A stretch of 51,979 nucleotides of DNA from an uncultured bacterium (GTDB lineage: Bacteria; Patescibacteriota; Saccharimonadia; Saccharimonadales; Saccharimonadaceae), in NCBI GenBank assembly GCA_903952435.1, contig CAJBFN010000006.1:1-51979 (forward strand). Direction: 5' to 3'. Position 1 is the first letter of the stretch. Every line of letters begins with the position of its first letter. Under the pieces are notes generated by a model. It was not told where the DNA came from. It was given only the letters and a program-made list of their open reading frames with translations, and made no database searches. The translations under genes and the position numbers were made by a program. This document shows positions 1-51,979 of this stretch, one piece after another.

Positions 1-70
1 AGAAGGACGTACCTTCTAAAGATTGGTTCAATAAGTAATATATTTTTTAGTTTTAAATATATTGCTTGTA

Positions 71-99
71 TTGCATTATTACCTTATGCCACTTATACT
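71..99 (+). promoter_or_regulatory. Promoter of the pilin-like gene
   Basis: A -35 box TTGCAT (71-76) and a -10 box TATACT (94-99) are separated by 17 bp. The expected start point near 106 leaves a leader of about 20 nt holding an AAAGGA ribosome binding site before the ATG at 127. Bases 1-17 also form a small AGAAGG/CCTTCT hairpin of unknown role. Confidence 0.6.
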
Positions 100-126
100 A
101 AAGATATAAATTTAAAGGATAATTTA

Positions 127-1290
127 ATGGGCAAAATTTATCTTAAAAATAAAAAACAACTCAAAAACTTAAATTTGGCTGGTTTTACGATTGTAGAACT
201 ATTAGTTGTGATTGTAGTTATTGGTATACTAGCCGCTATATCAGTAGTTTCTTATAATGGCATTACTCAACGAGCAAAAATTGTTACCTTACAAAGTGAT
301 TTAACTAATGCAAAAACTACATTGTCGCTTTATCAAGCTGAGCATGGGTCTTATCCGACTAATATAGACATGACAACAGGCTGTCCTACTGGTCCAATCG
401 AAGATACTAAATACTGTCTAAAAGCTAGTTCTGGCAACACATTTACTAACTATTTTTCATTATCCGGTGTAACATTTAGTATAGTAGAGACTAATACTGA
501 CGGTACGGGATATACTGTAACGGATAATACTTCACCAGTAGTTTATGTGGCGCCATCCAGTTCGACCTTCTCTTATACTGGCGATTTTCAGACTTGGGTT
601 GTTCCGTCTAATGGATCATACAAACTAGAAGTTTGGGGTGCACAAGGTGGTACATACACAGAAGCCGGTGGCAAAGGTGGTTACTCTATGGGTACTTATA
701 ATTTGACAGCCGGGCAGGTTATTTATGTGTATGTTGGAGGTGCCGGTGGCGTATCTGCGGCGGGTAGTTTAGTCGCGGGTGGTTTTAATGGCGGTGGACA
801 GGCGAGATCAAGTAGAATAACTACATCAGGTGGCGGTGGTACGGACATAAGAGTTGGGGGCCAGGCACTTTCAAACCGTGTAATAGTTGCAGGCGGTGGC
901 GGTGGCGGTAGAGATGCAGGCGAGCAGACTAATTTATCTTCTGTATCAGGTGCGGGTGGTGGTATCTCGGGTAATGGAGGTTCTAATTATTCAGATGCTA
1001 CACTTGGCACAGCCAGAGGAGGACGAGGTGGAACTCAAAGTGCAGGTGGTGCAAGTGGACTTCGTGAGAATAGTGAAACATTATATGAGGGCGGTCTAGG
1101 TTTTGGCGGGTATACGAGTTCTTCAAGCACTTGGGGTGTTGGAGGTGGTGGGGGTTATTATGGTGGCGGCCCCGGTTCGGCTGATGCCAGTGGTGGTGGT
1201 GGTTCTGGTTATATTGATGGAGTAACTGGTGGCATGATGTTAGTTGGGGTCCAAACTGGAAATGGTTCTGCTAAAATCACCAAACAGTGA
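127..1290 (+). CDS. Type IV pilin-like protein with C-terminal ALK/LTK-type glycine-rich domain
   Basis: 387 aa. A basic 19-residue leader ends in glycine and is followed by FTIVELLVVIVVIGILAAIS: a class III (prepilin) signal with cleavage G19|F20, Glu at +5, and a hydrophobic helix to about residue 43. A short pilin-like region follows with two cysteines (C86, C97) that could form a disulfide. From about residue 147 the protein changes to a glycine-rich module that opens with FSYTGDFQTWVVP, contains EVWGAQGG and many poly-Gly runs, and ends near SGYIDG. This pattern is that of the glycine-rich domain family that includes the extracellular domains of ALK and LTK. Inference: a pilus or surface subunit displaying a polyglycine-helix adhesin or ligand-binding head. 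An AAAGGA site precedes the ATG. The gene stands alone; no pilus assembly genes are visible in this window. Confidence 0.8.
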   Translation: MGKIYLKNKKQLKNLNLAGFTIVELLVVIVVIGILAAISVVSYNGITQRAKIVTLQSDLTNAKTTLSLYQAEHGSYPTNIDMTTGCPTGPIEDTKYCLKASSGNTFTNYFSLSGVTFSIVETNTDGTGYTVTDNTSPVVYVAPSSSTFSYTGDFQTWVVPSNGSYKLEVWGAQGGTYTEAGGKGGYSMGTYNLTAGQVIYVYVGGAGGVSAAGSLVAGGFNGGGQARSSRITTSGGGGTDIRVGGQALSNRVIVAGGGGGGRDAGEQTNLSSVSGAGGGISGNGGSNYSDATLGTARGGRGGTQSAGGASGLRENSETLYEGGLGFGGYTSSSSTWGVGGGGGYYGGGPGSADASGGGGSGYIDGVTGGMMLVGVQTGNGSAKITKQ

Positions 1291-1332
1291 TAGTGTTAGA
1301 GTATAAATAATATCCGACTTCTGAAAATTAAT

Positions 1333-1362
1333 AGCCCAGCAGATAACTGCTGGGCTTTTTTT
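1333..1362 (+). terminator. Rho-independent terminator after the pilin-like gene
   Basis: Perfect 10-bp stem AGCCCAGCAG/CTGCTGGGCT (1333-1342 and 1347-1356), loop ATAA, followed by a T run. It lies between the pilin gene and the convergent purC. Confidence 0.9.
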
Positions 1363-1384
1363 GGGCTTTTATTGCCATAGTATT

Positions 1385-2194
1385 TTAGAATGTGTCAAAT
1401 TTATCAGTTAAAGCTGCGACTTCGGCGTAATCTTTGGCTATATCCACTAAGGATTTTGTGCCATCACGATAAGATTGCTTATCCTTAGTCTCACCCGAGA
1501 ACCTTAATCTCCAGGAGTCATTATCGATAACGTCGCCTAGTAGGATTTCGCCAGTTTCAACATCAACTCCAAATTCGATTTTAAAATCATATAGCGTTCC
1601 TCCAAGGTTATTCCACCATTCTTCGATGATTCTGAATATCGCTACACTTTGAAACGCTATTTCCGCTATTGTATTAAATTTCATATCTGCAAAGCGGCTA
1701 ATTGATATAGACTCTTCCTTGATTAATGCTTCAGCTTCTGGCTTTTTGGAGTCATACCTATATAAAGTATCAGCCACGAAGTCAAGCGCCAGCATTGGAT
1801 CATGATTAAGATCATCTTTCTCGAATATTTCGAATATTGGATTTTGAAAAACAGTTCCTTCTGAGATTTCTGGATTTCTTTTAATGTAACTACCGGTTGC
1901 AATTCGCCTAACGACAAATTCCATCGGAATCATATCTAATTTTCTTGCCAGAAAAGTAGATTTATTTTCCAATCTGATATAGTGCGTTTTTACTCCGGCT
2001 CTTTCAAGAAGTTCAAAAACATTACAAGTTGTCTTGTTTGCGGCTTCCGCTTTTCCGGCTATTACATTGTTTTTTGCTCCATCACCTGCAGTGATGTTAT
2101 CCATACTGCAGACATAGACTAAGCTTTCTGAAGCTTCTCTGATTTCCTTGGTTTTACCTTTTGCGATTAAACTAGCCTCTTTAAATTCGACCAT
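1385..2194 (-). CDS. purC: SAICAR synthetase (phosphoribosylaminoimidazole-succinocarboxamide synthase), PAICS-like type
   Basis: 269 aa. Joins CAIR and aspartate with ATP in step 8 of purine synthesis. Family motifs are clear: the GKTKE N-terminal loop, VVRRIATGSYIKRNP, KIEFGVD and GDVIDNDSWRL followed by DKQSYRDG. From memory, the wording is closer to the SAICAR-synthetase half of animal PAICS (ITAG, CRRIATGSFLKRNP, DVIDNDSWRL, DKQSYRD) than to E. coli PurC. Start: GGGAGG lies 9 nt before the ATG at 2194. An in-frame ATG at 2230 lies inside the -10 box of the promoter, so it is not used. No other purine gene is in the window, so this is an orphan here; it may act in salvage of an intermediate or belong to a dispersed pathway. 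Confidence 0.92.
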   Translation of the reverse strand: MVEFKEASLIAKGKTKEIREASESLVYVCSMDNITAGDGAKNNVIAGKAEAANKTTCNVFELLERAGVKTHYIRLENKSTFLARKLDMIPMEFVVRRIATGSYIKRNPEISEGTVFQNPIFEIFEKDDLNHDPMLALDFVADTLYRYDSKKPEAEALIKEESISISRFADMKFNTIAEIAFQSVAIFRIIEEWWNNLGGTLYDFKIEFGVDVETGEILLGDVIDNDSWRLRFSGETKDKQSYRDGTKSLVDIAKDYAEVAALTDKFDTF

Positions 2195-2229
2195 TTTTAC
2201 ACGCCTCCCTAAATTTGAATATTCGATCA

Positions 2230-2258
2230 ATAAGATTGATTTTATTGATCTATGTCAA
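2230..2258 (-). promoter_or_regulatory. Promoter of purC
   Basis: On the minus strand a consensus TTGACA (2258-2253), a 17-bp spacer and TCTTAT (2235-2230). The start point would be near 2223, giving a leader of about 29 nt with the GGGAGG site. Confidence 0.6.
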
Positions 2259-2368
2259 AATACTAGTAGCTGTATAGCCACATAGCGATATATTAACATA
2301 TAATTAGGAAATTTCAATGGCAACGCTGAATGGTTGTTGATATGTGTCAGATTAAGATTAAAAAAGTA

Positions 2369-2545
2369 TTGACTAAAAGTGGCTAATGGGGCACAATTAA
2401 GTTCAAGAAGTAGTGTAGCTGTGGTTACCTGTGTCTTTTTGTATTAGTGGCATATACAGATTGATCACCACAGTTAAGGGAATCTTCGGCGCCAAAGAAA
2501 CCCCTATAATAAAACTAAATAACTCTCAAGGAGTAGCATCGTCCT
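2369..2545 (+). promoter_or_regulatory. rpoBC promoter region and leader
   Basis: The 350-bp gap between purC and rpoB has no gene. A candidate promoter is TTGACT (2369-2374), 17-bp spacer, CACAAT (2392-2397), giving a leader of about 140 nt. A TATAAT at 2505-2510 is a possible second -10 without a clear -35. Within the leader CTGTGGT (near 2418) can pair with ACCACAG (near 2468), so the RNA may be structured. An AAGGAG site lies about 11 nt before the rpoB ATG. Confidence 0.4.
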
Positions 2546-5500
2546 ATGGCAAAAACCCAGCCTGATAGTGCGAAACGAGTCTTTTTTACTAAAGACGACG
2601 TCGCTGTAGCTTTACCAAACTTAATAGCTCATCAAAAGGATAGCTGGCGGGAATTCGTCGAAACTGGTTTGTCTGAAATATTTTCAGAATTAAATCCAAT
2701 TGACGATTACACTGGTCAAAAGCTGTCACTGCGATTCAATAAATATGAATTTCAAGAGCCAAAAAACAGCGAAAAAGACGCCAAAGAAAACAATTTAACA
2801 TTTGACGCACCTTTGCATGTTAATGTCGAGTTGACCAATAAAGTAACAGGTGAAGTAAAAGAACAAGAAATCTACCTTGGTGATTATCCTTGGATGACCG
2901 AACGCGGTACATTTATTGTTAATGGTACTGAACGTGTTGTTGTCTCTCAATTAACACGAAGTGCTGGTGTATTTTTCACGACTGATGAAACTCTTGCTCG
3001 TAATTTTTATGGCGCAAAATTAATCCCTGGTCGTGGCGTATGGTTAGAGATTGAAACTGCTGCAAACGGTGCCTTGTATGTCAAAATAGATCGTCGTCGT
3101 AAAATGCCAATTACGACTCTTTTCCGTGCCCTAGGTTACAGTAAGACCTCTGAAATTAAGAGTTTGTTTGAAGATATTGATACTGGCGAAGTTAAATATA
3201 TTGATGCAACCCTTGAAAAAGATAATGCTCGTGGCACAAATGAAGCCTTAATTGAAGTTTATCGTCGTATTCGACCAGGCGACTTGGCGACAGTTGATAA
3301 CGCTCGTACAATGATTGAACGAATGTTCTTTGATTTCAAGCGTTTTGATTACAGCCGTGTTGGTCGTTACAAATTAAACCAACGCTTAAATATGACATTG
3401 CCAAATACAGCTGAAAATCGTGTATTCCAGTTGAATGACCTTGTTGCTATTGTTCGCGAAATTATTCGTTTGAACAATACTCAAGAACGGGCTGATGACA
3501 TCGACTCACTAGCAAATCGCCGCGTTAAATTAGTAGGTGAATTGGTTGCCCGACAATTCCGCGTTGGTATGTTGCGTATGCAACGAAACGCTATGGACCG
3601 AATGAGCGTCAGTGATATTGAAAACATTACTCCAAGTCAACTAATCAACGCTCGTCCAGTTGTTGCAGCCGTTCGTGAATTCTTTGCTAGTTCACAACTT
3701 TCACAGTTGATGGACGAGACAAACCCACTTTCAGAGCTATCACATAAACGACGCCTAAGCTCAATGGGGCCAGGTGGTCTGTCTCGTGAACGTGCTGGAT
3801 TTGATGTTCGTGATGCCCACCCAACCCACTACGGCCGTTTGTGTGTCGTTGAGACTCCAGAAGGTGCAAACATCGGTTTGGTGCTTAACTTGGCATCATA
3901 CGCTCGTGTTAATGAGTATGGCTTTATTGAAACTCCTTATCTAAAGGTTGAAAACGGCAAAGTCACTAAAAAAGTTGTCTACCTAGACGCTGCTCAAGAA
4001 ATTAATGAAGTCATTGCTGATGCTAGTGTTAAATTAAACGACGACGGTTCGTTTATTGACGAGCGTGTTAGCGCCCGAAACGGTATATTGCCAGAACAAG
4101 TTGATGCCAGCGAAGTTACTTATATTGACGCTGCTCACAAACAAATTCTAGGATCTTCAGCCGCCTTGATTCCATTTATCGAGAAAAACCGTGTTGACCG
4201 ATCACTAACTGGTTCTGCCATGCAAAAACAAGCAGTTCCGCTCCTAAAACCTTGTTCTCCAATCGTTGGTACTGGTATCGAAGCTGAAATTGCTAAAAAT
4301 ACCAGTCAATTAATCACTGCGCTTGGTGATGGTGAAGTCATCAAAGCTGACGGTGACGAAATTCAAGTTAAATACGCTGATGGCGTTAAATCTTATAAAT
4401 TAGTTCATTTTAGCAAAAGCAACGATGATCGTTCAATTAACCAAAAAGTTCGCGTAACTCGCGGCCAAATGGTTAAAGCTGGTGATATCCTTGTTGAAGG
4501 TGCATCAGTTGCTGATGGCGAGCTAGCCCTTGGTAGTGACTTGTTGGTTGCCTTTATGCCTTGGGGTGGTTATAACATGGACGATGCAATAGTATTATCT
4601 CGACGCGTTGTTCAAGATGACACATTGACAAGTATTAACATCAAAGATTTCACAATTGAAGTTCGCGAGACTAAACTTGGTGATGAGATTGTAACCCGAG
4701 ATATTCCAAATGTTAGTGAAGAATCTTTGCGACATCTTGATATTGACGGTATTGTCGAAGTTGGATCCGAAGTTAAATCTGGCGATGTCCTTGTTGGAAA
4801 AATTACTCCAAAGGGCGAACAAGAACTTTCAAGTGAAGAGAGATTATTACGTGCTATCTTTGGTGAAAAAGCTAAGGACGTTCGTGATACATCACTACGT
4901 ATGAATAATGCTGGCGGCGGTAAGGTTGTTGGCGTAAAGATATTTAGTCGCGAAAATGGCCATGAATTAAAAGCTGGCGTATTAATGCAAGTTCAAATCT
5001 TTGTTGCTCAATTCCGCAAAATCAGCGTTGGCGATAAGCTAGCTGGTCGTCACGGTAATAAGGGTGTTGTTGCTCGAATTTTGCCAATCGAGGATATGCC
5101 ATTTATGGAAGACGGAACACCTGTTGATGTTGTCTTGAATCCGCTTGGTGTGCCAAGTCGTATGAATATCGGTCAGTTGTTTGAAACTCACCTTGGTATG
5201 GCTGCGCGTGCGCTTGGTTACAAAGTTGCAACACCTCCATTTAACGGTGTGCCAGATCAGGTTATTAGCGATCAGCTTGAAAAGGCCGGTTATGCTCGTG
5301 ATGGTAAATTCCAACTGTCTGATGGTCGTGATGGTCATCCGTTCGAAGAACGTACAACTGTTGGCGTAATGCATATGATCAAGTTGCATCACATGGTTAG
5401 CGATAAGATTCATGCTCGCTCAACTGGTCCATACACAATGGTTACTCAACAACCTTTGGGTGGTAAAGCCCAAAATGGTGGTCAGCGCTTCGGAGAAATG

Positions 5501-5872
5501 GAAGTCTGGGCTCTAGAAGCTTACGGCGCTGCTTCAACCTTGCAAGAAATGCTAACTATTAAATCTGATGATGTTTATGGCCGTGCTAAGGCTTACGAGT
5601 CAATCATCAAAGACGAGCCAATTGTTGGTCCAAAATTACCAGAGTCATTCAATGTCTTGGTCAAGGAACTTCAAGGCCTTGGTCTAAAAGTTGATTTACT
5701 AGATGAAGCTGAGGATGCAGTTATTGACGCCGGTCAAGTCACTAGTGGCCGCGCCGAATCGGTTAAGATACTAGACGAACCAACCGAGGTTATAGACGAT
5801 ATGACAATTGACGAAGCTGACATGGATGGATTTGATATTAAAACAATAGACGACGTAGAGGGGGAGCTGTAA
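2546..5872 (+). CDS. rpoB: DNA-directed RNA polymerase beta subunit
   Basis: 1108 aa, short for RpoB (E. coli 1342, B. subtilis 1193), so lineage insertions are absent. Catalytic-core signatures are intact: RDAHPTHYGRLCVVETPEG, GDKLAGRHGNKG near residue 835, and the C-terminal EMEVWALEAYGAA block. The rifampicin pocket near residues 382-415 reads SSQLSQLMDE, then LSHKRRLSSMGPGG: the positions equal to E. coli D516, H526 and S531 keep the sensitive residues, and the 533 position is Met instead of Leu. First gene of a two-gene operon; rpoC starts one base after the stop codon. It has the same layout as other bacterial rpoBC operons but no rplJ/rplL upstream here. Confidence 0.98.
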   Translation: MAKTQPDSAKRVFFTKDDVAVALPNLIAHQKDSWREFVETGLSEIFSELNPIDDYTGQKLSLRFNKYEFQEPKNSEKDAKENNLTFDAPLHVNVELTNKVTGEVKEQEIYLGDYPWMTERGTFIVNGTERVVVSQLTRSAGVFFTTDETLARNFYGAKLIPGRGVWLEIETAANGALYVKIDRRRKMPITTLFRALGYSKTSEIKSLFEDIDTGEVKYIDATLEKDNARGTNEALIEVYRRIRPGDLATVDNARTMIERMFFDFKRFDYSRVGRYKLNQRLNMTLPNTAENRVFQLNDLVAIVREIIRLNNTQERADDIDSLANRRVKLVGELVARQFRVGMLRMQRNAMDRMSVSDIENITPSQLINARPVVAAVREFFASSQLSQLMDETNPLSELSHKRRLSSMGPGGLSRERAGFDVRDAHPTHYGRLCVVETPEGANIGLVLNLASYARVNEYGFIETPYLKVENGKVTKKVVYLDAAQEINEVIADASVKLNDDGSFIDERVSARNGILPEQVDASEVTYIDAAHKQILGSSAALIPFIEKNRVDRSLTGSAMQKQAVPLLKPCSPIVGTGIEAEIAKNTSQLITALGDGEVIKADGDEIQVKYADGVKSYKLVHFSKSNDDRSINQKVRVTRGQMVKAGDILVEGASVADGELALGSDLLVAFMPWGGYNMDDAIVLSRRVVQDDTLTSINIKDFTIEVRETKLGDEIVTRDIPNVSEESLRHLDIDGIVEVGSEVKSGDVLVGKITPKGEQELSSEERLLRAIFGEKAKDVRDTSLRMNNAGGGKVVGVKIFSRENGHELKAGVLMQVQIFVAQFRKISVGDKLAGRHGNKGVVARILPIEDMPFMEDGTPVDVVLNPLGVPSRMNIGQLFETHLGMAARALGYKVATPPFNGVPDQVISDQLEKAGYARDGKFQLSDGRDGHPFEERTTVGVMHMIKLHHMVSDKIHARSTGPYTMVTQQPLGGKAQNGGQRFGEMEVWALEAYGAASTLQEMLTIKSDDVYGRAKAYESIIKDEPIVGPKLPESFNVLVKELQGLGLKVDLLDEAEDAVIDAGQVTSGRAESVKILDEPTEVIDDMTIDEADMDGFDIKTIDDVEGEL

Positions 5873-5873
5873 T

Positions 5874-8800
5874 ATGCCAAGAATAACTGCAAACACCGGG
5901 ATCGCTGACTTTAATGCAATCCGCCTTACGGTCGCTAGCCCAGAAGATATTTTAAAGTGGAGTAATGGTGAGATTACTAAACCAGAGACTATTAATTATC
6001 GTACTCAAAAACCTGAACGAGATGGTTTGTTCTGTGAACGAATCTTTGGGCCGGTTAAAGATATAAATCCACATGATAATAAACTAAAAGGTGTTCGTTC
6101 ACGCGAGGCATCAGTCGACAAGAATGGTGATATTGTCACTAAATCTATTGTTCGACGTGAACGAATGGCTCATATTACCTTGGCCGCGCCAGTTGCGCAT
6201 ACTTGGTTTTTGCGTGGAACACCAAGTGCAACTAGCTTATTGCTTGGTATTACTGTCCGCAACCTTGAAAGAATTGCCTACTTTGCTACTTATGTTATCT
6301 TGAAAATTGACGAGACAAAGCGCGATCAATATCTAGCTGATCTAGAAGCTGAAACTGAAGCTGGCCGAATGGCTATTAAAATTCGCTACGAACGAGATGC
6401 TGAAGGTGAAGGTGCTGATGTTAAAGCTTTAGCTACTGCTCAATCAGCTGAAATCGAAGAATTAAATAGTTCATATTTGATTAAAAAGGCTCAACTTGAC
6501 AGTCTTGTTAAGAATGCAATGATTAGCGAAGTTGATTTCCGTAATTTGCCAGAAGAATACGAAGATTTAATCGGAGTAAGTATGGGCGGCACAGCATTAA
6601 AAGCTTTGCTTGACGAGATTGATCTACCAGCTTTAATTGCTAAATTATCCGAAGAAGTTGCTGGTGCTAAAGGCCAACGCGAAAAGAAACTACTAAAGCG
6701 CCTAAAGATGCTTGAAGGTATGCAAGCGGCTGGGATTAAACCAAATAGCCTAGCAATAACAGTCCTGCCTGTTATTCCTCCAGATCTACGTCCAATGGTT
6801 CAACTAACCGGTGGTCGATTTGCAACAAGCGACCTAAATGATCTATATCGCCGCGTTATTAACCGCAACAATCGCCTAAAGAAGCTTATCTCTTTGAATG
6901 CGCCTGAAGTTATTCGCCGCAACGAAATGCGAATGCTACAAGAGGCAGTTGATGCCTTGATTGATAATGGTGCTGCTAAAGGTAACCGTGCAGTTAATGC
7001 AACTGGTGGCCGTCGCCGTCTAAAGTCAATTAGTGATATGTTAAAGGGTAAACAGGGTCGTTTCCGCCAAAACCTTCTAGGTAAGCGTGTTGACTACTCG
7101 GGACGATCAGTAATCGTCGTTGGTCCAAAGCTAAAAATTAGCGAATGTGGTCTGCCAAAACAGATGGCGCTAGAATTATTCAAGCCATTTATTATTAGCT
7201 GGTTGATTCGTAACGAGCACGCCTACAATATTCGTAGTGCAACTCGTTTGATTGAATCTGGCGATACGCTTGTTTGGGACGCACTTGATGCTGTTATTGA
7301 AGGTAAATATGTCCTTCTAAACCGTGCTCCATCGCTACACCGTTTATCAATTCAGGCTTTCCAGCCAGTATTAGTTGAGGGTAAAGCAATCCAACTTCAC
7401 CCACTTGTAGCTAACGGTTTTAACGCCGACTATGATGGTGACCAGATGGCCGTTCACTTACCACTTTCAAAAGATGCTCAACGCGAAGCTCGTGAATTGA
7501 TGAGCGCAACTAATAACTTGCTAAAGCCAGCTGATGGTTCGCCAGTTCTCAGTATCGGACAAGACGTTGTTTTGGGTAATTACTACCTAACATACGTCAA
7601 ACCAAGTGCTCAAACTAAGTGTTGCAAATCTTATAGTTCGGTCTACGAAGCTGAAATGGCTTATGATAATGGCGTGTTACAGCTACAATCGCCAATTCGC
7701 GTTAATTACAAAGGTGAAAATCGAGAGACAACACTTGGCCGCGTCTTCTTTAATGATATCTTGCCTGAAGATTTTCCATACGATAATTCTGTCCAAAACA
7801 AAAAGCAGCTTAAAAAAGTTCTTGCAAAAATCTTTAATAAATATGGTGCCGAAGCTACTGCTCAAACTGCCGATAGAATTAAGGGTCTAGCTTTCCGTTT
7901 TGCAACGGTTGCGGCTGTATCTACTGGTAAAGATGACTATGTCCAATTTGGTGAGACTAGCGACTTTGTGGCTGGTGGTGATGCAACTACGGCTTTGATA
8001 TCAGAGCAGTTCAACCAGGGTCTTATCACCGAAGAAGAGCGATATAATCTAACAATTGCCGCCTGGCGTGCTGTTGACAAAAAGATTGCTGATTTCTTGT
8101 CAGACAAGATGAAAGATATGGATACTAGTATCTCTGTCATGGTTAACTCTGGCGCTCGTGGTGATATCTCTAACATTAAATGGGCTTCAGCTATGATTGG
8201 TATCGTGGTTGACTCAAATAACCGTGAAATCGAGCTCGCTATTCGTTCAAACTACAAAGACGGTCTAAGTTCACTTGAGCAATTCGTTGCTACTCGTGGT
8301 GCTCGTAAGGGTCTTATTGACACAGCGCTTAAAACTGCTGATGCCGGCTATCTAACTCGTCGTTTGGTCGACGTTTCGCAAGATGTATTCACAGTTGAAG
8401 ATGTTGAAGGTGATGATGAAGGCTTCGCAATTTTACGAAGTGAATCTGATATAACTATGATCCCATTCAGTAATCGTCTAGTTGGCCGATTTACTGCTGA
8501 GGCGGTATCTGGCTATATCGAAGCCGATCAAATAATTACTCGTGATATTGCCAATGCTATTGAGGCAGATACTAATATTGAAAGTGTTAAAATACTTTCA
8601 GTTCTAACAACTAAGAGCCTGCACGGTATTCCTCGTAAAAGCTACGGTATAGATATGTCAACCGGCCTACTTGTCCATAAAGACCAGCCAGTTGGTGTTA
8701 TCGCTGCTCAATCGGTCGGTGAGCCTGGTACTCAGTTAACACTTAAAACCTTCCACAAGGGTGGTGAGGCTGGTGGTGACATTACTCAAGGTCTTCCTCG

Positions 8801-9713
8801 TGTTGAAGAGTTATTTGAAGCTCGATCACCAAAAGGCCAAGCTTATATAACTACTGTTGCTGGTCTAGTTGATGTCTGGGAAGATGGCAAAAAGTATATC
8901 GTTCAGATCACACCAGAAGCTGGTCATGTCGAGCGAATCGCCCTAGAAGGTCGAACCGCTGTTGTTAAATCTGGCAGTAATGTCAAAGTTGGTGATGTAC
9001 TTGCAACTGGCGAAAGCGAATCTAAGCCTTTGGTTGCTCCATTCGATGGTGCAGTTGAAGTTGTTGACGGTCACTTGGTTATAGCTGCTAATGCCAGCAG
9101 TCCAGTCCGTGTTGAAGTTCCTGGTAATATTCAGTTAGTTGTTAAGGCGGGCGATCAAGTTGAAGCTGGCGACAGGTTAACAATTGGTTCATTGAATCTA
9201 CACGATTTGATGCGCCTAAAGGGCACCGAAGCTACTCAGCGCTACATCATCAACGAAGTCTTACGTATTTACGCAGCACAGGGTCAAGATGTGGCCGATA
9301 AGCACCTTGAGGTCATCGTTCGACAAATGTTCAGCCGTGTCCAAATTGAGGATCCAGGTGATGGTATATTCGTCACAGGCGATGTCGTTTCAAAGGCTTT
9401 GGTTGTTGAGGCTAACGCTAAATTAGCCGAAGAAGGCAAGTTATTGGTTGGTTACACTCAATTATTACTAGGTATCACCAAGGTTTCTATCTGGTCGGAT
9501 AGCTTCTTATCTGCAGCTTCATTCCAAGATACAACTCGTGTCTTGATTAATGCAGCTATCAGCGGTCGAATTGATCGATTGAATGGACTAAAAGAAAACG
9601 TTATCATTGGTCGCAAGATTCCAGTTGGAACTGGCGCTAAAGATTACGCCAAGGTTGACGATACAAGTGATATCGAGCAAGAAATTGCTGACAATCTAGA
9701 GCTAGCAGTTTAA
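5874..9713 (+). CDS. rpoC: DNA-directed RNA polymerase beta' subunit lacking both zinc sites
   Basis: 1279 aa. The catalytic [16 protein letters not shown] (near residue 517) and the bridge/trigger segment [16 protein letters not shown] are intact. Two structural zinc sites of the family are gone. The N-terminal ribbon between [13 protein letters not shown] and VRRERM (residues 62-90) has no cysteine where the usual CxCGKY...CxxCG lies. The second site (E. coli C814/C888/C895/C898) reads EDVEGD and [19 protein letters not shown], with T913, P920 and S923 replacing cysteines. The only cysteines in the protein are in GLFCER, SECGLP and TKCCKS. The rest aligns with ordinary beta', so the gene is functional by appearance. 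It is followed by a strong terminator. Confidence 0.98.
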
Positions 9714-9733
9714 CCTGCTAGCCTAACGGCAAA

Positions 9734-9772
9734 ACAAAAAAACTCTGGCCTAAAAACCAGAGTTTTTTGTTT
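9734..9772 (+). terminator. Terminator of rpoBC
   Basis: Stem AAACTCTGG/CCAGAGTTT (9740-9748 and 9757-9765) flanked by an A run on the left and a T run on the right, so it can work in both directions. Confidence 0.88.
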
Positions 9773-9830
9773 AAGATTTGACCTTACGTCGCCAAGGCTA
9801 TGTAGGATAAAATCTTTTAGATTATAAAAC

Positions 9831-9859
9831 CAGATTATTACAATAGCGCACGTTCTAGG
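9831..9859 (+). repeat. Inverted-repeat arm B1 (cassette 1, gene 3' side)
   Basis: CAGATTATTACA followed by ATAGCGCACGTTCTAGG. It is an inverted copy of arm A1 (10281-10307) on the other side of the gene at 9925-10245; the arms differ by a 3-base indel and two bases. Both arms of this pair have CACGT where the neighbouring pair has CATGT. Confidence 0.7.
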
Positions 9860-9867
9860 TAGATTTT

Positions 9868-9898
9868 CTTAAACGAGGGCTTATTACCCTCGTTTAAG
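9868..9898. other. Perfect 12-bp stem-loop without U run
   Basis: CTTAAACGAGGG (9868-9879) pairs perfectly with 9887-9898 across a 7-nt loop. It lies just past the 3' end of the minus-strand gene at 9925. No T run follows on either strand, so it may be an RNA stabiliser or processing site instead of a terminator. Confidence 0.5.
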
Positions 9899-9924
9899 AA
9901 TTAGATTGGTCATTAAGATAATGA

Positions 9925-10245
9925 TTAGCTAGTTGCGATAATAATTATCGTAGCGACTATAAATACCACCGTCATTTCAATCATTTTCTTCCAAAAAATC
10001 TTCTTACTTGGTACTGCTAAACAGAAAATAACGGCAGTCGATACCAGCGCCATAATATTAAGCAGTATTACCGTGATTACAGTAATGATGTTAATTTGGG
10101 TAACTTTTATCACGTTGGTAGCACCAACGAAAAAGAGTACTACTAACATAGTGCAAAATATGTTGACTGAAAACTTTACTATTTTGGAACGCCCCTCTAT
10201 CGACTCATAAATCGACGATCTTAACCTTTCCATTTGTCTAAACAT
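9925..10245 (-). CDS. Small membrane protein of unknown function (cassette 1)
   Basis: 106 aa, not recognised. About 20 hydrophilic residues at the N-terminus are followed by three hydrophobic segments (roughly residues 26-46, 50-72 and 83-104), with a KKIFWKK basic loop between the second and third. Start: AAGGAG lies 9 nt before the ATG at 10245; a TTG nine bases further upstream directly abuts the AAGGAG and is unlikely. The gene sits between inverted-repeat arms B1 and A1, so its mRNA could form a panhandle. It has no clear promoter of its own and may be read together with the upstream gene at 10422-10805. Confidence 0.65.
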   Translation of the reverse strand: MFRQMERLRSSIYESIEGRSKIVKFSVNIFCTMLVVLFFVGATNVIKVTQINIITVITVILLNIMALVSTAVIFCLAVPSKKIFWKKMIEMTVVFIVATIIIIATS

Positions 10246-10280
10246 CCAGACCAACTCCTTATAAAATATTCAGCGCTGCG

Positions 10281-10307
10281 CCTAAGACGTGCACTGTAAT
10301 AATCTGA
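10281..10307 (-). repeat. Inverted-repeat arm A1 (cassette 1, gene 5' side)
   Basis: Minus-strand TCAGATTATTACAGTGCACG, continuing TCTTAGG, partner of B1 (9831-9859). It overlaps a conserved element AATAATCTGAYTTNTTAAYG (plus-strand reading, 10298-10324) also found upstream of the genes at 10422 and 33510. Confidence 0.7.
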
Positions 10308-10330
10308 CTTGTTAATGTTCGATTTTAAAA

Positions 10331-10359
10331 TCAGATTATTACAATAGTGCATGTCTTTG
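10331..10359 (+). repeat. Inverted-repeat arm B2 (cassette 2, gene 3' side)
   Basis: TCAGATTATTACAATAGTGC followed by ATGTCTTTG; partner of A2 (10934-10959). It also faces A1 with only 23 bp between them, so A1 and B2 could form a local hairpin. Confidence 0.7.
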
Positions 10360-10380
10360 AGTTTTATGAAAAGCATTTTT

Positions 10381-10417
10381 GGCTCTGCTGACTGTGATAT
10401 CCAGCAGAGCCTTTTTT
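10381..10417 (+). terminator. Plus-strand terminator inside the minus-strand cassette array
   Basis: Stem GGCTCTGCTG/CAGCAGAGCC (10381-10390 and 10402-10411) followed by TTTTTT. The T run is on the plus strand, although neighbouring genes at 9925-10805 are on the minus strand. On the minus strand the hairpin is followed by AAAAATGC, so it should not stop that transcript well. Confidence 0.7.
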
Positions 10418-10421
10418 GCGG

Positions 10422-10805
10422 TTAAAGAAGATATGCCAAAATTCCTACCACGGCAGTTCCGATTATCCAGATTATCATCAATTTGTATGATGAATCTCTA
10501 GAAATCATAATTTCTTCGTTAGTGAATTTTTTGGTATTACTTTTCTTGAGTAAGTATATGCCTAGTTCAGTCAGGCACCAAACCCATACACCCATAAACA
10601 TCACGCATACAGACCAGCTTAGGTACTTCATCATCAAAAGGTGATGAAGTTTTTCAGATAACACCATTGTTATGGCGATATCTATTGCAAGTCCCAGTGC
10701 TACGGTAGCTAATACAACTATCAGCGTGGCTAAAAGTGCCACCCAGAGCATTAGCTGCTTTTTGAATTTTGACTTTTTAATAACCTTTTCCCGTAATTCT
10801 ACCAA
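10422..10805 (-). CDS. Small membrane protein of unknown function (cassette 2)
   Basis: 127 aa from a TTG start, not recognised. The N-terminus is basic (KKSKFKK), followed by hydrophobic segments at about residues 17-50, 66-90 and 108-127, so three or four membrane passes. A TGA codon sits two codons upstream of the TTG, so no longer in-frame start exists; GAGAGAG about 10 nt upstream is a weak binding site. Transcription probably comes from the consensus promoter at 11018-11046, with a leader of about 200 nt that contains repeat arm A2 and a possible 19-aa peptide. Arms A2 and B2 enclose the gene. Confidence 0.6.
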   Translation of the reverse strand: MVELREKVIKKSKFKKQLMLWVALLATLIVVLATVALGLAIDIAITMVLSEKLHHLLMMKYLSWSVCVMFMGVWVWCLTELGIYLLKKSNTKKFTNEEIMISRDSSYKLMIIWIIGTAVVGILAYLL

Positions 10806-10837
10806 TGTTATTCAACTCTCTCTCATTGCTAATTTTG

Positions 10838-10897
10838 CTATAACTTGGCAGCAACCAAGGATAGCGTAGCGGCGACAATTTTTATTATAATCGCCAT
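10838..10897 (-). CDS. Possible 19-residue hydrophobic leader peptide
   Basis: Short reading frame MAIIIKIVAATLSLVAAKL ending in TAG. A GAGGA site lies 7 nt before its ATG. The ATG is about as far from repeat element A2 as the cassette-1 gene is from A1 (about 66 nt from element centre), which argues it is a real start. It could be a leader peptide for the gene at 10422-10805 or a type I toxin-like peptide. Too short to judge by coding statistics. Confidence 0.35.
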   Translation of the reverse strand: MAIIIKIVAATLSLVAAKL

Positions 10898-10933
10898 TGC
10901 GCCATCCTCAGTATCAGCTCTAAATTAAAAAAA

Positions 10934-10959
10934 CATAGACATGCACTGTAATAATCTGA
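10934..10959 (-). repeat. Inverted-repeat arm A2 (cassette 2, gene 5' side)
   Basis: Minus-strand TCAGATTATTACAGTGCATG followed by TCTATG; partner of B2 (10331-10359). The conserved element AATAATCTGATTTTTTAACG starts at plus-strand 10950 and overlaps it. It lies about 50-75 nt downstream of the predicted transcription start, within the mRNA leader. Confidence 0.7.
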
Positions 10960-11017
10960 TTTTTTAACGATCTATCTATATAAAACAGCTCGAAAGCTAA
11001 TATAAATTATATTTTAA

Positions 11018-11046
11018 ATTATACACCAATTATGGCAATATGTCAA
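11018..11046 (-). promoter_or_regulatory. Consensus sigma-70-type promoter for the cassette genes
   Basis: Minus strand: TTGACA (11046-11041), 17-bp spacer, TATAAT (11023-11018); both boxes match consensus perfectly. The predicted start near 11011 gives a long leader. It is divergent from the rpsL promoter, whose -35 starts 15 bp away. Confidence 0.75.
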
Positions 11047-11060
11047 CTAGACAACAGAGG

Positions 11061-11089
11061 TTGCTTTATTTTAAGCGTTTTGTTATAAT
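11061..11089 (+). promoter_or_regulatory. Promoter of the str operon (rpsL)
   Basis: TTGCTT (11061-11066), 17-bp spacer, TATAAT (11084-11089) with an extended -10 TG at 11081-11082. Confidence 0.75.
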
Positions 11090-11095
11090 CACAGA

Positions 11096-11252
11096 TGAGT
11101 TTTCCCTTATCGGGTCGATGGATTATTGAATGTGTACAGATCCAACGATGCTGATAAGATGAAACAGAGAAGGCATGCTGAGCCTAATCTGTAAAAAAAC
11201 GGGCTTTTCTATGCCCGAAATTAATGATAAATAATCTCTTAAAGGAGTATTA
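11096..11252 (+). promoter_or_regulatory. Structured leader of rpsL-rpsG-fusA
   Basis: The predicted 5' leader is about 155 nt. It can fold a stem ACAGA...TCTGT enclosing GGC/GCC (about 11164-11193) and a second hairpin CGGGC/GCCCG (about 11200-11217) with no T run behind it. The position suggests autoregulation by S7 or S12, as in other str operons, but no known motif was recognised. AAAGGAG lies 6-7 nt before the rpsL ATG. Confidence 0.4.
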
Positions 11253-11666
11253 ATGCCAACAATTAATCAGTTAGTGCGTAAGCCACGCAAGATTGCGATT
11301 AAAAAATCGAAATGTCCTGCGCTTGGCAAGATTCACAATGCTTTGAAGACTCGTTATTACGAGCAAAATGCACCACTAAAACGCGGTGTTTGTATTCGTG
11401 TCACAACAAAAACACCTAAAAAACCTAACTCAGCACTTCGAAAAGTTGCTCGTGTTCGCTTGACGAATCAGCAAGAAGTTTGGGCCTATATCGGTGGCGA
11501 AGGTCACAACCTACAAGAACACGCAGTTGTTTTGGTCCGTGGTGGTCGTGTGCCAGATCTTCCAGGTGTTCGTTATCATATCGTTCGTGGCGCACTTGAT
11601 CTTCAAGGTGTTGCAAAACGTCAACAAGGCCGTTCAAAATACGGCACCAAGAAAGAGAGTAAATAA
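11253..11666 (+). CDS. rpsL: 30S ribosomal protein S12
   Basis: 137 aa; has the Gram-positive-style insertion near residues 25-42. The decoding-centre loop [12 protein letters not shown] is intact, with both lysines (K56, K57). The second loop reads [13 protein letters not shown]: proline (P101) takes the place of the lysine that is E. coli K87/K88, a classical streptomycin-resistance position. The aspartate that RimO methylthiolates in other bacteria (D102) is kept. The stop codon overlaps the rpsG start by one base (TAATG). First gene of the str operon, preceded by AAAGGAG. Confidence 0.98.
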
Positions 11667-12145
11667 TGCCTCGTAAAACTACTGCTAGCTTACAACGAAA
11701 AATCAACGCTGATCGTAAGTATCAAAGTGTCATGGTCCAACGTCTTATCAATAAATCAATGATAGATGGCAAAAAACTATTGGCTGAACGAGCTGTTTAC
11801 GGCGCGCTTGAAATGGCTGCTAAAAAATTAAACAGCGAAAATCCACTAGAAGTTTTTGAAAAAGCTTTGAAAAATGTATCTCCATCATTTGAGGTTAAAT
11901 CTCGTCGTGTTGGTGGTGCTAACTATCAAATTCCATTCCCAATTCAGGGACATCGCCAGCTGCACTTTGCGTTTAGCTGGATGGTTAAATGTGCTCGTCT
12001 GCGTTCTGGTATGTCATATTCTCAACGCCTAGCGATGGAAATTGTTGATGCTTGTAACGAAACCGGTGGTGCCTTCAAAAAGAAGGAAGATACTCACCGA
12101 ATGGCTGAAGCAAACCGTGCCTTTGCACACTTTGCTCGCGCTTAA
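11666..12145 (+). CDS. rpsG: 30S ribosomal protein S7
   Basis: 159 aa, normal length. Typical S7 features include VGGANYQIP, RLAMEIVDA and the C-terminal helix KKKEDTHRMAEANRAFAHF. It initiates assembly of the 30S head and lines the E site. It overlaps rpsL by one base, so the two are translationally coupled; fusA follows after 39 bp. S7 is the usual repressor of this operon, which fits the structured leader upstream of rpsL, though no direct target site was identified. Confidence 0.98.
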   Translation: MPRKTTASLQRKINADRKYQSVMVQRLINKSMIDGKKLLAERAVYGALEMAAKKLNSENPLEVFEKALKNVSPSFEVKSRRVGGANYQIPFPIQGHRQLHFAFSWMVKCARLRSGMSYSQRLAMEIVDACNETGGAFKKKEDTHRMAEANRAFAHFARA

Positions 12146-12184
12146 AAACGATCTTAAATTAAAATTAATAAATAGGAAAATATT

Positions 12185-14272
12185 ATGGCAGAAAAACATT
12201 TTGACCTCGAGAATTTTCGCAATATCGGTATTATTGCCCATATTGACGCTGGTAAAACTACCACAACTGAAGCCATTTTGTATCGAACTGGTCTTTCGCA
12301 CAAAATTGGTTTAGTTCACGAAGGTGAAACAACAACTGACTGGATGGAGCAAGAGCGCGAACGCGGTATTACTATTACCTCGGCAGCTGTTACTTCGTTT
12401 TGGAAAGGCTGTAAAGTTAATATTATCGATACTCCAGGCCACATTGACTTCACGGCTGAAGTTGAGCGTTCTTTGCGCGTGCTTGACGGTGCTGTAACGG
12501 TATTTGATGGCAAGATGGGTGTTGAAGCTCAATCCGAGACTGTTTGGCGACAAGCTAATAAATATAGCGTTCCTCGTATCTGTTTTATTAACAAGATTAA
12601 CCAAATTGGTGGTGATTTTTACAAATCACTTGAGTCTATTCATCGTCGTTTAACAAAAAACGCTTTGCCAGTTCATTTGCCAATTGGTTTTGAAAAAGAG
12701 ATTAACGGTATCGTTGACCTAATTGAGATGAAATCTTACACCTACGCTGATTACACCGATCACGAACTAGTTGTTGGTGAAATTCCGGCTGACATGTTGG
12801 AAAAAGCTAAAAATGCTCGTAGTTTATTGGTTGAAGCTGCGGTTGAAGCTGATGATGAGTTATTTGAGCGATTCCTTGAAAACGGTGAAGATTCAATTAC
12901 AATTCCAGAACTAAAAGCGGCTTTGCGCAAACGAATCCTAGCAGGTGATTTTTATCTAGTTACTGGTGGCGATGGTCGTGGTGTTATTGTTGAAAAAGTT
13001 CTTGACCTTGTTGTTGATTACTTGCCATCACCACTTGATGCTGGCTCTGTATGGGGTCAAAATCCAAAGACTGGTGATGAAATTGAGCGTAAGCCAGAGT
13101 CAAAAGAACCTTTGGCTGGCCTTGCTTTCAAAATTGCAACCGACCCATTTGTTGGTCGATTGATTTTCGTCCGTGTTTATAGCGGTAAAATGGAAGCTGG
13201 TTCATACGTCCTAAACACCACAACTGGTGAAAAAGAGCGTATCGGTCGAATCGTCCGTATGCACGCTGACAAGCGCGAAGATATCGAATCTATCGAAGCT
13301 GGCGACATTGCTGCAGTTGTGGGCTTAAAAGGTACATTTACTGGTCATACTTTGTCTGATATCGCTCACCCAATTACACTTGAGTCAATTACATTCCCAG
13401 ATCCACCGGTATCAATTGCGGTTGAACCCAAATCTAAAGCTGATCAAGAAAAAATGGGTATTGCATTACAGCGCCTAGCTGAAGAAGACCCAACTTTCCG
13501 TATTCATACCGATCACGATACTGGCCAAACGATTATGTCAGGAATGGGTGAGTTGCACCTTGATATCTTGATTGATCGCATGAGGCGTGAATTTAAGGTT
13601 GAAGCTAATATTGGCGAACCTCAAGTTGCCTTCCGTGAATCTATCAAGGGTAACTCTGATGTTCAGGGTAAGCACGCCAAGCAATCTGGTGGTCGCGGTC
13701 AATATGGTGATGTTTGGATTAAGTTTGAGCCAAACGAACCGGGCAAAGGCTTCGAATTTATCGATGCCATTAAGGGTGGTGTTGTTCCTCAGGAATATCG
13801 CAAGCCAGTTGAAGCTGGTATCCGTGAAACACTAGAAGGTGGCGTTATCGCCGGCTATCCAGTAGTTGATGTTAAAGCAACTCTTTATGATGGTAGTTAT
13901 CACGATGTTGACTCTAGTGAACTTGCCTTTAAATTGGCTGGTTGCTTGGCGACTCGTGAGGGTATCAGACAAGCTAAACCGATTCTGCTTGAACCTGTTA
14001 TGCGCGTTGAAGTTACAACCCCGGAAGAATTCATGGGTGATGTAATTGGAGACCTTAATAGCCGTCGTGGACGAATCGAAGCTATGGAGGACTTAAATGG
14101 TGGCGCTAAGTTAGTAAAAGCCTTCGTTCCGCTTGCGATGATGTTTGGCTATACAACCGATCTTCGTTCAATGAGCCAAGGCCGCGCTGCTAGCACAATG
14201 GAACTTGCTCAATACGAGGAAGTACCACCAAATGTTGCCCAAGAGATCATAACAAAACGATCAAGCAAATAA
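12185..14272 (+). CDS. fusA: Elongation factor G with non-canonical G4 and G5 motifs
   Basis: 695 aa, five-domain EF-G. G1 [10 protein letters not shown]2 ERGITI and G3 DTPGH are normal, and domain II-V signatures ([19 protein letters not shown]) are present. The base-recognition motifs are not: G4 NKxD is NKIN (residues 136-139, Asn for Asp), and the G5 segment expected as CGSAF reads TGGDG (260-264). In other GTPases Asp-to-Asn at G4 weakens guanine and favours xanthine recognition, so GTP binding must be achieved differently or the specificity is changed. The reading frame is otherwise fully conserved, so this is not decay. Third gene of the str operon; tuf follows with its own promoter. 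Confidence 0.96.
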
Positions 14273-14284
14273 AGTAAAATACAC

Positions 14285-14313
14285 TTTACCTTATGCGGTT
14301 AAATCTGTATAAT
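14285..14313 (+). promoter_or_regulatory. Promoter of tuf
   Basis: TTTACC (14285-14290), 17-bp spacer, TATAAT (14308-14313). The start near 14320 gives a leader of about 65 nt with AAGGAG before the ATG. Confidence 0.7.
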
Positions 14314-14384
14314 GTCAAACATACGTCATAAGAGTAATAATAATGCTCTAATGCGAAAATTAATTAAAAAGGAGAACTAACCAA

Positions 14385-15566
14385 ATGGCAGATTTCGATC
14401 GAACCAAGCCACATGTTAACGTCGGTACTATGGGCCACGTTGACCACGGCAAAACAACACTAACCTCAGCTATTACTAACGTTCTAGCAAAGCGCCTTCC
14501 AACAGCAGTAAACAAAGCTGTTGACTACGCACAAATCGACAACGCTCCAGAAGAGCGCGCTCGTGGTATTACTATTGCGTCATCTCACCAAGAGTATGAA
14601 TCAGAAAAACGCCACTACGCACACGTTGACATGCCAGGCCACGCTGACTATGTTAAAAACATGATCACTGGTGCTGCTCAAATTGATGGTGCAATCCTTG
14701 TGGTTGCTGCAAACGATGGTCCATTACCACAAACTCGTGAACACGTTTTGCTTGCAAAACAAGTTGGCGTGCCAAAGATTCTTGTTTATCTAAACAAGAT
14801 GGACCTTGCTGATCCTGAACTAGTTGAACTAGTTGAAATGGATATTCGTGAACTTCTAGCTAAAAACGGATTTGACGAAGATGCTCCAATCATCAAGGGT
14901 TCTGCTACCAAAGCCCTAGAAGGTGACAAAGAAGCAGAAGATTCAATCATGGAACTAGTTGAAGCTTTGGATAGCTATATACCAGAGCCAACTCGTGATC
15001 TAGACAAACCATTCCTAATGCCAATTGAAGACGTCTTCTCAATTAAAGGCCGTGGCACAGTTGCTACTGGTCGTATCGAGCAAGGTATTGTCAAGCTAAA
15101 CGATCCAGTTGAGATTGTTGGTATTCGTGCAACTCAAAGCTCAGTTGTTACTGGTATTGAAGCTTTCAAAAAGAATCTTAACCAAGGTCAAGCTGGCGAT
15201 AACGCTGGTCTGTTGCTACGAGGCATCGAACGCGAACAAATCGAACGCGGTCAAGTTCTTGTAAAACCAGGCAGCTTAACTCCACACACTGAGTTTGAAG
15301 CTGAAGTTTATATCTTGAAAAAAGAAGAAGGTGGACGTCACACTCCATTTAGCAAGGGCTACAAACCTCAATTCTACTTCCGTACAACGGACGTTACTGG
15401 TGAAGTTGAACTTCCAGCTGACAAAGAGTTGGTTATCCCTGGCGACACATTGACATTCAAAGTTACACTTCTAGCGCCTATCGCTATGGAGCAAGGCCTA
15501 AACTTCGCAATCCGCGAAGGTGGCAAAACTGTTGGTGCTGGTGTTGTTACTAAAATTGTTAAATAA
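14385..15566 (+). CDS. tuf: Elongation factor Tu
   Basis: 393 aa, normal length. All nucleotide motifs are standard: [28 protein letters not shown] (Met for the usual Cys), NKMDLAD and [10 protein letters not shown]. Domain III ends with [15 protein letters not shown]. Delivers aminoacyl-tRNA to the ribosome. Its intact G4 and G5 motifs contrast with those of the neighbouring EF-G. It has its own promoter and a strong terminator, so it can be expressed above the rest of the operon. Confidence 0.98.
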
Positions 15567-15584
15567 TTTAAATATTTAACTAGC

Positions 15585-15613
15585 AAAACCCCGTCATTAT
15601 GGCGGGGTTTTTG
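15585..15613 (+). terminator. Terminator of tuf
   Basis: Stem ACCCCGTC/GGCGGGGT with one G-T pair and loop ATTAT, flanked by an A run and a T run. The next gene's -10 box starts two bases after the T run. Confidence 0.9.
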
Positions 15614-15628
15614 TTATACAATAAAGAT

Positions 15629-16120
15629 ATGAATGAATTAACCAAAAAAGCAAAAGAAATAGCCGAAAAATCCCATGATGGTCAACTTTATGGTACTGGT
15701 GAACTATATTTTACTCATCTTGAACAAACCGCAAGAATGGCAGAAAAGATGGGTTATTGTGATGAGGTGATTGCGGCCTGTTATCTTCACGATATAGTAG
15801 AAGACACTAATACGACAGCCGATGATCTATTGAAAGTATTTCCTAAACCGGTAGTAGATGCAGTAATTGCCGTCACATTTACTGGTAGTAATTCTGATAT
15901 AAAAATAAAACAAGCTATGTCGGATGTAATTGGGCATGTAGTAAAATTCTGTGATGCATCATGTAACTTATCAAATGCGATATTAAATGGTCCTCTTCAT
16001 GGCAAAAACTACAAAGAAGTAGTGTTAAAGCGTATGGGATACCTTGCAATGATGCTTCCGACGTTACCGACACCGGAGGTTATCGAAAGCTATCTATTAA
16101 AATCTTGCGGTAACGGATAG
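15629..16120 (+). CDS. HD-domain (p)ppGpp hydrolase-like protein (SpoT-HD/MESH1-like)
   Basis: 163 aa, a single HD domain. Residues fit the RelA/SpoT hydrolase fold: H30 in YFTHLEQT, H54-D55 plus E58-D59 in LHDIVEDT, and D109 with N113 in KFCDASCNL, the position of KxADRxxN in the family. No synthetase or regulatory domain is attached, as in small alarmone hydrolases (MESH1 type). It would remove pyrophosphate from (p)ppGpp or a related nucleotide. Start: the ATG at 15629 lies 8 nt after an extended -10 (TGTTATACA), so the mRNA is probably leaderless; an earlier in-frame start at 15599 lies inside the tuf terminator. Confidence 0.78.
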   Translation: MNELTKKAKEIAEKSHDGQLYGTGELYFTHLEQTARMAEKMGYCDEVIAACYLHDIVEDTNTTADDLLKVFPKPVVDAVIAVTFTGSNSDIKIKQAMSDVIGHVVKFCDASCNLSNAILNGPLHGKNYKEVVLKRMGYLAMMLPTLPTPEVIESYLLKSCGNG

Positions 16121-16228
16121 TATTGTGTTATAGTTGCTTGGTATTATTAATCATATCGACAACTCGGCCAGACGTAATAAAAGCGATTCGAGCACGAGGT
16201 TACGGTATAAACAACGAAGGAGCCTTAA

Positions 16229-16552
16229 ATGGCAGACAAGCAAGAACAGTCTTTGCGAATTCGAATTCGCCTAAAAGCCTATGATCATAAGGTTATTGAT
16301 CAATCAGCAAAACAAATTATTGACACAGCTATCCGAACTGGCGCTAGTATCGCCGGCCCAGTGCCACTTCCTACACGTCGTAGCACCTTTACCGTCGTCA
16401 AATCACCACATGTCTATAAACAAGGTGGTGAGGCATTTGAAATGCGCGTGCACAAACGCTTAATCGATATTACAAATGCAACTCCAAAGACAATCGATAG
16501 TTTGCAGAATATCAGCCTACCAGCTGGTGTTGACGCCGAAATTCGAATGTAA
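16229..16552 (+). CDS. rpsJ: 30S ribosomal protein S10
   Basis: 107 aa. Signatures: [42 protein letters not shown] and the closing [11 protein letters not shown]. Normally the first gene of the S10 operon, but here it is a single gene with its own terminator, and four bases short of 2.6 kb separates it from rplC. GAAGGAGCC precedes the ATG at a normal distance. A TATAAA at 16206-16211 may be its -10 box. Besides its ribosomal role, S10 (NusE) takes part in antitermination in other bacteria. Confidence 0.97.
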
Positions 16553-16570
16553 TTTAAAATTTGCATAATA

Positions 16571-16603
16571 AATAAGCCCTATAATAAGGGCTTATTTTAT
16601 TTA
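16571..16603 (+). terminator. Bidirectional terminator between rpsJ and the small membrane gene
   Basis: Stem AATAAGCCCT/AGGGCTTATT with loop ATAATA, T-rich on the right and A-rich on the left; it serves rpsJ and the convergent gene at 16614-16814. Confidence 0.85.
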
Positions 16604-16613
16604 AATAATTAGT

Positions 16614-16814
16614 TTAAAGATTACTGACGGCGCGCAGAGTGTCAATTTGGATATTTAAAACCCACATAAACAGTATCGCTATTAAAGCTAATAAGATAAC
16701 CCAATATACAGTCTGTTCGGTGAACTGGAATGTCATAAAAGGTTTGTTGGTTTTACTAATTGCGAAGGATTGCATTTTTGCTGCCTTGCCTGATCGTTTT
16801 TTTGCAGTTGCCAT
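16614..16814 (-). CDS. Small single-pass membrane protein, unknown function
   Basis: 66 aa. A basic N-terminal third (KKRSGKAAK) is followed by one strongly hydrophobic helix at about residues 35-54 (VYWVILLALIAILFMWVL). An AAGGGGGG stretch 5-6 nt before the ATG is a good binding site. The size and layout resemble SecE or a small accessory membrane protein, but the SecE signature was not found, so no function is assigned. It is convergent with rpsJ. Confidence 0.6.
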   Translation of the reverse strand: MATAKKRSGKAAKMQSFAISKTNKPFMTFQFTEQTVYWVILLALIAILFMWVLNIQIDTLRAVSNL

Positions 16815-16911
16815 TAGGCCCCCCTTAATAATACTTAATGTTTTAATTATGCCTTAAATTAAAATTAAACACAAGAACTATAATTATTTTTAAAAGCGTA
16901 TAATATCAAAT

Positions 16912-18105
16912 ATGAGACTGGAAAGACCAAAAAAGAATAGAATATATCTAACTACTGTTATTATGTTAGTTTTCATTATTACCATATCTTATTTTTTATT
17001 TAGCCAAAAAGATAAGTCAAATACCATAAATAACACTAGCGACCAATCAGCTAGTATTGAAAAACCTGAACAAAATATCATTCATTTTGCAGCAATGGGC
17101 GATATGATGGCCCATGATACAATTATTGCCAACGCTAAAAGTGAAGACGGCTATGACTTTGCTAAGTTTTTTGCGAATATTAGGCCAAGTTATCAGGATT
17201 CGGATGTGGTTTTTTGTGATCAAGAAGGCTTAAGTTCAGGTGAAACATATGGTATAAGCGGCTACCCCTCATTTAATGCGCCGACTAAATTTGCCAAAGA
17301 CTTACAATCTGGTGCTGGCTGCAATCTAATTAATTTGGCCAATAATCATATGGGAGATAAAGGTGTCGACGCTATCAATGACACCATTAGATTATGGCAA
17401 GGGCTAAAACCACTCGGCTTTAGCGGTGCTAATTCAAGCAGCGATATGCAAAATCAGGTAAGTTATTTTGAAAAAAATGGCATAAAAGTTGGATTTGTTG
17501 CTTTTGCTGATTTTAATAATAATCAAGATACGCCTGACTTTGCAGTTAATAATTATCATGATGAAATCTTGGTTCGTAAATTAGTTTCTGATGCCAGGGT
17601 AAATGCTGATTTGGTCGTCGTTTCTATGCACTGGGGTGTTGAGGATTCAAATATAGTCAGCGCTGACCAGCAGGCACAAGTTGATCTTTTAAGTTCACTC
17701 GGCGCGGATGTGATTATCGGTACTGGCCCTCATGTCTTACAACGGGTTCAAGTTGCTAATAGAGATGACGGTAGTAAAACAGTTGTTTTTTACTCATTAG
17801 GTAATATGCTGTCATCACAGTTCCAAACCAAAGAATTGATTGGTGGAATCGCAAAATTTGATGTAACAAAAACAGATGACAATATAATAGTTATATCTAA
17901 CCTAGCTTTTGTGCCAACTTATATGCATTATGAATGGACAGCTATCCAAGAGGCTAATGGCGATTTGTTGGCTCGTAAAAATGCAATGATATATCTGTTA
18001 AAAGATTCTGCGGTGCCATTGTCTAAATCACTGCTAAATACGACTATTGAGGAGCAAAAACAGTATGTCGTGGATATTTTAGGGACGGATATTACAATAC
18101 AATAG
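16912..18105 (+). CDS. CapA-family metallophosphoesterase-like cell-surface protein
   Basis: 397 aa. An N-terminal membrane anchor (about residues 12-30) is followed by a CapA (poly-gamma-glutamate synthesis/PGA_cap) domain. Family motifs: GDMMAH, NLANNHMGDKG, SMHWGVED, GTGPHVLQ and FYSLGN. The domain faces outside by the positive-inside rule. CapA proteins function in capsule polymer synthesis or anchoring, but no other capsule gene is here, so the substrate is unknown. Leaderless: TATAAT (16899-16904) ends 7 nt before the ATG. The 3' end overlaps the convergent carboxypeptidase gene by 14 bp. Confidence 0.85.
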   Translation: MRLERPKKNRIYLTTVIMLVFIITISYFLFSQKDKSNTINNTSDQSASIEKPEQNIIHFAAMGDMMAHDTIIANAKSEDGYDFAKFFANIRPSYQDSDVVFCDQEGLSSGETYGISGYPSFNAPTKFAKDLQSGAGCNLINLANNHMGDKGVDAINDTIRLWQGLKPLGFSGANSSSDMQNQVSYFEKNGIKVGFVAFADFNNNQDTPDFAVNNYHDEILVRKLVSDARVNADLVVVSMHWGVEDSNIVSADQQAQVDLLSSLGADVIIGTGPHVLQRVQVANRDDGSKTVVFYSLGNMLSSQFQTKELIGGIAKFDVTKTDDNIIVISNLAFVPTYMHYEWTAIQEANGDLLARKNAMIYLLKDSAVPLSKSLLNTTIEEQKQYVVDILGTDITIQ

Positions 18106-18973
18106 CTTCGTTTGCGATTAGCTGATTTCGGGCCGTTTCAAGATAAGGCCAGGCTTCATCAAGTGTTAACTTGCTTTCATATAAAGCAGTTGCAAGATCG
18201 ATGCCGATGTATCTAAAGTGCCAAGGTTCATAGATAAGGCCAGTGATTAATTCTTTTCCTTCAGGATAGCGTAAAATAAAACCAAATTTATAAGAATTAT
18301 TAATTAGCCAGATTCCATCATTAGTTTTAGCAAAGCAATCTAAAAGATAACAATTACGAGCCACGGTACTTATATCGACGGTTAGGCCAGTTTGATGTTC
18401 GCTTTGGCCAGGCCTAGCGATTGACTGATTCGCTATTGATTCTCCAACTGAACTGGCTAAGCTATTAAAATATATAGATTGCAAGTTAGCTGGACGATAA
18501 CCGCTACCAATCATCAATGAATAGCCATCTGCTTGTGCAGCAGCGAACATATCTATTAATGGTTGCTCTATGTCGGCTCGAACAGATCTTTCTTCATCGC
18601 CTTTTTCAGGATTAGTATATATATTTGGAATTTTTAAATTAGTTGGAGTATACGTGGTTGATATAGGGTTAGTTTTATTAACTAACATCCAAATATTATT
18701 AGTCTGGTGATAATCGCTAACTATTGCCTTGATTGACTGGGTATTTGGAAGTGATATATAGACAGGCTCTAGTCTTTTAGCTTCTTTTGATTCAGCTAGG
18801 TTTTTTGCATCTTGTAGTTGTTGGGTAATTTCTTGTTGTTTTTTATCTAGTCTTTGTTGATTTATAAAATAATAAAAACAGATATAAGAAGCGCAGCTAA
18901 TTAGCGAAACAAATAAAAATATAAATAAAATTCGTTTGATAATTTTGCAATTGTTATTTTTAATTTTTAACAT
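18092..18973 (-). CDS. D-Ala-D-Ala / L,D-carboxypeptidase, VanY/LdcB-like (peptidase M15B)
   Basis: 293 aa. A basic N-terminus and one membrane segment (about residues 14-36), a short coiled-coil stretch rich in Q, E and K (38-68), then a VanY domain. Zinc-ligand motifs are present: SEHQTGLTVD (H193, D200) and EPWHFRYIG (H252), with GSGYR upstream. It would trim peptidoglycan stem peptides outside the membrane. Zinc ligands are retained here, unlike in the RNA polymerase and ribosomal proteins of this window. TATTAT about 15 nt before the ATG suggests a very short leader. Confidence 0.88.
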   Translation of the reverse strand: MLKIKNNNCKIIKRILFIFLFVSLISCASYICFYYFINQQRLDKKQQEITQQLQDAKNLAESKEAKRLEPVYISLPNTQSIKAIVSDYHQTNNIWMLVNKTNPISTTYTPTNLKIPNIYTNPEKGDEERSVRADIEQPLIDMFAAAQADGYSLMIGSGYRPANLQSIYFNSLASSVGESIANQSIARPGQSEHQTGLTVDISTVARNCYLLDCFAKTNDGIWLINNSYKFGFILRYPEGKELITGLIYEPWHFRYIGIDLATALYESKLTLDEAWPYLETARNQLIANEAIVL

Positions 18974-19003
18974 AAATTCTATTCTTTTATAATATCATAT
19001 TTA

Positions 19004-19032
19004 TTGACTTGTAACAGATAGTGTGATAGTAT
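19004..19032 (+). promoter_or_regulatory. Promoter of the rplC operon
   Basis: TTGACT (19004-19009), 17-bp spacer, TAGTAT (19027-19032) with an extended -10 TG at 19024-19025. Confidence 0.7.
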
Positions 19033-19038
19033 CAGTCA

Positions 19039-19139
19039 GTAACTTATACGATATTAATAAACGATTCTTGGTGAATTGGTAGGTCTACATCTGTAGAAAC
19101 CACCTTCCACCAAGAATTTTAAGTGGGAGTAAAAGCGCT
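19039..19139 (+). promoter_or_regulatory. Structured leader of rplC with possible Shine-Dalgarno switch
   Basis: A 10-bp stem ATTCTTGGTG/CACCAAGAAT (19064-19073 and 19108-19117) encloses a second stem with TGGT/ACCA and TCTACA/TGTAGA (19084-19097). The 3' side contains CTTCCAC (19104-19110), which can pair with the ribosome site GTGGGAG (19123-19129); that pairing would break the 10-bp stem. Two exclusive folds suggest translational control of the S10 operon, the job of L4 in other bacteria. No known Rfam-type motif was recognised. Confidence 0.55.
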
Positions 19140-19754
19140 ATGAAAGCACTTCTCGGTACCAAAATTGGTATGACCCAAATCATCAGCAAAGATGGTGTTG
19201 CAGTTCCTGTAACGCTAATTCAAGCTGGCCCAATTACTGTGACTCAGGTTAAGACTGTCGAAACCGACGGTTATACCGCAGTACAAGTGGCATATGGTGA
19301 GGGTAAGAACCTGAGCAAGGCCGTGGCTGGACATACAAAACCAGCCGGAAGTACCCCGAAACACATTCGGGAATTTCGTGTTAAAAACCTACCAGAAGGC
19401 CTTCTAGTAGGAAGCACGATCGATGTAACAACATTTAACCTAGGAGACGTTGTCGATGCAACCGGCACCAGCAAGGGCAAAGGCTTTGCAGGTACCGTAA
19501 AACGACATAATTTCCAGACCAGCCGTCATACTCATGGTGGCAAGGGTGATATCCGTAAAGTCGGATCAATCGGATCAATGTATCCACAAAAAGTTTTCAA
19601 AGGTAAGCGAATGGCTGGCCGAATGGGCCATGACCGCGTAACCGTTAAGAACCTTGTGGTTGCTTATATTGATGCTGAATCTAACCTAATTGGTCTTCGT
19701 GGCGCTGTCCCAGGTCCTAAAAAAGGCTTGATTATCATTGGAGGAAAAGCATAA
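19140..19754 (+). CDS. rplC: 50S ribosomal protein L3
   Basis: 204 aa. Begins MKALLGTKIGMTQI and has the L3 core RHTHGGKGDIRKVGSIGSMYPQKVFKGKRMAGRMG. First gene of the truncated S10 operon (rpsJ is elsewhere). It has its own promoter and a folded leader. GTGGGAG lies 10 nt before the ATG. It overlaps rplD by one base (TAATG). L3 is an early assembly protein near the peptidyl transferase centre; the loop that carries the methylated Gln in E. coli (GQNQTPGKV) reads GSMYPQKV here. Confidence 0.98.
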   Translation: MKALLGTKIGMTQIISKDGVAVPVTLIQAGPITVTQVKTVETDGYTAVQVAYGEGKNLSKAVAGHTKPAGSTPKHIREFRVKNLPEGLLVGSTIDVTTFNLGDVVDATGTSKGKGFAGTVKRHNFQTSRHTHGGKGDIRKVGSIGSMYPQKVFKGKRMAGRMGHDRVTVKNLVVAYIDAESNLIGLRGAVPGPKKGLIIIGGKA

Positions 19755-20371
19755 TGGCTGAAATCAAAAAATCTACTGTTAAATCTGCTTTACCAAAAGA
19801 GATCTTTGCTGTTGATGTAAAAAATCACGAATTATTAAAATTAGCTTATGATAGCTACTTGGCGCAATCGCGAACTGCTAGCGCTACGACTAAACAACGT
19901 GGCGAAGTAAGTGGCGGTGGCCGCAAACCTTGGAAACAAAAAGGTACTGGCCGAGCTCGTTTCGGATCAAGTCGAAACCCAATCTGGCGCGGTGGTGGCG
20001 TTGTATTCGGACCACGTGGCAACGAAAACTATACTAAAAAGCTTACAACTACCAGCAAGCGCGTAGCATTACGCCAAGCCTTGTCGGTATCTAACGCTGC
20101 TGGTAAGATCGTTGTGCTTGATTTCAAGACTACTGGCAAAACCAGCGAAGCTGTTAAGTTCCTAATTGATAACAAATTAGACCGTAAAGTATTAATGGTT
20201 GTTGATGAAAAAACCCCAGAAATCTTGCGTGCAACTAACAATGTTCAAAGTATTTTGTTGGTCCGAGCTAATTACCTAAGTGTTTATCACATTCTAAATG
20301 CTGACAAAGTTGTTCTATCGACCAAGTCAATTGCCGTTATTGAAAAATGGCTAAGCAAGGAGGATAAATAA
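19754..20371 (+). CDS. rplD: 50S ribosomal protein L4
   Basis: 205 aa. The exit-tunnel loop is clear: TKQRGEVSGGGRKPWKQKGT followed by GRARFGSSRNPIWRGGGVVFGP. In other bacteria L4 represses its own operon by binding the S10 leader and can assist premature termination; the folded leader upstream of rplC is a plausible target here. Overlaps rplC by one base and is followed by rplW after one base. Confidence 0.98.
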   Translation: MAEIKKSTVKSALPKEIFAVDVKNHELLKLAYDSYLAQSRTASATTKQRGEVSGGGRKPWKQKGTGRARFGSSRNPIWRGGGVVFGPRGNENYTKKLTTTSKRVALRQALSVSNAAGKIVVLDFKTTGKTSEAVKFLIDNKLDRKVLMVVDEKTPEILRATNNVQSILLVRANYLSVYHILNADKVVLSTKSIAVIEKWLSKEDK

Positions 20372-20372
20372 T

Positions 20373-20699
20373 ATGAATATCTATCCACGCAAAACTGAAA
20401 AAGCTTACGGACAATCGTTAAAGAATATTTATATTTTTGATGTTCCAGCAAGTGCAAATAAACAAGAAATTAAAACTGCAGTCGAAACTCAGTTTGGTGT
20501 AAATGTTATTAGTATCAAGACTTTGATCCAATCTGGTAAAGCAATCCGTGCTTCTCGTGGTAAACGAGCTCATCCGATTACTATTAACCGAAAAGATCTA
20601 AAGAAAGCTTACGTATTGCTTGCAAAAGGCGATAGCATTAAAGTTTTTGAAGAAGTAAAAGAGCCTGAAACAAAGGCCACAAAGAAGGAGAAGAAGTAA
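20373..20699 (+). CDS. rplW: 50S ribosomal protein L23
   Basis: 108 aa. Typical start YPRKTEKAYG and the rRNA-binding SGKAIRASRGKRAHPITINRKDLKKAYV is present (shown in part by SRGKRAHPI). L23 sits at the tunnel exit and docks trigger factor and SRP. AAGGAGG lies before the ATG. Its last base overlaps the rplB ATG. The C-terminal tail is lysine- and glutamate-rich. Confidence 0.97.
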   Translation: MNIYPRKTEKAYGQSLKNIYIFDVPASANKQEIKTAVETQFGVNVISIKTLIQSGKAIRASRGKRAHPITINRKDLKKAYVLLAKGDSIKVFEEVKEPETKATKKEKK

Positions 20700-21538
20700 T
20701 GTCAATTAAGCAATACAACCCAACTACTCCAGCTCGTCGTGGCATGACTACTCAGGATACCAGCGAAATTACTACTAAAAAGCCACTAAAAAGCTTAATT
20801 AAGAGTAAAAAGCAGAATGCTGGCCGAAATAACACTGGCCGAATTACAGTTCGTCACCGTGGTGGTGGTGTTAAGCGTCATTATCGCTTGGTTAACCATA
20901 AATTAGCACCTGGCACAACTGCCGTTATCGAAGAAATCGAATACGATCCAAATCGTAGCGCCCGAATTGCTCGTATTAAAGATCAAGATGGTCTTTATCA
21001 CTATGTTCTAGCTGACACAGCTATGAGCAAAGGTCAAACAATCGTTAGCGGTGTCGATGCTCCAGTTGAATCTGGTAATCGTATGCCACTTTCTCAGATA
21101 CCAGTTGGTTCTCAGATTTATGCTATTGAAATTACTGCAGGTAAAGGCGCCCAAATGGTTCGTGCAGCTGGCGCAAAAGCTCAGTTGATGGCCAAAGAAG
21201 GTGACTATGCATCTGTACGCCTACCATCTGGTGAAGTTCGTCGTTTCCGCATGGAAGCAACTGCTGCTATTGGTATGGTCGGCAATATCCAACATCAAAA
21301 CGTCAAAATCGGTTCAGCTGGACGAAATCGCCGCAAGGGTATTCGACCAGGTGTTCGTGGTGTAGTAATGAACGCTGTTGATCACCCACACGGTGGTGGT
21401 GACGGTGGTCGTCACGGTACTGGTAAGCCACCAGTTACTCCATGGGGTCAATTGACCCTCGGATATCGTACTCGTCGTCGTAAAGATGTCAGTAAGTTGA
21501 TCATTAAGAGTCGCCATGATGCGAAGAGGAAGAAATAA
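20699..21538 (+). CDS. rplB: 50S ribosomal protein L2
   Basis: 279 aa, normal length. Has [20 protein letters not shown] near the N-terminus, and the catalytic-centre-proximal [19 protein letters not shown], which holds the conserved histidine (E. coli H229). The C-terminus [15 protein letters not shown] is standard. L2 is needed for subunit joining and peptidyl transfer. Starts within the last codon of rplW, so translation is coupled. Confidence 0.98.
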
Positions 21539-21540
21539 CT

Positions 21541-21807
21541 ATGAGTCGCTCACTTAAAAAAGGACCATTTGTAGATTTCAAGCTTGCAAAAAAAGTTGCA
21601 GCGCTTGGTGCAGATGACCGCACAATCATTAAAACTTGGGCTCGTGCTAGCATGATTAGCCCGGACATGGTTGGACGAACCATAGCTGTTCATAATGGCA
21701 AGGTTCACATTCCAGTATTAGTTTCAGAAAATATGGTTGGACATAAACTTGGTGAGTTTAGCCCAACTCGTAAATTCCGCAAACATGGTGGAAAGGATAA
21801 AAAATAA
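21541..21807 (+). CDS. rpsS: 30S ribosomal protein S19
   Basis: 88 aa, normal length. Opens with [12 protein letters not shown] and has [18 protein letters not shown]-type rRNA-binding core ([20 protein letters not shown]). It forms the head of the small subunit with S13. Two bases after rplB; one-base overlap with rplV (TAATG). Confidence 0.98.
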
Positions 21808-22220
21808 TGGCTGATTTAATTAAAGCCCGCGCTTATATAGAAGGCGTAGACCAATCCAACCGTAAGGTCGCGATTGTTGCAAGTCTAGTTCGTCGTCGAA
21901 CCGTTGCTGACGCGTTGGTTATTCTTTCTCATGTTCCACGCCGTGCAGCATTGCCAGTTATAAAAGCTATAGAAAGCGCCAAGGCTAATGCAATTAATAA
22001 TTTCAATTTAGATGCTAAGACAATTGTAATCTCGACTATATCGGTCACAAGCGGAACTCGTCTAAAACGATTTATTCCTGCCAGCCGCGGTCGTGCATTA
22101 CCATTTGAAAAGAAAACATCTAACATTTTAGTAGAAGTAACTGGTGAAATTAAACAAAAGAAAACTCCAGTTGTATCGACTGAAAAAGCGAAAGTAACTA
22201 TCAAAAAGGAGGATAAATAA
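21807..22220 (+). CDS. rplV: 50S ribosomal protein L22
   Basis: 137 aa; longer than E. coli L22 (110 aa) because of a basic C-terminal tail of about 25 residues rich in Lys and Thr. The core SNRKVAIVASLVRRRTVADA and the tunnel hairpin ending RFIPASRGRALPF (usual PRAKGRA) are present. The hairpin tip is where macrolide-resistance changes occur in other bacteria. AAAAGGAGG lies at its 3' end and serves rpsC. Confidence 0.96.
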   Translation: MADLIKARAYIEGVDQSNRKVAIVASLVRRRTVADALVILSHVPRRAALPVIKAIESAKANAINNFNLDAKTIVISTISVTSGTRLKRFIPASRGRALPFEKKTSNILVEVTGEIKQKKTPVVSTEKAKVTIKKEDK

Positions 22221-22221
22221 G

Positions 22222-22851
22222 ATGGGCCAAAAAGTTAACCCAATTAGTTTCCGTCTTCAAGTCCATAAAAACTGGAGCTCTAGATGGTTTGCCCCTAAAA
22301 AAGATTTTGCAAAATTGCTAATTGAAGATGTTCGTATCCGCGAAATAATCGAAAAGAAGTTTGCATCTCGACCAACTATCAATCTTATTGAAATTGAACG
22401 TTCGGCTAACTTAATCACTGTTACGATTCACACAGCTAAGGCTGGTGTTGTTATCGGTCGTGGTGGTTCAGGCGCAACCGAATTAAAGGCTGAAATTGAA
22501 AAAATCGCCAGCCTACCAGTTCGATTAAATATCGAAGAAGTAAAACGCCCAGAATTAGCTGCTAAATTAGTTGCTGAGAATATTGCAAGGCAGCTAGAAC
22601 GACGCGTTAACTTCCGCCGAGCTATCAAAATGACTGCTCAAAATGTTATGGCCGCTGGCGCTAAGGGTGTTCGCATCCAAGTTGCTGGTCGCTTGAACAA
22701 CGCTGAAATGGCTCGTAGTGAAAAATTAATCCAAGGTTCAGTGCCGCTTCACACATTGCGTGCTGACATTGATTTCCATGTTGCTAGAGCTCAGACTCCT
22801 GCCGGTATTATCGGTGTAAAGGTCTGGATCTGCAAAGGGGAAAGGATTTAA
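22222..22851 (+). CDS. rpsC: 30S ribosomal protein S3
   Basis: 209 aa, slightly shorter than E. coli S3 (233) because the C-terminal extension is absent. Starts MGQKVNPISFRLQV. The KH domain has VVIGRGGSGATELKAEI and the C-terminal domain ends GIIGVKVWICKGERI. S3 lines the mRNA entry tunnel and contributes to helicase activity. Tight spacing: one base after rplV and three before rplP. Confidence 0.98.
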   Translation: MGQKVNPISFRLQVHKNWSSRWFAPKKDFAKLLIEDVRIREIIEKKFASRPTINLIEIERSANLITVTIHTAKAGVVIGRGGSGATELKAEIEKIASLPVRLNIEEVKRPELAAKLVAENIARQLERRVNFRRAIKMTAQNVMAAGAKGVRIQVAGRLNNAEMARSEKLIQGSVPLHTLRADIDFHVARAQTPAGIIGVKVWICKGERI

Positions 22852-22854
22852 GAT

Positions 22855-23268
22855 ATGTTATTACCAAAGAAAACTGCACACCGAAAAGTTCGAAAAGGCA
22901 AAAATAAAGGCATCGCAACTCGCGGCCAATATGTTGCTTTCGGCGACTACGGTCTGCAATCACAAGAAAATGAGTTGATTACGGGACGCCAAATCGAGGC
23001 AGCCCGACAAGCAATCACTCGATATATCGCTCGTGGTGGTAAAATCTGGATTCGAATATTCCCACACACACCAGTTACTCGTAAACCACAAGATGTAAAA
23101 ATGGGTAGCGGTAAAGGAAATCCTGAATTTTTCGTTGCAAAAGTCAAGGCTGGAACTGTTTTGTTTGAAATGAAGGGCGTTGAGGAATCAGTTGCCCGCG
23201 AAGCAATGCGCTTAGCGTCACACAAACTACCAGTAAAAACTAAGTTTATCCTAAAGGAGCAAATATAA
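22855..23268 (+). CDS. rplP: 50S ribosomal protein L16
   Basis: 137 aa, normal length. [15 protein letters not shown] start; [20 protein letters not shown] carries the conserved arginine that is hydroxylated in E. coli; [20 protein letters not shown] follows. It positions tRNA in the A site. It overlaps rpmC by one base. Confidence 0.98.
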
Positions 23269-23486
23269 TGGCTAAAAAAATTATCAAAAAAGCTCCCGAA
23301 GTTAAAACTATCGATCAACTTCGTGCTGATCTAATTGCAAAACAAACTGATTTAATTGAATCAAAACGCGGACACAAAATGGGTGAATTAACTAACCCTA
23401 GTGTTATCAAGCAAACCCGTAAAGAAATAGCTCGTCTTCACACTGCTATCCGAGCAAATGAAATGACAGCAAAGGAGAGTAAATAA
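23268..23486 (+). CDS. rpmC: 50S ribosomal protein L29
   Basis: 72 aa. Two-helix protein: IDQLRADLIAKQTDLIESK, a turn, then NPSVIKQTRKEIARLHTAIR. It has the family's KQxRKxIAR motif. A basic N-terminal extension of about 14 residues (KKIIKKAPEVK) is longer than in E. coli. It sits at the tunnel exit next to L23. AAAGGAG near its 3' end serves rpsQ. Confidence 0.95.
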   Translation: MAKKIIKKAPEVKTIDQLRADLIAKQTDLIESKRGHKMGELTNPSVIKQTRKEIARLHTAIRANEMTAKESK

Positions 23487-23487
23487 T

Positions 23488-23766
23488 ATGGCCAAGACAT
23501 TGATAGGTATCGTTACATCGGATGTAGCGAACAAAACAATCACCGTCACTGTTACTAGTCGTGAAACACATCCTATTTATGGCAAACAATATACCGTTAG
23601 CCGAAAATATGCAGTCCACGATGAAGAAAATAGTGCAAAAAAAGGCGACAAAGTAACAATTAGTGAAACTCGCCCAGTATCAAAACGAAAATCTTTCAAG
23701 TTAGATTCTATCGTAGAACGCTCTCATGGTTCAATTGAACTTAAAGGCGTAGAGGTAGAGGCTTAA
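23488..23766 (+). CDS. rpsQ: 30S ribosomal protein S17
   Basis: 92 aa. OB-fold protein with [20 protein letters not shown] at the start, [19 protein letters not shown] and [20 protein letters not shown], the family signature. Binds 16S helices 7 and 11. Starts one base after rpmC. Confidence 0.97.
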
Positions 23767-23767
23767 T

Positions 23768-24136
23768 ATGATACAACAAGAAACCCGTCTAAAAGTTGCC
23801 GACAACTCAGGCGCAAAGGAAATCCTTTGTATCCGAGTTCTTGGTGGCACACGTCGTCGCTATGCGCGCGTTGGCGACCTTATCGTCGCTAGCGTAAAAG
23901 TTGCATCAGCCATAGGCGTCGTAAAGCGAAAAGCTGTCGTCAAGGCAGTTATCGTTCGAACTCGTGATCAAATTCAACGAAAAGATGGCTCTACTATCGT
24001 TTTTGACGATAATGCAGCTGTAATTGTTGGAGATGACAAACTTCCAAAAGGTACTCGTGTTTTCGGACCAGTGCCACGCGAACTTCGCGATATGGGCTAC
24101 GCAAAGATTATCAGCTTAGCACCGGAGGTATTATAA
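23768..24136 (+). CDS. rplN: 50S ribosomal protein L14
   Basis: 122 aa, exactly the family length. [18 protein letters not shown] opens the protein; [20 protein letters not shown] and the C-terminal [24 protein letters not shown] are standard. It forms an intersubunit bridge and is the docking site for RsfS. AGGAGG-type signals at its 3' end (GGAGGT) serve rplX. Confidence 0.98.
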
Positions 24137-24137
24137 T

Positions 24138-24458
24138 ATGAAAAAAATTATCAAAGGCGACATAGTTAAACTAATCAGTGGCGCAAACAAAGGTACGACT
24201 GGCAAGGTTGTTAAGGTTTTGGCTAAAAAAGGCACAATCCTAATCGAAGGTATTGGCAATATTAGCCGAAAAATCAAACCTAGTGCCCACAATCCACGCG
24301 GTGGTCAAAAAGATATGCATATTCCGACTCCAATTCATAAGGTTGCACTAGTAGTTGATGAAAAGACTAGTAAAACCAGCCGAGTTGGTTTATCAAAAAC
24401 TGACGATGGCAAGAAATTACGTCTAGCTCGTCAATTAAAAAATAAGGAGATAAAGTAA
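24138..24458 (+). CDS. rplX: 50S ribosomal protein L24
   Basis: 106 aa. KOW motif IIKGDIVKLISGANKGTTGK near the N-terminus, then GIGNISRKIKPSAHNPRGGQ, the family's NxxxKHxKP region. Early assembly protein at the tunnel exit. One base after rplN, one-base overlap with rplE. Confidence 0.97.
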   Translation: MKKIIKGDIVKLISGANKGTTGKVVKVLAKKGTILIEGIGNISRKIKPSAHNPRGGQKDMHIPTPIHKVALVVDEKTSKTSRVGLSKTDDGKKLRLARQLKNKEIK

Positions 24459-25042
24459 TGGTTAAAACAACTATAACTAGCTCAACTCCTCGCCTGAAAG
24501 CCTTATACAAGACTCAATTTGTTAAGGAACTACAAGCCGAATTAAAATTAGCTAATATCCATCAAGTTCCAAAACTTGAAAAGATTGTAGTCAGCGTAGG
24601 AATTGGCAAAAATAAAGATGATAAACGTCATTACGAGGTAGTTCGAAATACTATCTTGAAAATAACTGGTCAAGCTCCAGTTGATCGTATGGCTAAAAAA
24701 TCTATCGCTACATTTAAAATCCGTGCCGGTCTAAACCGTGTCGGTATTAGCGTTACTTTGCGCGGAGCTCGTATGTATGAATTCCTAGACCGCCTAGTAA
24801 ACGTTTCATTACCACGTGTTCGTGACTTTCACGGTGTTAGCGCCAAGGCTTTTGACAAGTCTGGTAATTATAATCTTGGTATTGTCGAACAATCAATTTT
24901 TCCTGAATTAACATTCGAAGAAACCCAAATTTTACATGGCCTACAAGTTACTATGGTAATTTCTGGCGGTAATGCAACTCTTAGTCGAGCCCTACTAGAA
25001 AAATTTGGTATTCCGTTTGAAAAACAAGGAGGCAAAAACTAA
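24458..25042 (+). CDS. rplE: 50S ribosomal protein L5
   Basis: 194 aa. The family blocks [37 protein letters not shown]-type core ([17 protein letters not shown]), RVRDFHGV and [14 protein letters not shown] are present. A short N-terminal extension rich in Thr precedes [13 protein letters not shown]. It binds 5S rRNA and contacts the P-site tRNA. Overlaps both neighbours by one base. Confidence 0.98.
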
Positions 25043-25311
25043 TGGCAAAAACATCAGCAGTCGTACGAGACGAAAAACGCAAGAAAATGATTCTAAAATA
25101 TGCCGCTAAACGAGCAGAATTAAAAGAATTAGGTGATCAAGAGGGTTTGGCAAAACTACCAAGAAACAGTTCGCCAACTCGCTGGAAGAACCGTGATGCA
25201 CTTCATGGTCGACCACGTGGCTTTATGCGCCGATTTGGTCTAAGTCGTATTAACTTTAGAGATAAAGCCTCAAAGGGAGAAATCCCTGGCATAACTAAGA
25301 GTAGTTGGTAG
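25042..25311 (+). CDS. rpsN: 30S ribosomal protein S14, zinc-free long form
   Basis: 89 aa. The C-minus type: no CxxC pairs; the Zn-ribbon part of the 61-aa zinc form is replaced by [20 protein letters not shown] before [25 protein letters not shown]. It contains no cysteine at all. Zinc-free S14 forms are common in other bacteria, so alone this is ordinary, but it fits the absence of zinc sites in RpoC, L36, L33, S4 and HolB here. Confidence 0.97.
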
Positions 25312-25326
25312 GAAAGGAATAAATAT

Positions 25327-25728
25327 ATGTCATTACAATCTACAGATCCAATCGCCGACCTACTAACTCGTATTCGTAACGCAGTTATGGCTGGCAAGAA
25401 TGAAATCAACGTTCCTTCAAGTAAGTTGAAGGTTACTATCGCCAAAGAACTAAAAAAGGCTAACTATTTAGCTGAAGTTAAAGTTGAAAGTTCAAAGCCT
25501 CGTGATATCTTGGTTATAACTATAAATAACATCGGTGAGAACCCAACCATTAACGAGATCACTCGTTTATCAAAGCCAGGCCGACGTGTTTATGTTGGCG
25601 CAGCCGAGATTCCAAAGGTCAAAAATGGCCGAGGTATGGTCTTGGTTAGCACCAGCAAAGGTGTTATGGCTGGCCACAAAGCCATCAAACAGCGTTTGGG
25701 CGGCGAATTAATATTAAAGGTTTATTAG
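25327..25728 (+). CDS. rpsH: 30S ribosomal protein S8
   Basis: 133 aa. DPIADLLTRIRNAVMAGKNE at the start; the C-terminal signature is MVLVSTSKGVMAGHKAIKQR, close to the usual STSKGxMTDREAR-type block. It binds 16S helix 21 and in E. coli represses the spc operon. A 15-bp gap with AGGAAAGGA separates it from rpsN. Confidence 0.97.
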   Translation: MSLQSTDPIADLLTRIRNAVMAGKNEINVPSSKLKVTIAKELKKANYLAEVKVESSKPRDILVITINNIGENPTINEITRLSKPGRRVYVGAAEIPKVKNGRGMVLVSTSKGVMAGHKAIKQRLGGELILKVY

Positions 25729-25737
25729 GAGAAAAAT

Positions 25738-26271
25738 ATGAGTCGAATCGGAAAACTACCCATTGAAATACCCGCCGGTGTGACAATCACGGTCGACTTA
25801 GATGTTATCTCAGTTAAGGGGCCAAAAGGCGAATTAACTGTCCCACATCTAAGCGACGTAACTGTTGCCCTAGAAGGTAATCAAGCAATTGTTACCCGCA
25901 AGGATGATGAATTTACAGCAAAAGCCCAACACGGTCTACAACGTGCATTATTAAATAATGCCGTTATCGGTGTAACTCAGGGTTATGAAAAGAAACTAGA
26001 AGTTAACGGTGTTGGTTTTCGTATTAATGGTGGTGGCCACGAAATCGAACTAATCGTTGGCTTTTCACACCCAGTTAAATATAAAGCCCCAGCTGGTATC
26101 AATCTAGCGATAGAAAAGATGACAATTACCGTTAGTGGTATCGACAAACAAGCTGTTGGTCAGACTGCCGCTGAAATTCGTTCAATTAAAAAGCCTGAAC
26201 CATACAAAGGTAAAGGCATCAAGTATGCTGACGAAGTTGTTCGTCGCAAAGCTGGAAAGGCTGGTAAATAG
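25738..26271 (+). CDS. rplF: 50S ribosomal protein L6
   Basis: 177 aa, normal length. MSRIGKLPIEIPAGV start; YEKKLEVNGVGFRINGGG in the second half and the C-terminal PEPYKGKGIKYADEVVRRKAGKAG are standard. Binds near the sarcin-ricin loop. AGGAG precedes the ATG. Confidence 0.98.
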   Translation: MSRIGKLPIEIPAGVTITVDLDVISVKGPKGELTVPHLSDVTVALEGNQAIVTRKDDEFTAKAQHGLQRALLNNAVIGVTQGYEKKLEVNGVGFRINGGGHEIELIVGFSHPVKYKAPAGINLAIEKMTITVSGIDKQAVGQTAAEIRSIKKPEPYKGKGIKYADEVVRRKAGKAGK

Positions 26272-26272
26272 T

Positions 26273-26626
26273 ATGTCTAACTTAGCAAAAAAAATGTTGA
26301 ATTTTGGTTTGCGAAAATTACGAGTTCGCGCTAAAATCTCTGGAACAGCTGTTCGTCCACGTTTAAGCGTGACTATTAGTAACAAACATGTCAGCGCTCA
26401 ACTAATTGATGATACCGCTACCAAGACTTTAGCAGCCGCCACAACCGTTGGTATTAAACAAACTGGCACAATTACACAGCAATGTGAATTTGTCGGTGCT
26501 GATATTGCCAAAAAAGCTAAAAAAGCAAAGATTAACGCAGTAGTATTCGATCGCAATGGTCGCCAGTATGCTGGCCGCCTAAAAGCGTTTGCCGATGCTG
26601 CTCGCAAGGAAGGTTTGGAGTTTTAA
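26273..26626 (+). CDS. rplR: 50S ribosomal protein L18
   Basis: 117 aa. Start chosen at the ATG one base after the rplF stop; earlier in-frame codons lie inside rplF. RVRAKISGTAVRPRLSVTIS matches the L18 R-x-R-x-K-I-x-G-T motif, and the C-terminus VVFDRNGRQYAGRLKAFADAARKEGLEF is standard (shown in part as YAGRLKAFADAAR). Binds 5S rRNA together with L5. Confidence 0.97.
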   Translation: MSNLAKKMLNFGLRKLRVRAKISGTAVRPRLSVTISNKHVSAQLIDDTATKTLAAATTVGIKQTGTITQQCEFVGADIAKKAKKAKINAVVFDRNGRQYAGRLKAFADAARKEGLEF

Positions 26627-26627
26627 T

Positions 26628-27254
26628 ATGGCTGAATATGATTCACGCAAAAATTCTGGCCGACGCGAACAAGCGCCAGCCGAACCAAAACAGTTTGAGG
26701 AAATAGTCCTAAACGTTGATCGAGTTTCTCGTGTAGTTAAGGGTGGACGACGTTTTCGATTTAAAGCTCTTGTAGCTGTTGGTGATGGCAAAAATAAAAT
26801 TGGTGTTGGTGTCGCAAAAGGCGCCGATGTCCAAGCTGCTGTTTTAAAAGCAACCAATGTTGCTAAAAAGCAGATGGTAACGATTGCTACCCACAACGGT
26901 ACTATTCCTCATGAAGCAGAAGTTAAATTTACTGGTGCACATGTTCTACTTAAACCAGCTGCCCCTGGTACTGGTATTATCGCTGGTGGTGTTGTTCGAA
27001 CAATTATTGGCCTTACTGGTATTCGTGATTTAATGACTAAATCTTTAGGATCAACCAACAAAGTCAATATTGCCTACGCCACAATTAAAGCATTAGTTAG
27101 TATCGTTCCAAAAAGTCAGTGGCTAAATGTAAAGAAAAAAGCCGTAAAAGCTGAAGAAGTAGCTGAAACTGTCGTTGAGGTTTCTCCAATTGTTGAAAAA
27201 ACAAAAGCTAAAACAGTTAAAAAAGTATCGAAGAAAGTTTTGGAGACTAAGTAA
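26628..27254 (+). CDS. rpsE: 30S ribosomal protein S5
   Basis: 208 aa. Start at the ATG one base after the rplR stop. The core has VLNVDRVSRVVKGGRRFRFK, VGDGKNKIGVGVAKG and APGTGIIAGGVVRTI. A Lys/Val/Thr-rich tail of about 45 residues extends past the usual end. S5 is involved in fidelity and spectinomycin binding. The next gene is rplO; rpmD (L30), normally between them, is absent, which is a marker of CPR genomes. Confidence 0.97.
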   Translation: MAEYDSRKNSGRREQAPAEPKQFEEIVLNVDRVSRVVKGGRRFRFKALVAVGDGKNKIGVGVAKGADVQAAVLKATNVAKKQMVTIATHNGTIPHEAEVKFTGAHVLLKPAAPGTGIIAGGVVRTIIGLTGIRDLMTKSLGSTNKVNIAYATIKALVSIVPKSQWLNVKKKAVKAEEVAETVVEVSPIVEKTKAKTVKKVSKKVLETK

Positions 27255-27721
27255 TGAAATATAACGAATTACAAGTTACCGCTAATAAAAAAATCAAGCG
27301 AGTCGGCCGTGGTATTGCTGCTGGTCAAGGTAAAACTGCTGGTCGTGGTACAAAAGGTCAAAAAGCTAGGTCTGGTAAAAAACTTCGCGCAAGTTTCCAG
27401 GGTGGCTCAAGATCTCTAGTTACTGCAACTCCAAAAGGCAGTGGCTTTAAATCATTGAAGGCGCCTGCTCAAGTTGTTTATTTAGACCATCTAAACGCTT
27501 TTGATGGCAAGACGGCTGACAACTTTACTCTTTTCGAGGCTGGTTTAATCTCGTCTCCATACCAGGCCGTTAAAGTTATTCTTCGTGGTGAATTAATTAC
27601 AAAGATAACATTACATGTTTCTGGCGCTAGTAAAAGCGTACAAGCAGCTGTTGTTAAGAATGGTGGTACTTTCGTAAAGACCGCTACGCCTCTTAAAAAA
27701 GCCGTAAAAACAGAAAAGTAG
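27254..27721 (+). CDS. rplO: 50S ribosomal protein L15
   Basis: 155 aa. RVGRGIAAGQGKTAGRGTKG followed by QKARSG is the family signature; GSRSLVTATPKGSGFKS replaces the usual GGQMPLxRRLPKRGF, which is a more divergent version. The C-terminal VSGASKSVQAAVVKNGGT is standard. It directly follows rpsE with a one-base overlap. Confidence 0.95.
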   Translation: MKYNELQVTANKKIKRVGRGIAAGQGKTAGRGTKGQKARSGKKLRASFQGGSRSLVTATPKGSGFKSLKAPAQVVYLDHLNAFDGKTADNFTLFEAGLISSPYQAVKVILRGELITKITLHVSGASKSVQAAVVKNGGTFVKTATPLKKAVKTEK

Positions 27722-27772
27722 TATTATTATACTCATCGGGGTGTCACTAGACGCCCCTCCTGTGTAATAATA
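27722..27772 (+). other. Long stem-loop between rplO and secY
   Basis: Outer stem TATTATTATAC/GTGTAATAATA (27722-27732 and 27762-27772, one mismatch) and inner stem GGGGTGTC/GACGCCCC (27738-27745 and 27750-27757, one G-T pair) with loop ACTA. No T run follows. It begins right after the rplO stop codon and may be an RNA-processing or attenuation site that sets the secY level. Confidence 0.6.
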
Positions 27773-27794
27773 GATATACGAGAGAGGGTAAAAA

Positions 27795-29207
27795 ATGAAC
27801 TGGAAAGTAATTTTAAAATCATTAAAGAATCGTGATATGTTAAAGCGCCTGTTGGCGTTACTAGGAATTATAATCGCTTGCCGATTTTTGGCCCATATAC
27901 CAGTGCCACTTGCCGAGCCAACTCAATTAAAAGAGGTTATTAATGGTGTAATTGGTCAATCTGATTTTGGAGGATTTTTGAACTTGCTTTCAGGTGGAGC
28001 TTTGACGAGCTTTTCGATTATCCTTGTTGGTATGAGTCCATTTATCACTTCATCAATTATTACTCAGCTTCTAACTAAGGCTATTCCAAAACTAGAAGAG
28101 CTACACAAAGACGGTGAATCTGGCCGACGCAAAATTAATCAGTGGACTCGAATGATATCTGTTCCACTTGCGATCGTGCAATCAATTGCCTTTATTTATA
28201 TCTTGCGCCAAACAGTTTTGGCTGGCAGCACAACCACACTAGCTGACTCTTCGTTAATCGTCTGGGTTGTGGCCGTAGCTGCCATGAGCGCTGGTTCAAT
28301 CCTATTAATGTGGCTAGGTGAGTTAATCACCGAACAAGGTGTTGGTAATGGTATCAGCTTAATCATTTTTGCCGGTATCGTCAGCCAATTGCCTACGATG
28401 ATCGGCAGCCTTAGTACTTCATTATTTAATACCGCTAACGGTAGCTTAAATGTATTTAACTGGTTCACGGTACCTATAGACCCAACAACGGCCGCAGTTG
28501 CAGCTGGATTGATAGTAGCTTTCTTGTTGATTCTTTATATCCTAGTTAAAATTAACGAAGCTCAAAGAATTGTTACGATAAATTACGCCAAGCGCGTCCA
28601 TGGCAACAGCAGTTACGGTGGCATCAAAAGCATTCTGCCAATTAAACTAATCGCCGCCAATGTTATCCCAATTATCTTTGCGGTGGCATTTTTATCACTA
28701 CCAGCCTTTGTCGGCCAATTATTAAAATCTATGAACAATGCCAACTATATGGGTATTGCTAACAATCTTATATCTTGGTTCCAAGCTCCAAGCCCAGGCT
28801 CATTTACTGGTGGAACTGCTCAGGCATTTATCTATCCAGCTGCTTATTTCGTGCTAGTCATTCTGTTTACGTATTTTTACACTGGTATCGTCTTTAACTC
28901 AAACGAAATTGCCGAAAACCTACAAAAACAAGGTGGCTTTATCGAAGGCGTCAGACCTGGCATACAGACCGAAAAATATCTTAGCAGTACAGTTAACCGA
29001 TTAACATTATTTGGCTCACTAGCGCTTGGCCTGATAGCCATACTGCCATTTATAGGTGAATATTTAATGTTTAATATTGCTGGCATCACCGGCAGTAAAT
29101 TAGCTATTAGCGGTACGGGGCTGTTAATTGTCGTATCTGTTGCACTTGAATCACTACGCCAAATCAACTCTCGCGCCCTAATGGTCACTTACGACGACTA
29201 TAAATAG
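27795..29207 (+). CDS. secY: Protein translocase subunit SecY
   Basis: 470 aa with ten predicted membrane helices. The plug region FLNLLSGGALTSFSIILVGM, SSIITQLL and GVGNGISLIIFAGIVS are typical, as is the C-terminal VEGVRPG-like FIEGVRPGIQTEKYL loop that contacts SecA. GAGAGAGGG precedes the ATG. The genes usually behind secY (adk, map) are missing. An extra periplasmic loop of about 25 residues lies between helices 7 and 8 (NNANYMGIANNLISWF...). Confidence 0.97.
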   Translation: MNWKVILKSLKNRDMLKRLLALLGIIIACRFLAHIPVPLAEPTQLKEVINGVIGQSDFGGFLNLLSGGALTSFSIILVGMSPFITSSIITQLLTKAIPKLEELHKDGESGRRKINQWTRMISVPLAIVQSIAFIYILRQTVLAGSTTTLADSSLIVWVVAVAAMSAGSILLMWLGELITEQGVGNGISLIIFAGIVSQLPTMIGSLSTSLFNTANGSLNVFNWFTVPIDPTTAAVAAGLIVAFLLILYILVKINEAQRIVTINYAKRVHGNSSYGGIKSILPIKLIAANVIPIIFAVAFLSLPAFVGQLLKSMNNANYMGIANNLISWFQAPSPGSFTGGTAQAFIYPAAYFVLVILFTYFYTGIVFNSNEIAENLQKQGGFIEGVRPGIQTEKYLSSTVNRLTLFGSLALGLIAILPFIGEYLMFNIAGITGSKLAISGTGLLIVVSVALESLRQINSRALMVTYDDYK

Positions 29208-29286
29208 CAAGTAGATTATAGAATAGATCTTATTAATTAATGAGAATATATTGATTAGTAGGCTAGGTGTTTTTGTTTAAGTTTAT

Positions 29287-29316
29287 TTGACAAGCTTTTT
29301 GGTTTTGCGATATAAT
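29287..29316 (+). promoter_or_regulatory. Promoter P1 upstream of infA
   Basis: TTGACA (29287-29292), 18-bp spacer, TATAAT (29311-29316): consensus in both boxes. The leader would be about 90 nt. Confidence 0.65.
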
Positions 29317-29368
29317 AAAAATACAATCAAATCGACACAGTAACGTCGTTATTATGTTAATTTTACTC

Positions 29369-29397
29369 TTTACGCTATCTTAATTTTGGTGTATAAT
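29369..29397 (+). promoter_or_regulatory. Promoter P2 upstream of infA
   Basis: TTTACG (29369-29374), 17-bp spacer, TATAAT (29392-29397). The start would be only about 9 nt before the infA ATG, so this transcript has almost no leader and no Shine-Dalgarno site. Confidence 0.6.
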
Positions 29398-29412
29398 CAT
29401 TTATTGTAACCT

Positions 29413-29637
29413 ATGGTCAATCAAAAAGAAGTAATTAAATTGCAAGGTAAGGTGGTGGAATCACTGCCTAATACTCAATTTAAGGTAGAACTTGAGAATG
29501 GCCACAATATAATCGCTCATATTTCTGGTAAAATGCGCAAGCATTATATCCGACTTGTGCCAGGCGATAAGGTGGAAGTCGAGTTGACTCCTTACGATCT
29601 TAGTAAGGGAAGAATCGCTTTCCGCCTAAAAGATTAA
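29413..29637 (+). CDS. infA: Translation initiation factor IF-1
   Basis: 74 aa, normal length. OB-fold with [39 protein letters not shown]-type core ([17 protein letters not shown]) and [18 protein letters not shown]. It occludes the ribosomal A site during initiation. No Shine-Dalgarno site precedes the ATG; the nearest -10 box ends 15 nt upstream. It heads the alpha operon here. Confidence 0.97.
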
Positions 29638-29679
29638 TTATTATTAACTAAACATAGGTAAGGAGTTTTTTAAACGCTT

Positions 29680-29796
29680 ATGAAAGTTCGTGCAAGTGTA
29701 AAAAAAATTAGTCCTGATGACCAGTTGGTTCGCCGCAAAGGTGTCCTTCGTGTTATCAATAAGAAAAAACCTAAAAACAAGCAAAGGCAGGGTTAA
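29680..29796 (+). CDS. rpmJ: 50S ribosomal protein L36, zinc-free form
   Basis: 38 aa. [10 protein letters not shown] is standard, but the zinc ligands are gone: the usual ICPKC reads ISPDD, and the C-terminal Cys and His positions read [14 protein letters not shown]. No cysteine or histidine is present. AAGGAG lies 12-15 nt before the ATG. rpsM starts two bases after the stop. Confidence 0.95.
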
Positions 29797-29798
29797 GA

Positions 29799-30185
29799 AT
29801 GGCTCGAATCTCTGGGGTAACTATCCCATCAGAAAAGCAAATTCAGATCGCTTTGACGTATATTTACGGCATCGGTCCAAAATTTGCATCTAGCATCCTT
29901 GCGGCGGCTAAAGTCGAGCCGACCACTCGGGTGAAAGATCTCACCGAGGCTGAAGAACAACGCATCCGCGACGTAATCGATAAAGATTACGTGACTGAGG
30001 GCGATTTACAGCGTCAAGTAACAAATAATATTAAGCGCATTAAAGACATTAGCTCATACCGCGGATTGCGTCACAAAGCTGGCTTGCCAGTTCGAGGACA
30101 ACGAACCCGTACGAATGCACGAACTCGTAAAGGTAAAGCAGTAACAGTTGGCGGCACACAGAAAAAAGCCGCAACTAAGACATAG
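29799..30185 (+). CDS. rpsM: 30S ribosomal protein S13
   Basis: 128 aa. [26 protein letters not shown]-type start (short form [13 protein letters not shown]), the H2TH-like region, and the basic tail [28 protein letters not shown]. It bridges to the large subunit and contacts the P-site tRNA. Two bases after rpmJ. Confidence 0.98.
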
Positions 30186-30198
30186 AAAGGACTAGATT

Positions 30199-30597
30199 AT
30201 GGCAGATGTAAAAACTACGACCAATACTAAGAAAAAACAACGCCGATCAGTTCCTGCTGGTCAACTTCACATTCAAGCAACCTTTAATAATACGATTGTT
30301 ACATTTACCGATAAAAAGGGAAATGTTTTGACAACCTCTAGCGCTGGAGCAAATGGCTTTCGCGGTAGCAAAAAAGGTACTGCATATGCATCACAAATCG
30401 CAGCTGAAAAAGTCGCTGAAGCGGCTAAAACTCAGTTTGGCGCAAAATCAGTTGAAGTATTCGTCAAAGGCGTAGGCCTTGGACGTGATGCAGCAATTCG
30501 TGCAATGAGCAGTTTTGAAATTGCAGTCGATGGTATCAAAGATGTAACCGGCATCCCACATGGTGGTGTTCGTCCACGTAAAGCGAGAAGGGCATAA
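30199..30597 (+). CDS. rpsK: 30S ribosomal protein S11
   Basis: 132 aa. LHIQATFNNTIVTFTDKKGN, SAGANGFRGSKKGTAYASQ and the C-terminal GIPHGGVRPRKARRA are the family blocks (usual PHNGCRPPKRRRV). It forms the platform that contacts the Shine-Dalgarno helix. AAAGGA before the ATG; one base to rpsD. Confidence 0.98.
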   Translation: MADVKTTTNTKKKQRRSVPAGQLHIQATFNNTIVTFTDKKGNVLTTSSAGANGFRGSKKGTAYASQIAAEKVAEAAKTQFGAKSVEVFVKGVGLGRDAAIRAMSSFEIAVDGIKDVTGIPHGGVRPRKARRA

Positions 30598-30598
30598 T

Positions 30599-31225
30599 AT
30601 GGCACGAGATGTTTCTCCTATAGTTAAACAAAGTCGTCGAGAAGGCTACGCCCTTCATCCAAAGGCGCATAAAATCATGGCTAAAAAGACCGGTATCCCT
30701 GGTCAACACGCTCATGGTCGTGCTAATAAAGGTAGTTTGTATTTAACACAGCTACGCGAAAAGCAAAAAGTCCGCCGAACTTACGGCCTACTTGAAAAGC
30801 AATTTGCAAAATTAATGATCGAAGCTAGCCGTTTAAGCGGTAATAGTGTAATGCCAGGTGAAATGTTGCTTCAGCTACTTGAACGACGCATGGATAACGC
30901 AGTTTATCGTGCTGGTTTTGCAACTAGCCGACGTGCAGCTCGCCAATTGGTTGGCCACGGACATTTTATGTTAAACGGTCTTCGTGTTGATATCCCATCA
31001 ATCCGACTAAAACCAGGCGATGAAATCGTCGTTCGACCAAAAAGTGCAAAATCTGGCTATTTCAGCCAAATGGATGAGATAGCTAAAAACACTTTTCAAC
31101 AGCCTTTAAGCTGGTTGAAAAGCAATGACAAAAAATTAACTATTACTATCACCGGTCTGCCAACTCGCGATGAAGCCGAAGCAGATATTAAAGAACAATT
31201 AATCGTTGAGTATTACTCACGCTAA
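30599..31225 (+). CDS. rpsD: 30S ribosomal protein S4, zinc-free form
   Basis: 208 aa. Start at the ATG one base after the rpsK stop. The N-terminal zinc module of some S4 proteins (CxxCRREG and a CxxxxC pair) is absent: the segment reads VKQSRREGYALHPKAHKIM, without cysteine, as in E. coli. QLREKQKVRRTYG and the S4 RNA-binding domain NAVYRAGFATSRRAARQLVG are intact. A short insertion near residues 155-170 (KSGYFSQMDEIAKN) is unlike E. coli. S4 nucleates 30S assembly. Confidence 0.97.
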   Translation: MARDVSPIVKQSRREGYALHPKAHKIMAKKTGIPGQHAHGRANKGSLYLTQLREKQKVRRTYGLLEKQFAKLMIEASRLSGNSVMPGEMLLQLLERRMDNAVYRAGFATSRRAARQLVGHGHFMLNGLRVDIPSIRLKPGDEIVVRPKSAKSGYFSQMDEIAKNTFQQPLSWLKSNDKKLTITITGLPTRDEAEADIKEQLIVEYYSR

Positions 31226-31246
31226 AGGGTAAAGGAGCCTAAACTA

Positions 31247-32170
31247 ATGACAAAAGTTATTCACAACCCAGCACTTGCAAACATCGATGAACACGATGCT
31301 AACAGCGCAACATTCAATATTGAGCCTTTACATGCCGGCTATGGTAATACTCTGGGAAATAGTTTCAGACGAGTATTACTTTCAAGTATCGAAGGTGCTG
31401 CAATCACAGCTTTTCGTATTGAGGGCGCAACTCATGAATTCACAACTATTCCCGGTGTTCGTGAAGATGTAGTAGACATTATGTTGAATATCAAAAATAT
31501 TCGACTAAAATGTTTTAGCGACGAACCAGTCGAGCTTCGTTTAGAGAAAAAAGGCGCTGGCGTTGTAACCGCTGGTGATATTAAAACTACAGCCGATGTT
31601 GAAGTTGTAAACCCAGACCAAGTTATTTGTAACATCGATGATCCAAAAAAATCAGTCATGATTGATATGGTTGTCGAATCTGGCCGTGGTTACCAAACTA
31701 TCGAAATCTCAAGCAGCAAACGACTACACAGCGACATGATTGCAGTTGATGCAATTTTTAGCCCAGTTTTGCGCGTTCGCTACAAAATCGAAGGTACTCG
31801 CGTTGGTCAAGAAACTAATCTTGATAAGTTAATCATCACTGTCGAGACCGACGGATCGATTTCACCACGTGATGCATTTGAACAAGCTGCTGCTATCTTA
31901 GTAAACCAATATACCGCGCTTGCTGGTTCAACTATCGTTGCCTCGGCGCCTGCATTAGGTCAAGATAAAAATGATGATGATAGCGAACTAAATACTCCTA
32001 TCGAGGAACTAAACTTAACTGCTCGCACCGCAAATGCTTTAATCAACAACGAAATCCGCACAGTCCACGACCTTGTAACGCTTAGCGAACAAGATTTGCG
32101 CGAACTTAAAGGTTTTGGATCAAAAGCACTTGACGAGGTCAAAGAGAAATTGGCGGAATTGGAAATTTAA
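31247..32170 (+). CDS. rpoA: DNA-directed RNA polymerase alpha subunit
   Basis: 307 aa. The N-terminal dimerisation domain has GYGNTLGNSFRRVLLSSIEG and REDVVDIMLNIKN. After an acidic linker (GQDKNDDDSE) the C-terminal domain IEELNLTARTANALINNEIR is present; the arginine equal to E. coli R265, which contacts UP elements and activators, is kept. UP-element or activator use is therefore possible. It lies between rpsD and rplQ, as in other alpha operons. Confidence 0.98.
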   Translation: MTKVIHNPALANIDEHDANSATFNIEPLHAGYGNTLGNSFRRVLLSSIEGAAITAFRIEGATHEFTTIPGVREDVVDIMLNIKNIRLKCFSDEPVELRLEKKGAGVVTAGDIKTTADVEVVNPDQVICNIDDPKKSVMIDMVVESGRGYQTIEISSSKRLHSDMIAVDAIFSPVLRVRYKIEGTRVGQETNLDKLIITVETDGSISPRDAFEQAAAILVNQYTALAGSTIVASAPALGQDKNDDDSELNTPIEELNLTARTANALINNEIRTVHDLVTLSEQDLRELKGFGSKALDEVKEKLAELEI

Positions 32171-32172
32171 TT

Positions 32173-32604
32173 ATGCATAGACACGGATATATAGGACGCA
32201 AATTTGGTCGCGAATGCGATCAACGAAGCGCGCTAATCAAAGGCTTGGCAACAAGCTTGGTTATGCATGGCAAAATCGAAACTACTTTGCCAAAAGCCAA
32301 AGAACTTGTTCGTTATATCGAAAAGCTAATCACAAAGGCTAAAAAAGGTGATTTACATAATCGTCGTATGGTTATTGCAGGTCTAAGCACGCAAGAAGCT
32401 GCCTTTAGGTTAGTAGATGTAATTGCACCTCAACTAGCTGGCCGCGTAAGTGGTCATATACGAGTTGAACGTACAGACGTACGAGTTGGCGATGGCACTC
32501 AAATGGCAATAATTGAATTTGTTGACCAGATTAAAGAAGCAGAAGAAAAAGTTGAAGCCAAAGAGGCTAAACCCTCAGTCGCTAAAACCAAGGAGAACAA
32601 ATAA
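32173..32604 (+). CDS. rplQ: 50S ribosomal protein L17
   Basis: 143 aa. HRHGYIGRKFGRECDQRSAL and RYIEKLITKAKKGDLHNRR are typical (usual HRKLGRxxxHRxALL). The tail of about 25 residues is rich in Glu, Lys and Ala and exceeds the E. coli length. Two bases after rpoA; overlaps rplM by one base. Confidence 0.96.
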   Translation: MHRHGYIGRKFGRECDQRSALIKGLATSLVMHGKIETTLPKAKELVRYIEKLITKAKKGDLHNRRMVIAGLSTQEAAFRLVDVIAPQLAGRVSGHIRVERTDVRVGDGTQMAIIEFVDQIKEAEEKVEAKEAKPSVAKTKENK

Positions 32605-33047
32605 TGTCTGTTAACGCTAAAACCTACTCACAAAAATCAACCGAAGTTACCAGGCGCTGGATATTAGTTGACGCATCTTCTGCCACTTTAGGCCGAGTCG
32701 CAACAACCATCGCTAAATACTTGATTGGCAAATACAAACCAACTTACACCCCGCACACTGATGCTGGTGATTATGTTGTCGTTATAAATGCCGAAAAAGT
32801 TGTTGTAACTGGCGAAAAAGAAACCGACAAGATGTATTATAATCACTCTGGCTTTCCAGGCGGCATGACTAAGACCCCACTAGGCAAAATGCGTGCTAAA
32901 TTCCCAGAGCGAATTATTGAAGAAGCTGTTAAAGGCATGATTCCTCGCAACAAACTAGCTGCTGAACGACTAGGTCGTCTGCGCGTCTTTGTTGGCGAAA
33001 ATCACGCCCACACCGCTCAGACCCCCGAGAAAGTAGAGGTTAAATAA
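32604..33047 (+). CDS. rplM: 50S ribosomal protein L13
   Basis: 147 aa. RRWILVDASSATLGRVATTI, KYKPTYTPHTDAGDYVVVIN and KTDKMYYNHSG-like TDKMYYNHSGFPGGMTKTP are the family blocks, then MIPRNKLAAERLGRLRVF. It is an early assembly protein. It forms the usual pair with rpsI. Confidence 0.98.
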   Translation: MSVNAKTYSQKSTEVTRRWILVDASSATLGRVATTIAKYLIGKYKPTYTPHTDAGDYVVVINAEKVVVTGEKETDKMYYNHSGFPGGMTKTPLGKMRAKFPERIIEEAVKGMIPRNKLAAERLGRLRVFVGENHAHTAQTPEKVEVK

Positions 33048-33048
33048 T

Positions 33049-33453
33049 ATGGCCGACACAAAAGCAAAATATTTTTACGGACTTGGACGACGCAAAAGCG
33101 CAACCGCTAGCGCTCGTTTATACGCCGGTAAAGGTAAAATCACAATTAATGATAAACCTGCGGCTGAATATCTAAACGAGAATAAAACTCAGTTAGCTGA
33201 GATTACCGACCCACTAGCGCTAGTAAGCAAACAATCAGATTTTGATGTTACTATTCTAGTAAAAGGTGGCGGTCTAGCTGGCCAGGTTGATGCTATTAAA
33301 TTAGCTATCGCAAAGGCTTTGATTGTTGGATTTAGCGACCTACGACCAGTTCTTAAAAAAGCTGATATGTTAGAGCGCGATTCTCGCGAAAAAGAACGCA
33401 AGAAATACGGTCTGCGATCTGCTCGCAAACGCGAACAGTTTAGCAAACGTTAA
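33049..33453 (+). CDS. rpsI: 30S ribosomal protein S9
   Basis: 134 aa. FYGLGRRKSATASARLYAGK at the start; the C-terminal tail KKYGLRSARKREQFSKR ends with the basic residues that touch the P-site tRNA (usual KxRxxxQFSKR). Last gene of a cluster of 29 genes read in one direction from rplC, followed by a terminator. Confidence 0.98.
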   Translation: MADTKAKYFYGLGRRKSATASARLYAGKGKITINDKPAAEYLNENKTQLAEITDPLALVSKQSDFDVTILVKGGGLAGQVDAIKLAIAKALIVGFSDLRPVLKKADMLERDSREKERKKYGLRSARKREQFSKR

Positions 33454-33464
33454 CCAAATAAATA

Positions 33465-33490
33465 AGCCCTGGATAAATCCAGGGCTTTTT
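33465..33490 (+). terminator. Terminator of the ribosomal protein cluster
   Basis: Perfect 10-bp stem AGCCCTGGAT/ATCCAGGGCT (33465-33474 and 33477-33486) followed by TTTTT. Confidence 0.9.
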
Positions 33491-33509
33491 GGTTAGCATA
33501 ATCAGATTA

Positions 33510-34268
33510 TTAGTTTGGAAGAAAAACCTTCCTGTATAAAGTTTGCGTCGATTCCGGCAGGTTATCAAGCCCAAGTCTTTCAACAAGCTTTTTGACAAAC
33601 ATACAACCGGTGCACTCCTTATCATCGCACGCAGCGCCGTAACCGATAATCTTCTCCAAAGCCATAACAGGCGCGGACCACTCTGTTAATAGAGGCTTTA
33701 TTGAAGACATATCAAAGTTTATTGTGCCCGTCATAACGGACATAACCTCAACATTATCTTTAAAATAATCAACCCTATCCATTAATGCAATTAAGGCATC
33801 AATAGGTGTTGTTATCTCACCATTAACCGTGAACTTGTTTTGGCTAATTATGAATACGGTAGGTCTTGTTGATTGCCACCACGAAACAAAAGATTCCGAA
33901 AAAACATTCATACCTGCAAGATCGATAAATTTTTCAATGAAATATCGTCCTTTGCAATTTTCGTTACCACAATTTTTGTGTTCGCGAAACGAGTCCATCA
34001 AACCTTTTTCAAGCTTCTCAATACCGAACTCGCCCACAATAGACTTAATTGTGTTTGCGACTAAGATTTTTTTATTGTCCTCAGAGTCTTCGACCTCATC
34101 ATAGTCACCCACAAATTGCGCAATACGAATCATGACACGATCAGGCCCTACTATGCTCTCAATAATCATCCCCAAACCGCCTAAGCCAAGCACAAAACCC
34201 CTGTTGCCAAATATGGCCTCAAATAGAGAATCGTCCTTTTCTTTGTTGTTTTCTCCGTTTTTTCCCAT
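33510..34268 (-). CDS. Unknown protein with a duplicated cysteine module
   Basis: 252 aa, not recognised. Start: AAGGAGG lies 8 nt before the ATG at 34268; an earlier in-frame ATG at 34307 has no site. A glycine-rich stretch FVLGLGGLGMIIESIVG (residues 25-40) may be membrane-interacting. Two similar modules are seen: C100-x4-C105-x-G-x2-F-I-x-K-F-I and C214-x4-C219-x-G-C-x-F-V-x-K-L-V, each followed by a Leu/Ala-Gly turn; they look like an internal duplication and could bind metal or form disulfides. The gene lies between rpsI and the transposon, with a long leader that contains repeat element A3 and a CCTCCTT complementary to its own ribosome site. Confidence 0.65.
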   Translation of the reverse strand: MGKNGENNKEKDDSLFEAIFGNRGFVLGLGGLGMIIESIVGPDRVMIRIAQFVGDYDEVEDSEDNKKILVANTIKSIVGEFGIEKLEKGLMDSFREHKNCGNENCKGRYFIEKFIDLAGMNVFSESFVSWWQSTRPTVFIISQNKFTVNGEITTPIDALIALMDRVDYFKDNVEVMSVMTGTINFDMSSIKPLLTEWSAPVMALEKIIGYGAACDDKECTGCMFVKKLVERLGLDNLPESTQTLYRKVFLPN

Positions 34269-34450
34269 TTTTATTTCCTCCTTATAATCTTCGGCCGAGT
34301 CGGCCATAATTTTTGCCGATCCCGAAAATAATTCAGGAGCAGCGCAATACTAATTTTTATAAATTAATAATGCGCCACCCCTAAAGGAGGAAAAGAATAA
34401 ATAATCTGATTTATTAATGACCGATTAGCTATTAATAACAACTATATCTT
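34269..34450 (-). promoter_or_regulatory. Long structured leader of the 33510-34268 gene
   Basis: Predicted leader of about 180 nt. It contains CCTCCTT (34393-34387 on the minus strand), an exact complement of the gene's AAGGAGG site, and between them an imperfect hairpin with ends GCGCA/TGCGC (34346-34379). Masking of the ribosome site by the distal complement is a simple model for control. No known riboswitch recognised. Confidence 0.4.
34400..34426 (-). repeat. Conserved leader element A3
   Basis: Plus-strand AATAATCTGATTTATTAATG, then ACCGATT. It matches elements at 10298-10324 (23 of 27) and 10950-10976 (about 21 of 27), both also upstream of minus-strand genes. A short inverted partner TCAGATTATTA lies at 33502-33512 across the stop codon of this gene. 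Confidence 0.6.
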
Positions 34451-34454
34451 TGTT

Positions 34455-34483
34455 ATATTAGCATAAATGGTTTAGTATGTCAA
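34455..34483 (-). promoter_or_regulatory. Promoter of the 33510-34268 gene
   Basis: Minus strand: TTGACA (34483-34478), 17-bp spacer, TAATAT (34460-34455). The -35 box ends five bases from the transposon's target duplication, so the insertion just missed it. Confidence 0.6.
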
Positions 34484-34487
34484 TATA

Positions 34488-34495
34488 CGAACGGT
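34488..34495 (+). repeat. Target site duplication, left copy
   Basis: CGAACGGT, directly next to the left terminal inverted repeat; identical to 37305-37312. Confidence 0.85.
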
Positions 34496-34522
34496 GGAGA
34501 CTATCCCCTCATAGCAAGTAAG
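34496..34522 (+). repeat. Left terminal inverted repeat
   Basis: 27 bp from GGAGACTATCCCC to AGCAAGTAAG; one mismatch (C at position 15) to the right end. Confidence 0.85.
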
Positions 34523-34553
34523 TGTAATTCATTTATAGGTGTATAATATAAAT

Positions 34554-35177
34554 ATGGTTAATAGCAAAGTTAGAAAATTACGTTGTGGAGTTTTTATTGA
34601 CGGCTCTAATGTAGTTTGGGGCTCACTAAATATGGAATCTGACGTAAGGTGGTTTGTTGACTATGAAAAAATTAAAGATTATTTGAAATTACATTATAAA
34701 CCACAGTTTTATAGGTTCTTTGGTGCTATTGATACCGAGCCTAAAAGCCCTGTTTTTGTAGAAAAAGCCAAAATGCAAGCAAGGATATATGCAAAACTTG
34801 AAGGAATGGGGTATGATGTTATTTTAAAACCACTAAAGTACATAAAACAGGATGATGGCACATATAAAACCAAGGGAGATATGGATGTTGAGTTGTCGAT
34901 GTCTGCTATGGACTCAATTAATGATTTAGACACTTTTGTACTATTTGGCGGTGATTGCGATTATCACCCACTTATCCAAAGATTACACTCGCAAGGCAAA
35001 CATATACGTATCTATTCGTTTGATGCATTGCTTTCTTGGGAATTAAGAACCTTTGCTATAAAAAACACTAGATGCAGCTATAAGACGATAGACAGTCTTA
35101 AAGACAAGTTCGAGTATATCAAAATTACTGAGAATGTATTGACAAATAATAAGACAAGGAGTAATATTAAAAAGTAA
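34554..35177 (+). CDS. NYN-domain (LabA/DUF88-like, PIN-fold) nuclease-like protein, transposon passenger
   Basis: 207 aa. NYN fold with acidic residues at the expected sites: FIDGSNV (D16), KGDMDVELSMSAMD (D109, D111) and FGGDCDYHPLI (D134, D136), then a Lys/Arg-rich tail after residue 185. NYN proteins are PIN-like, metal-dependent RNases or their relatives. Start at the ATG at 34554: TATAAT (34542-34547) ends 6 nt before it, so the mRNA is leaderless; a GTG 15 bases upstream is in frame but overlaps the -10 box. First gene inside the transposon's left end; followed by a strong terminator. Confidence 0.8.
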   Translation: MVNSKVRKLRCGVFIDGSNVVWGSLNMESDVRWFVDYEKIKDYLKLHYKPQFYRFFGAIDTEPKSPVFVEKAKMQARIYAKLEGMGYDVILKPLKYIKQDDGTYKTKGDMDVELSMSAMDSINDLDTFVLFGGDCDYHPLIQRLHSQGKHIRIYSFDALLSWELRTFAIKNTRCSYKTIDSLKDKFEYIKITENVLTNNKTRSNIKK

Positions 35178-35184
35178 GATTTTA

Positions 35185-35214
35185 CCCGCTCCTCGGAGCG
35201 GGGTTCTTGTTTTT
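35185..35214 (+). terminator. Terminator of the NYN gene
   Basis: Stem CCCGCTCC/GGAGCGGG (35185-35192 and 35195-35202) followed by TTCTTGTTTTT. Confidence 0.85.
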
Positions 35215-35256
35215 AAAAGGTATGGGATATGAGTAAAAAACTATTCAAAAAACTAA

Positions 35257-36102
35257 TCAAACGCGCTTCGCAGCCAGTTCCAAAAGAGCAGGATAAACAA
35301 CTACACCCCGAAGGTTGTAGCGAAAAACAAACTCGTTCACATAATATTGCAAGTACTTCGGCGAAACGCAGTGATAAGTACCGTCAATCGAGCGCTTCAT
35401 CTGTCCCCAAAAACCCTCGATAGTATTTGTGTGAATTATACCTCTGACATATTCGTATTGTGAGTGATTCACAGATTCGTGAGGGTATTCTCTTTTCAAT
35501 CGGTTATAGATACGACTGTCATCTGTAATAATTGCACTGTTCGCTTCAATATTTGCTCGTAAGAACGGTAAAGCTGTGCTCGCATTAGCACCATCAACAA
35601 CTTTAGCTCGAACTTCTCCTTTTCGTTCGACAACACCTAAAATGGGTGTCTTGTTTTTGAAACGCCTATCGCTATAAGTTTTTCCTCCAATATATGTTTC
35701 ATCAGCCTCTACATTACCGCTTATTTTAGACCCAGTAGCGGTCATTAAAGAGCGTATTTGTCGAGCCATACGATGAGCTGTTTTATAAGTAACTCCTAAG
35801 TGTCGTTCTAATTCTTTAGCGGCTACACCGTTTTTAGATACAGAGAATAGATATATGGCGTAAAACCAACTTTTAAGCGGTGTAGATGACTTATGAAAGA
35901 TTGTTTCGGCTAGTGGGTGTAATTGGTAGCCACAATGCATACAAGCGTAACATTTACGACCTTTAACACGATAGAACTTAGTGTCTATCACGCCACAATT
36001 AGGACAAATAGTAACATCGCCATAACGTTCTTGAAAGATAGTATCAAGACAAGTATTTTCGTCGGGAAAATCTTTCATAAATTGTGCGTGTGTATATCTC
36101 AT
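35257..36102 (-). CDS. IS1595-family (ISXO2-like) transposase
   Basis: 281 aa. N-terminal zinc ribbon CPNC (C33, C36) and CMHC (C54, C57), then a helical DNA-binding part and a DDE domain: EADETYIGG (D134), IITDDSRIY (D194/D195) and the family signature HTNTIEGFWGQMKR (E229). Start chosen at the ATG at 36102 because a consensus promoter ends 7 nt before it; a longer in-frame form from 36270 would run through that promoter. Complete, with no frameshift. It moves the 34,496-37,304 element by cut-and-paste or similar, inferred from the family. Confidence 0.92.
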   Translation of the reverse strand: MRYTHAQFMKDFPDENTCLDTIFQERYGDVTICPNCGVIDTKFYRVKGRKCYACMHCGYQLHPLAETIFHKSSTPLKSWFYAIYLFSVSKNGVAAKELERHLGVTYKTAHRMARQIRSLMTATGSKISGNVEADETYIGGKTYSDRRFKNKTPILGVVERKGEVRAKVVDGANASTALPFLRANIEANSAIITDDSRIYNRLKREYPHESVNHSQYEYVRGIIHTNTIEGFWGQMKRSIDGTYHCVSPKYLQYYVNEFVFRYNLRGVVVYPALLELAAKRV

Positions 36103-36109
36103 ACTTCTA

Positions 36110-36137
36110 ATTATACTCGTAATATACTTGTTGTCAA
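36110..36137 (-). promoter_or_regulatory. Consensus promoter giving a leaderless transposase mRNA
   Basis: Minus strand: TTGACA (36137-36132), 16-bp spacer, TATAAT (36115-36110), then 7 nt to the ATG. Confidence 0.75.
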
Positions 36138-36249
36138 GTATATATATTAAGGTGTTACTAATGTACATTTGTTTATAATTTTGAGACATATTTAAAAGAC
36201 CTTTCTGTGAAGTTGTGGCAATCAACAAGAACATCTGATAAAATATATA

Positions 36250-36262
36250 TAGATAGATACGC
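36250..36262 (-). repeat. 13-bp copy of the tRNA anticodon arm
   Basis: TAGATAGATACGC is repeated exactly at 36347-36359, inside the anticodon arm of the nearby tRNA. Between the copies lies a perfect 8-bp hairpin AGGAGCAC/GTGCTCCT (36263-36270 and 36275-36282). Confidence 0.6.
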
Positions 36263-36307
36263 AGGAGCACGCAAGTGCTCCTTACGCATTTCTTGAGATT
36301 GAATTGT

Positions 36308-36384
36308 TTGGTACCAGCGGACGGATTCGAACCGTCATCGACATATTAGATAGATACGCGCTCTATCCATTGAGCTACGCTGGC
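36308..36384 (-). tRNA. Transposon-borne tRNA with abnormal anticodon loop (formal anticodon AUC)
   Basis: Complete cloverleaf with encoded CCA: acceptor GCCAGCG/CGCTGGT (one G-T), D arm GCTC-AATGGATA-GAGC, T arm GACGG-TTCGAAT-CCGTC, discriminator A73. The D loop and A73 resemble tRNA-Arg(UCU). The anticodon stem CGTAT/ATATG pairs, but its loop is CUAUCUA, giving anticodon AUC (formally Asp GAU) with U37; A34 and U37 are both unusual. Shifting to a UCU reading needs an enlarged loop. An 8-bp hairpin (GTAATAGT/ACTATTAC, 36389-36409) lies 4 nt before its 5' end, behind the gene at 36473-37252, so the two may be cotranscribed. Confidence 0.75.
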
Positions 36385-36472
36385 ATAAGTAATAGTTTTC
36401 TACTATTACCTTTCTAGCATAGACTGTGAGCAAAGCAATAAGGCTATTTCCTATCTGTTCTACCTGTTTCTA

Positions 36473-37252
36473 CTATTTTTTATGGTTTTCTACCAAGTTT
36501 CTACCAATCTCTACAAGATTGAGGTATTCAATATCCTTCGACTTTAATATCTCTGGTGTAATCGGGTTACGAAACTCAACAGCAGTACTACTCGCCTTGA
36601 AAAATAAATTTTTCAGTTCACCTTTAAATTTAAGGTCACTTAAAATCTGATGGACTGTTTTTTTAGCTGGTGAGTTAATTTTTTCTCTAATCTCTTTAAC
36701 GCTATGACGTTCGTTGGGGTTTGAGTATAAAAACTCGAAAAAGTCGTAGTTAATTGACCCAAACTGGGGCTTGGTCATATAGATATTGTTTAGAAAAATA
36801 ATACCGTCCTTAAATGTTATTTCGTAGATAGGAGGTAACGGAGCGGTCTGTTGAGTAGCAGGAGTTACTTTTTCGCTATTAGGCACTTTATTACTATCAA
36901 TTAGAAGTTTTGTTTGATTGATAGTATTTGCAAGACTTCTTTGTCTCAAGTACCCATAAAACTCATAAAATTTATCTCGATTAACTATTAATCTTGCGGT
37001 AAGTGGAGACGGGGTTGCATATAAGATACTTATCTCTTTAAGATAATTAAGAACTCGCAATTTTATTTCACGTACCCTTGCTCCCTGAATAGATTGAACG
37101 TTCTCTGCCTTCCATACATCATCATGTGCACGAAAAAGGTCAAGAGTCACCTCATTGCTCTTCGTTAGGTTCAGTTCTTGATGAATCTGCTTTGCCACCC
37201 CATAAACATTAATAAAGTTAGCAGTTTCTAGATTTTTTACTTCCTCTTCCAT
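36473..37252 (-). CDS. Putative winged-helix DNA-binding protein, transposon passenger
   Basis: 259 aa, not recognised as a named family. The C-terminal half (about 145-235) reads as a strand pair (YEITFKDGIIFLNNIYM) and a winged-helix-like unit: FFEFLYSNPNERHSVKEIRE, then KTVHQILSDLKFKGELKN. The N-terminal half is helical and basic, and a Pro/Thr/Gln linker lies near 125-140. No cysteine. Leaderless: TATAAT (37265-37260) ends 7 nt before the ATG, and upstream sequence runs into the right terminal repeat. It may regulate the element or assist the transposase. The downstream tRNA is on the same strand. Confidence 0.6.
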   Translation of the reverse strand: MEEEVKNLETANFINVYGVAKQIHQELNLTKSNEVTLDLFRAHDDVWKAENVQSIQGARVREIKLRVLNYLKEISILYATPSPLTARLIVNRDKFYEFYGYLRQRSLANTINQTKLLIDSNKVPNSEKVTPATQQTAPLPPIYEITFKDGIIFLNNIYMTKPQFGSINYDFFEFLYSNPNERHSVKEIREKINSPAKKTVHQILSDLKFKGELKNLFFKASSTAVEFRNPITPEILKSKDIEYLNLVEIGRNLVENHKK

Positions 37253-37277
37253 TAGGACTATTATATAACTATATCTG

Positions 37278-37304
37278 CTTACTTGCTATTAGGGGATAGT
37301 CTCC
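37278..37304 (-). repeat. Right terminal inverted repeat
   Basis: 27 bp, minus strand from GGAGACTATCCCC to AGCAAGTAAG; differs from the left end only at position 15 (A). Confidence 0.85.
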
Positions 37305-37312
37305 CGAACGGT
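37305..37312 (+). repeat. Target site duplication, right copy
   Basis: CGAACGGT, identical to 34488-34495. Confidence 0.85.
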
Positions 37313-37356
37313 CGTTATAGTGGAGCAGCTACAGATAATGTATAATAGAACTTAAT

Positions 37357-38388
37357 ATGACAAAACCTATAATCCTAACCGGTATCAGATCAAATGAAGA
37401 ACCAACTATTGCTAATTACTTAGGCGCTATGTTGCCGATTGTTAATATGCAGCGCGAATTCGCCGGTCAGTATCAAATTAACATGTTTGTGCCCGATCTG
37501 CACAGCTTTACAACGCCGATTGATTATTCATCACTGTATCGCAACACCTTGAACAATCTTAAATATTTTATCGCCGCAGGATTAGATATTAGCAATACCG
37601 ACACTTTTATTTACCGTCAAAGCTACATCCCGGCCCACAGTGAATTGACCTGGATATTAGATTGTTTCACTGGTTTTGGCGAAATGAGCCGAATGACACA
37701 ATTCAAAGAAAAATCTGCCGATAGCGGACAAGTAACCGTCGGGTTGTTTAACTACCCAGTCCTAATGGCAGCCGATATCTTACTTTACGATGCTAAATAC
37801 GTGCCAGTGGGCGAGGATCAGTTTCAGCACCTTGAAATCGCTCGTGATATCGCCATCCGAATGAATAATAAATTCAATGAGATTTTCACTGTGCCACTAG
37901 CAACATCCGAACAATCAAAATTCATAAAACGAGATAATGGCCTTCGGATTCGAAGCTTAACTGATCCAACTAAAAAGATGAGTAAAAGTGACGATAACGA
38001 CAAATCAAAGATTTTACTAATCGACAATCCCGACGTGGCTGCCAAAAAAGTTATGAGCGCCACAACCGACAGTGTAGGTGTGATTAATTTTGATTGGGAA
38101 AAACAACCAGGCATCACTAGTATGTTGCAGATGTTGGCCATGCTGACAAATCGTGATCAAGCAGAGGTAAATGCACGGTGGGCAGGCAAAACTAGCTATG
38201 GTGAGTTTAAATCTGCCGTTGCAGAGGCTGTACGAGCCTTTCTGGCCGACTTTCAGGCCAAATATAATAACATTACCGACGAGCAGTTATTATCCAAGCT
38301 AGAGCAATCTGAAGCTGAATTAAACCCAGTTGCTAATGCGACGCTACTGCGCGCCCAGCAGGCCGTCGGATTGCGACCAAAGGCTTAA
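37357..38388 (+). CDS. trpS: Tryptophanyl-tRNA synthetase with altered HIGH loop
   Basis: 343 aa. Class I TrpRS: ERMTQFKEKS-like SRMTQFKEKS, MAADILLYDA (the aspartate that reads the indole NH), VPVGEDQFQH and a standard DPTKKMSKSDDN near residue 208. The N-terminal ATP loop is unusual: where others have GIQPSGxxTIGNY, this has GIRSNEEPTIANY, so the Gln, Pro-Ser/Thr-Gly and the Gly of the HIGH-equivalent are all replaced. TATAAT (37341-37346) ends 10 nt before the ATG, so leader length is nearly zero. It heads a probable operon with the pseudouridine synthase, holB and the TPR gene. The 8-bp transposon duplication is 45 bp upstream. Confidence 0.95.
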   Translation: MTKPIILTGIRSNEEPTIANYLGAMLPIVNMQREFAGQYQINMFVPDLHSFTTPIDYSSLYRNTLNNLKYFIAAGLDISNTDTFIYRQSYIPAHSELTWILDCFTGFGEMSRMTQFKEKSADSGQVTVGLFNYPVLMAADILLYDAKYVPVGEDQFQHLEIARDIAIRMNNKFNEIFTVPLATSEQSKFIKRDNGLRIRSLTDPTKKMSKSDDNDKSKILLIDNPDVAAKKVMSATTDSVGVINFDWEKQPGITSMLQMLAMLTNRDQAEVNARWAGKTSYGEFKSAVAEAVRAFLADFQAKYNNITDEQLLSKLEQSEAELNPVANATLLRAQQAVGLRPKA

Positions 38389-38390
38389 TT

Positions 38391-39557
38391 ATGACAAAAG
38401 TTTCTAGCCGTGACATTTTAGATATTTTGCGCCGCTTTGAATTAGCGGATGAAAAAAACGTACCTCGAAATGTCGAAAGTATCAAAATAACCAATCCAAC
38501 GCCAATAAATACGTTGGCTTCATTCGTGTTTAACCGGCATCATTTTTATGTATTGTTTGACGACTCGGCCGAGGATGATATTGATTATATTGTCGGTCAA
38601 ATAAAATCGGTCAAAAACACTATTACTGGCGAATTAATAAAAAATCCACGCGACGAAAATAAAACCTACGAAATGCCATACAAAGGCAAAGGCTGTTATC
38701 TTTTCACGGTAGTATCGAATAAAAAAAGGTTAGATAATGAACTGTCATTACGATATCCAGAAAACTCACGCAGCACTTGGCAAAAATTTATTAAATCTGG
38801 ATTTATTAGCGTTAATGGTCAAGTCGTAGAGGCTCCAAAACACGAAGTAGTCGACACTGATAAAATCGCCATAAACATACCCGAAAAAACCGATTTTAGT
38901 GACAGCGAACTGCCAATCGTCTATATCGACGATAATGTTGTTGTCATCAATAAACCAATTGGGGTGTTATCGCACAGTAAAGGTGCGCTAAATGATGAGT
39001 TTACAGTAGCCGACTTTTTTAAACAATACACTACCTATAACTCCGATACTAACCGTCCGGGCATTATTCACCGACTAGACCGCGACACCAGCGGTATTAT
39101 GATTGGCGCGCGAAATGAAGAAACTGCTACATTATTGCAAAAACAATTTGCCGATCGAAAAACCTCAAAAACATACCTAGCAATTGTTGATGGAATCCCA
39201 AAACTCGCCAAGGCAAATATTGACCTGCCGATCAATCGTAATCCTTCAGCACCAAGCACTTTTGCCGTCGACAGCAAGGGAAAAAGCGCCGTTACTAAAT
39301 ATGAAGTTGTCGATTCTACCAACAAATATTCATTAATCAAATTGCAACCACAAACTGGCCGAACACATCAGTTACGCGTACATATGAAATATCTAGGTAC
39401 TCCAATTCATGGTGATAAAATTTATGGCAAAAAAGCCGACAGATTATATCTGCACGCTATGAGCCTTGAAATAACAATCCCTAACGGTAATCGCCAAACA
39501 TTTACTGCCGCCATACCGGCCGAGTTTAAAAAAATCTTTCCAAGCATTAAATTATAA
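38391..39557 (+). CDS. RluA-family pseudouridine synthase with N-terminal extension
   Basis: 388 aa. An S4-like RNA-binding region (about 110-155: TWQKFIKSGFISVNGQVVEA) precedes the RluA catalytic domain, with IVYIDDNVVVINKPIGVLSH and the active-site block GIIHRLDRDTSGIM (catalytic Asp near residue 228), then LQPQTGRTHQLRVHM. About 105 residues in front of the S4 domain are not recognised; they are not found in E. coli RluC/RluD. It starts two bases after trpS; the rRNA or tRNA target cannot be told. It overlaps holB by one base. Confidence 0.9.
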   Translation: MTKVSSRDILDILRRFELADEKNVPRNVESIKITNPTPINTLASFVFNRHHFYVLFDDSAEDDIDYIVGQIKSVKNTITGELIKNPRDENKTYEMPYKGKGCYLFTVVSNKKRLDNELSLRYPENSRSTWQKFIKSGFISVNGQVVEAPKHEVVDTDKIAINIPEKTDFSDSELPIVYIDDNVVVINKPIGVLSHSKGALNDEFTVADFFKQYTTYNSDTNRPGIIHRLDRDTSGIMIGARNEETATLLQKQFADRKTSKTYLAIVDGIPKLAKANIDLPINRNPSAPSTFAVDSKGKSAVTKYEVVDSTNKYSLIKLQPQTGRTHQLRVHMKYLGTPIHGDKIYGKKADRLYLHAMSLEITIPNGNRQTFTAAIPAEFKKIFPSIKL

Positions 39558-40384
39558 TGAAACCGATTCTAAATCCAATCAGCCAAAAAATAATAATAAC
39601 TACCGTTGCCAATATGCCGCAATCAGTCCTGATTACAGGTGAAAGTGGCGTAGGGCTTAGCACGGCGGCTAGATATATTGGCGAACTTTTAAGTGTAAAA
39701 CCAAGCATTATTTTGCCCGAAAAAGATGAAAAAATTGATCTTGAAAAAGGTGTAATTAGTATCGATATTGTTCGTAAAATATCTGAAAATGCCCGAACTA
39801 AACTAAAAGATAGGCGATTGATTGTAATCGATTATGCCGAGCGAATGACGCATCAAGCTCAAAATGCTTTTTTGAAGCTGCTAGAAGAGCCAGGCGAGGG
39901 GATTTACTTCATTTTAGTGTCTAGTTCGACGTCTAAATTATTACCAACTATATTGTCACGTGTCAAAAAAATTGAGATAAAACCAATTACCAGCCAGCAA
40001 TCCGAAAATTTAATAAATGAGCTAGGAATAGTCGATAAGACCAAACAGGCACAATTATTATTTATGGCATCAGGACTGCCGGCCGAAATTACTAGACTTA
40101 TTCAAGATGAAAGTTATTTTACAAGTGCCAGCAATATAGTCCGTGATGCTCGCGAAGCCTTGCAGGGCAGGCTTTATCAAAAACTGCTTATTGCCCAAAG
40201 ATATAAAGATAATAGACAACTTACCTTGAAAATGATTCTTTATATGGCAAAAATTCTAAAACATAGCATCGAAACTAATCCGCAAGCTGACACTATAAGG
40301 CGAGTCGACATCGTGCTTAAGACATACGAACGCGTCGAGGCAAACGGCAACATCCGCCTGTGTTTGGCACAAATGATGATATAA
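39557..40384 (+). CDS. holB: DNA polymerase III delta' subunit (HolB-like), zinc module absent
   Basis: 275 aa. AAA+ clamp-loader fold: P-loop-like GESGVGLST, LIVIDYAERMTHQAQNAFLK followed by LLEEP, and LPTILSRVKKI, the Ser-Arg-x arginine-finger region (SRC/SRV). The four-cysteine zinc module found in E. coli delta' between the P-loop and DxVR is missing; the segment reads KPSIILPEKDEKIDLEKG. Part of the clamp loader for DNA replication. One-base overlap with the previous gene, 10 bp to the TPR gene. Confidence 0.85.
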   Translation: MKPILNPISQKIIITTVANMPQSVLITGESGVGLSTAARYIGELLSVKPSIILPEKDEKIDLEKGVISIDIVRKISENARTKLKDRRLIVIDYAERMTHQAQNAFLKLLEEPGEGIYFILVSSSTSKLLPTILSRVKKIEIKPITSQQSENLINELGIVDKTKQAQLLFMASGLPAEITRLIQDESYFTSASNIVRDAREALQGRLYQKLLIAQRYKDNRQLTLKMILYMAKILKHSIETNPQADTIRRVDIVLKTYERVEANGNIRLCLAQMMI

Positions 40385-40394
40385 TAGGATAAAT

Positions 40395-41051
40395 ATGTTA
40401 GGACTTTTATTAATCATAGCTTTGGGCGTTTGGGTGATGTATCAGCCACAGACAATCGAAGAGGCCGAAGCCGATTTACCAGTCAAACTATCTGAGAGGC
40501 TGGATCAACTTTGGTCTATTGCTCACGAATCACTACAATCAAAAAAATATCTACGTGCCGAAAAAGCATTGTTAACAATTTTGCGTGTCGATGAAAAAAA
40601 CGCCAGTGCCTATAATCGACTTGGTATTTTATATGCTAAACAAAAATCACTTAAGGACGCAATCGAATGTTTTGAGATTGCTCAATCATTAGAACCTAGC
40701 GCCAGCAGCTTGCATAATGTTGGTTTGATATATTACGAAACAGGCGATTACGAAAAGGCTGCATTAGCATTTGAACAAGCTTTATCGATCGATGATACTT
40801 TGCCAGCCCGTCATATAGCCTATGCTAAAGTTCAAGAGAAACTAGGACACGAAGAAAAGATGATTAGCTCTTTAGAAAAAGCCCTAGATTTAAATACTAA
40901 TACTCAAACACTTAATCTTTTAGCTGATGCTTATGAACGAACCGGTCGATCTGAACTGGCCATGAACTTGCGCGAAAAAGTCGCTAAAACAATCTTACGC
41001 TCACAACCGCAACCTGTGCACGTGCGACCTCGTCGTCGTGTAGATATGTAG
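40395..41051 (+). CDS. Membrane-anchored TPR protein
   Basis: 218 aa. One N-terminal hydrophobic segment (residues 1-15, MLGLLLIIALGVWVMY) and then at least four tetratricopeptide repeats from about residue 35 to 195 (for example ASAYNRLGILYAKQKSLKDA, ASSLHNVGLIYYETGDYEKA). The C-terminus is basic (VRPRRRVDM). Such proteins act as scaffolds, often in envelope or pilus assembly; the partner is unknown. Last gene of the trpS operon. Confidence 0.8.
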   Translation: MLGLLLIIALGVWVMYQPQTIEEAEADLPVKLSERLDQLWSIAHESLQSKKYLRAEKALLTILRVDEKNASAYNRLGILYAKQKSLKDAIECFEIAQSLEPSASSLHNVGLIYYETGDYEKAALAFEQALSIDDTLPARHIAYAKVQEKLGHEEKMISSLEKALDLNTNTQTLNLLADAYERTGRSELAMNLREKVAKTILRSQPQPVHVRPRRRVDM

Positions 41052-41064
41052 CCTTTTTATTTTC

Positions 41065-41093
41065 TTGCAAAAACAGACATAATTTTGTACACT
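41065..41093 (+). promoter_or_regulatory. Promoter of the tRNA-Thr/tRNA-Tyr pair
   Basis: TTGCAA (41065-41070), 17-bp spacer, TACACT (41088-41093), about 23 bp before the first tRNA. Confidence 0.45.
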
Positions 41094-41116
41094 TATACCT
41101 GTACTTTTAATATTTT

Positions 41117-41193
41117 GCCGCCTTAGCTCAGTTGGCTAGAGCAGCTGTTTTGTAAACAGCAGGTCCTCGGTTCGAGCCCGAGAGGTGGCTCCA
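41117..41193 (+). tRNA. tRNA-Thr (UGU)
   Basis: Acceptor GCCGCCT/AGGTGGC, anticodon stem GCTGT/ACAGC with loop TTTGTAA (anticodon TGT), T arm with GTTCGAG, discriminator T and encoded CCA. Confidence 0.95.
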
Positions 41194-41200
41194 AGTATAC

Positions 41201-41285
41201 GCTGGAATCGTGTAGCGGCAATCACGGAAGACTGTAAATCTTCTGCCTTTCGGCTTCGTAGGTTCGAGTCCTACTTCCAGCACCA
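41201..41285 (+). tRNA. tRNA-Tyr (GUA)
   Basis: Acceptor GCTGGAA/TTCCAGC, anticodon stem GAAGA/TCTTC with loop CTGTAAA (anticodon GTA), long variable arm around GCCTTTCGGC, discriminator A, encoded CCA. Seven bases behind tRNA-Thr(UGU). Confidence 0.95.
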
Positions 41286-41294
41286 AATTTAGAA

Positions 41295-41324
41295 CCCCCG
41301 TCTTGTACGGGGGATTTAAATTTG
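41295..41324 (+). terminator. Terminator of the tRNA pair
   Basis: Stem CCCCCGT/ACGGGGG (41295-41301 and 41307-41313), loop CTTGT, followed by ATTTAAATTT. Confidence 0.75.
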
Positions 41325-41664
41325 ACGTTGCAAGCAGACCTCGAACCTACGGGTTTTCTTGATTTAGCAAGAAAACATTCGTAGAGTTCGGCGAAGTGCA
41401 GCGAAGTTAAAATGTGTTTACATATTTTAACGAGCAAACGAAGGAGTAAATATATCTCAAGATATATTTACGATGCCCTACTTCCACATGATATTTACAT
41501 TTTTTCGTAAATGAACGAAAAAGGCGAAGCCGCTGTCCTACTTACGCGTTACAATATTCTCAATTTATGTTATAATAACACCCAGCATCAGTTCAAACTG
41601 ACGCACCTTGATAAATCACACATAATAAACGCATCCTAGATTCATTATACATACTGCCAACAGT
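41325..41664. other. Gene-free hairpin array with tRNA-Tyr fragments
   Basis: No gene seen in 340 bp. Three strong hairpins: GTTTTCTTG/CAAGAAAAC (41353-41376), GTTAAAATGTG/CATATTTTAAC (41406-41431) and GTAAATATATC/GATATATTTAC (41446-41471). Pieces of the tRNA-Tyr T arm and 3' end recur: TCGAACCTAC (inverse) at 41341-41350 and CCTACTTCCA (direct) at 41477-41486. A further hairpin CATACTG/CAGTATG (41650-41667) covers the first ATG of the next gene. It could be the remnant of an element that once integrated at the tRNA, or a structured RNA. Confidence 0.5.
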
Positions 41665-42339
41665 ATGAATCTAAAAGAAAAGATGTGTTTTAAAATGAAG
41701 AAAAAAGGAATTGGTTTATGGGCTTTTATTATTATCGGCTTATTAGCTTTTAATATTTTAAACGGCCCAGCTACTATGATTGGCGACAAGATTAAAGAGG
41801 CGACAATTGTCACACCTCAACAAATCAAAGCCGATCAAATCGTCATCTTGAAAGAAATACAGAAAATCTCTAGACTAGAAACAGCAACGAATAGTTACAA
41901 AGAAATTTTTCAATCAAATCGAGACGACGTTCGATTGTTCGGATGGTTTGGCGAATGGCTAACACTAGTAGCAAATGGCAAGGTTGTTGCCGGAATAGAT
42001 CTATCAAAGATTAAGGAATCCGATATAACAATCGTGGGCGATACAATAAATATCGCGCTTCCAAAGTCAGAGATATTCTATTCAATACTAGACGAGGATA
42101 ATACCTATATCCAAAGTCATACGTCGGCAGTATTCTGCAAACGGAGTCTGGATATGGAAACAAAAGTCAGGCAAGAGGCGGTATCTTTTTTTAAAGAGCG
42201 CGCAATAGCTGATAATATCCTAGAAGACGCCTATACAAATGCTACTGATTCAATAAGGGCGTTGGTTATTAGTCTTGAAAGCCAAGGTCCTGCAACGGCG
42301 AAACCCAGAAACATCACTTTTGAACAAAAAGCTGACTAG
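41665..42339 (+). CDS. DUF4230 family membrane-anchored protein
   Basis: 224 aa from the first ATG, 214 from the next good candidate at 41695. An N-terminal membrane helix (about residues 15-35) precedes a domain typical of DUF4230: the phrase VVAGIDLSKIKESDITIVGDTINIALPKSEIFYSIL matches the family pattern GxxxAGIDLSKI...ILP (short form VAGIDLSKIKESD). Role unknown. Neither start has a clear Shine-Dalgarno; the ATG at 41665 lies inside a 7-bp hairpin, so 41695 is a fair alternative. Confidence 0.75.
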   Translation: MNLKEKMCFKMKKKGIGLWAFIIIGLLAFNILNGPATMIGDKIKEATIVTPQQIKADQIVILKEIQKISRLETATNSYKEIFQSNRDDVRLFGWFGEWLTLVANGKVVAGIDLSKIKESDITIVGDTINIALPKSEIFYSILDEDNTYIQSHTSAVFCKRSLDMETKVRQEAVSFFKERAIADNILEDAYTNATDSIRALVISLESQGPATAKPRNITFEQKAD

Positions 42340-42358
42340 TTTTTAGGTGCAATTTTAT

Positions 42359-42396
42359 GCCTAGAGTTTTTAATTAAACTCTAGGCTATTTTTTTT
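42359..42396 (+). terminator. Terminator of the DUF4230 gene
   Basis: Perfect 11-bp stem GCCTAGAGTTT/AAACTCTAGGC (42359-42369 and 42376-42386) followed by a run of eight T. Confidence 0.92.
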
Positions 42397-42451
42397 GCTT
42401 TTAAAGTCGTTAGTTTTTTGCTATAATTAATCTGTTAAATAAATGAATTAT

Positions 42452-42527
42452 GCCGCGATAGCTCAGTTGGTAGAGCGCATCCATGGTAAGGATGAGGTCT
42501 CGGGTTCGACTCCCGATCGTGGCTCCA
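42452..42527 (+). tRNA. tRNA-Thr (GGU)
   Basis: Acceptor GCCGCGA/TCGTGGC (one G-T), anticodon stem CATCC/GGATG with loop ATGGTAA (anticodon GGT), T arm GGTTCGAC, discriminator T, encoded CCA. An extended -10 TGCTATAAT (42419-42427) lies 24 bp upstream. Confidence 0.95.
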
Positions 42528-42555
42528 TTATTTAACTTATGTTATAATTTTATAA

Positions 42556-43665
42556 ATGGAACAACAAGAAGATATTATTGTTAAGACCATCGAAAGCTCG
42601 GACGATGAGCCAAAATTAAATGCCGCCCCAAATATAAATCCGAATACGGAAACTAGTTCGATCGAAAAAGGGGGATTGCTGGATAAAAATGAACCAAAAC
42701 TAAATAATGAATTAGAAAAAAATGGTACTTCAGAAGAAAACCAAGAAAATATAAACATAAAAAGCGCAGAGGAAGAAGTGAGCCAAGTAATAAAAAAAGG
42801 TGAGATTATTAGCTTGGTTGAAAAAATTAAAAAACAAGACAGTTTTGAGATTAAAGAAAAAATAATAGCTGAATATAAAGAGCGCTATCTACCAAAATAT
42901 TTAAAAGAAAAAAGGAGGGGTATAATTGATATCGCCTCCAGCATAATTGAAGGGTCTGTAAAATTTGACATCATTAACCAGGAGAATATACCGGAGAAAG
43001 GGCCATTTCTCGTTGTAGCTAACCATTTTGGAGACGGTGAAGATATAGCATTACTTAAAACCCTTAAAAAACAGAATTTACACATAACACTCGGCAAAAA
43101 TCGATGGTGGGATTTGTCACCAGTACACCAATGGGTTTTTAAAAAGCTAGGCTTTATTCCAGTAAACGAAAGTCTAGCCAATCTTTCTGAGCAGGAAAAA
43201 GAAGAGGCTCTAAAAAGACAACCGGACAAATATACGCAAAAGGTATTTAGAAAAATAATAGACAAAGAAAAACAAGGAAACTTTTCTGTTGATGATGGAC
43301 TTGCCCGTCAAACCGTCGCAGCACTTGTAAATGGCGATGCTGTTTCAATATTTCCAGAGGGGCTTTGGCTAAATCCAGAGGGCAGCCACAATAAGGCAGA
43401 GTTAGGTAGGGCATACAGAGGTGTAGAAATTATAGCCAAACAGTACAAAAGATTAACCGGTGAAGAATTAACAATTCTACCAGCAGCTTTTATTTGCGAC
43501 AGGGAGACAGGTAAGAAAGAATTGAAATTTGGAGAACAACTAACACTGAATAAAAACTATACGCCATTAAATGGAACTGATTGGTGCATGTCAAAATTAG
43601 CCGATATGTTGCCAGAAGAACAAAGGGGTTATTACAAAGGTATAAATCAAAATATAGCGGCATAA
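42556..43665 (+). CDS. PlsC-like acyltransferase (1-acylglycerol-3-phosphate acyltransferase family)
   Basis: 369 aa. The first 120 residues are acidic, Asn/Glu-rich and probably disordered. The acyltransferase domain has the HxxxxxD-type motif in ANHFGDGEDIALL, a GKNRWW motif II region, and FPEGLWLNPEGSHN (FPEG motif III), then ILPAAF. It may transfer acyl chains to a glycerophosphate-type or other lipid acceptor, or take up host lipids. Leaderless: extended -10 TGTTATAAT (42540-42548) ends 7 nt before the ATG. A bidirectional hairpin follows. Confidence 0.82.
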   Translation: MEQQEDIIVKTIESSDDEPKLNAAPNINPNTETSSIEKGGLLDKNEPKLNNELEKNGTSEENQENINIKSAEEEVSQVIKKGEIISLVEKIKKQDSFEIKEKIIAEYKERYLPKYLKEKRRGIIDIASSIIEGSVKFDIINQENIPEKGPFLVVANHFGDGEDIALLKTLKKQNLHITLGKNRWWDLSPVHQWVFKKLGFIPVNESLANLSEQEKEEALKRQPDKYTQKVFRKIIDKEKQGNFSVDDGLARQTVAALVNGDAVSIFPEGLWLNPEGSHNKAELGRAYRGVEIIAKQYKRLTGEELTILPAAFICDRETGKKELKFGEQLTLNKNYTPLNGTDWCMSKLADMLPEEQRGYYKGINQNIAA

Positions 43666-43715
43666 TGAGCGAAGCAACCTAGTCTCACGATAAAACTATA
43701 TAGATTAAATTTAAA

Positions 43716-43740
43716 AGGAGCCTTTTTGGGGCTCCTATTT
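43716..43740. terminator. Terminator between the acyltransferase and the 43745 gene
   Basis: Stem AGGAGCC/GGCTCCT (43716-43722 and 43730-43736), A run before and T-rich after; convergent genes on both sides. Confidence 0.75.
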
Positions 43741-43744
43741 TATC

Positions 43745-44131
43745 TTATCCGTATATCGCTAAGCGATTTATGGAATTTTCGTATTCATTGGCTGCCACAG
43801 GATAGTCATCTGAATTGTTTCTATCGGCGTTATAATAAACTATACCGCAAATATAAACATTCAAACATACATCGCTTACATAAGGTCCGATTGGACCAAT
43901 GCTTGGTAGCACTCCTGCTGCACGTTGCTTTTGCTTTTCGTGTTCATATCCTAGAGCTAGTCGCTCCGGGATAGAATCTGCTTTGACAAAAATCTCTATA
44001 CCCCTTACTACTATTCTAGCAGTAAGGTTAGATTCGTTGTCGCGCAAAAGCGTTTTAATCGCAAAGTCTATTGCTTCTATAGCAATCAAACCTTCCGGTA
44101 AATCGATTGTGCAATAATCAGTATCACACAT
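43745..44131 (-). CDS. Hypothetical protein, related in pattern to 44304-44717
   Basis: 128 aa, not recognised. AAGAGGTGA lies 7-8 nt before the ATG. It has an alpha helix followed by two strands (AIEAIDFAIKTLLRDNESNL, TARIVVRGIEIFVKADS), then a low-complexity region rich in Pro, Gly and Tyr. The first part resembles the next upstream gene in order of elements (ADNAIAFAEQLFKQ, IPVRVSIKGIPDVCIVV), so they may be distant paralogs. Cytosolic by appearance. Its own promoter lies at 44231-44259. Confidence 0.6.
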   Translation of the reverse strand: MCDTDYCTIDLPEGLIAIEAIDFAIKTLLRDNESNLTARIVVRGIEIFVKADSIPERLALGYEHEKQKQRAAGVLPSIGPIGPYVSDVCLNVYICGIVYYNADRNNSDDYPVAANEYENSINRLAIYG

Positions 44132-44172
44132 ACTTTATTCACCTCTTTTCGTGCCAAAAAAATAAAAGATCA

Positions 44173-44187
44173 CTACGAGCCTCGTAG
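44173..44187. promoter_or_regulatory. Perfect palindrome, possible operator
   Basis: CTACGAG-C-CTCGTAG in the leader of the 43745 gene; the single-base centre cannot form an RNA loop well, so a dimeric DNA-binding protein is the more likely user. Confidence 0.35.
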
Positions 44188-44230
44188 ATAGGGTGCGAGT
44201 CAGCAATAAACCAACTCAAGCTACATCTAT

Positions 44231-44259
44231 ATTTTACCATCATAATCATAATAAATCAA
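44231..44259 (-). promoter_or_regulatory. Promoter of the 43745 gene
   Basis: Minus strand: TTGATT (44259-44254), 17-bp spacer, TAAAAT (44236-44231). Confidence 0.55.
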
Positions 44260-44267
44260 TAGGCAAT

Positions 44268-44300
44268 TAAAAAGAGCCTTATAAAAAGGCCCTTTTATTT
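44268..44300. terminator. Terminator of the 44304-44717 gene
   Basis: Stem AAAGAGCCTT/AAGGCCCTTT with one A-C mismatch (44271-44280 and 44286-44295), A-rich before and T-rich after, so it can act on both strands. Confidence 0.75.
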
Positions 44301-44303
44301 TGT

Positions 44304-44717
44304 TTAGATCAAAGATTTTAACTTATCTCTAGCGAGGAATGTCGCTGCAGATAAAGCCGAGTTGCTGAAATCAGCATTATACGCCGTAAGAGCCTGCTCA
44401 TATTCCCTGTAAGCCTGCCTTCTGGCAATCAATGGATCTGATCTAGCGTCATAAAGTGCCGTGATAAAATCCTCCGCAGCTTCATCGACATCAGTGTCAT
44501 GATGAACCACGATGCAAACGTCAGGAATACCTTTAATACTAACTCTTACAGGTATAGCTAGGTAGCCTTTTGATTGCTTAAAAAGTTGCTCCGCGAAAGC
44601 AATAGCATTGTCAGCAGATTCTTTAACGCCAATACTAAAAGGTAAAACTAAATCCATCACTGAACCAGGTTCGCAATCGAATGCCCATTCTAACGGTCTG
44701 TACTTTGAATTTGACAC
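44304..44717 (-). CDS. Hypothetical protein, GTG start
   Basis: 137 aa, not recognised. Start: AAAGGA lies 10 nt before the GTG at 44717; another in-frame GTG at 44726 is only one base from it, and the ATG in between is out of frame. Core: LVLPFSIGVKESADNAIAFA, a helix, then strands IPVRVSIKGIPDVCIVVHHD; the C-terminal third is helical. A likely distant paralog of 43745-44131. Extended -10 TGTTATAAT near 44792-44800 (minus strand) may be its promoter. Confidence 0.55.
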   Translation of the reverse strand: MSNSKYRPLEWAFDCEPGSVMDLVLPFSIGVKESADNAIAFAEQLFKQSKGYLAIPVRVSIKGIPDVCIVVHHDTDVDEAAEDFITALYDARSDPLIARRQAYREYEQALTAYNADFSNSALSAATFLARDKLKSLI

Positions 44718-44835
44718 ATTTACCACATCCTTTAAACAAAATTCATACCCTACTATCTACATAAAATGCTGATCTCGAGTAATACTATTATTATAACATA
44801 TAGTTGAGATTTAAAAAAACTGCTATACTTTATTT

Positions 44836-45330
44836 ATGGCGACATTTAGTTTTGACACAGTATCCGAATACGACAAGGCCGAGATGAATAACGTTTTTGC
44901 GGCCGTCCAAAAAGAGATTAGTAATCGTTACGACTTTAAAGGCACGCCAGCCGAAATTGACTGGGTGGACGATAAAGCCGGCTTTAAGATTATTGGCGCA
45001 AATGAATGGCAAATTGAAAGTATTATTGATATTATCCGTAAAAAGCTAGCATCGCGCGAGCAAAGCAGTAAATCACTAGACTTATCAAAAGAAATTATCA
45101 CCAGTAATCTAAAGGCGACTAAACAAATTCCGTTTATGGCTGGCTTAGATCAAGACAAGGCAAAGCAGATTACTAAATTATTGCGTGAACAATTGCCAAA
45201 AGTTAAACCTCAAATTCAAGGTGAAACAGTCAGGGTTGTTAGTGGCAGTAAAGATGAATTACAGTCTGCAATGCAGCTAATCCGATCAGCCGATTTTGAC
45301 TTTCCAGTTGGCTTTAATAATTTTAGGTAG
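44836..45330 (+). CDS. yajQ: YajQ/DUF520 family nucleotide-binding protein
   Basis: 164 aa, normal length. Family blocks: MATFSFDTVSEYDKAEMNNV, RYDFKG, EIDWVDDKAGFKI and VRVVSGSKDELQSAMQLIR with the closing FPVGFNNFR. YajQ proteins have two ferredoxin-like domains and bind nucleotides, and some bind cyclic di-GMP; role here unknown. Leaderless: extended -10 TGCTATACT (44821-44829) ends 6 nt before the ATG. The gene stands alone. Confidence 0.92.
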   Translation: MATFSFDTVSEYDKAEMNNVFAAVQKEISNRYDFKGTPAEIDWVDDKAGFKIIGANEWQIESIIDIIRKKLASREQSSKSLDLSKEIITSNLKATKQIPFMAGLDQDKAKQITKLLREQLPKVKPQIQGETVRVVSGSKDELQSAMQLIRSADFDFPVGFNNFR

Positions 45331-45346
45331 GCTTTATTGCTTGCAC

Positions 45347-45375
45347 TTGATTTATACACCTTAATTTGCTATAAT
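45347..45375 (+). promoter_or_regulatory. Promoter of rpmG
   Basis: TTGATT (45347-45352), 17-bp spacer, TATAAT (45370-45375) with extended TG at 45367-45368; leader about 40 nt with AAAGGAAAC. Confidence 0.7.
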
Positions 45376-45421
45376 TTGCCACTGATAGCTTATAAAAAAT
45401 AGCAGCAATAAAAGGAAACTT

Positions 45422-45628
45422 ATGGCAAAAAAGAATACGAAGCGAAAATTAATTGGTATGGTCAGCGAATTGTCTGGTCACCGTACTTATTACACGACCA
45501 AAAATACCCAAAATACTACTGAAAAACTAGTATTAAAAAAATTTGATCCAATAGCTCGCAAACACGCGACTTACACTGAAACTAAGAAAAACCTTGGACG
45601 AAACGAAGTTAAAGAGCGCAAGGGCTAA
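45422..45628 (+). CDS. rpmG: 50S ribosomal protein L33, zinc-free form
   Basis: 68 aa, longer than the usual 49-55. The core [20 protein letters not shown] and KHATYTETK matches L33, but the two CxxC pairs are missing: the first reads MVSELSGHR, the second FDPIARK. No cysteine is present. AAAGGAAAC precedes the ATG. It has its own promoter; a plus-strand hairpin inside the end of the convergent gene may be its terminator. Confidence 0.93.
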
Positions 45629-45630
45629 AT

Positions 45631-46329
45631 TTAAACCAACTCCGCTTGATTATCCAGATGGGCTGCTAACCACAGCCCATTTTGTAACATTTTTTCAAGT
45701 AGCGATGTAGTAATATGTTGGCTGGTAGAATATATATACAAAACATGCTCGTTCTGCTCGACCGACAGTGGCCAAAGATGCGCACCTAAAACCCTGGCTG
45801 AATTTGCCGGTATTAACCGTTCTAATTTAATAGCCATATTTGGTCTGGCGCACATTTTAAAACGAATAATAAAATCCATGCCATAATTTTCAAATGTACC
45901 TAGATGAATCTGATGAATAGTCGGAAAAGTCCTAAAAAATATATCGTAAGGCTTATCATCGTGACCCTTGGCGCCAATAAAAAAGTGTGGCAAATCTTGT
46001 TTAGTTTTAAGATCAAAAGCCATAATTGTCCAGTTTTGAACTTCAATTTTACCAGAGTTATTCCAAACAGTGTCGCTGCGATCGACAATCGTAACATTAC
46101 GATCGCCAACCGTGCCAACACAATAATTATCATCCTGATGCGACTGCGAGACGGTAAAGCCACGTATAATGCGATGCTCATCAGAGTTTTGATTAACATA
46201 CCCGATATAAACCAGGCCGATTTTTTCGGCAAATTTACTAATTATATGACGCCTATTACGACTTTTATTAAAAATTTTATGAATATTATAGGCAGTCAAT
46301 TTGATCGTCGCTTTTAGCGAATTAATCAT
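45631..46329 (-). CDS. Unknown protein, last gene of the alpha-glucan operon
   Basis: 232 aa, not recognised. Mostly soluble with alternating strands (EVQNWTIMAFDLKTKQD, HFFIGAKGHD) and basic N-terminus (KIFNKSRNRRHIISKF). It overlaps the end of the GH15 gene by four bases (ATGA), so it is translationally coupled with it. Its place in the operon suggests a part in the same process, but no catalytic motif was seen. The last codons overlap a plus-strand terminator for rpmG. Confidence 0.6.
   Translation of the reverse strand: MINSLKATIKLTAYNIHKIFNKSRNRRHIISKFAEKIGLVYIGYVNQNSDEHRIIRGFTVSQSHQDDNYCVGTVGDRNVTIVDRSDTVWNNSGKIEVQNWTIMAFDLKTKQDLPHFFIGAKGHDDKPYDIFFRTFPTIHQIHLGTFENYGMDFIIRFKMCARPNMAIKLERLIPANSARVLGAHLWPLSVEQNEHVLYIYSTSQHITTSLLEKMLQNGLWLAAHLDNQAELV
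45658..45684 (+). terminator. Terminator of rpmG inside the convergent gene
   Basis: Stem ATGGGCTG/CAGCCCAT (45658-45665 and 45673-45680) followed by TTTTG on the plus strand; only two bases separate the two stop codons. Confidence 0.55.
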
Positions 46330-48278
46330 CGATTAGTGTCCTTGTCATTTATAAAGTCCAACAAAGTCGATAAGTATTCAGCATGAGTCCAAGTCAATGG
46401 AGCGGGGGATATTATAGTGTTCGTTATTGGATCGAGTTGCTCGGCCATAACACCAGTACTGAGGGCATGAGATTTTGCCCAATCCAAGATATCAAGCGCC
46501 TTATTATCCTCGCCATTATCTAAATAATATTGAGCTAGCCAGAATGATGTCACAAACCAATAATTTCCAGTTACGCTAGAATTAGTGCGACGATAATCAT
46601 CATTTTCGTAACGAGGCAATCCTATAACACCGCGATTAATCCCAAATAATTCCTTTATGGTCTCAACTGATGATTTTACTTCATCGCTATTTGCGTCAAA
46701 CAGACCAAAAGTATAAGCGCCAAAAACCGCCGAACAATCAACTACGTCATCCATAATTACGCGGCCATTCTTTATATTCAGTCCACGATAAAAAACTTTT
46801 TTATCTTTGTTATATAAATACTTGTGAGCAGCTACTTTTATATCATCAGCCACCGAACGCCACCGAACGCCATTTTTGCCATCCTTGGCCTCAACCGCCA
46901 AATCTGATGCCGCCAGCAATGCTGCATAGGTGACAGCCGTAGTATGAGTACTGGTAATAAAAATCTGTTCCCAAAGATCATAGCTTGCCCTGGGTAATCC
47001 GGTAAGTTTATCGATAAACTCAGCTAAAAAGTTTGCCATCGGTACAATCATGTCTTTATAAAATTCTTTTAGTAATTTTGGATCTGGATTCATCTTATAA
47101 TATTCATTAAACATATAGATTGGCAGGGCTGTTTCATCCTCTTGAATCGGCGGAGCAATAACACCGTCGTGAACATATGAATGCCAACTACTTCCAAGTG
47201 CGCCATCAGCACGATATTTGTGCATCATATAACCATCTGGGTGTATGCTTCGTTTTGTAAACTCAAAAAACCTATAGGCTTCATCTTTATATCCCATCCG
47301 AATCAATGGCCATAAAGTATAGACACCGTCACGAGGCCAACTATATCCATAAGCATCGCGCGAATAATTCAACATTGAAGTATCAGTGCTTGCAATGATT
47401 GCACCTCTTTTGTCGATTTGGGATTTTATAATCATAACGCTCTGCAAAAAACCGTATCGATGATTTTCTGGTAACCTATCGATAATATCGTAGGTCGGCT
47501 TTAGCCATTCGTTCCACCAATCAGCCGTTCGCTTCATATAATACAAAGCGCCGTCATGTTGCATTTGTTTATGAATATCTATGGCTTCGTTATTCGATTT
47601 TCCGGCCGCCACCCAATATTGAATTCTTTGCGAACTATTAGCCTCAATATTAATCTTAAACCTGATAGTTGAATCAACTCGACCATGTTCAACATTATTC
47701 ATCGTCAATTCGCCATCAGCCGCATCAAAATAAGTACCTTGTCTGCCCTCAATACCAAATAAACCAATAGTATGCTGATCAAACGGCTTTTTATCATATT
47801 CGCCAGAAATAACAAAAGCTCTGCGGCCACGATAATGCAAGATAGCATTCTCATTTGGTAAATATTGAGCCGTGTCCGTATTACTACGCGAATCACCAAT
47901 CACAAATGCCTGGTGCATAAATAGTCTTATCTCGCGTGCCTGCGAACGCAAGTTTATAACTTGCATATTACGGACAAAAGCGCTCATATGCGAATCAACA
48001 AAATCATCAAATTCTATAACCACACCCAAGGCCTCATTCTTGGCTAAAATATGACCAATTAAGGCGTTATTAGGATAGCGATAACTAAAAGTCCATTCAC
48101 CAGGATTATCAAGCCAACTAAGTGTGCCGTCAATCCAAACGCCAATTTTATGACGTAAATTATTGCCAGCTGAATGATTCTCGAATCCTACATAAGGATA
48201 ATAAAAATCATGAACCATGCCGAATTCATTAATGCCAACATTCATCTCGCCGTTACTAAGTATTATTGGTCTAGCCAT
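46326..48278 (-). CDS. GH15 family glycoside hydrolase (glucoamylase/trehalase-like)
   Basis: 650 aa. The N-terminal beta-sandwich (about 1-250) precedes an (alpha/alpha)6 barrel with SYSWPRDG-type YGYSWPRDGVYTLWPLIRMG, the general-acid block PIQEDETALPIY (Glu near 378) and the second carboxylate MAEQLDP (Glu near 612). Inverting enzyme releasing glucose from alpha-glucans or trehalose. No signal peptide, so it works inside the cell. It overlaps the GH57 gene upstream by eight bases and the unknown gene downstream by four. Confidence 0.92.
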   Translation of the reverse strand: MARPIILSNGEMNVGINEFGMVHDFYYPYVGFENHSAGNNLRHKIGVWIDGTLSWLDNPGEWTFSYRYPNNALIGHILAKNEALGVVIEFDDFVDSHMSAFVRNMQVINLRSQAREIRLFMHQAFVIGDSRSNTDTAQYLPNENAILHYRGRRAFVISGEYDKKPFDQHTIGLFGIEGRQGTYFDAADGELTMNNVEHGRVDSTIRFKINIEANSSQRIQYWVAAGKSNNEAIDIHKQMQHDGALYYMKRTADWWNEWLKPTYDIIDRLPENHRYGFLQSVMIIKSQIDKRGAIIASTDTSMLNYSRDAYGYSWPRDGVYTLWPLIRMGYKDEAYRFFEFTKRSIHPDGYMMHKYRADGALGSSWHSYVHDGVIAPPIQEDETALPIYMFNEYYKMNPDPKLLKEFYKDMIVPMANFLAEFIDKLTGLPRASYDLWEQIFITSTHTTAVTYAALLAASDLAVEAKDGKNGVRWRSVADDIKVAAHKYLYNKDKKVFYRGLNIKNGRVIMDDVVDCSAVFGAYTFGLFDANSDEVKSSVETIKELFGINRGVIGLPRYENDDYRRTNSSVTGNYWFVTSFWLAQYYLDNGEDNKALDILDWAKSHALSTGVMAEQLDPITNTIISPAPLTWTHAEYLSTLLDFINDKDTNR

Positions 48279-49482
48279 TTAATCCACCAGTATGGTGGTC
48301 GTGGTGCAATCGATAGCGCAAATCCCTAACCACATTTAAGTAGTATAAAAAGGCGTCATATGGCGAATCATAAGGGCTAAAGTATGCGTGTACATCACCA
48401 TCAGCAAACCATTTGGTACATATATAATAAAAATTATCAGATGTCTGCAATTTGCGCCAATCATCGATTAACTTTTCATCACCAGTGCGCAATATATCAT
48501 CTTGCAGCGCATAAATATAATGCAAAGCCTCTTGTTGCATGCTATTGCCAGTCCAGGCGGTTAAGTCACGTTCGGTATCAGCCCAAGTGACAGTGTAGGG
48601 CATACTAATCTCGGAAACTGGCTCAAACTCATCAATTGCACCAGAAACAGTGTAGAATGTATTATTTTCGCCGTCCAGCCATTTGCCAACAAAGGTTTCG
48701 TAAAAATCAAATATACCAGTATCATGCCATTGATGTTCACCAAAAGTTTCATAATCCATAAACAAATTAACAATAGAATTATTATCAGCCGCCATATTAA
48801 CCCATTCGTTATAATTATCAGCGGAAAGTGGCCAGCTCGCCCAATCTTTATCACTGAAACGGAAGGCAACATCATCGCTAAGTTTATAATTTTTAAGAAG
48901 TAACGAAATATTTTTTGTGCCAGCTGGCCTATACATCATATTGGGACTGCGCCATTGCAAAATCGGATCCCAACCCTCGGCAAGTATTCCCTTAAAGCCG
49001 TAATTTTCAGCCCATTTTGCCATTTCGTCATTATATGAAAGTTCGGTGTTTCTAAAAACGCTAGTTTCAACACCAAACAACTCACGGATTTTGTCTTTAT
49101 GAATTTTAACCTGATGTTCAAATTCTGCTTTATTGTAAAAGAAAGCAAGCGAATGATAATAGGTCTCGGATATAATTTCGACCCGACCGGTATCGACTAA
49201 TTTTTTAAAACCATCAATTACATCTGGTGCCCACATCTGAGCCTGCTCGATAAAGGTACCAGTAATACTTAGAGATAATTTAAAATCAGGGTGTTTGTCT
49301 AATAGTTTGGCTAACATGGCGTTCATTGGACGATATGATTTATCGGCCACTTTTCTGAAAACCTGCTCGTTTTTGTCATCATCGAAGTAATCGTGATTTA
49401 TAGCAGTATCAAAAACACTATAATTTCGCAGCCTATAAGGCTGGTGAACGTGAAGATATAAGACTATGCCGCGCTTACTCAT
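48271..49482 (-). CDS. GH57 family alpha-amylase/4-alpha-glucanotransferase-like protein
   Basis: 403 aa. GH57 motifs: HVHQPYRL (residues 10-17), a histidine near YYHSLAFF, the nucleophile block FRNTELSYND (Glu near 146) and MDYETFGEHQW (Asp near 240). Family members hydrolyse or rearrange alpha-1,4 glucans and are common in archaea. No secretion signal. Coupled to the GT4 gene in front (ATGA overlap) and to GH15 behind. Confidence 0.92.
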   Translation of the reverse strand: MSKRGIVLYLHVHQPYRLRNYSVFDTAINHDYFDDDKNEQVFRKVADKSYRPMNAMLAKLLDKHPDFKLSLSITGTFIEQAQMWAPDVIDGFKKLVDTGRVEIISETYYHSLAFFYNKAEFEHQVKIHKDKIRELFGVETSVFRNTELSYNDEMAKWAENYGFKGILAEGWDPILQWRSPNMMYRPAGTKNISLLLKNYKLSDDVAFRFSDKDWASWPLSADNYNEWVNMAADNNSIVNLFMDYETFGEHQWHDTGIFDFYETFVGKWLDGENNTFYTVSGAIDEFEPVSEISMPYTVTWADTERDLTAWTGNSMQQEALHYIYALQDDILRTGDEKLIDDWRKLQTSDNFYYICTKWFADGDVHAYFSPYDSPYDAFLYYLNVVRDLRYRLHHDHHTGGLNG

Positions 49483-50690
49483 ACCGCCAGGCTCCTTTTT
49501 GCAGTATTATAGATAGCCAAGCACGACTTCGCAGCATCAGACCAAGATATTCGCGTATATTCTTTTTTGACATTTTCAGTTAAAGATTTACGCAAAGCAG
49601 TTGAAGTAGCGATACCTATCATCTGATCAGCCAGAACATCTTCTTGCCAAAAATCATAACGAAATATATTATTTAAAACTTCACCGACACCAGATTGACG
49701 GGTGATTATTAGAGCGTTATCATGATGAGCCGCCTCTAAAGCTGTTAGTCCAAAAGGCTCACTAACAGAGCTCATTACAAAAATATCAGAAACACTATAC
49801 GCATCGCGCCATTGCTTGCCGCGTACAAAACCAGTAAAAAAAACTTTGTCTGAAATGCCCAAATCAGCCGCTAATTTAATCAGCTCATCTCGTTGTTCGC
49901 CATCACCAGCCAATAAAAAGACCAACTTGTCGTACTTTTCACTAGCCCTGGCAGCGGCTCGAATAAAATGAAATAGGCCTTTTTGAATCGTAAAACGGGT
50001 GATTGTTGAGACAATCGTAAAACCTTCATCCTTTAATGCTTCCAGATACGCATATGTGCGGTTATCATATTGATAACCATCATCTAAATCGCCCGCATCA
50101 ATCGCATTATGAACGACTTCTATTTTATTGCTAGGAATACTGTATTTATCCATAATAATATTTTTAGTAATGCCGCTAACAGCAATTATTCGATCAGCCA
50201 TCATCAAGCCGTTATATTCAATGTCGTGAACCAACTGGTTGCCATTATTGCGGCCTGATCGGTCAAATTCAGTAGCATGAACATGGACAACCAATGGACA
50301 GCCTGTAACTTGTTTGGCTCGCACACCAGCTTCCATAGTCAACCAATCATGACAATGGATAACGTCTGGTTTAACTTTTTTTATCAGCTTTTCAACAAAT
50401 TTTATATATTGTAACTGCACGCCACGCATACTACTTAAACCATCAGCGCTTTTTTGAGTTTTATCATTATAGATATCGTAAGCACCTAGCATATATCTAT
50501 TTTCGGGCAATATTTTTGTAGCACCATGAATAGTCATAAAATCAATACCAGGATGTTTAGCTGTATATGGAACAACAAAGTCAATCTTAGCACCGCTAAG
50601 AGATAAAGCTTTGGACATATGATAACAAGCTACGCCTAGTCCGCCACTGTTATGAGGAGGCAACTCCCACCCGAGCATCAATATGTTCAT
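49479..50690 (-). CDS. GT4 family glycosyltransferase (glycogen-synthase-like)
   Basis: 403 aa. GT-B fold: MNILMLGWELPPHNSGGLGV at the start (GGLG loop), VIHCHDWLTMEAGV in the first domain, and EPFGLTALEAAHH in the second, the E-x7-E region of GT4. With GH57 and GH15 behind, it probably builds an alpha-glucan store. The promoter TTGTAA-N17-TATACT (50728-50700) ends 9 nt before the ATG, so the leader is almost absent. First gene of a four-gene operon without gaps. Confidence 0.9.
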   Translation of the reverse strand: MNILMLGWELPPHNSGGLGVACYHMSKALSLSGAKIDFVVPYTAKHPGIDFMTIHGATKILPENRYMLGAYDIYNDKTQKSADGLSSMRGVQLQYIKFVEKLIKKVKPDVIHCHDWLTMEAGVRAKQVTGCPLVVHVHATEFDRSGRNNGNQLVHDIEYNGLMMADRIIAVSGITKNIIMDKYSIPSNKIEVVHNAIDAGDLDDGYQYDNRTYAYLEALKDEGFTIVSTITRFTIQKGLFHFIRAAARASEKYDKLVFLLAGDGEQRDELIKLAADLGISDKVFFTGFVRGKQWRDAYSVSDIFVMSSVSEPFGLTALEAAHHDNALIITRQSGVGEVLNNIFRYDFWQEDVLADQMIGIATSTALRKSLTENVKKEYTRISWSDAAKSCLAIYNTAKRSLAV

Positions 50691-50699
50691 ACTTATTTA

Positions 50700-50728
50700 A
50701 GTATAGGACGATGCTAATGCTTTTACAA
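50700..50728 (-). promoter_or_regulatory. Promoter of the alpha-glucan operon
   Basis: Minus strand: TTGTAA (50728-50723), 17-bp spacer, TATACT (50705-50700). Confidence 0.6.
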
Positions 50729-50732
50729 CACT

Positions 50733-50760
50733 TTTACTGGATAAAATAATCTGTTACAAT
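50733..50760 (+). promoter_or_regulatory. Promoter of tRNA-Trp
   Basis: TTTACT (50733-50738), 16-bp spacer, TACAAT (50755-50760) with extended TG at 50752-50753; 19 bp before the tRNA. Confidence 0.5.
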
Positions 50761-50779
50761 ATTCTAGTTACCAAGATAA

Positions 50780-50854
50780 AGGGGCATAGTACAACGGCTA
50801 GTACATGGGTCTCCAAAACCTAGGATCGTGGTTCGATTCCTCGTGCCCCTGCCA
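50780..50854 (+). tRNA. tRNA-Trp (CCA)
   Basis: Acceptor AGGGGCA/TGCCCCT, anticodon stem TGGGT/ACCTA with loop CTCCAAA (anticodon CCA), T arm with GTTCGATTC, discriminator G and encoded CCA. The CCA anticodon fits the standard genetic code (UGA as stop). Confidence 0.95.
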
Positions 50855-50869
50855 AATATAGAGCACCGT

Positions 50870-50898
50870 AGACGCCATTAATTTTATGGCGTCTTTTT
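50870..50898 (+). terminator. Terminator of tRNA-Trp
   Basis: Perfect 9-bp stem AGACGCCAT/ATGGCGTCT (50870-50878 and 50886-50894) followed by TTTTT. Confidence 0.9.
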
Positions 50899-50943
50899 GT
50901 TTATGCTTGATTTATCCTAATCACTATCTTAAACTGAGGCGAT

Positions 50944-51348
50944 ATGGCTGAAAAGATATATCTAATGGGTAAATTGAACTCTGCTGAGATTTCTATTAGT
51001 GATTTTGCCAGCGAGCTAGAAGAACGAGGACATGAAGTATTAGCGAAGTGGTGGGAGTTTCCTAAACTTCCTACGCCATATCTTGATTATCCAGACACTT
51101 CTAGTCACGCTGCCAAAATAATGGCAGATGCAGCATACAATTGCAGTGTTGGAATACTTTTTCCTGATGAAAAGATATTGGGAGCAGCAGTTGAGTTTGG
51201 TTCCGCAATCGCTAGCACAAGCATAAACCCTGAAAAGAAAATAATCGTCGTTAACCCATTTGAGACTAGGCAATCGATTTTCTATACTCATCCAGCTGTC
51301 ATTGCAATCCGCGGGATCGCTAGGGTTCGATCAATGGATTGGTATTGA
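50944..51348 (+). CDS. Nucleoside 2-deoxyribosyltransferase-fold protein
   Basis: 134 aa. The pattern IYLMGKLNSAE at the start, a middle helix, then GILFPDEKILGAAVEFGSAI and KKIIVVNPFE resemble the NDT/DUF4406-like Rossmann-type fold, where the Glu of EFG is part of the active site. It may exchange or hydrolyse a nucleoside or nucleotide base. GAGG precedes the ATG. Neighbour to a Nudix hydrolase, which would fit nucleotide salvage or sanitation. The family call is by pattern only. Confidence 0.6.
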   Translation: MAEKIYLMGKLNSAEISISDFASELEERGHEVLAKWWEFPKLPTPYLDYPDTSSHAAKIMADAAYNCSVGILFPDEKILGAAVEFGSAIASTSINPEKKIIVVNPFETRQSIFYTHPAVIAIRGIARVRSMDWY

Positions 51349-51413
51349 TCAACCGATATATTAGAAACTGCCTTATAATACCTACCAAGACGATATCAAA
51401 ATAGTTATACCTA

Positions 51414-51444
51414 TAATAGACTTCGCAAAGAAGTCTATTATTTT
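51414..51444 (+). terminator. Terminator before the Nudix gene
   Basis: Perfect 11-bp stem TAATAGACTTC/GAAGTCTATTA (51414-51424 and 51430-51440) followed by TTTT. The -10 box of the Nudix gene starts three bases after the T run. Confidence 0.85.
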
Positions 51445-51458
51445 GTTATACTTTAACC

Positions 51459-51893
51459 ATGAACCAACTAGAATTTGAAGCATTAATCGAAAGAGCCGCC
51501 GTAGTTGCTGCATGCCTTATTAAAAAAGATGGTAAATACTTACTAGTGCAAGAGAGCCAACCAAAAGCGTACGGTTTATGGAATTTGCCAGCTGGTCATG
51601 TAGATAAGGGCGAAAAAATATCCGAAGCGGCCATTAGGGAAGCGAAAGAAGAGACTGGCTATGATGTAAGGTTGATAAAAGAAATCACCATACTGCACGA
51701 AGAGGCGACCAATGCCGTGAAGCATATTTTTTCTGCAGATATTATTGGTGGTGAAATTTCATTTAAAAATGATGAGATTCTTGACGTAAAATGGCTTACG
51801 TTCGATGAAGTCAAAATGATTGATGACGACAATAAAATTCGTAGACCATGGGTTTGGGATATTATAAAAAATGATCATCTTAGTACCCTATAA
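51459..51893 (+). CDS. Nudix hydrolase
   Basis: 144 aa. Complete Nudix box GHVDKGE-x7-REAKEETGY (G-x5-E-x7-R-E-x2-E-E-x-G), with the preceding YGLWNLPA strand. It cleaves nucleoside diphosphate-linked compounds; the substrate is unknown. Leaderless: extended -10 TGTTATACT (51444-51452) ends 6 nt before the ATG. A weak hairpin with CCACT/AGTGG and a T run lies at about 51909-51945 and may be its terminator. Confidence 0.9.
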   Translation: MNQLEFEALIERAAVVAACLIKKDGKYLLVQESQPKAYGLWNLPAGHVDKGEKISEAAIREAKEETGYDVRLIKEITILHEEATNAVKHIFSADIIGGEISFKNDEILDVKWLTFDEVKMIDDDNKIRRPWVWDIIKNDHLSTL

Positions 51894-51979
51894 GGCTACA
51901 AAGTAATTCCACTAATATACACATGTAAGCTCAGTGGTTTTTATTTTTGCTTATGTTAAACTTGAATCATAATGATTAA

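Follow-up and report, generated by a model that had tools for sequence, protein, structure and literature searches.

A tRNA-like gene paired with a predicted antisense RNA in IS1595-type transposons of Saccharibacteria: a putative RNA-only toxin-antitoxin module

Hypervariable loops faced by matched antisense RNAs are typical of plasmid antisense control, for example CopA/CopT and RNAI/RNAII. The module described here resembles those systems in its short structured RNA, its convergent antisense partner, its cognate specificity and its hypervariable loop. It differs from them in having as its target an entire tRNA-like gene, CCA end included, and in that no common downstream replication or coding target was seen.

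The nearest known concept is CreTA, a type VIII RNA toxin-antitoxin system from which the module differs in both partners (PMC8501985). In each case both partners are small RNAs (here predicted ones), and CreT, too, acts at the tRNA/translation step. However, CreT is an RNA with a mini-ORF and works by sequestering a tRNA, whereas the putative toxin here is itself tRNA-like; CreA is a crRNA-like guide that needs Cascade, whereas the second partner here would be a plain antisense RNA made of a seed and a terminator (PMC8501985). Two adjacent predicted small-RNA genes with exact complementarity, one of the marks of type VIII, are found at the sequence level in 15 modules.

Passenger genes are a further point of comparison. 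According to the part of PMC3129680 that cites Siguier et al. (2009), they are known in IS families including IS1595, where their carriers are called transporter IS (tIS). The Saccharibacteria elements share with tIS, as portrayed there, a transposase with DDE_Tnp_IS1595 and Zn-ribbon domains, inverted ends, 8-bp duplications and passengers. They differ in that a tRNA-like gene paired with a predicted antisense RNA adjoins the transposase, an arrangement for which no report was found in the open-access literature.

The window, the whole stretch of 51,979 nucleotides that was analysed (from an uncultured member of the Saccharimonadaceae), contains a real IS1595-type mobile element carrying passenger genes, 2,809 bp long and extending over 34496-37304 (Table 1). 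The 27-bp inverted repeats, the 8-bp duplication and the IS1595 membership given in a preliminary description of this DNA were all confirmed; the transposase gave hits to Pfam DDE_Tnp_IS1595 (2e-41), to its zinc ribbon (8e-11) and to NCBIfam IS1595 (5e-57). A search of the assembly with one mismatch allowed found the end sequence, GGAGACTATCCCC, only at the two transposon ends. The likely transposase ATG comes directly after its promoter, and both lie downstream of the tRNA/antisense module. The transposon lies about 50 bp upstream of a gene which, from reading its sequence, we take to be tryptophanyl-tRNA synthetase-like (trpS). When same-genus relatives were searched for an empty site, the trpS-side flank was present in most genomes and the left flank was not conserved.

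Table 1. Positions of the transposon, its genes and the parts of the RNA module in the window
Feature	Positions	Strand	Basis or remark
Left target-site duplication, CGAACGGT	34488..34495	.	Sequence reading
Left terminal inverted repeat, 27 bp, 26/27	34496..34522	+	Same kind of ends in ~18 sibling elements
NYN/PIN-fold protein gene, 207 aa from ATG	34554..35177	+	Pfam NYN, 1.6e-19
NYN gene terminator hairpin	35184..35204	+	Alignment; common to chromosomal homologue in G017
IS1595 transposase gene	35257..36102	-	Pfam and NCBIfam; ATG near 36102 is the likely start, judged from sequence
Transposase promoter, TTGACA-16-TATAAT	36110..36137	-	Read by eye; similar site in siblings
Extended -10 (TGA TAAAAT) of predicted antisense RNA	36239..36244	+	Sequence
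5' seed of predicted antisense RNA, TAGATAGATACGC	36250..36262	+	Complementary without mismatch to the anticodon arm of the tRNA
Hairpin 3' of seed in terminator position, weak U-tract	36263..36282	+	dG -13.9, z -4.0
tRNA-like gene, Arg-like body, anticodon AUC, encoded CCA	36309..36384	-	ARAGORN (ATC), Rfam
tRNA anticodon-arm segment copied at 36250-36262	36347..36359	-	Repeat comparison
Two-part protein gene, wHTH-like C-terminal half	36473..37252	-	Similarity to Saccharibacteria proteins
Right terminal inverted repeat, 27 bp	37278..37304	-	Repeat comparison, 96% complementary with left arm
Right target-site duplication, CGAACGGT	37305..37312	.	Sequence reading

Relatives were sought by transposase searches in genomes of the Saccharibacteria order and in genome_contigs. 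The sibling transposases are about 40-75% identical to that of the window. Some 18 siblings have recognisable ends (GGCGACTATCCC...GCAAGTAA) and exact 8-bp duplications that differ between elements, and these elements range from 1.4 to 7.6 kb. Their protein cargo changes from element to element and includes aspartyl-protease-like, P63C and PemK-like proteins, small membrane proteins, a barnase-like PBECR protein that scores under its Pfam cut-off, and one protein, read by eye, that is presumably serpin-like. The window element is evidently a cargo-carrying IS1595 transposon with interchangeable cargo, of a kind already named (transporter IS). Some siblings (group 2) transpose without the tRNA/antisense module. 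It was likewise absent from the IS1595 relatives present in viral contigs, and the more distant IS1595 elements in genome_contigs had no tRNA-repeat module.

The tRNA and the nuclease-like passenger had been proposed, as a reading beyond the sequence itself, to be functionally linked, in a kind of transposon not known as an established class. The NYN/PIN assignment itself stands on the Pfam match; NYN proteins are RNA-cleaving folds, and both genes do lie within the window transposon, as a single unit would have it. However, the NYN gene is missing from all sibling elements that bear the tRNA module, and in G017, a sister species, a 78% identical NYN gene with matching promoter and terminator stands alone with no transposon around it. 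Since NYN and the wHTH-like protein occur only in the window element, among all transposase-bearing relatives compared, and since NYN lies outside any transposon in G017, the association with the tRNA is most likely coincidental, and the chance that the two act as one unit appears slighter than that of any other reading weighed here. The proposed class does not hold either; siblings share this type of ends but carry other protein genes. Relatives with other 8-bp duplications, which the preliminary description had said to look for, do exist, but they do not share the NYN/wHTH cargo.

The tRNA passenger was upheld (ARAGORN; 56.8 bits against the Rfam tRNA model, over its cut-off). Its anticodon arm (GCGTATCTATCTA) has an exact second copy 97 bp away. 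This repeat was missed in the preliminary description and became the starting point of the main finding. The window copy is a weaker example of the module: its body is Arg-like, no terminator is clear upstream of it, and the U-tract is weak.

Fifteen modules were found: 12 in elements, one in a transposase-less derivative and two at ordinary chromosomal loci. In every one, 11-16 nt of the anticodon arm of a tRNA-like gene recur without change after that gene, and the two copies are about 83-117 bp apart. The sibling tRNA-like gene is on the transposase strand, directly upstream of the transposase, and the arm copy (11-15 nt in siblings) lies about 35-70 bp past the CCA end. Among the ARAGORN tRNAs of the loci fetched up to that point, downstream arm copies of at least 11 nt occurred in the module tRNAs and otherwise only at L211, a tRNA-Leu adjoining a partial duplicate, and L122, a tandem tRNA-Met; upstream of L122, the tandem copies have the look of a tRNA cluster belonging to the host. 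A scan of 2.17 Mb for the repeat plus promoter yielded two more IS-borne modules, L286 and L287. The transposase-less derivative (module at L165:6715) has decayed ends, as read by eye. Recurring beside the transposase with a matching antisense arm copy, the tRNA is evidently not a random passenger.

A covariance model built from six IS-borne Ala-like tRNAs was run on 393 genomes, and the best 30 loci were fetched. These were mostly ordinary tRNA-Ala or tRNA-Gly genes free of repeats. Two of the 30, L318 (anticodon CAU) and L320 (GAA), are new modules with 16-nt anticodon-arm copies, a -10 hexamer and an antisense terminator of the same kind. From their sequences we take the neighbouring genes to be nusA-like for L318 and L21 ribosomal-protein-like for L320. 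At neither locus is there a nearby IS1595 transposase or a pair of matching ends, so the module is not bound to the transposon. An exact-pattern search of viral contigs for the chromosomal module's tRNA had no match.

On the strand opposite the tRNA-like gene a small RNA is predicted. A -10 hexamer lies 4-8 nt ahead of the seed in 15/15 modules and is of the extended TGn type in 11 of them (binomial p ~1e-20); a hairpin directly 3' of the seed is likewise present in all 15, usually with a U-tract. Where the terminator end could be called (12 cases), the predicted antisense RNA is 34-47 nt long and consists of the 5' seed and the terminator; for the window copy no end is evident. For 13 modules, computed cognate duplexes range from -20.5 to -29.8 kcal/mol, against a mean of -9.5 and a lowest value of -18.0 kcal/mol for non-cognate ones, and the cognate pairing was matched by 0 of 100,000 permutations. 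Bodies are structurally conserved and anticodon arms hypervariable, and in every case the antisense seed changes with its own partner. For example, the bodies of L144 and L175 are almost identical and their anticodon arms differ; the same holds for the window copy and L287, and each seed follows its own arm. Against Rfam, the tRNA-like/antisense pair gave nothing except 'tRNA', and the seed-less RNA of L158, L164, L166 and L180 matched no family. The module architecture is well supported by these comparisons, and the RNA pair is very probably real and selected for pairing.

Could the arm repeat instead be a scar of DNA recombination, left by tRNA-targeting integrases or by slippage, with no antisense RNA at all? 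Integrases often use tRNA anticodon arms, and at L153 the 3' half of the tRNA is lost, which looks like a deletion through recombination between the two arm copies. Yet the copies are merely ~83-117 bp apart, the second one sits at a start defined by the -10 and is followed by a hairpin in every module, and seeds change with arms in the near-identical bodies just named. A scar is therefore a very improbable source of the repeat.

The tRNA-like partners are of tRNA type in their structure. Ten of 13 IS-associated module tRNAs pass the Rfam tRNA cut-off (L144, L154 and L175 are under it), and L143 is decayed. In both main body classes, covariation in the acceptor and T stems is clearly stronger than in shuffled controls; such shuffles do not remove the effect of relatedness, but slid pairings also score far lower. 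The Ala-like class has eight members (L144, L154, L165, L171, L175, L286, L318 and L320). All eight have G2-C71, G3:U70 and A73, and seven have G4-C69 (L154 has G:U); pairs 5-7 vary, as counted for six members. These acceptor features match the bacterial alanine determinants, which exclude the anticodon (PMC9976931). Among the 36 ARAGORN tRNAs of the window genome, G3:U70 is found in tRNA-Ala only. The anticodons of the class, from ARAGORN or read by eye, are CGA, GUC, AGU, GCG, GCG, GUC, CAU and GAA, none of them an alanine anticodon. The Arg-like class comprises the window copy, L163, L165b, L167 and L287 and keeps A20 and A/G73. C35, a main Arg determinant (PMC9976931), is mostly absent, which makes charging of this class doubtful. 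Neither class includes L147 or the decayed L143. Anticodon-loop size varies in some copies, and U37 occurs in several loops.

Acceptor identity and anticodon thus disagree, whether in the Ala-type bodies with non-Ala anticodons or in the Arg-like window copy with AUC. An ordinary decoding tRNA was considered as a description of the module tRNA and rejected on this conflict. More broadly, a genuine translation tRNA that aids the element or its host, with the antisense RNA merely tuning it, would explain the cloverleaf, the CCA end and the conserved T-loop. It is at odds with the mismatch between anticodons and bodies (8/8 in the Ala-type), with the varying loops, with the wide differences in anticodon among elements and with the window genome's own tRNA-Asp(GUC), and seems improbable.

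The reading we prefer, at a probability of roughly 0.4 to 0.5, is a putative RNA-only toxin-antitoxin or addiction module. One partner of this self-contained RNA pair would be the tRNA-like RNA with its conserved body and hypervariable anticodon arm, the other a small opposite-strand antisense RNA whose seed complements that arm and is followed at once by a terminator. A chimeric tRNA, with the acceptor of one amino acid and the anticodon of another, could mistranslate or clog translation when free. It would be weakly expressed, mostly by read-through of an upstream terminator, while the antisense RNA, with its strong compact promoter, would cover the anticodon arm; upon loss of the element the tRNA would act, and the element would be stabilised by addiction. 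We infer that both RNAs are produced and form their duplex in vivo, that the tRNA becomes aminoacylated and does harm, and that the element is thereby stabilised. A strong terminator lies upstream of the tRNA-like gene in 11/13 cases (none is clear for the window copy), which suggests low expression of the tRNA-like RNA. Group-2 elements without the module and a transposase-less derivative with it point to a stabilising module and not to a part of the transposition machinery.

The main rival to toxin-antitoxin is regulation or copy control, an incompatibility-like device whose antisense RNA would sense or silence related elements, with the tRNA-like RNA as a structured target or sponge and not as a toxin. 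A hypervariable arm on a conserved scaffold and strict cognate matching are what such a device would need; two differently coded modules, L165 and L165b, are adjacent in one genome, and the module adjoins the transposase in 12 elements. However, immediately ahead of its ATG and downstream of the module, the transposase has a separate promoter; the module is moreover kept without a transposase and at two non-transposon loci and is lacking in group 2. Copy control seems on balance rather unlikely, more probable though it is than a scar or a translation tRNA. The toxin-antitoxin reading can be put in a broader and more tentative form, for which we would give somewhat less than even odds: a new RNA-only class in Saccharibacteria and their transposons, with chimeric tRNAs, cognate antisense silencing and mutually incompatible specificities.

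A search of the open-access literature (subscription literature was outside its scope) for a tRNA with an antisense RNA or antitoxin in transposons found no matching system, and to our knowledge no tRNA-like gene has been reported whose hypervariable anticodon arm is matched by a dedicated antisense RNA recoding along with it. If the module is a toxin-antitoxin, toxins of a new kind, mistranslating tRNAs, would be added to those known, and mobile DNA would have a new way to keep hold of its host. The setting is one of reduced-genome bacteria, in which few selfish modules are understood. For annotation, some predicted tRNAs in Saccharibacteria genomes are not ordinary decoding tRNAs.

The remaining passenger, a 259-aa protein, had been described as winged-helix-like and likely DNA-binding. 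It has no significant Pfam match; its C-terminal half (residues ~142-243) does resemble short wHTH-like regions of other Saccharibacteria proteins, which makes the wHTH-like label plausible. Residues 5-85 resemble part of a ~630-aa protein, and the whole looks mosaic.

The genome that carries the window element also holds a second IS1595-type element, whose 8-bp duplication is ATACGAGT and whose cargo includes a gene for a PemK/MazF-like toxin. The place usually taken by the tRNA is occupied by a different hairpin RNA, without the seed complementary to an anticodon arm, that ends in CTGGCCA. Such a seed-less RNA recurs upstream of the transposase, in the stead of the tRNA-like gene, at loci L158, L164, L166 and L180 (the locus of the second element). 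It has the form GGGTGAGYCYTA...CTGGCCA in three loci, and that of L180 is related; a comparison with Rfam matched the RNA of these four to no family.

In another related IS1595 element, one gene reads like a serpin (protease inhibitor), an unusual cargo for a transposon of small size. One Saccharibacteria genome (G078, loci L182 and L013) contains six matches to the NYN protein of the window element; some are broken, suggesting that the NYN gene itself has spread or been duplicated.

Several tRNA loci show repeats or tandem copies. The tRNA-Leu(CAA) of the window's own genome is flanked by apparent halves of another Leu-type tRNA, and part of its own anticodon and variable arm is repeated downstream; nothing except tRNA was matched there in Rfam. 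Three near-identical tandem tRNA-Met genes, immediately upstream of an IS1595 transposase, are probably a host tRNA cluster. Downstream of a tRNA-Gly(CCC), 37 bp past its end, lies a 10-nt repeat that may be due to chance.

Coordinates of the elements and tRNA loci
Feature	Coordinates	Source
Second IS1595-type element	L180:7237-10255	window's genome (G000), contig C9
IS1595 element with serpin-like gene	L155:5583-8327	
tRNA-Leu(CAA) locus	L211:1440-1780	window's genome, C2
Tandem tRNA-Met genes	L122:4468-4757	Chryseobacterium
tRNA-Gly(CCC)	L340:1347-1421 (reverse-strand locus coordinates)
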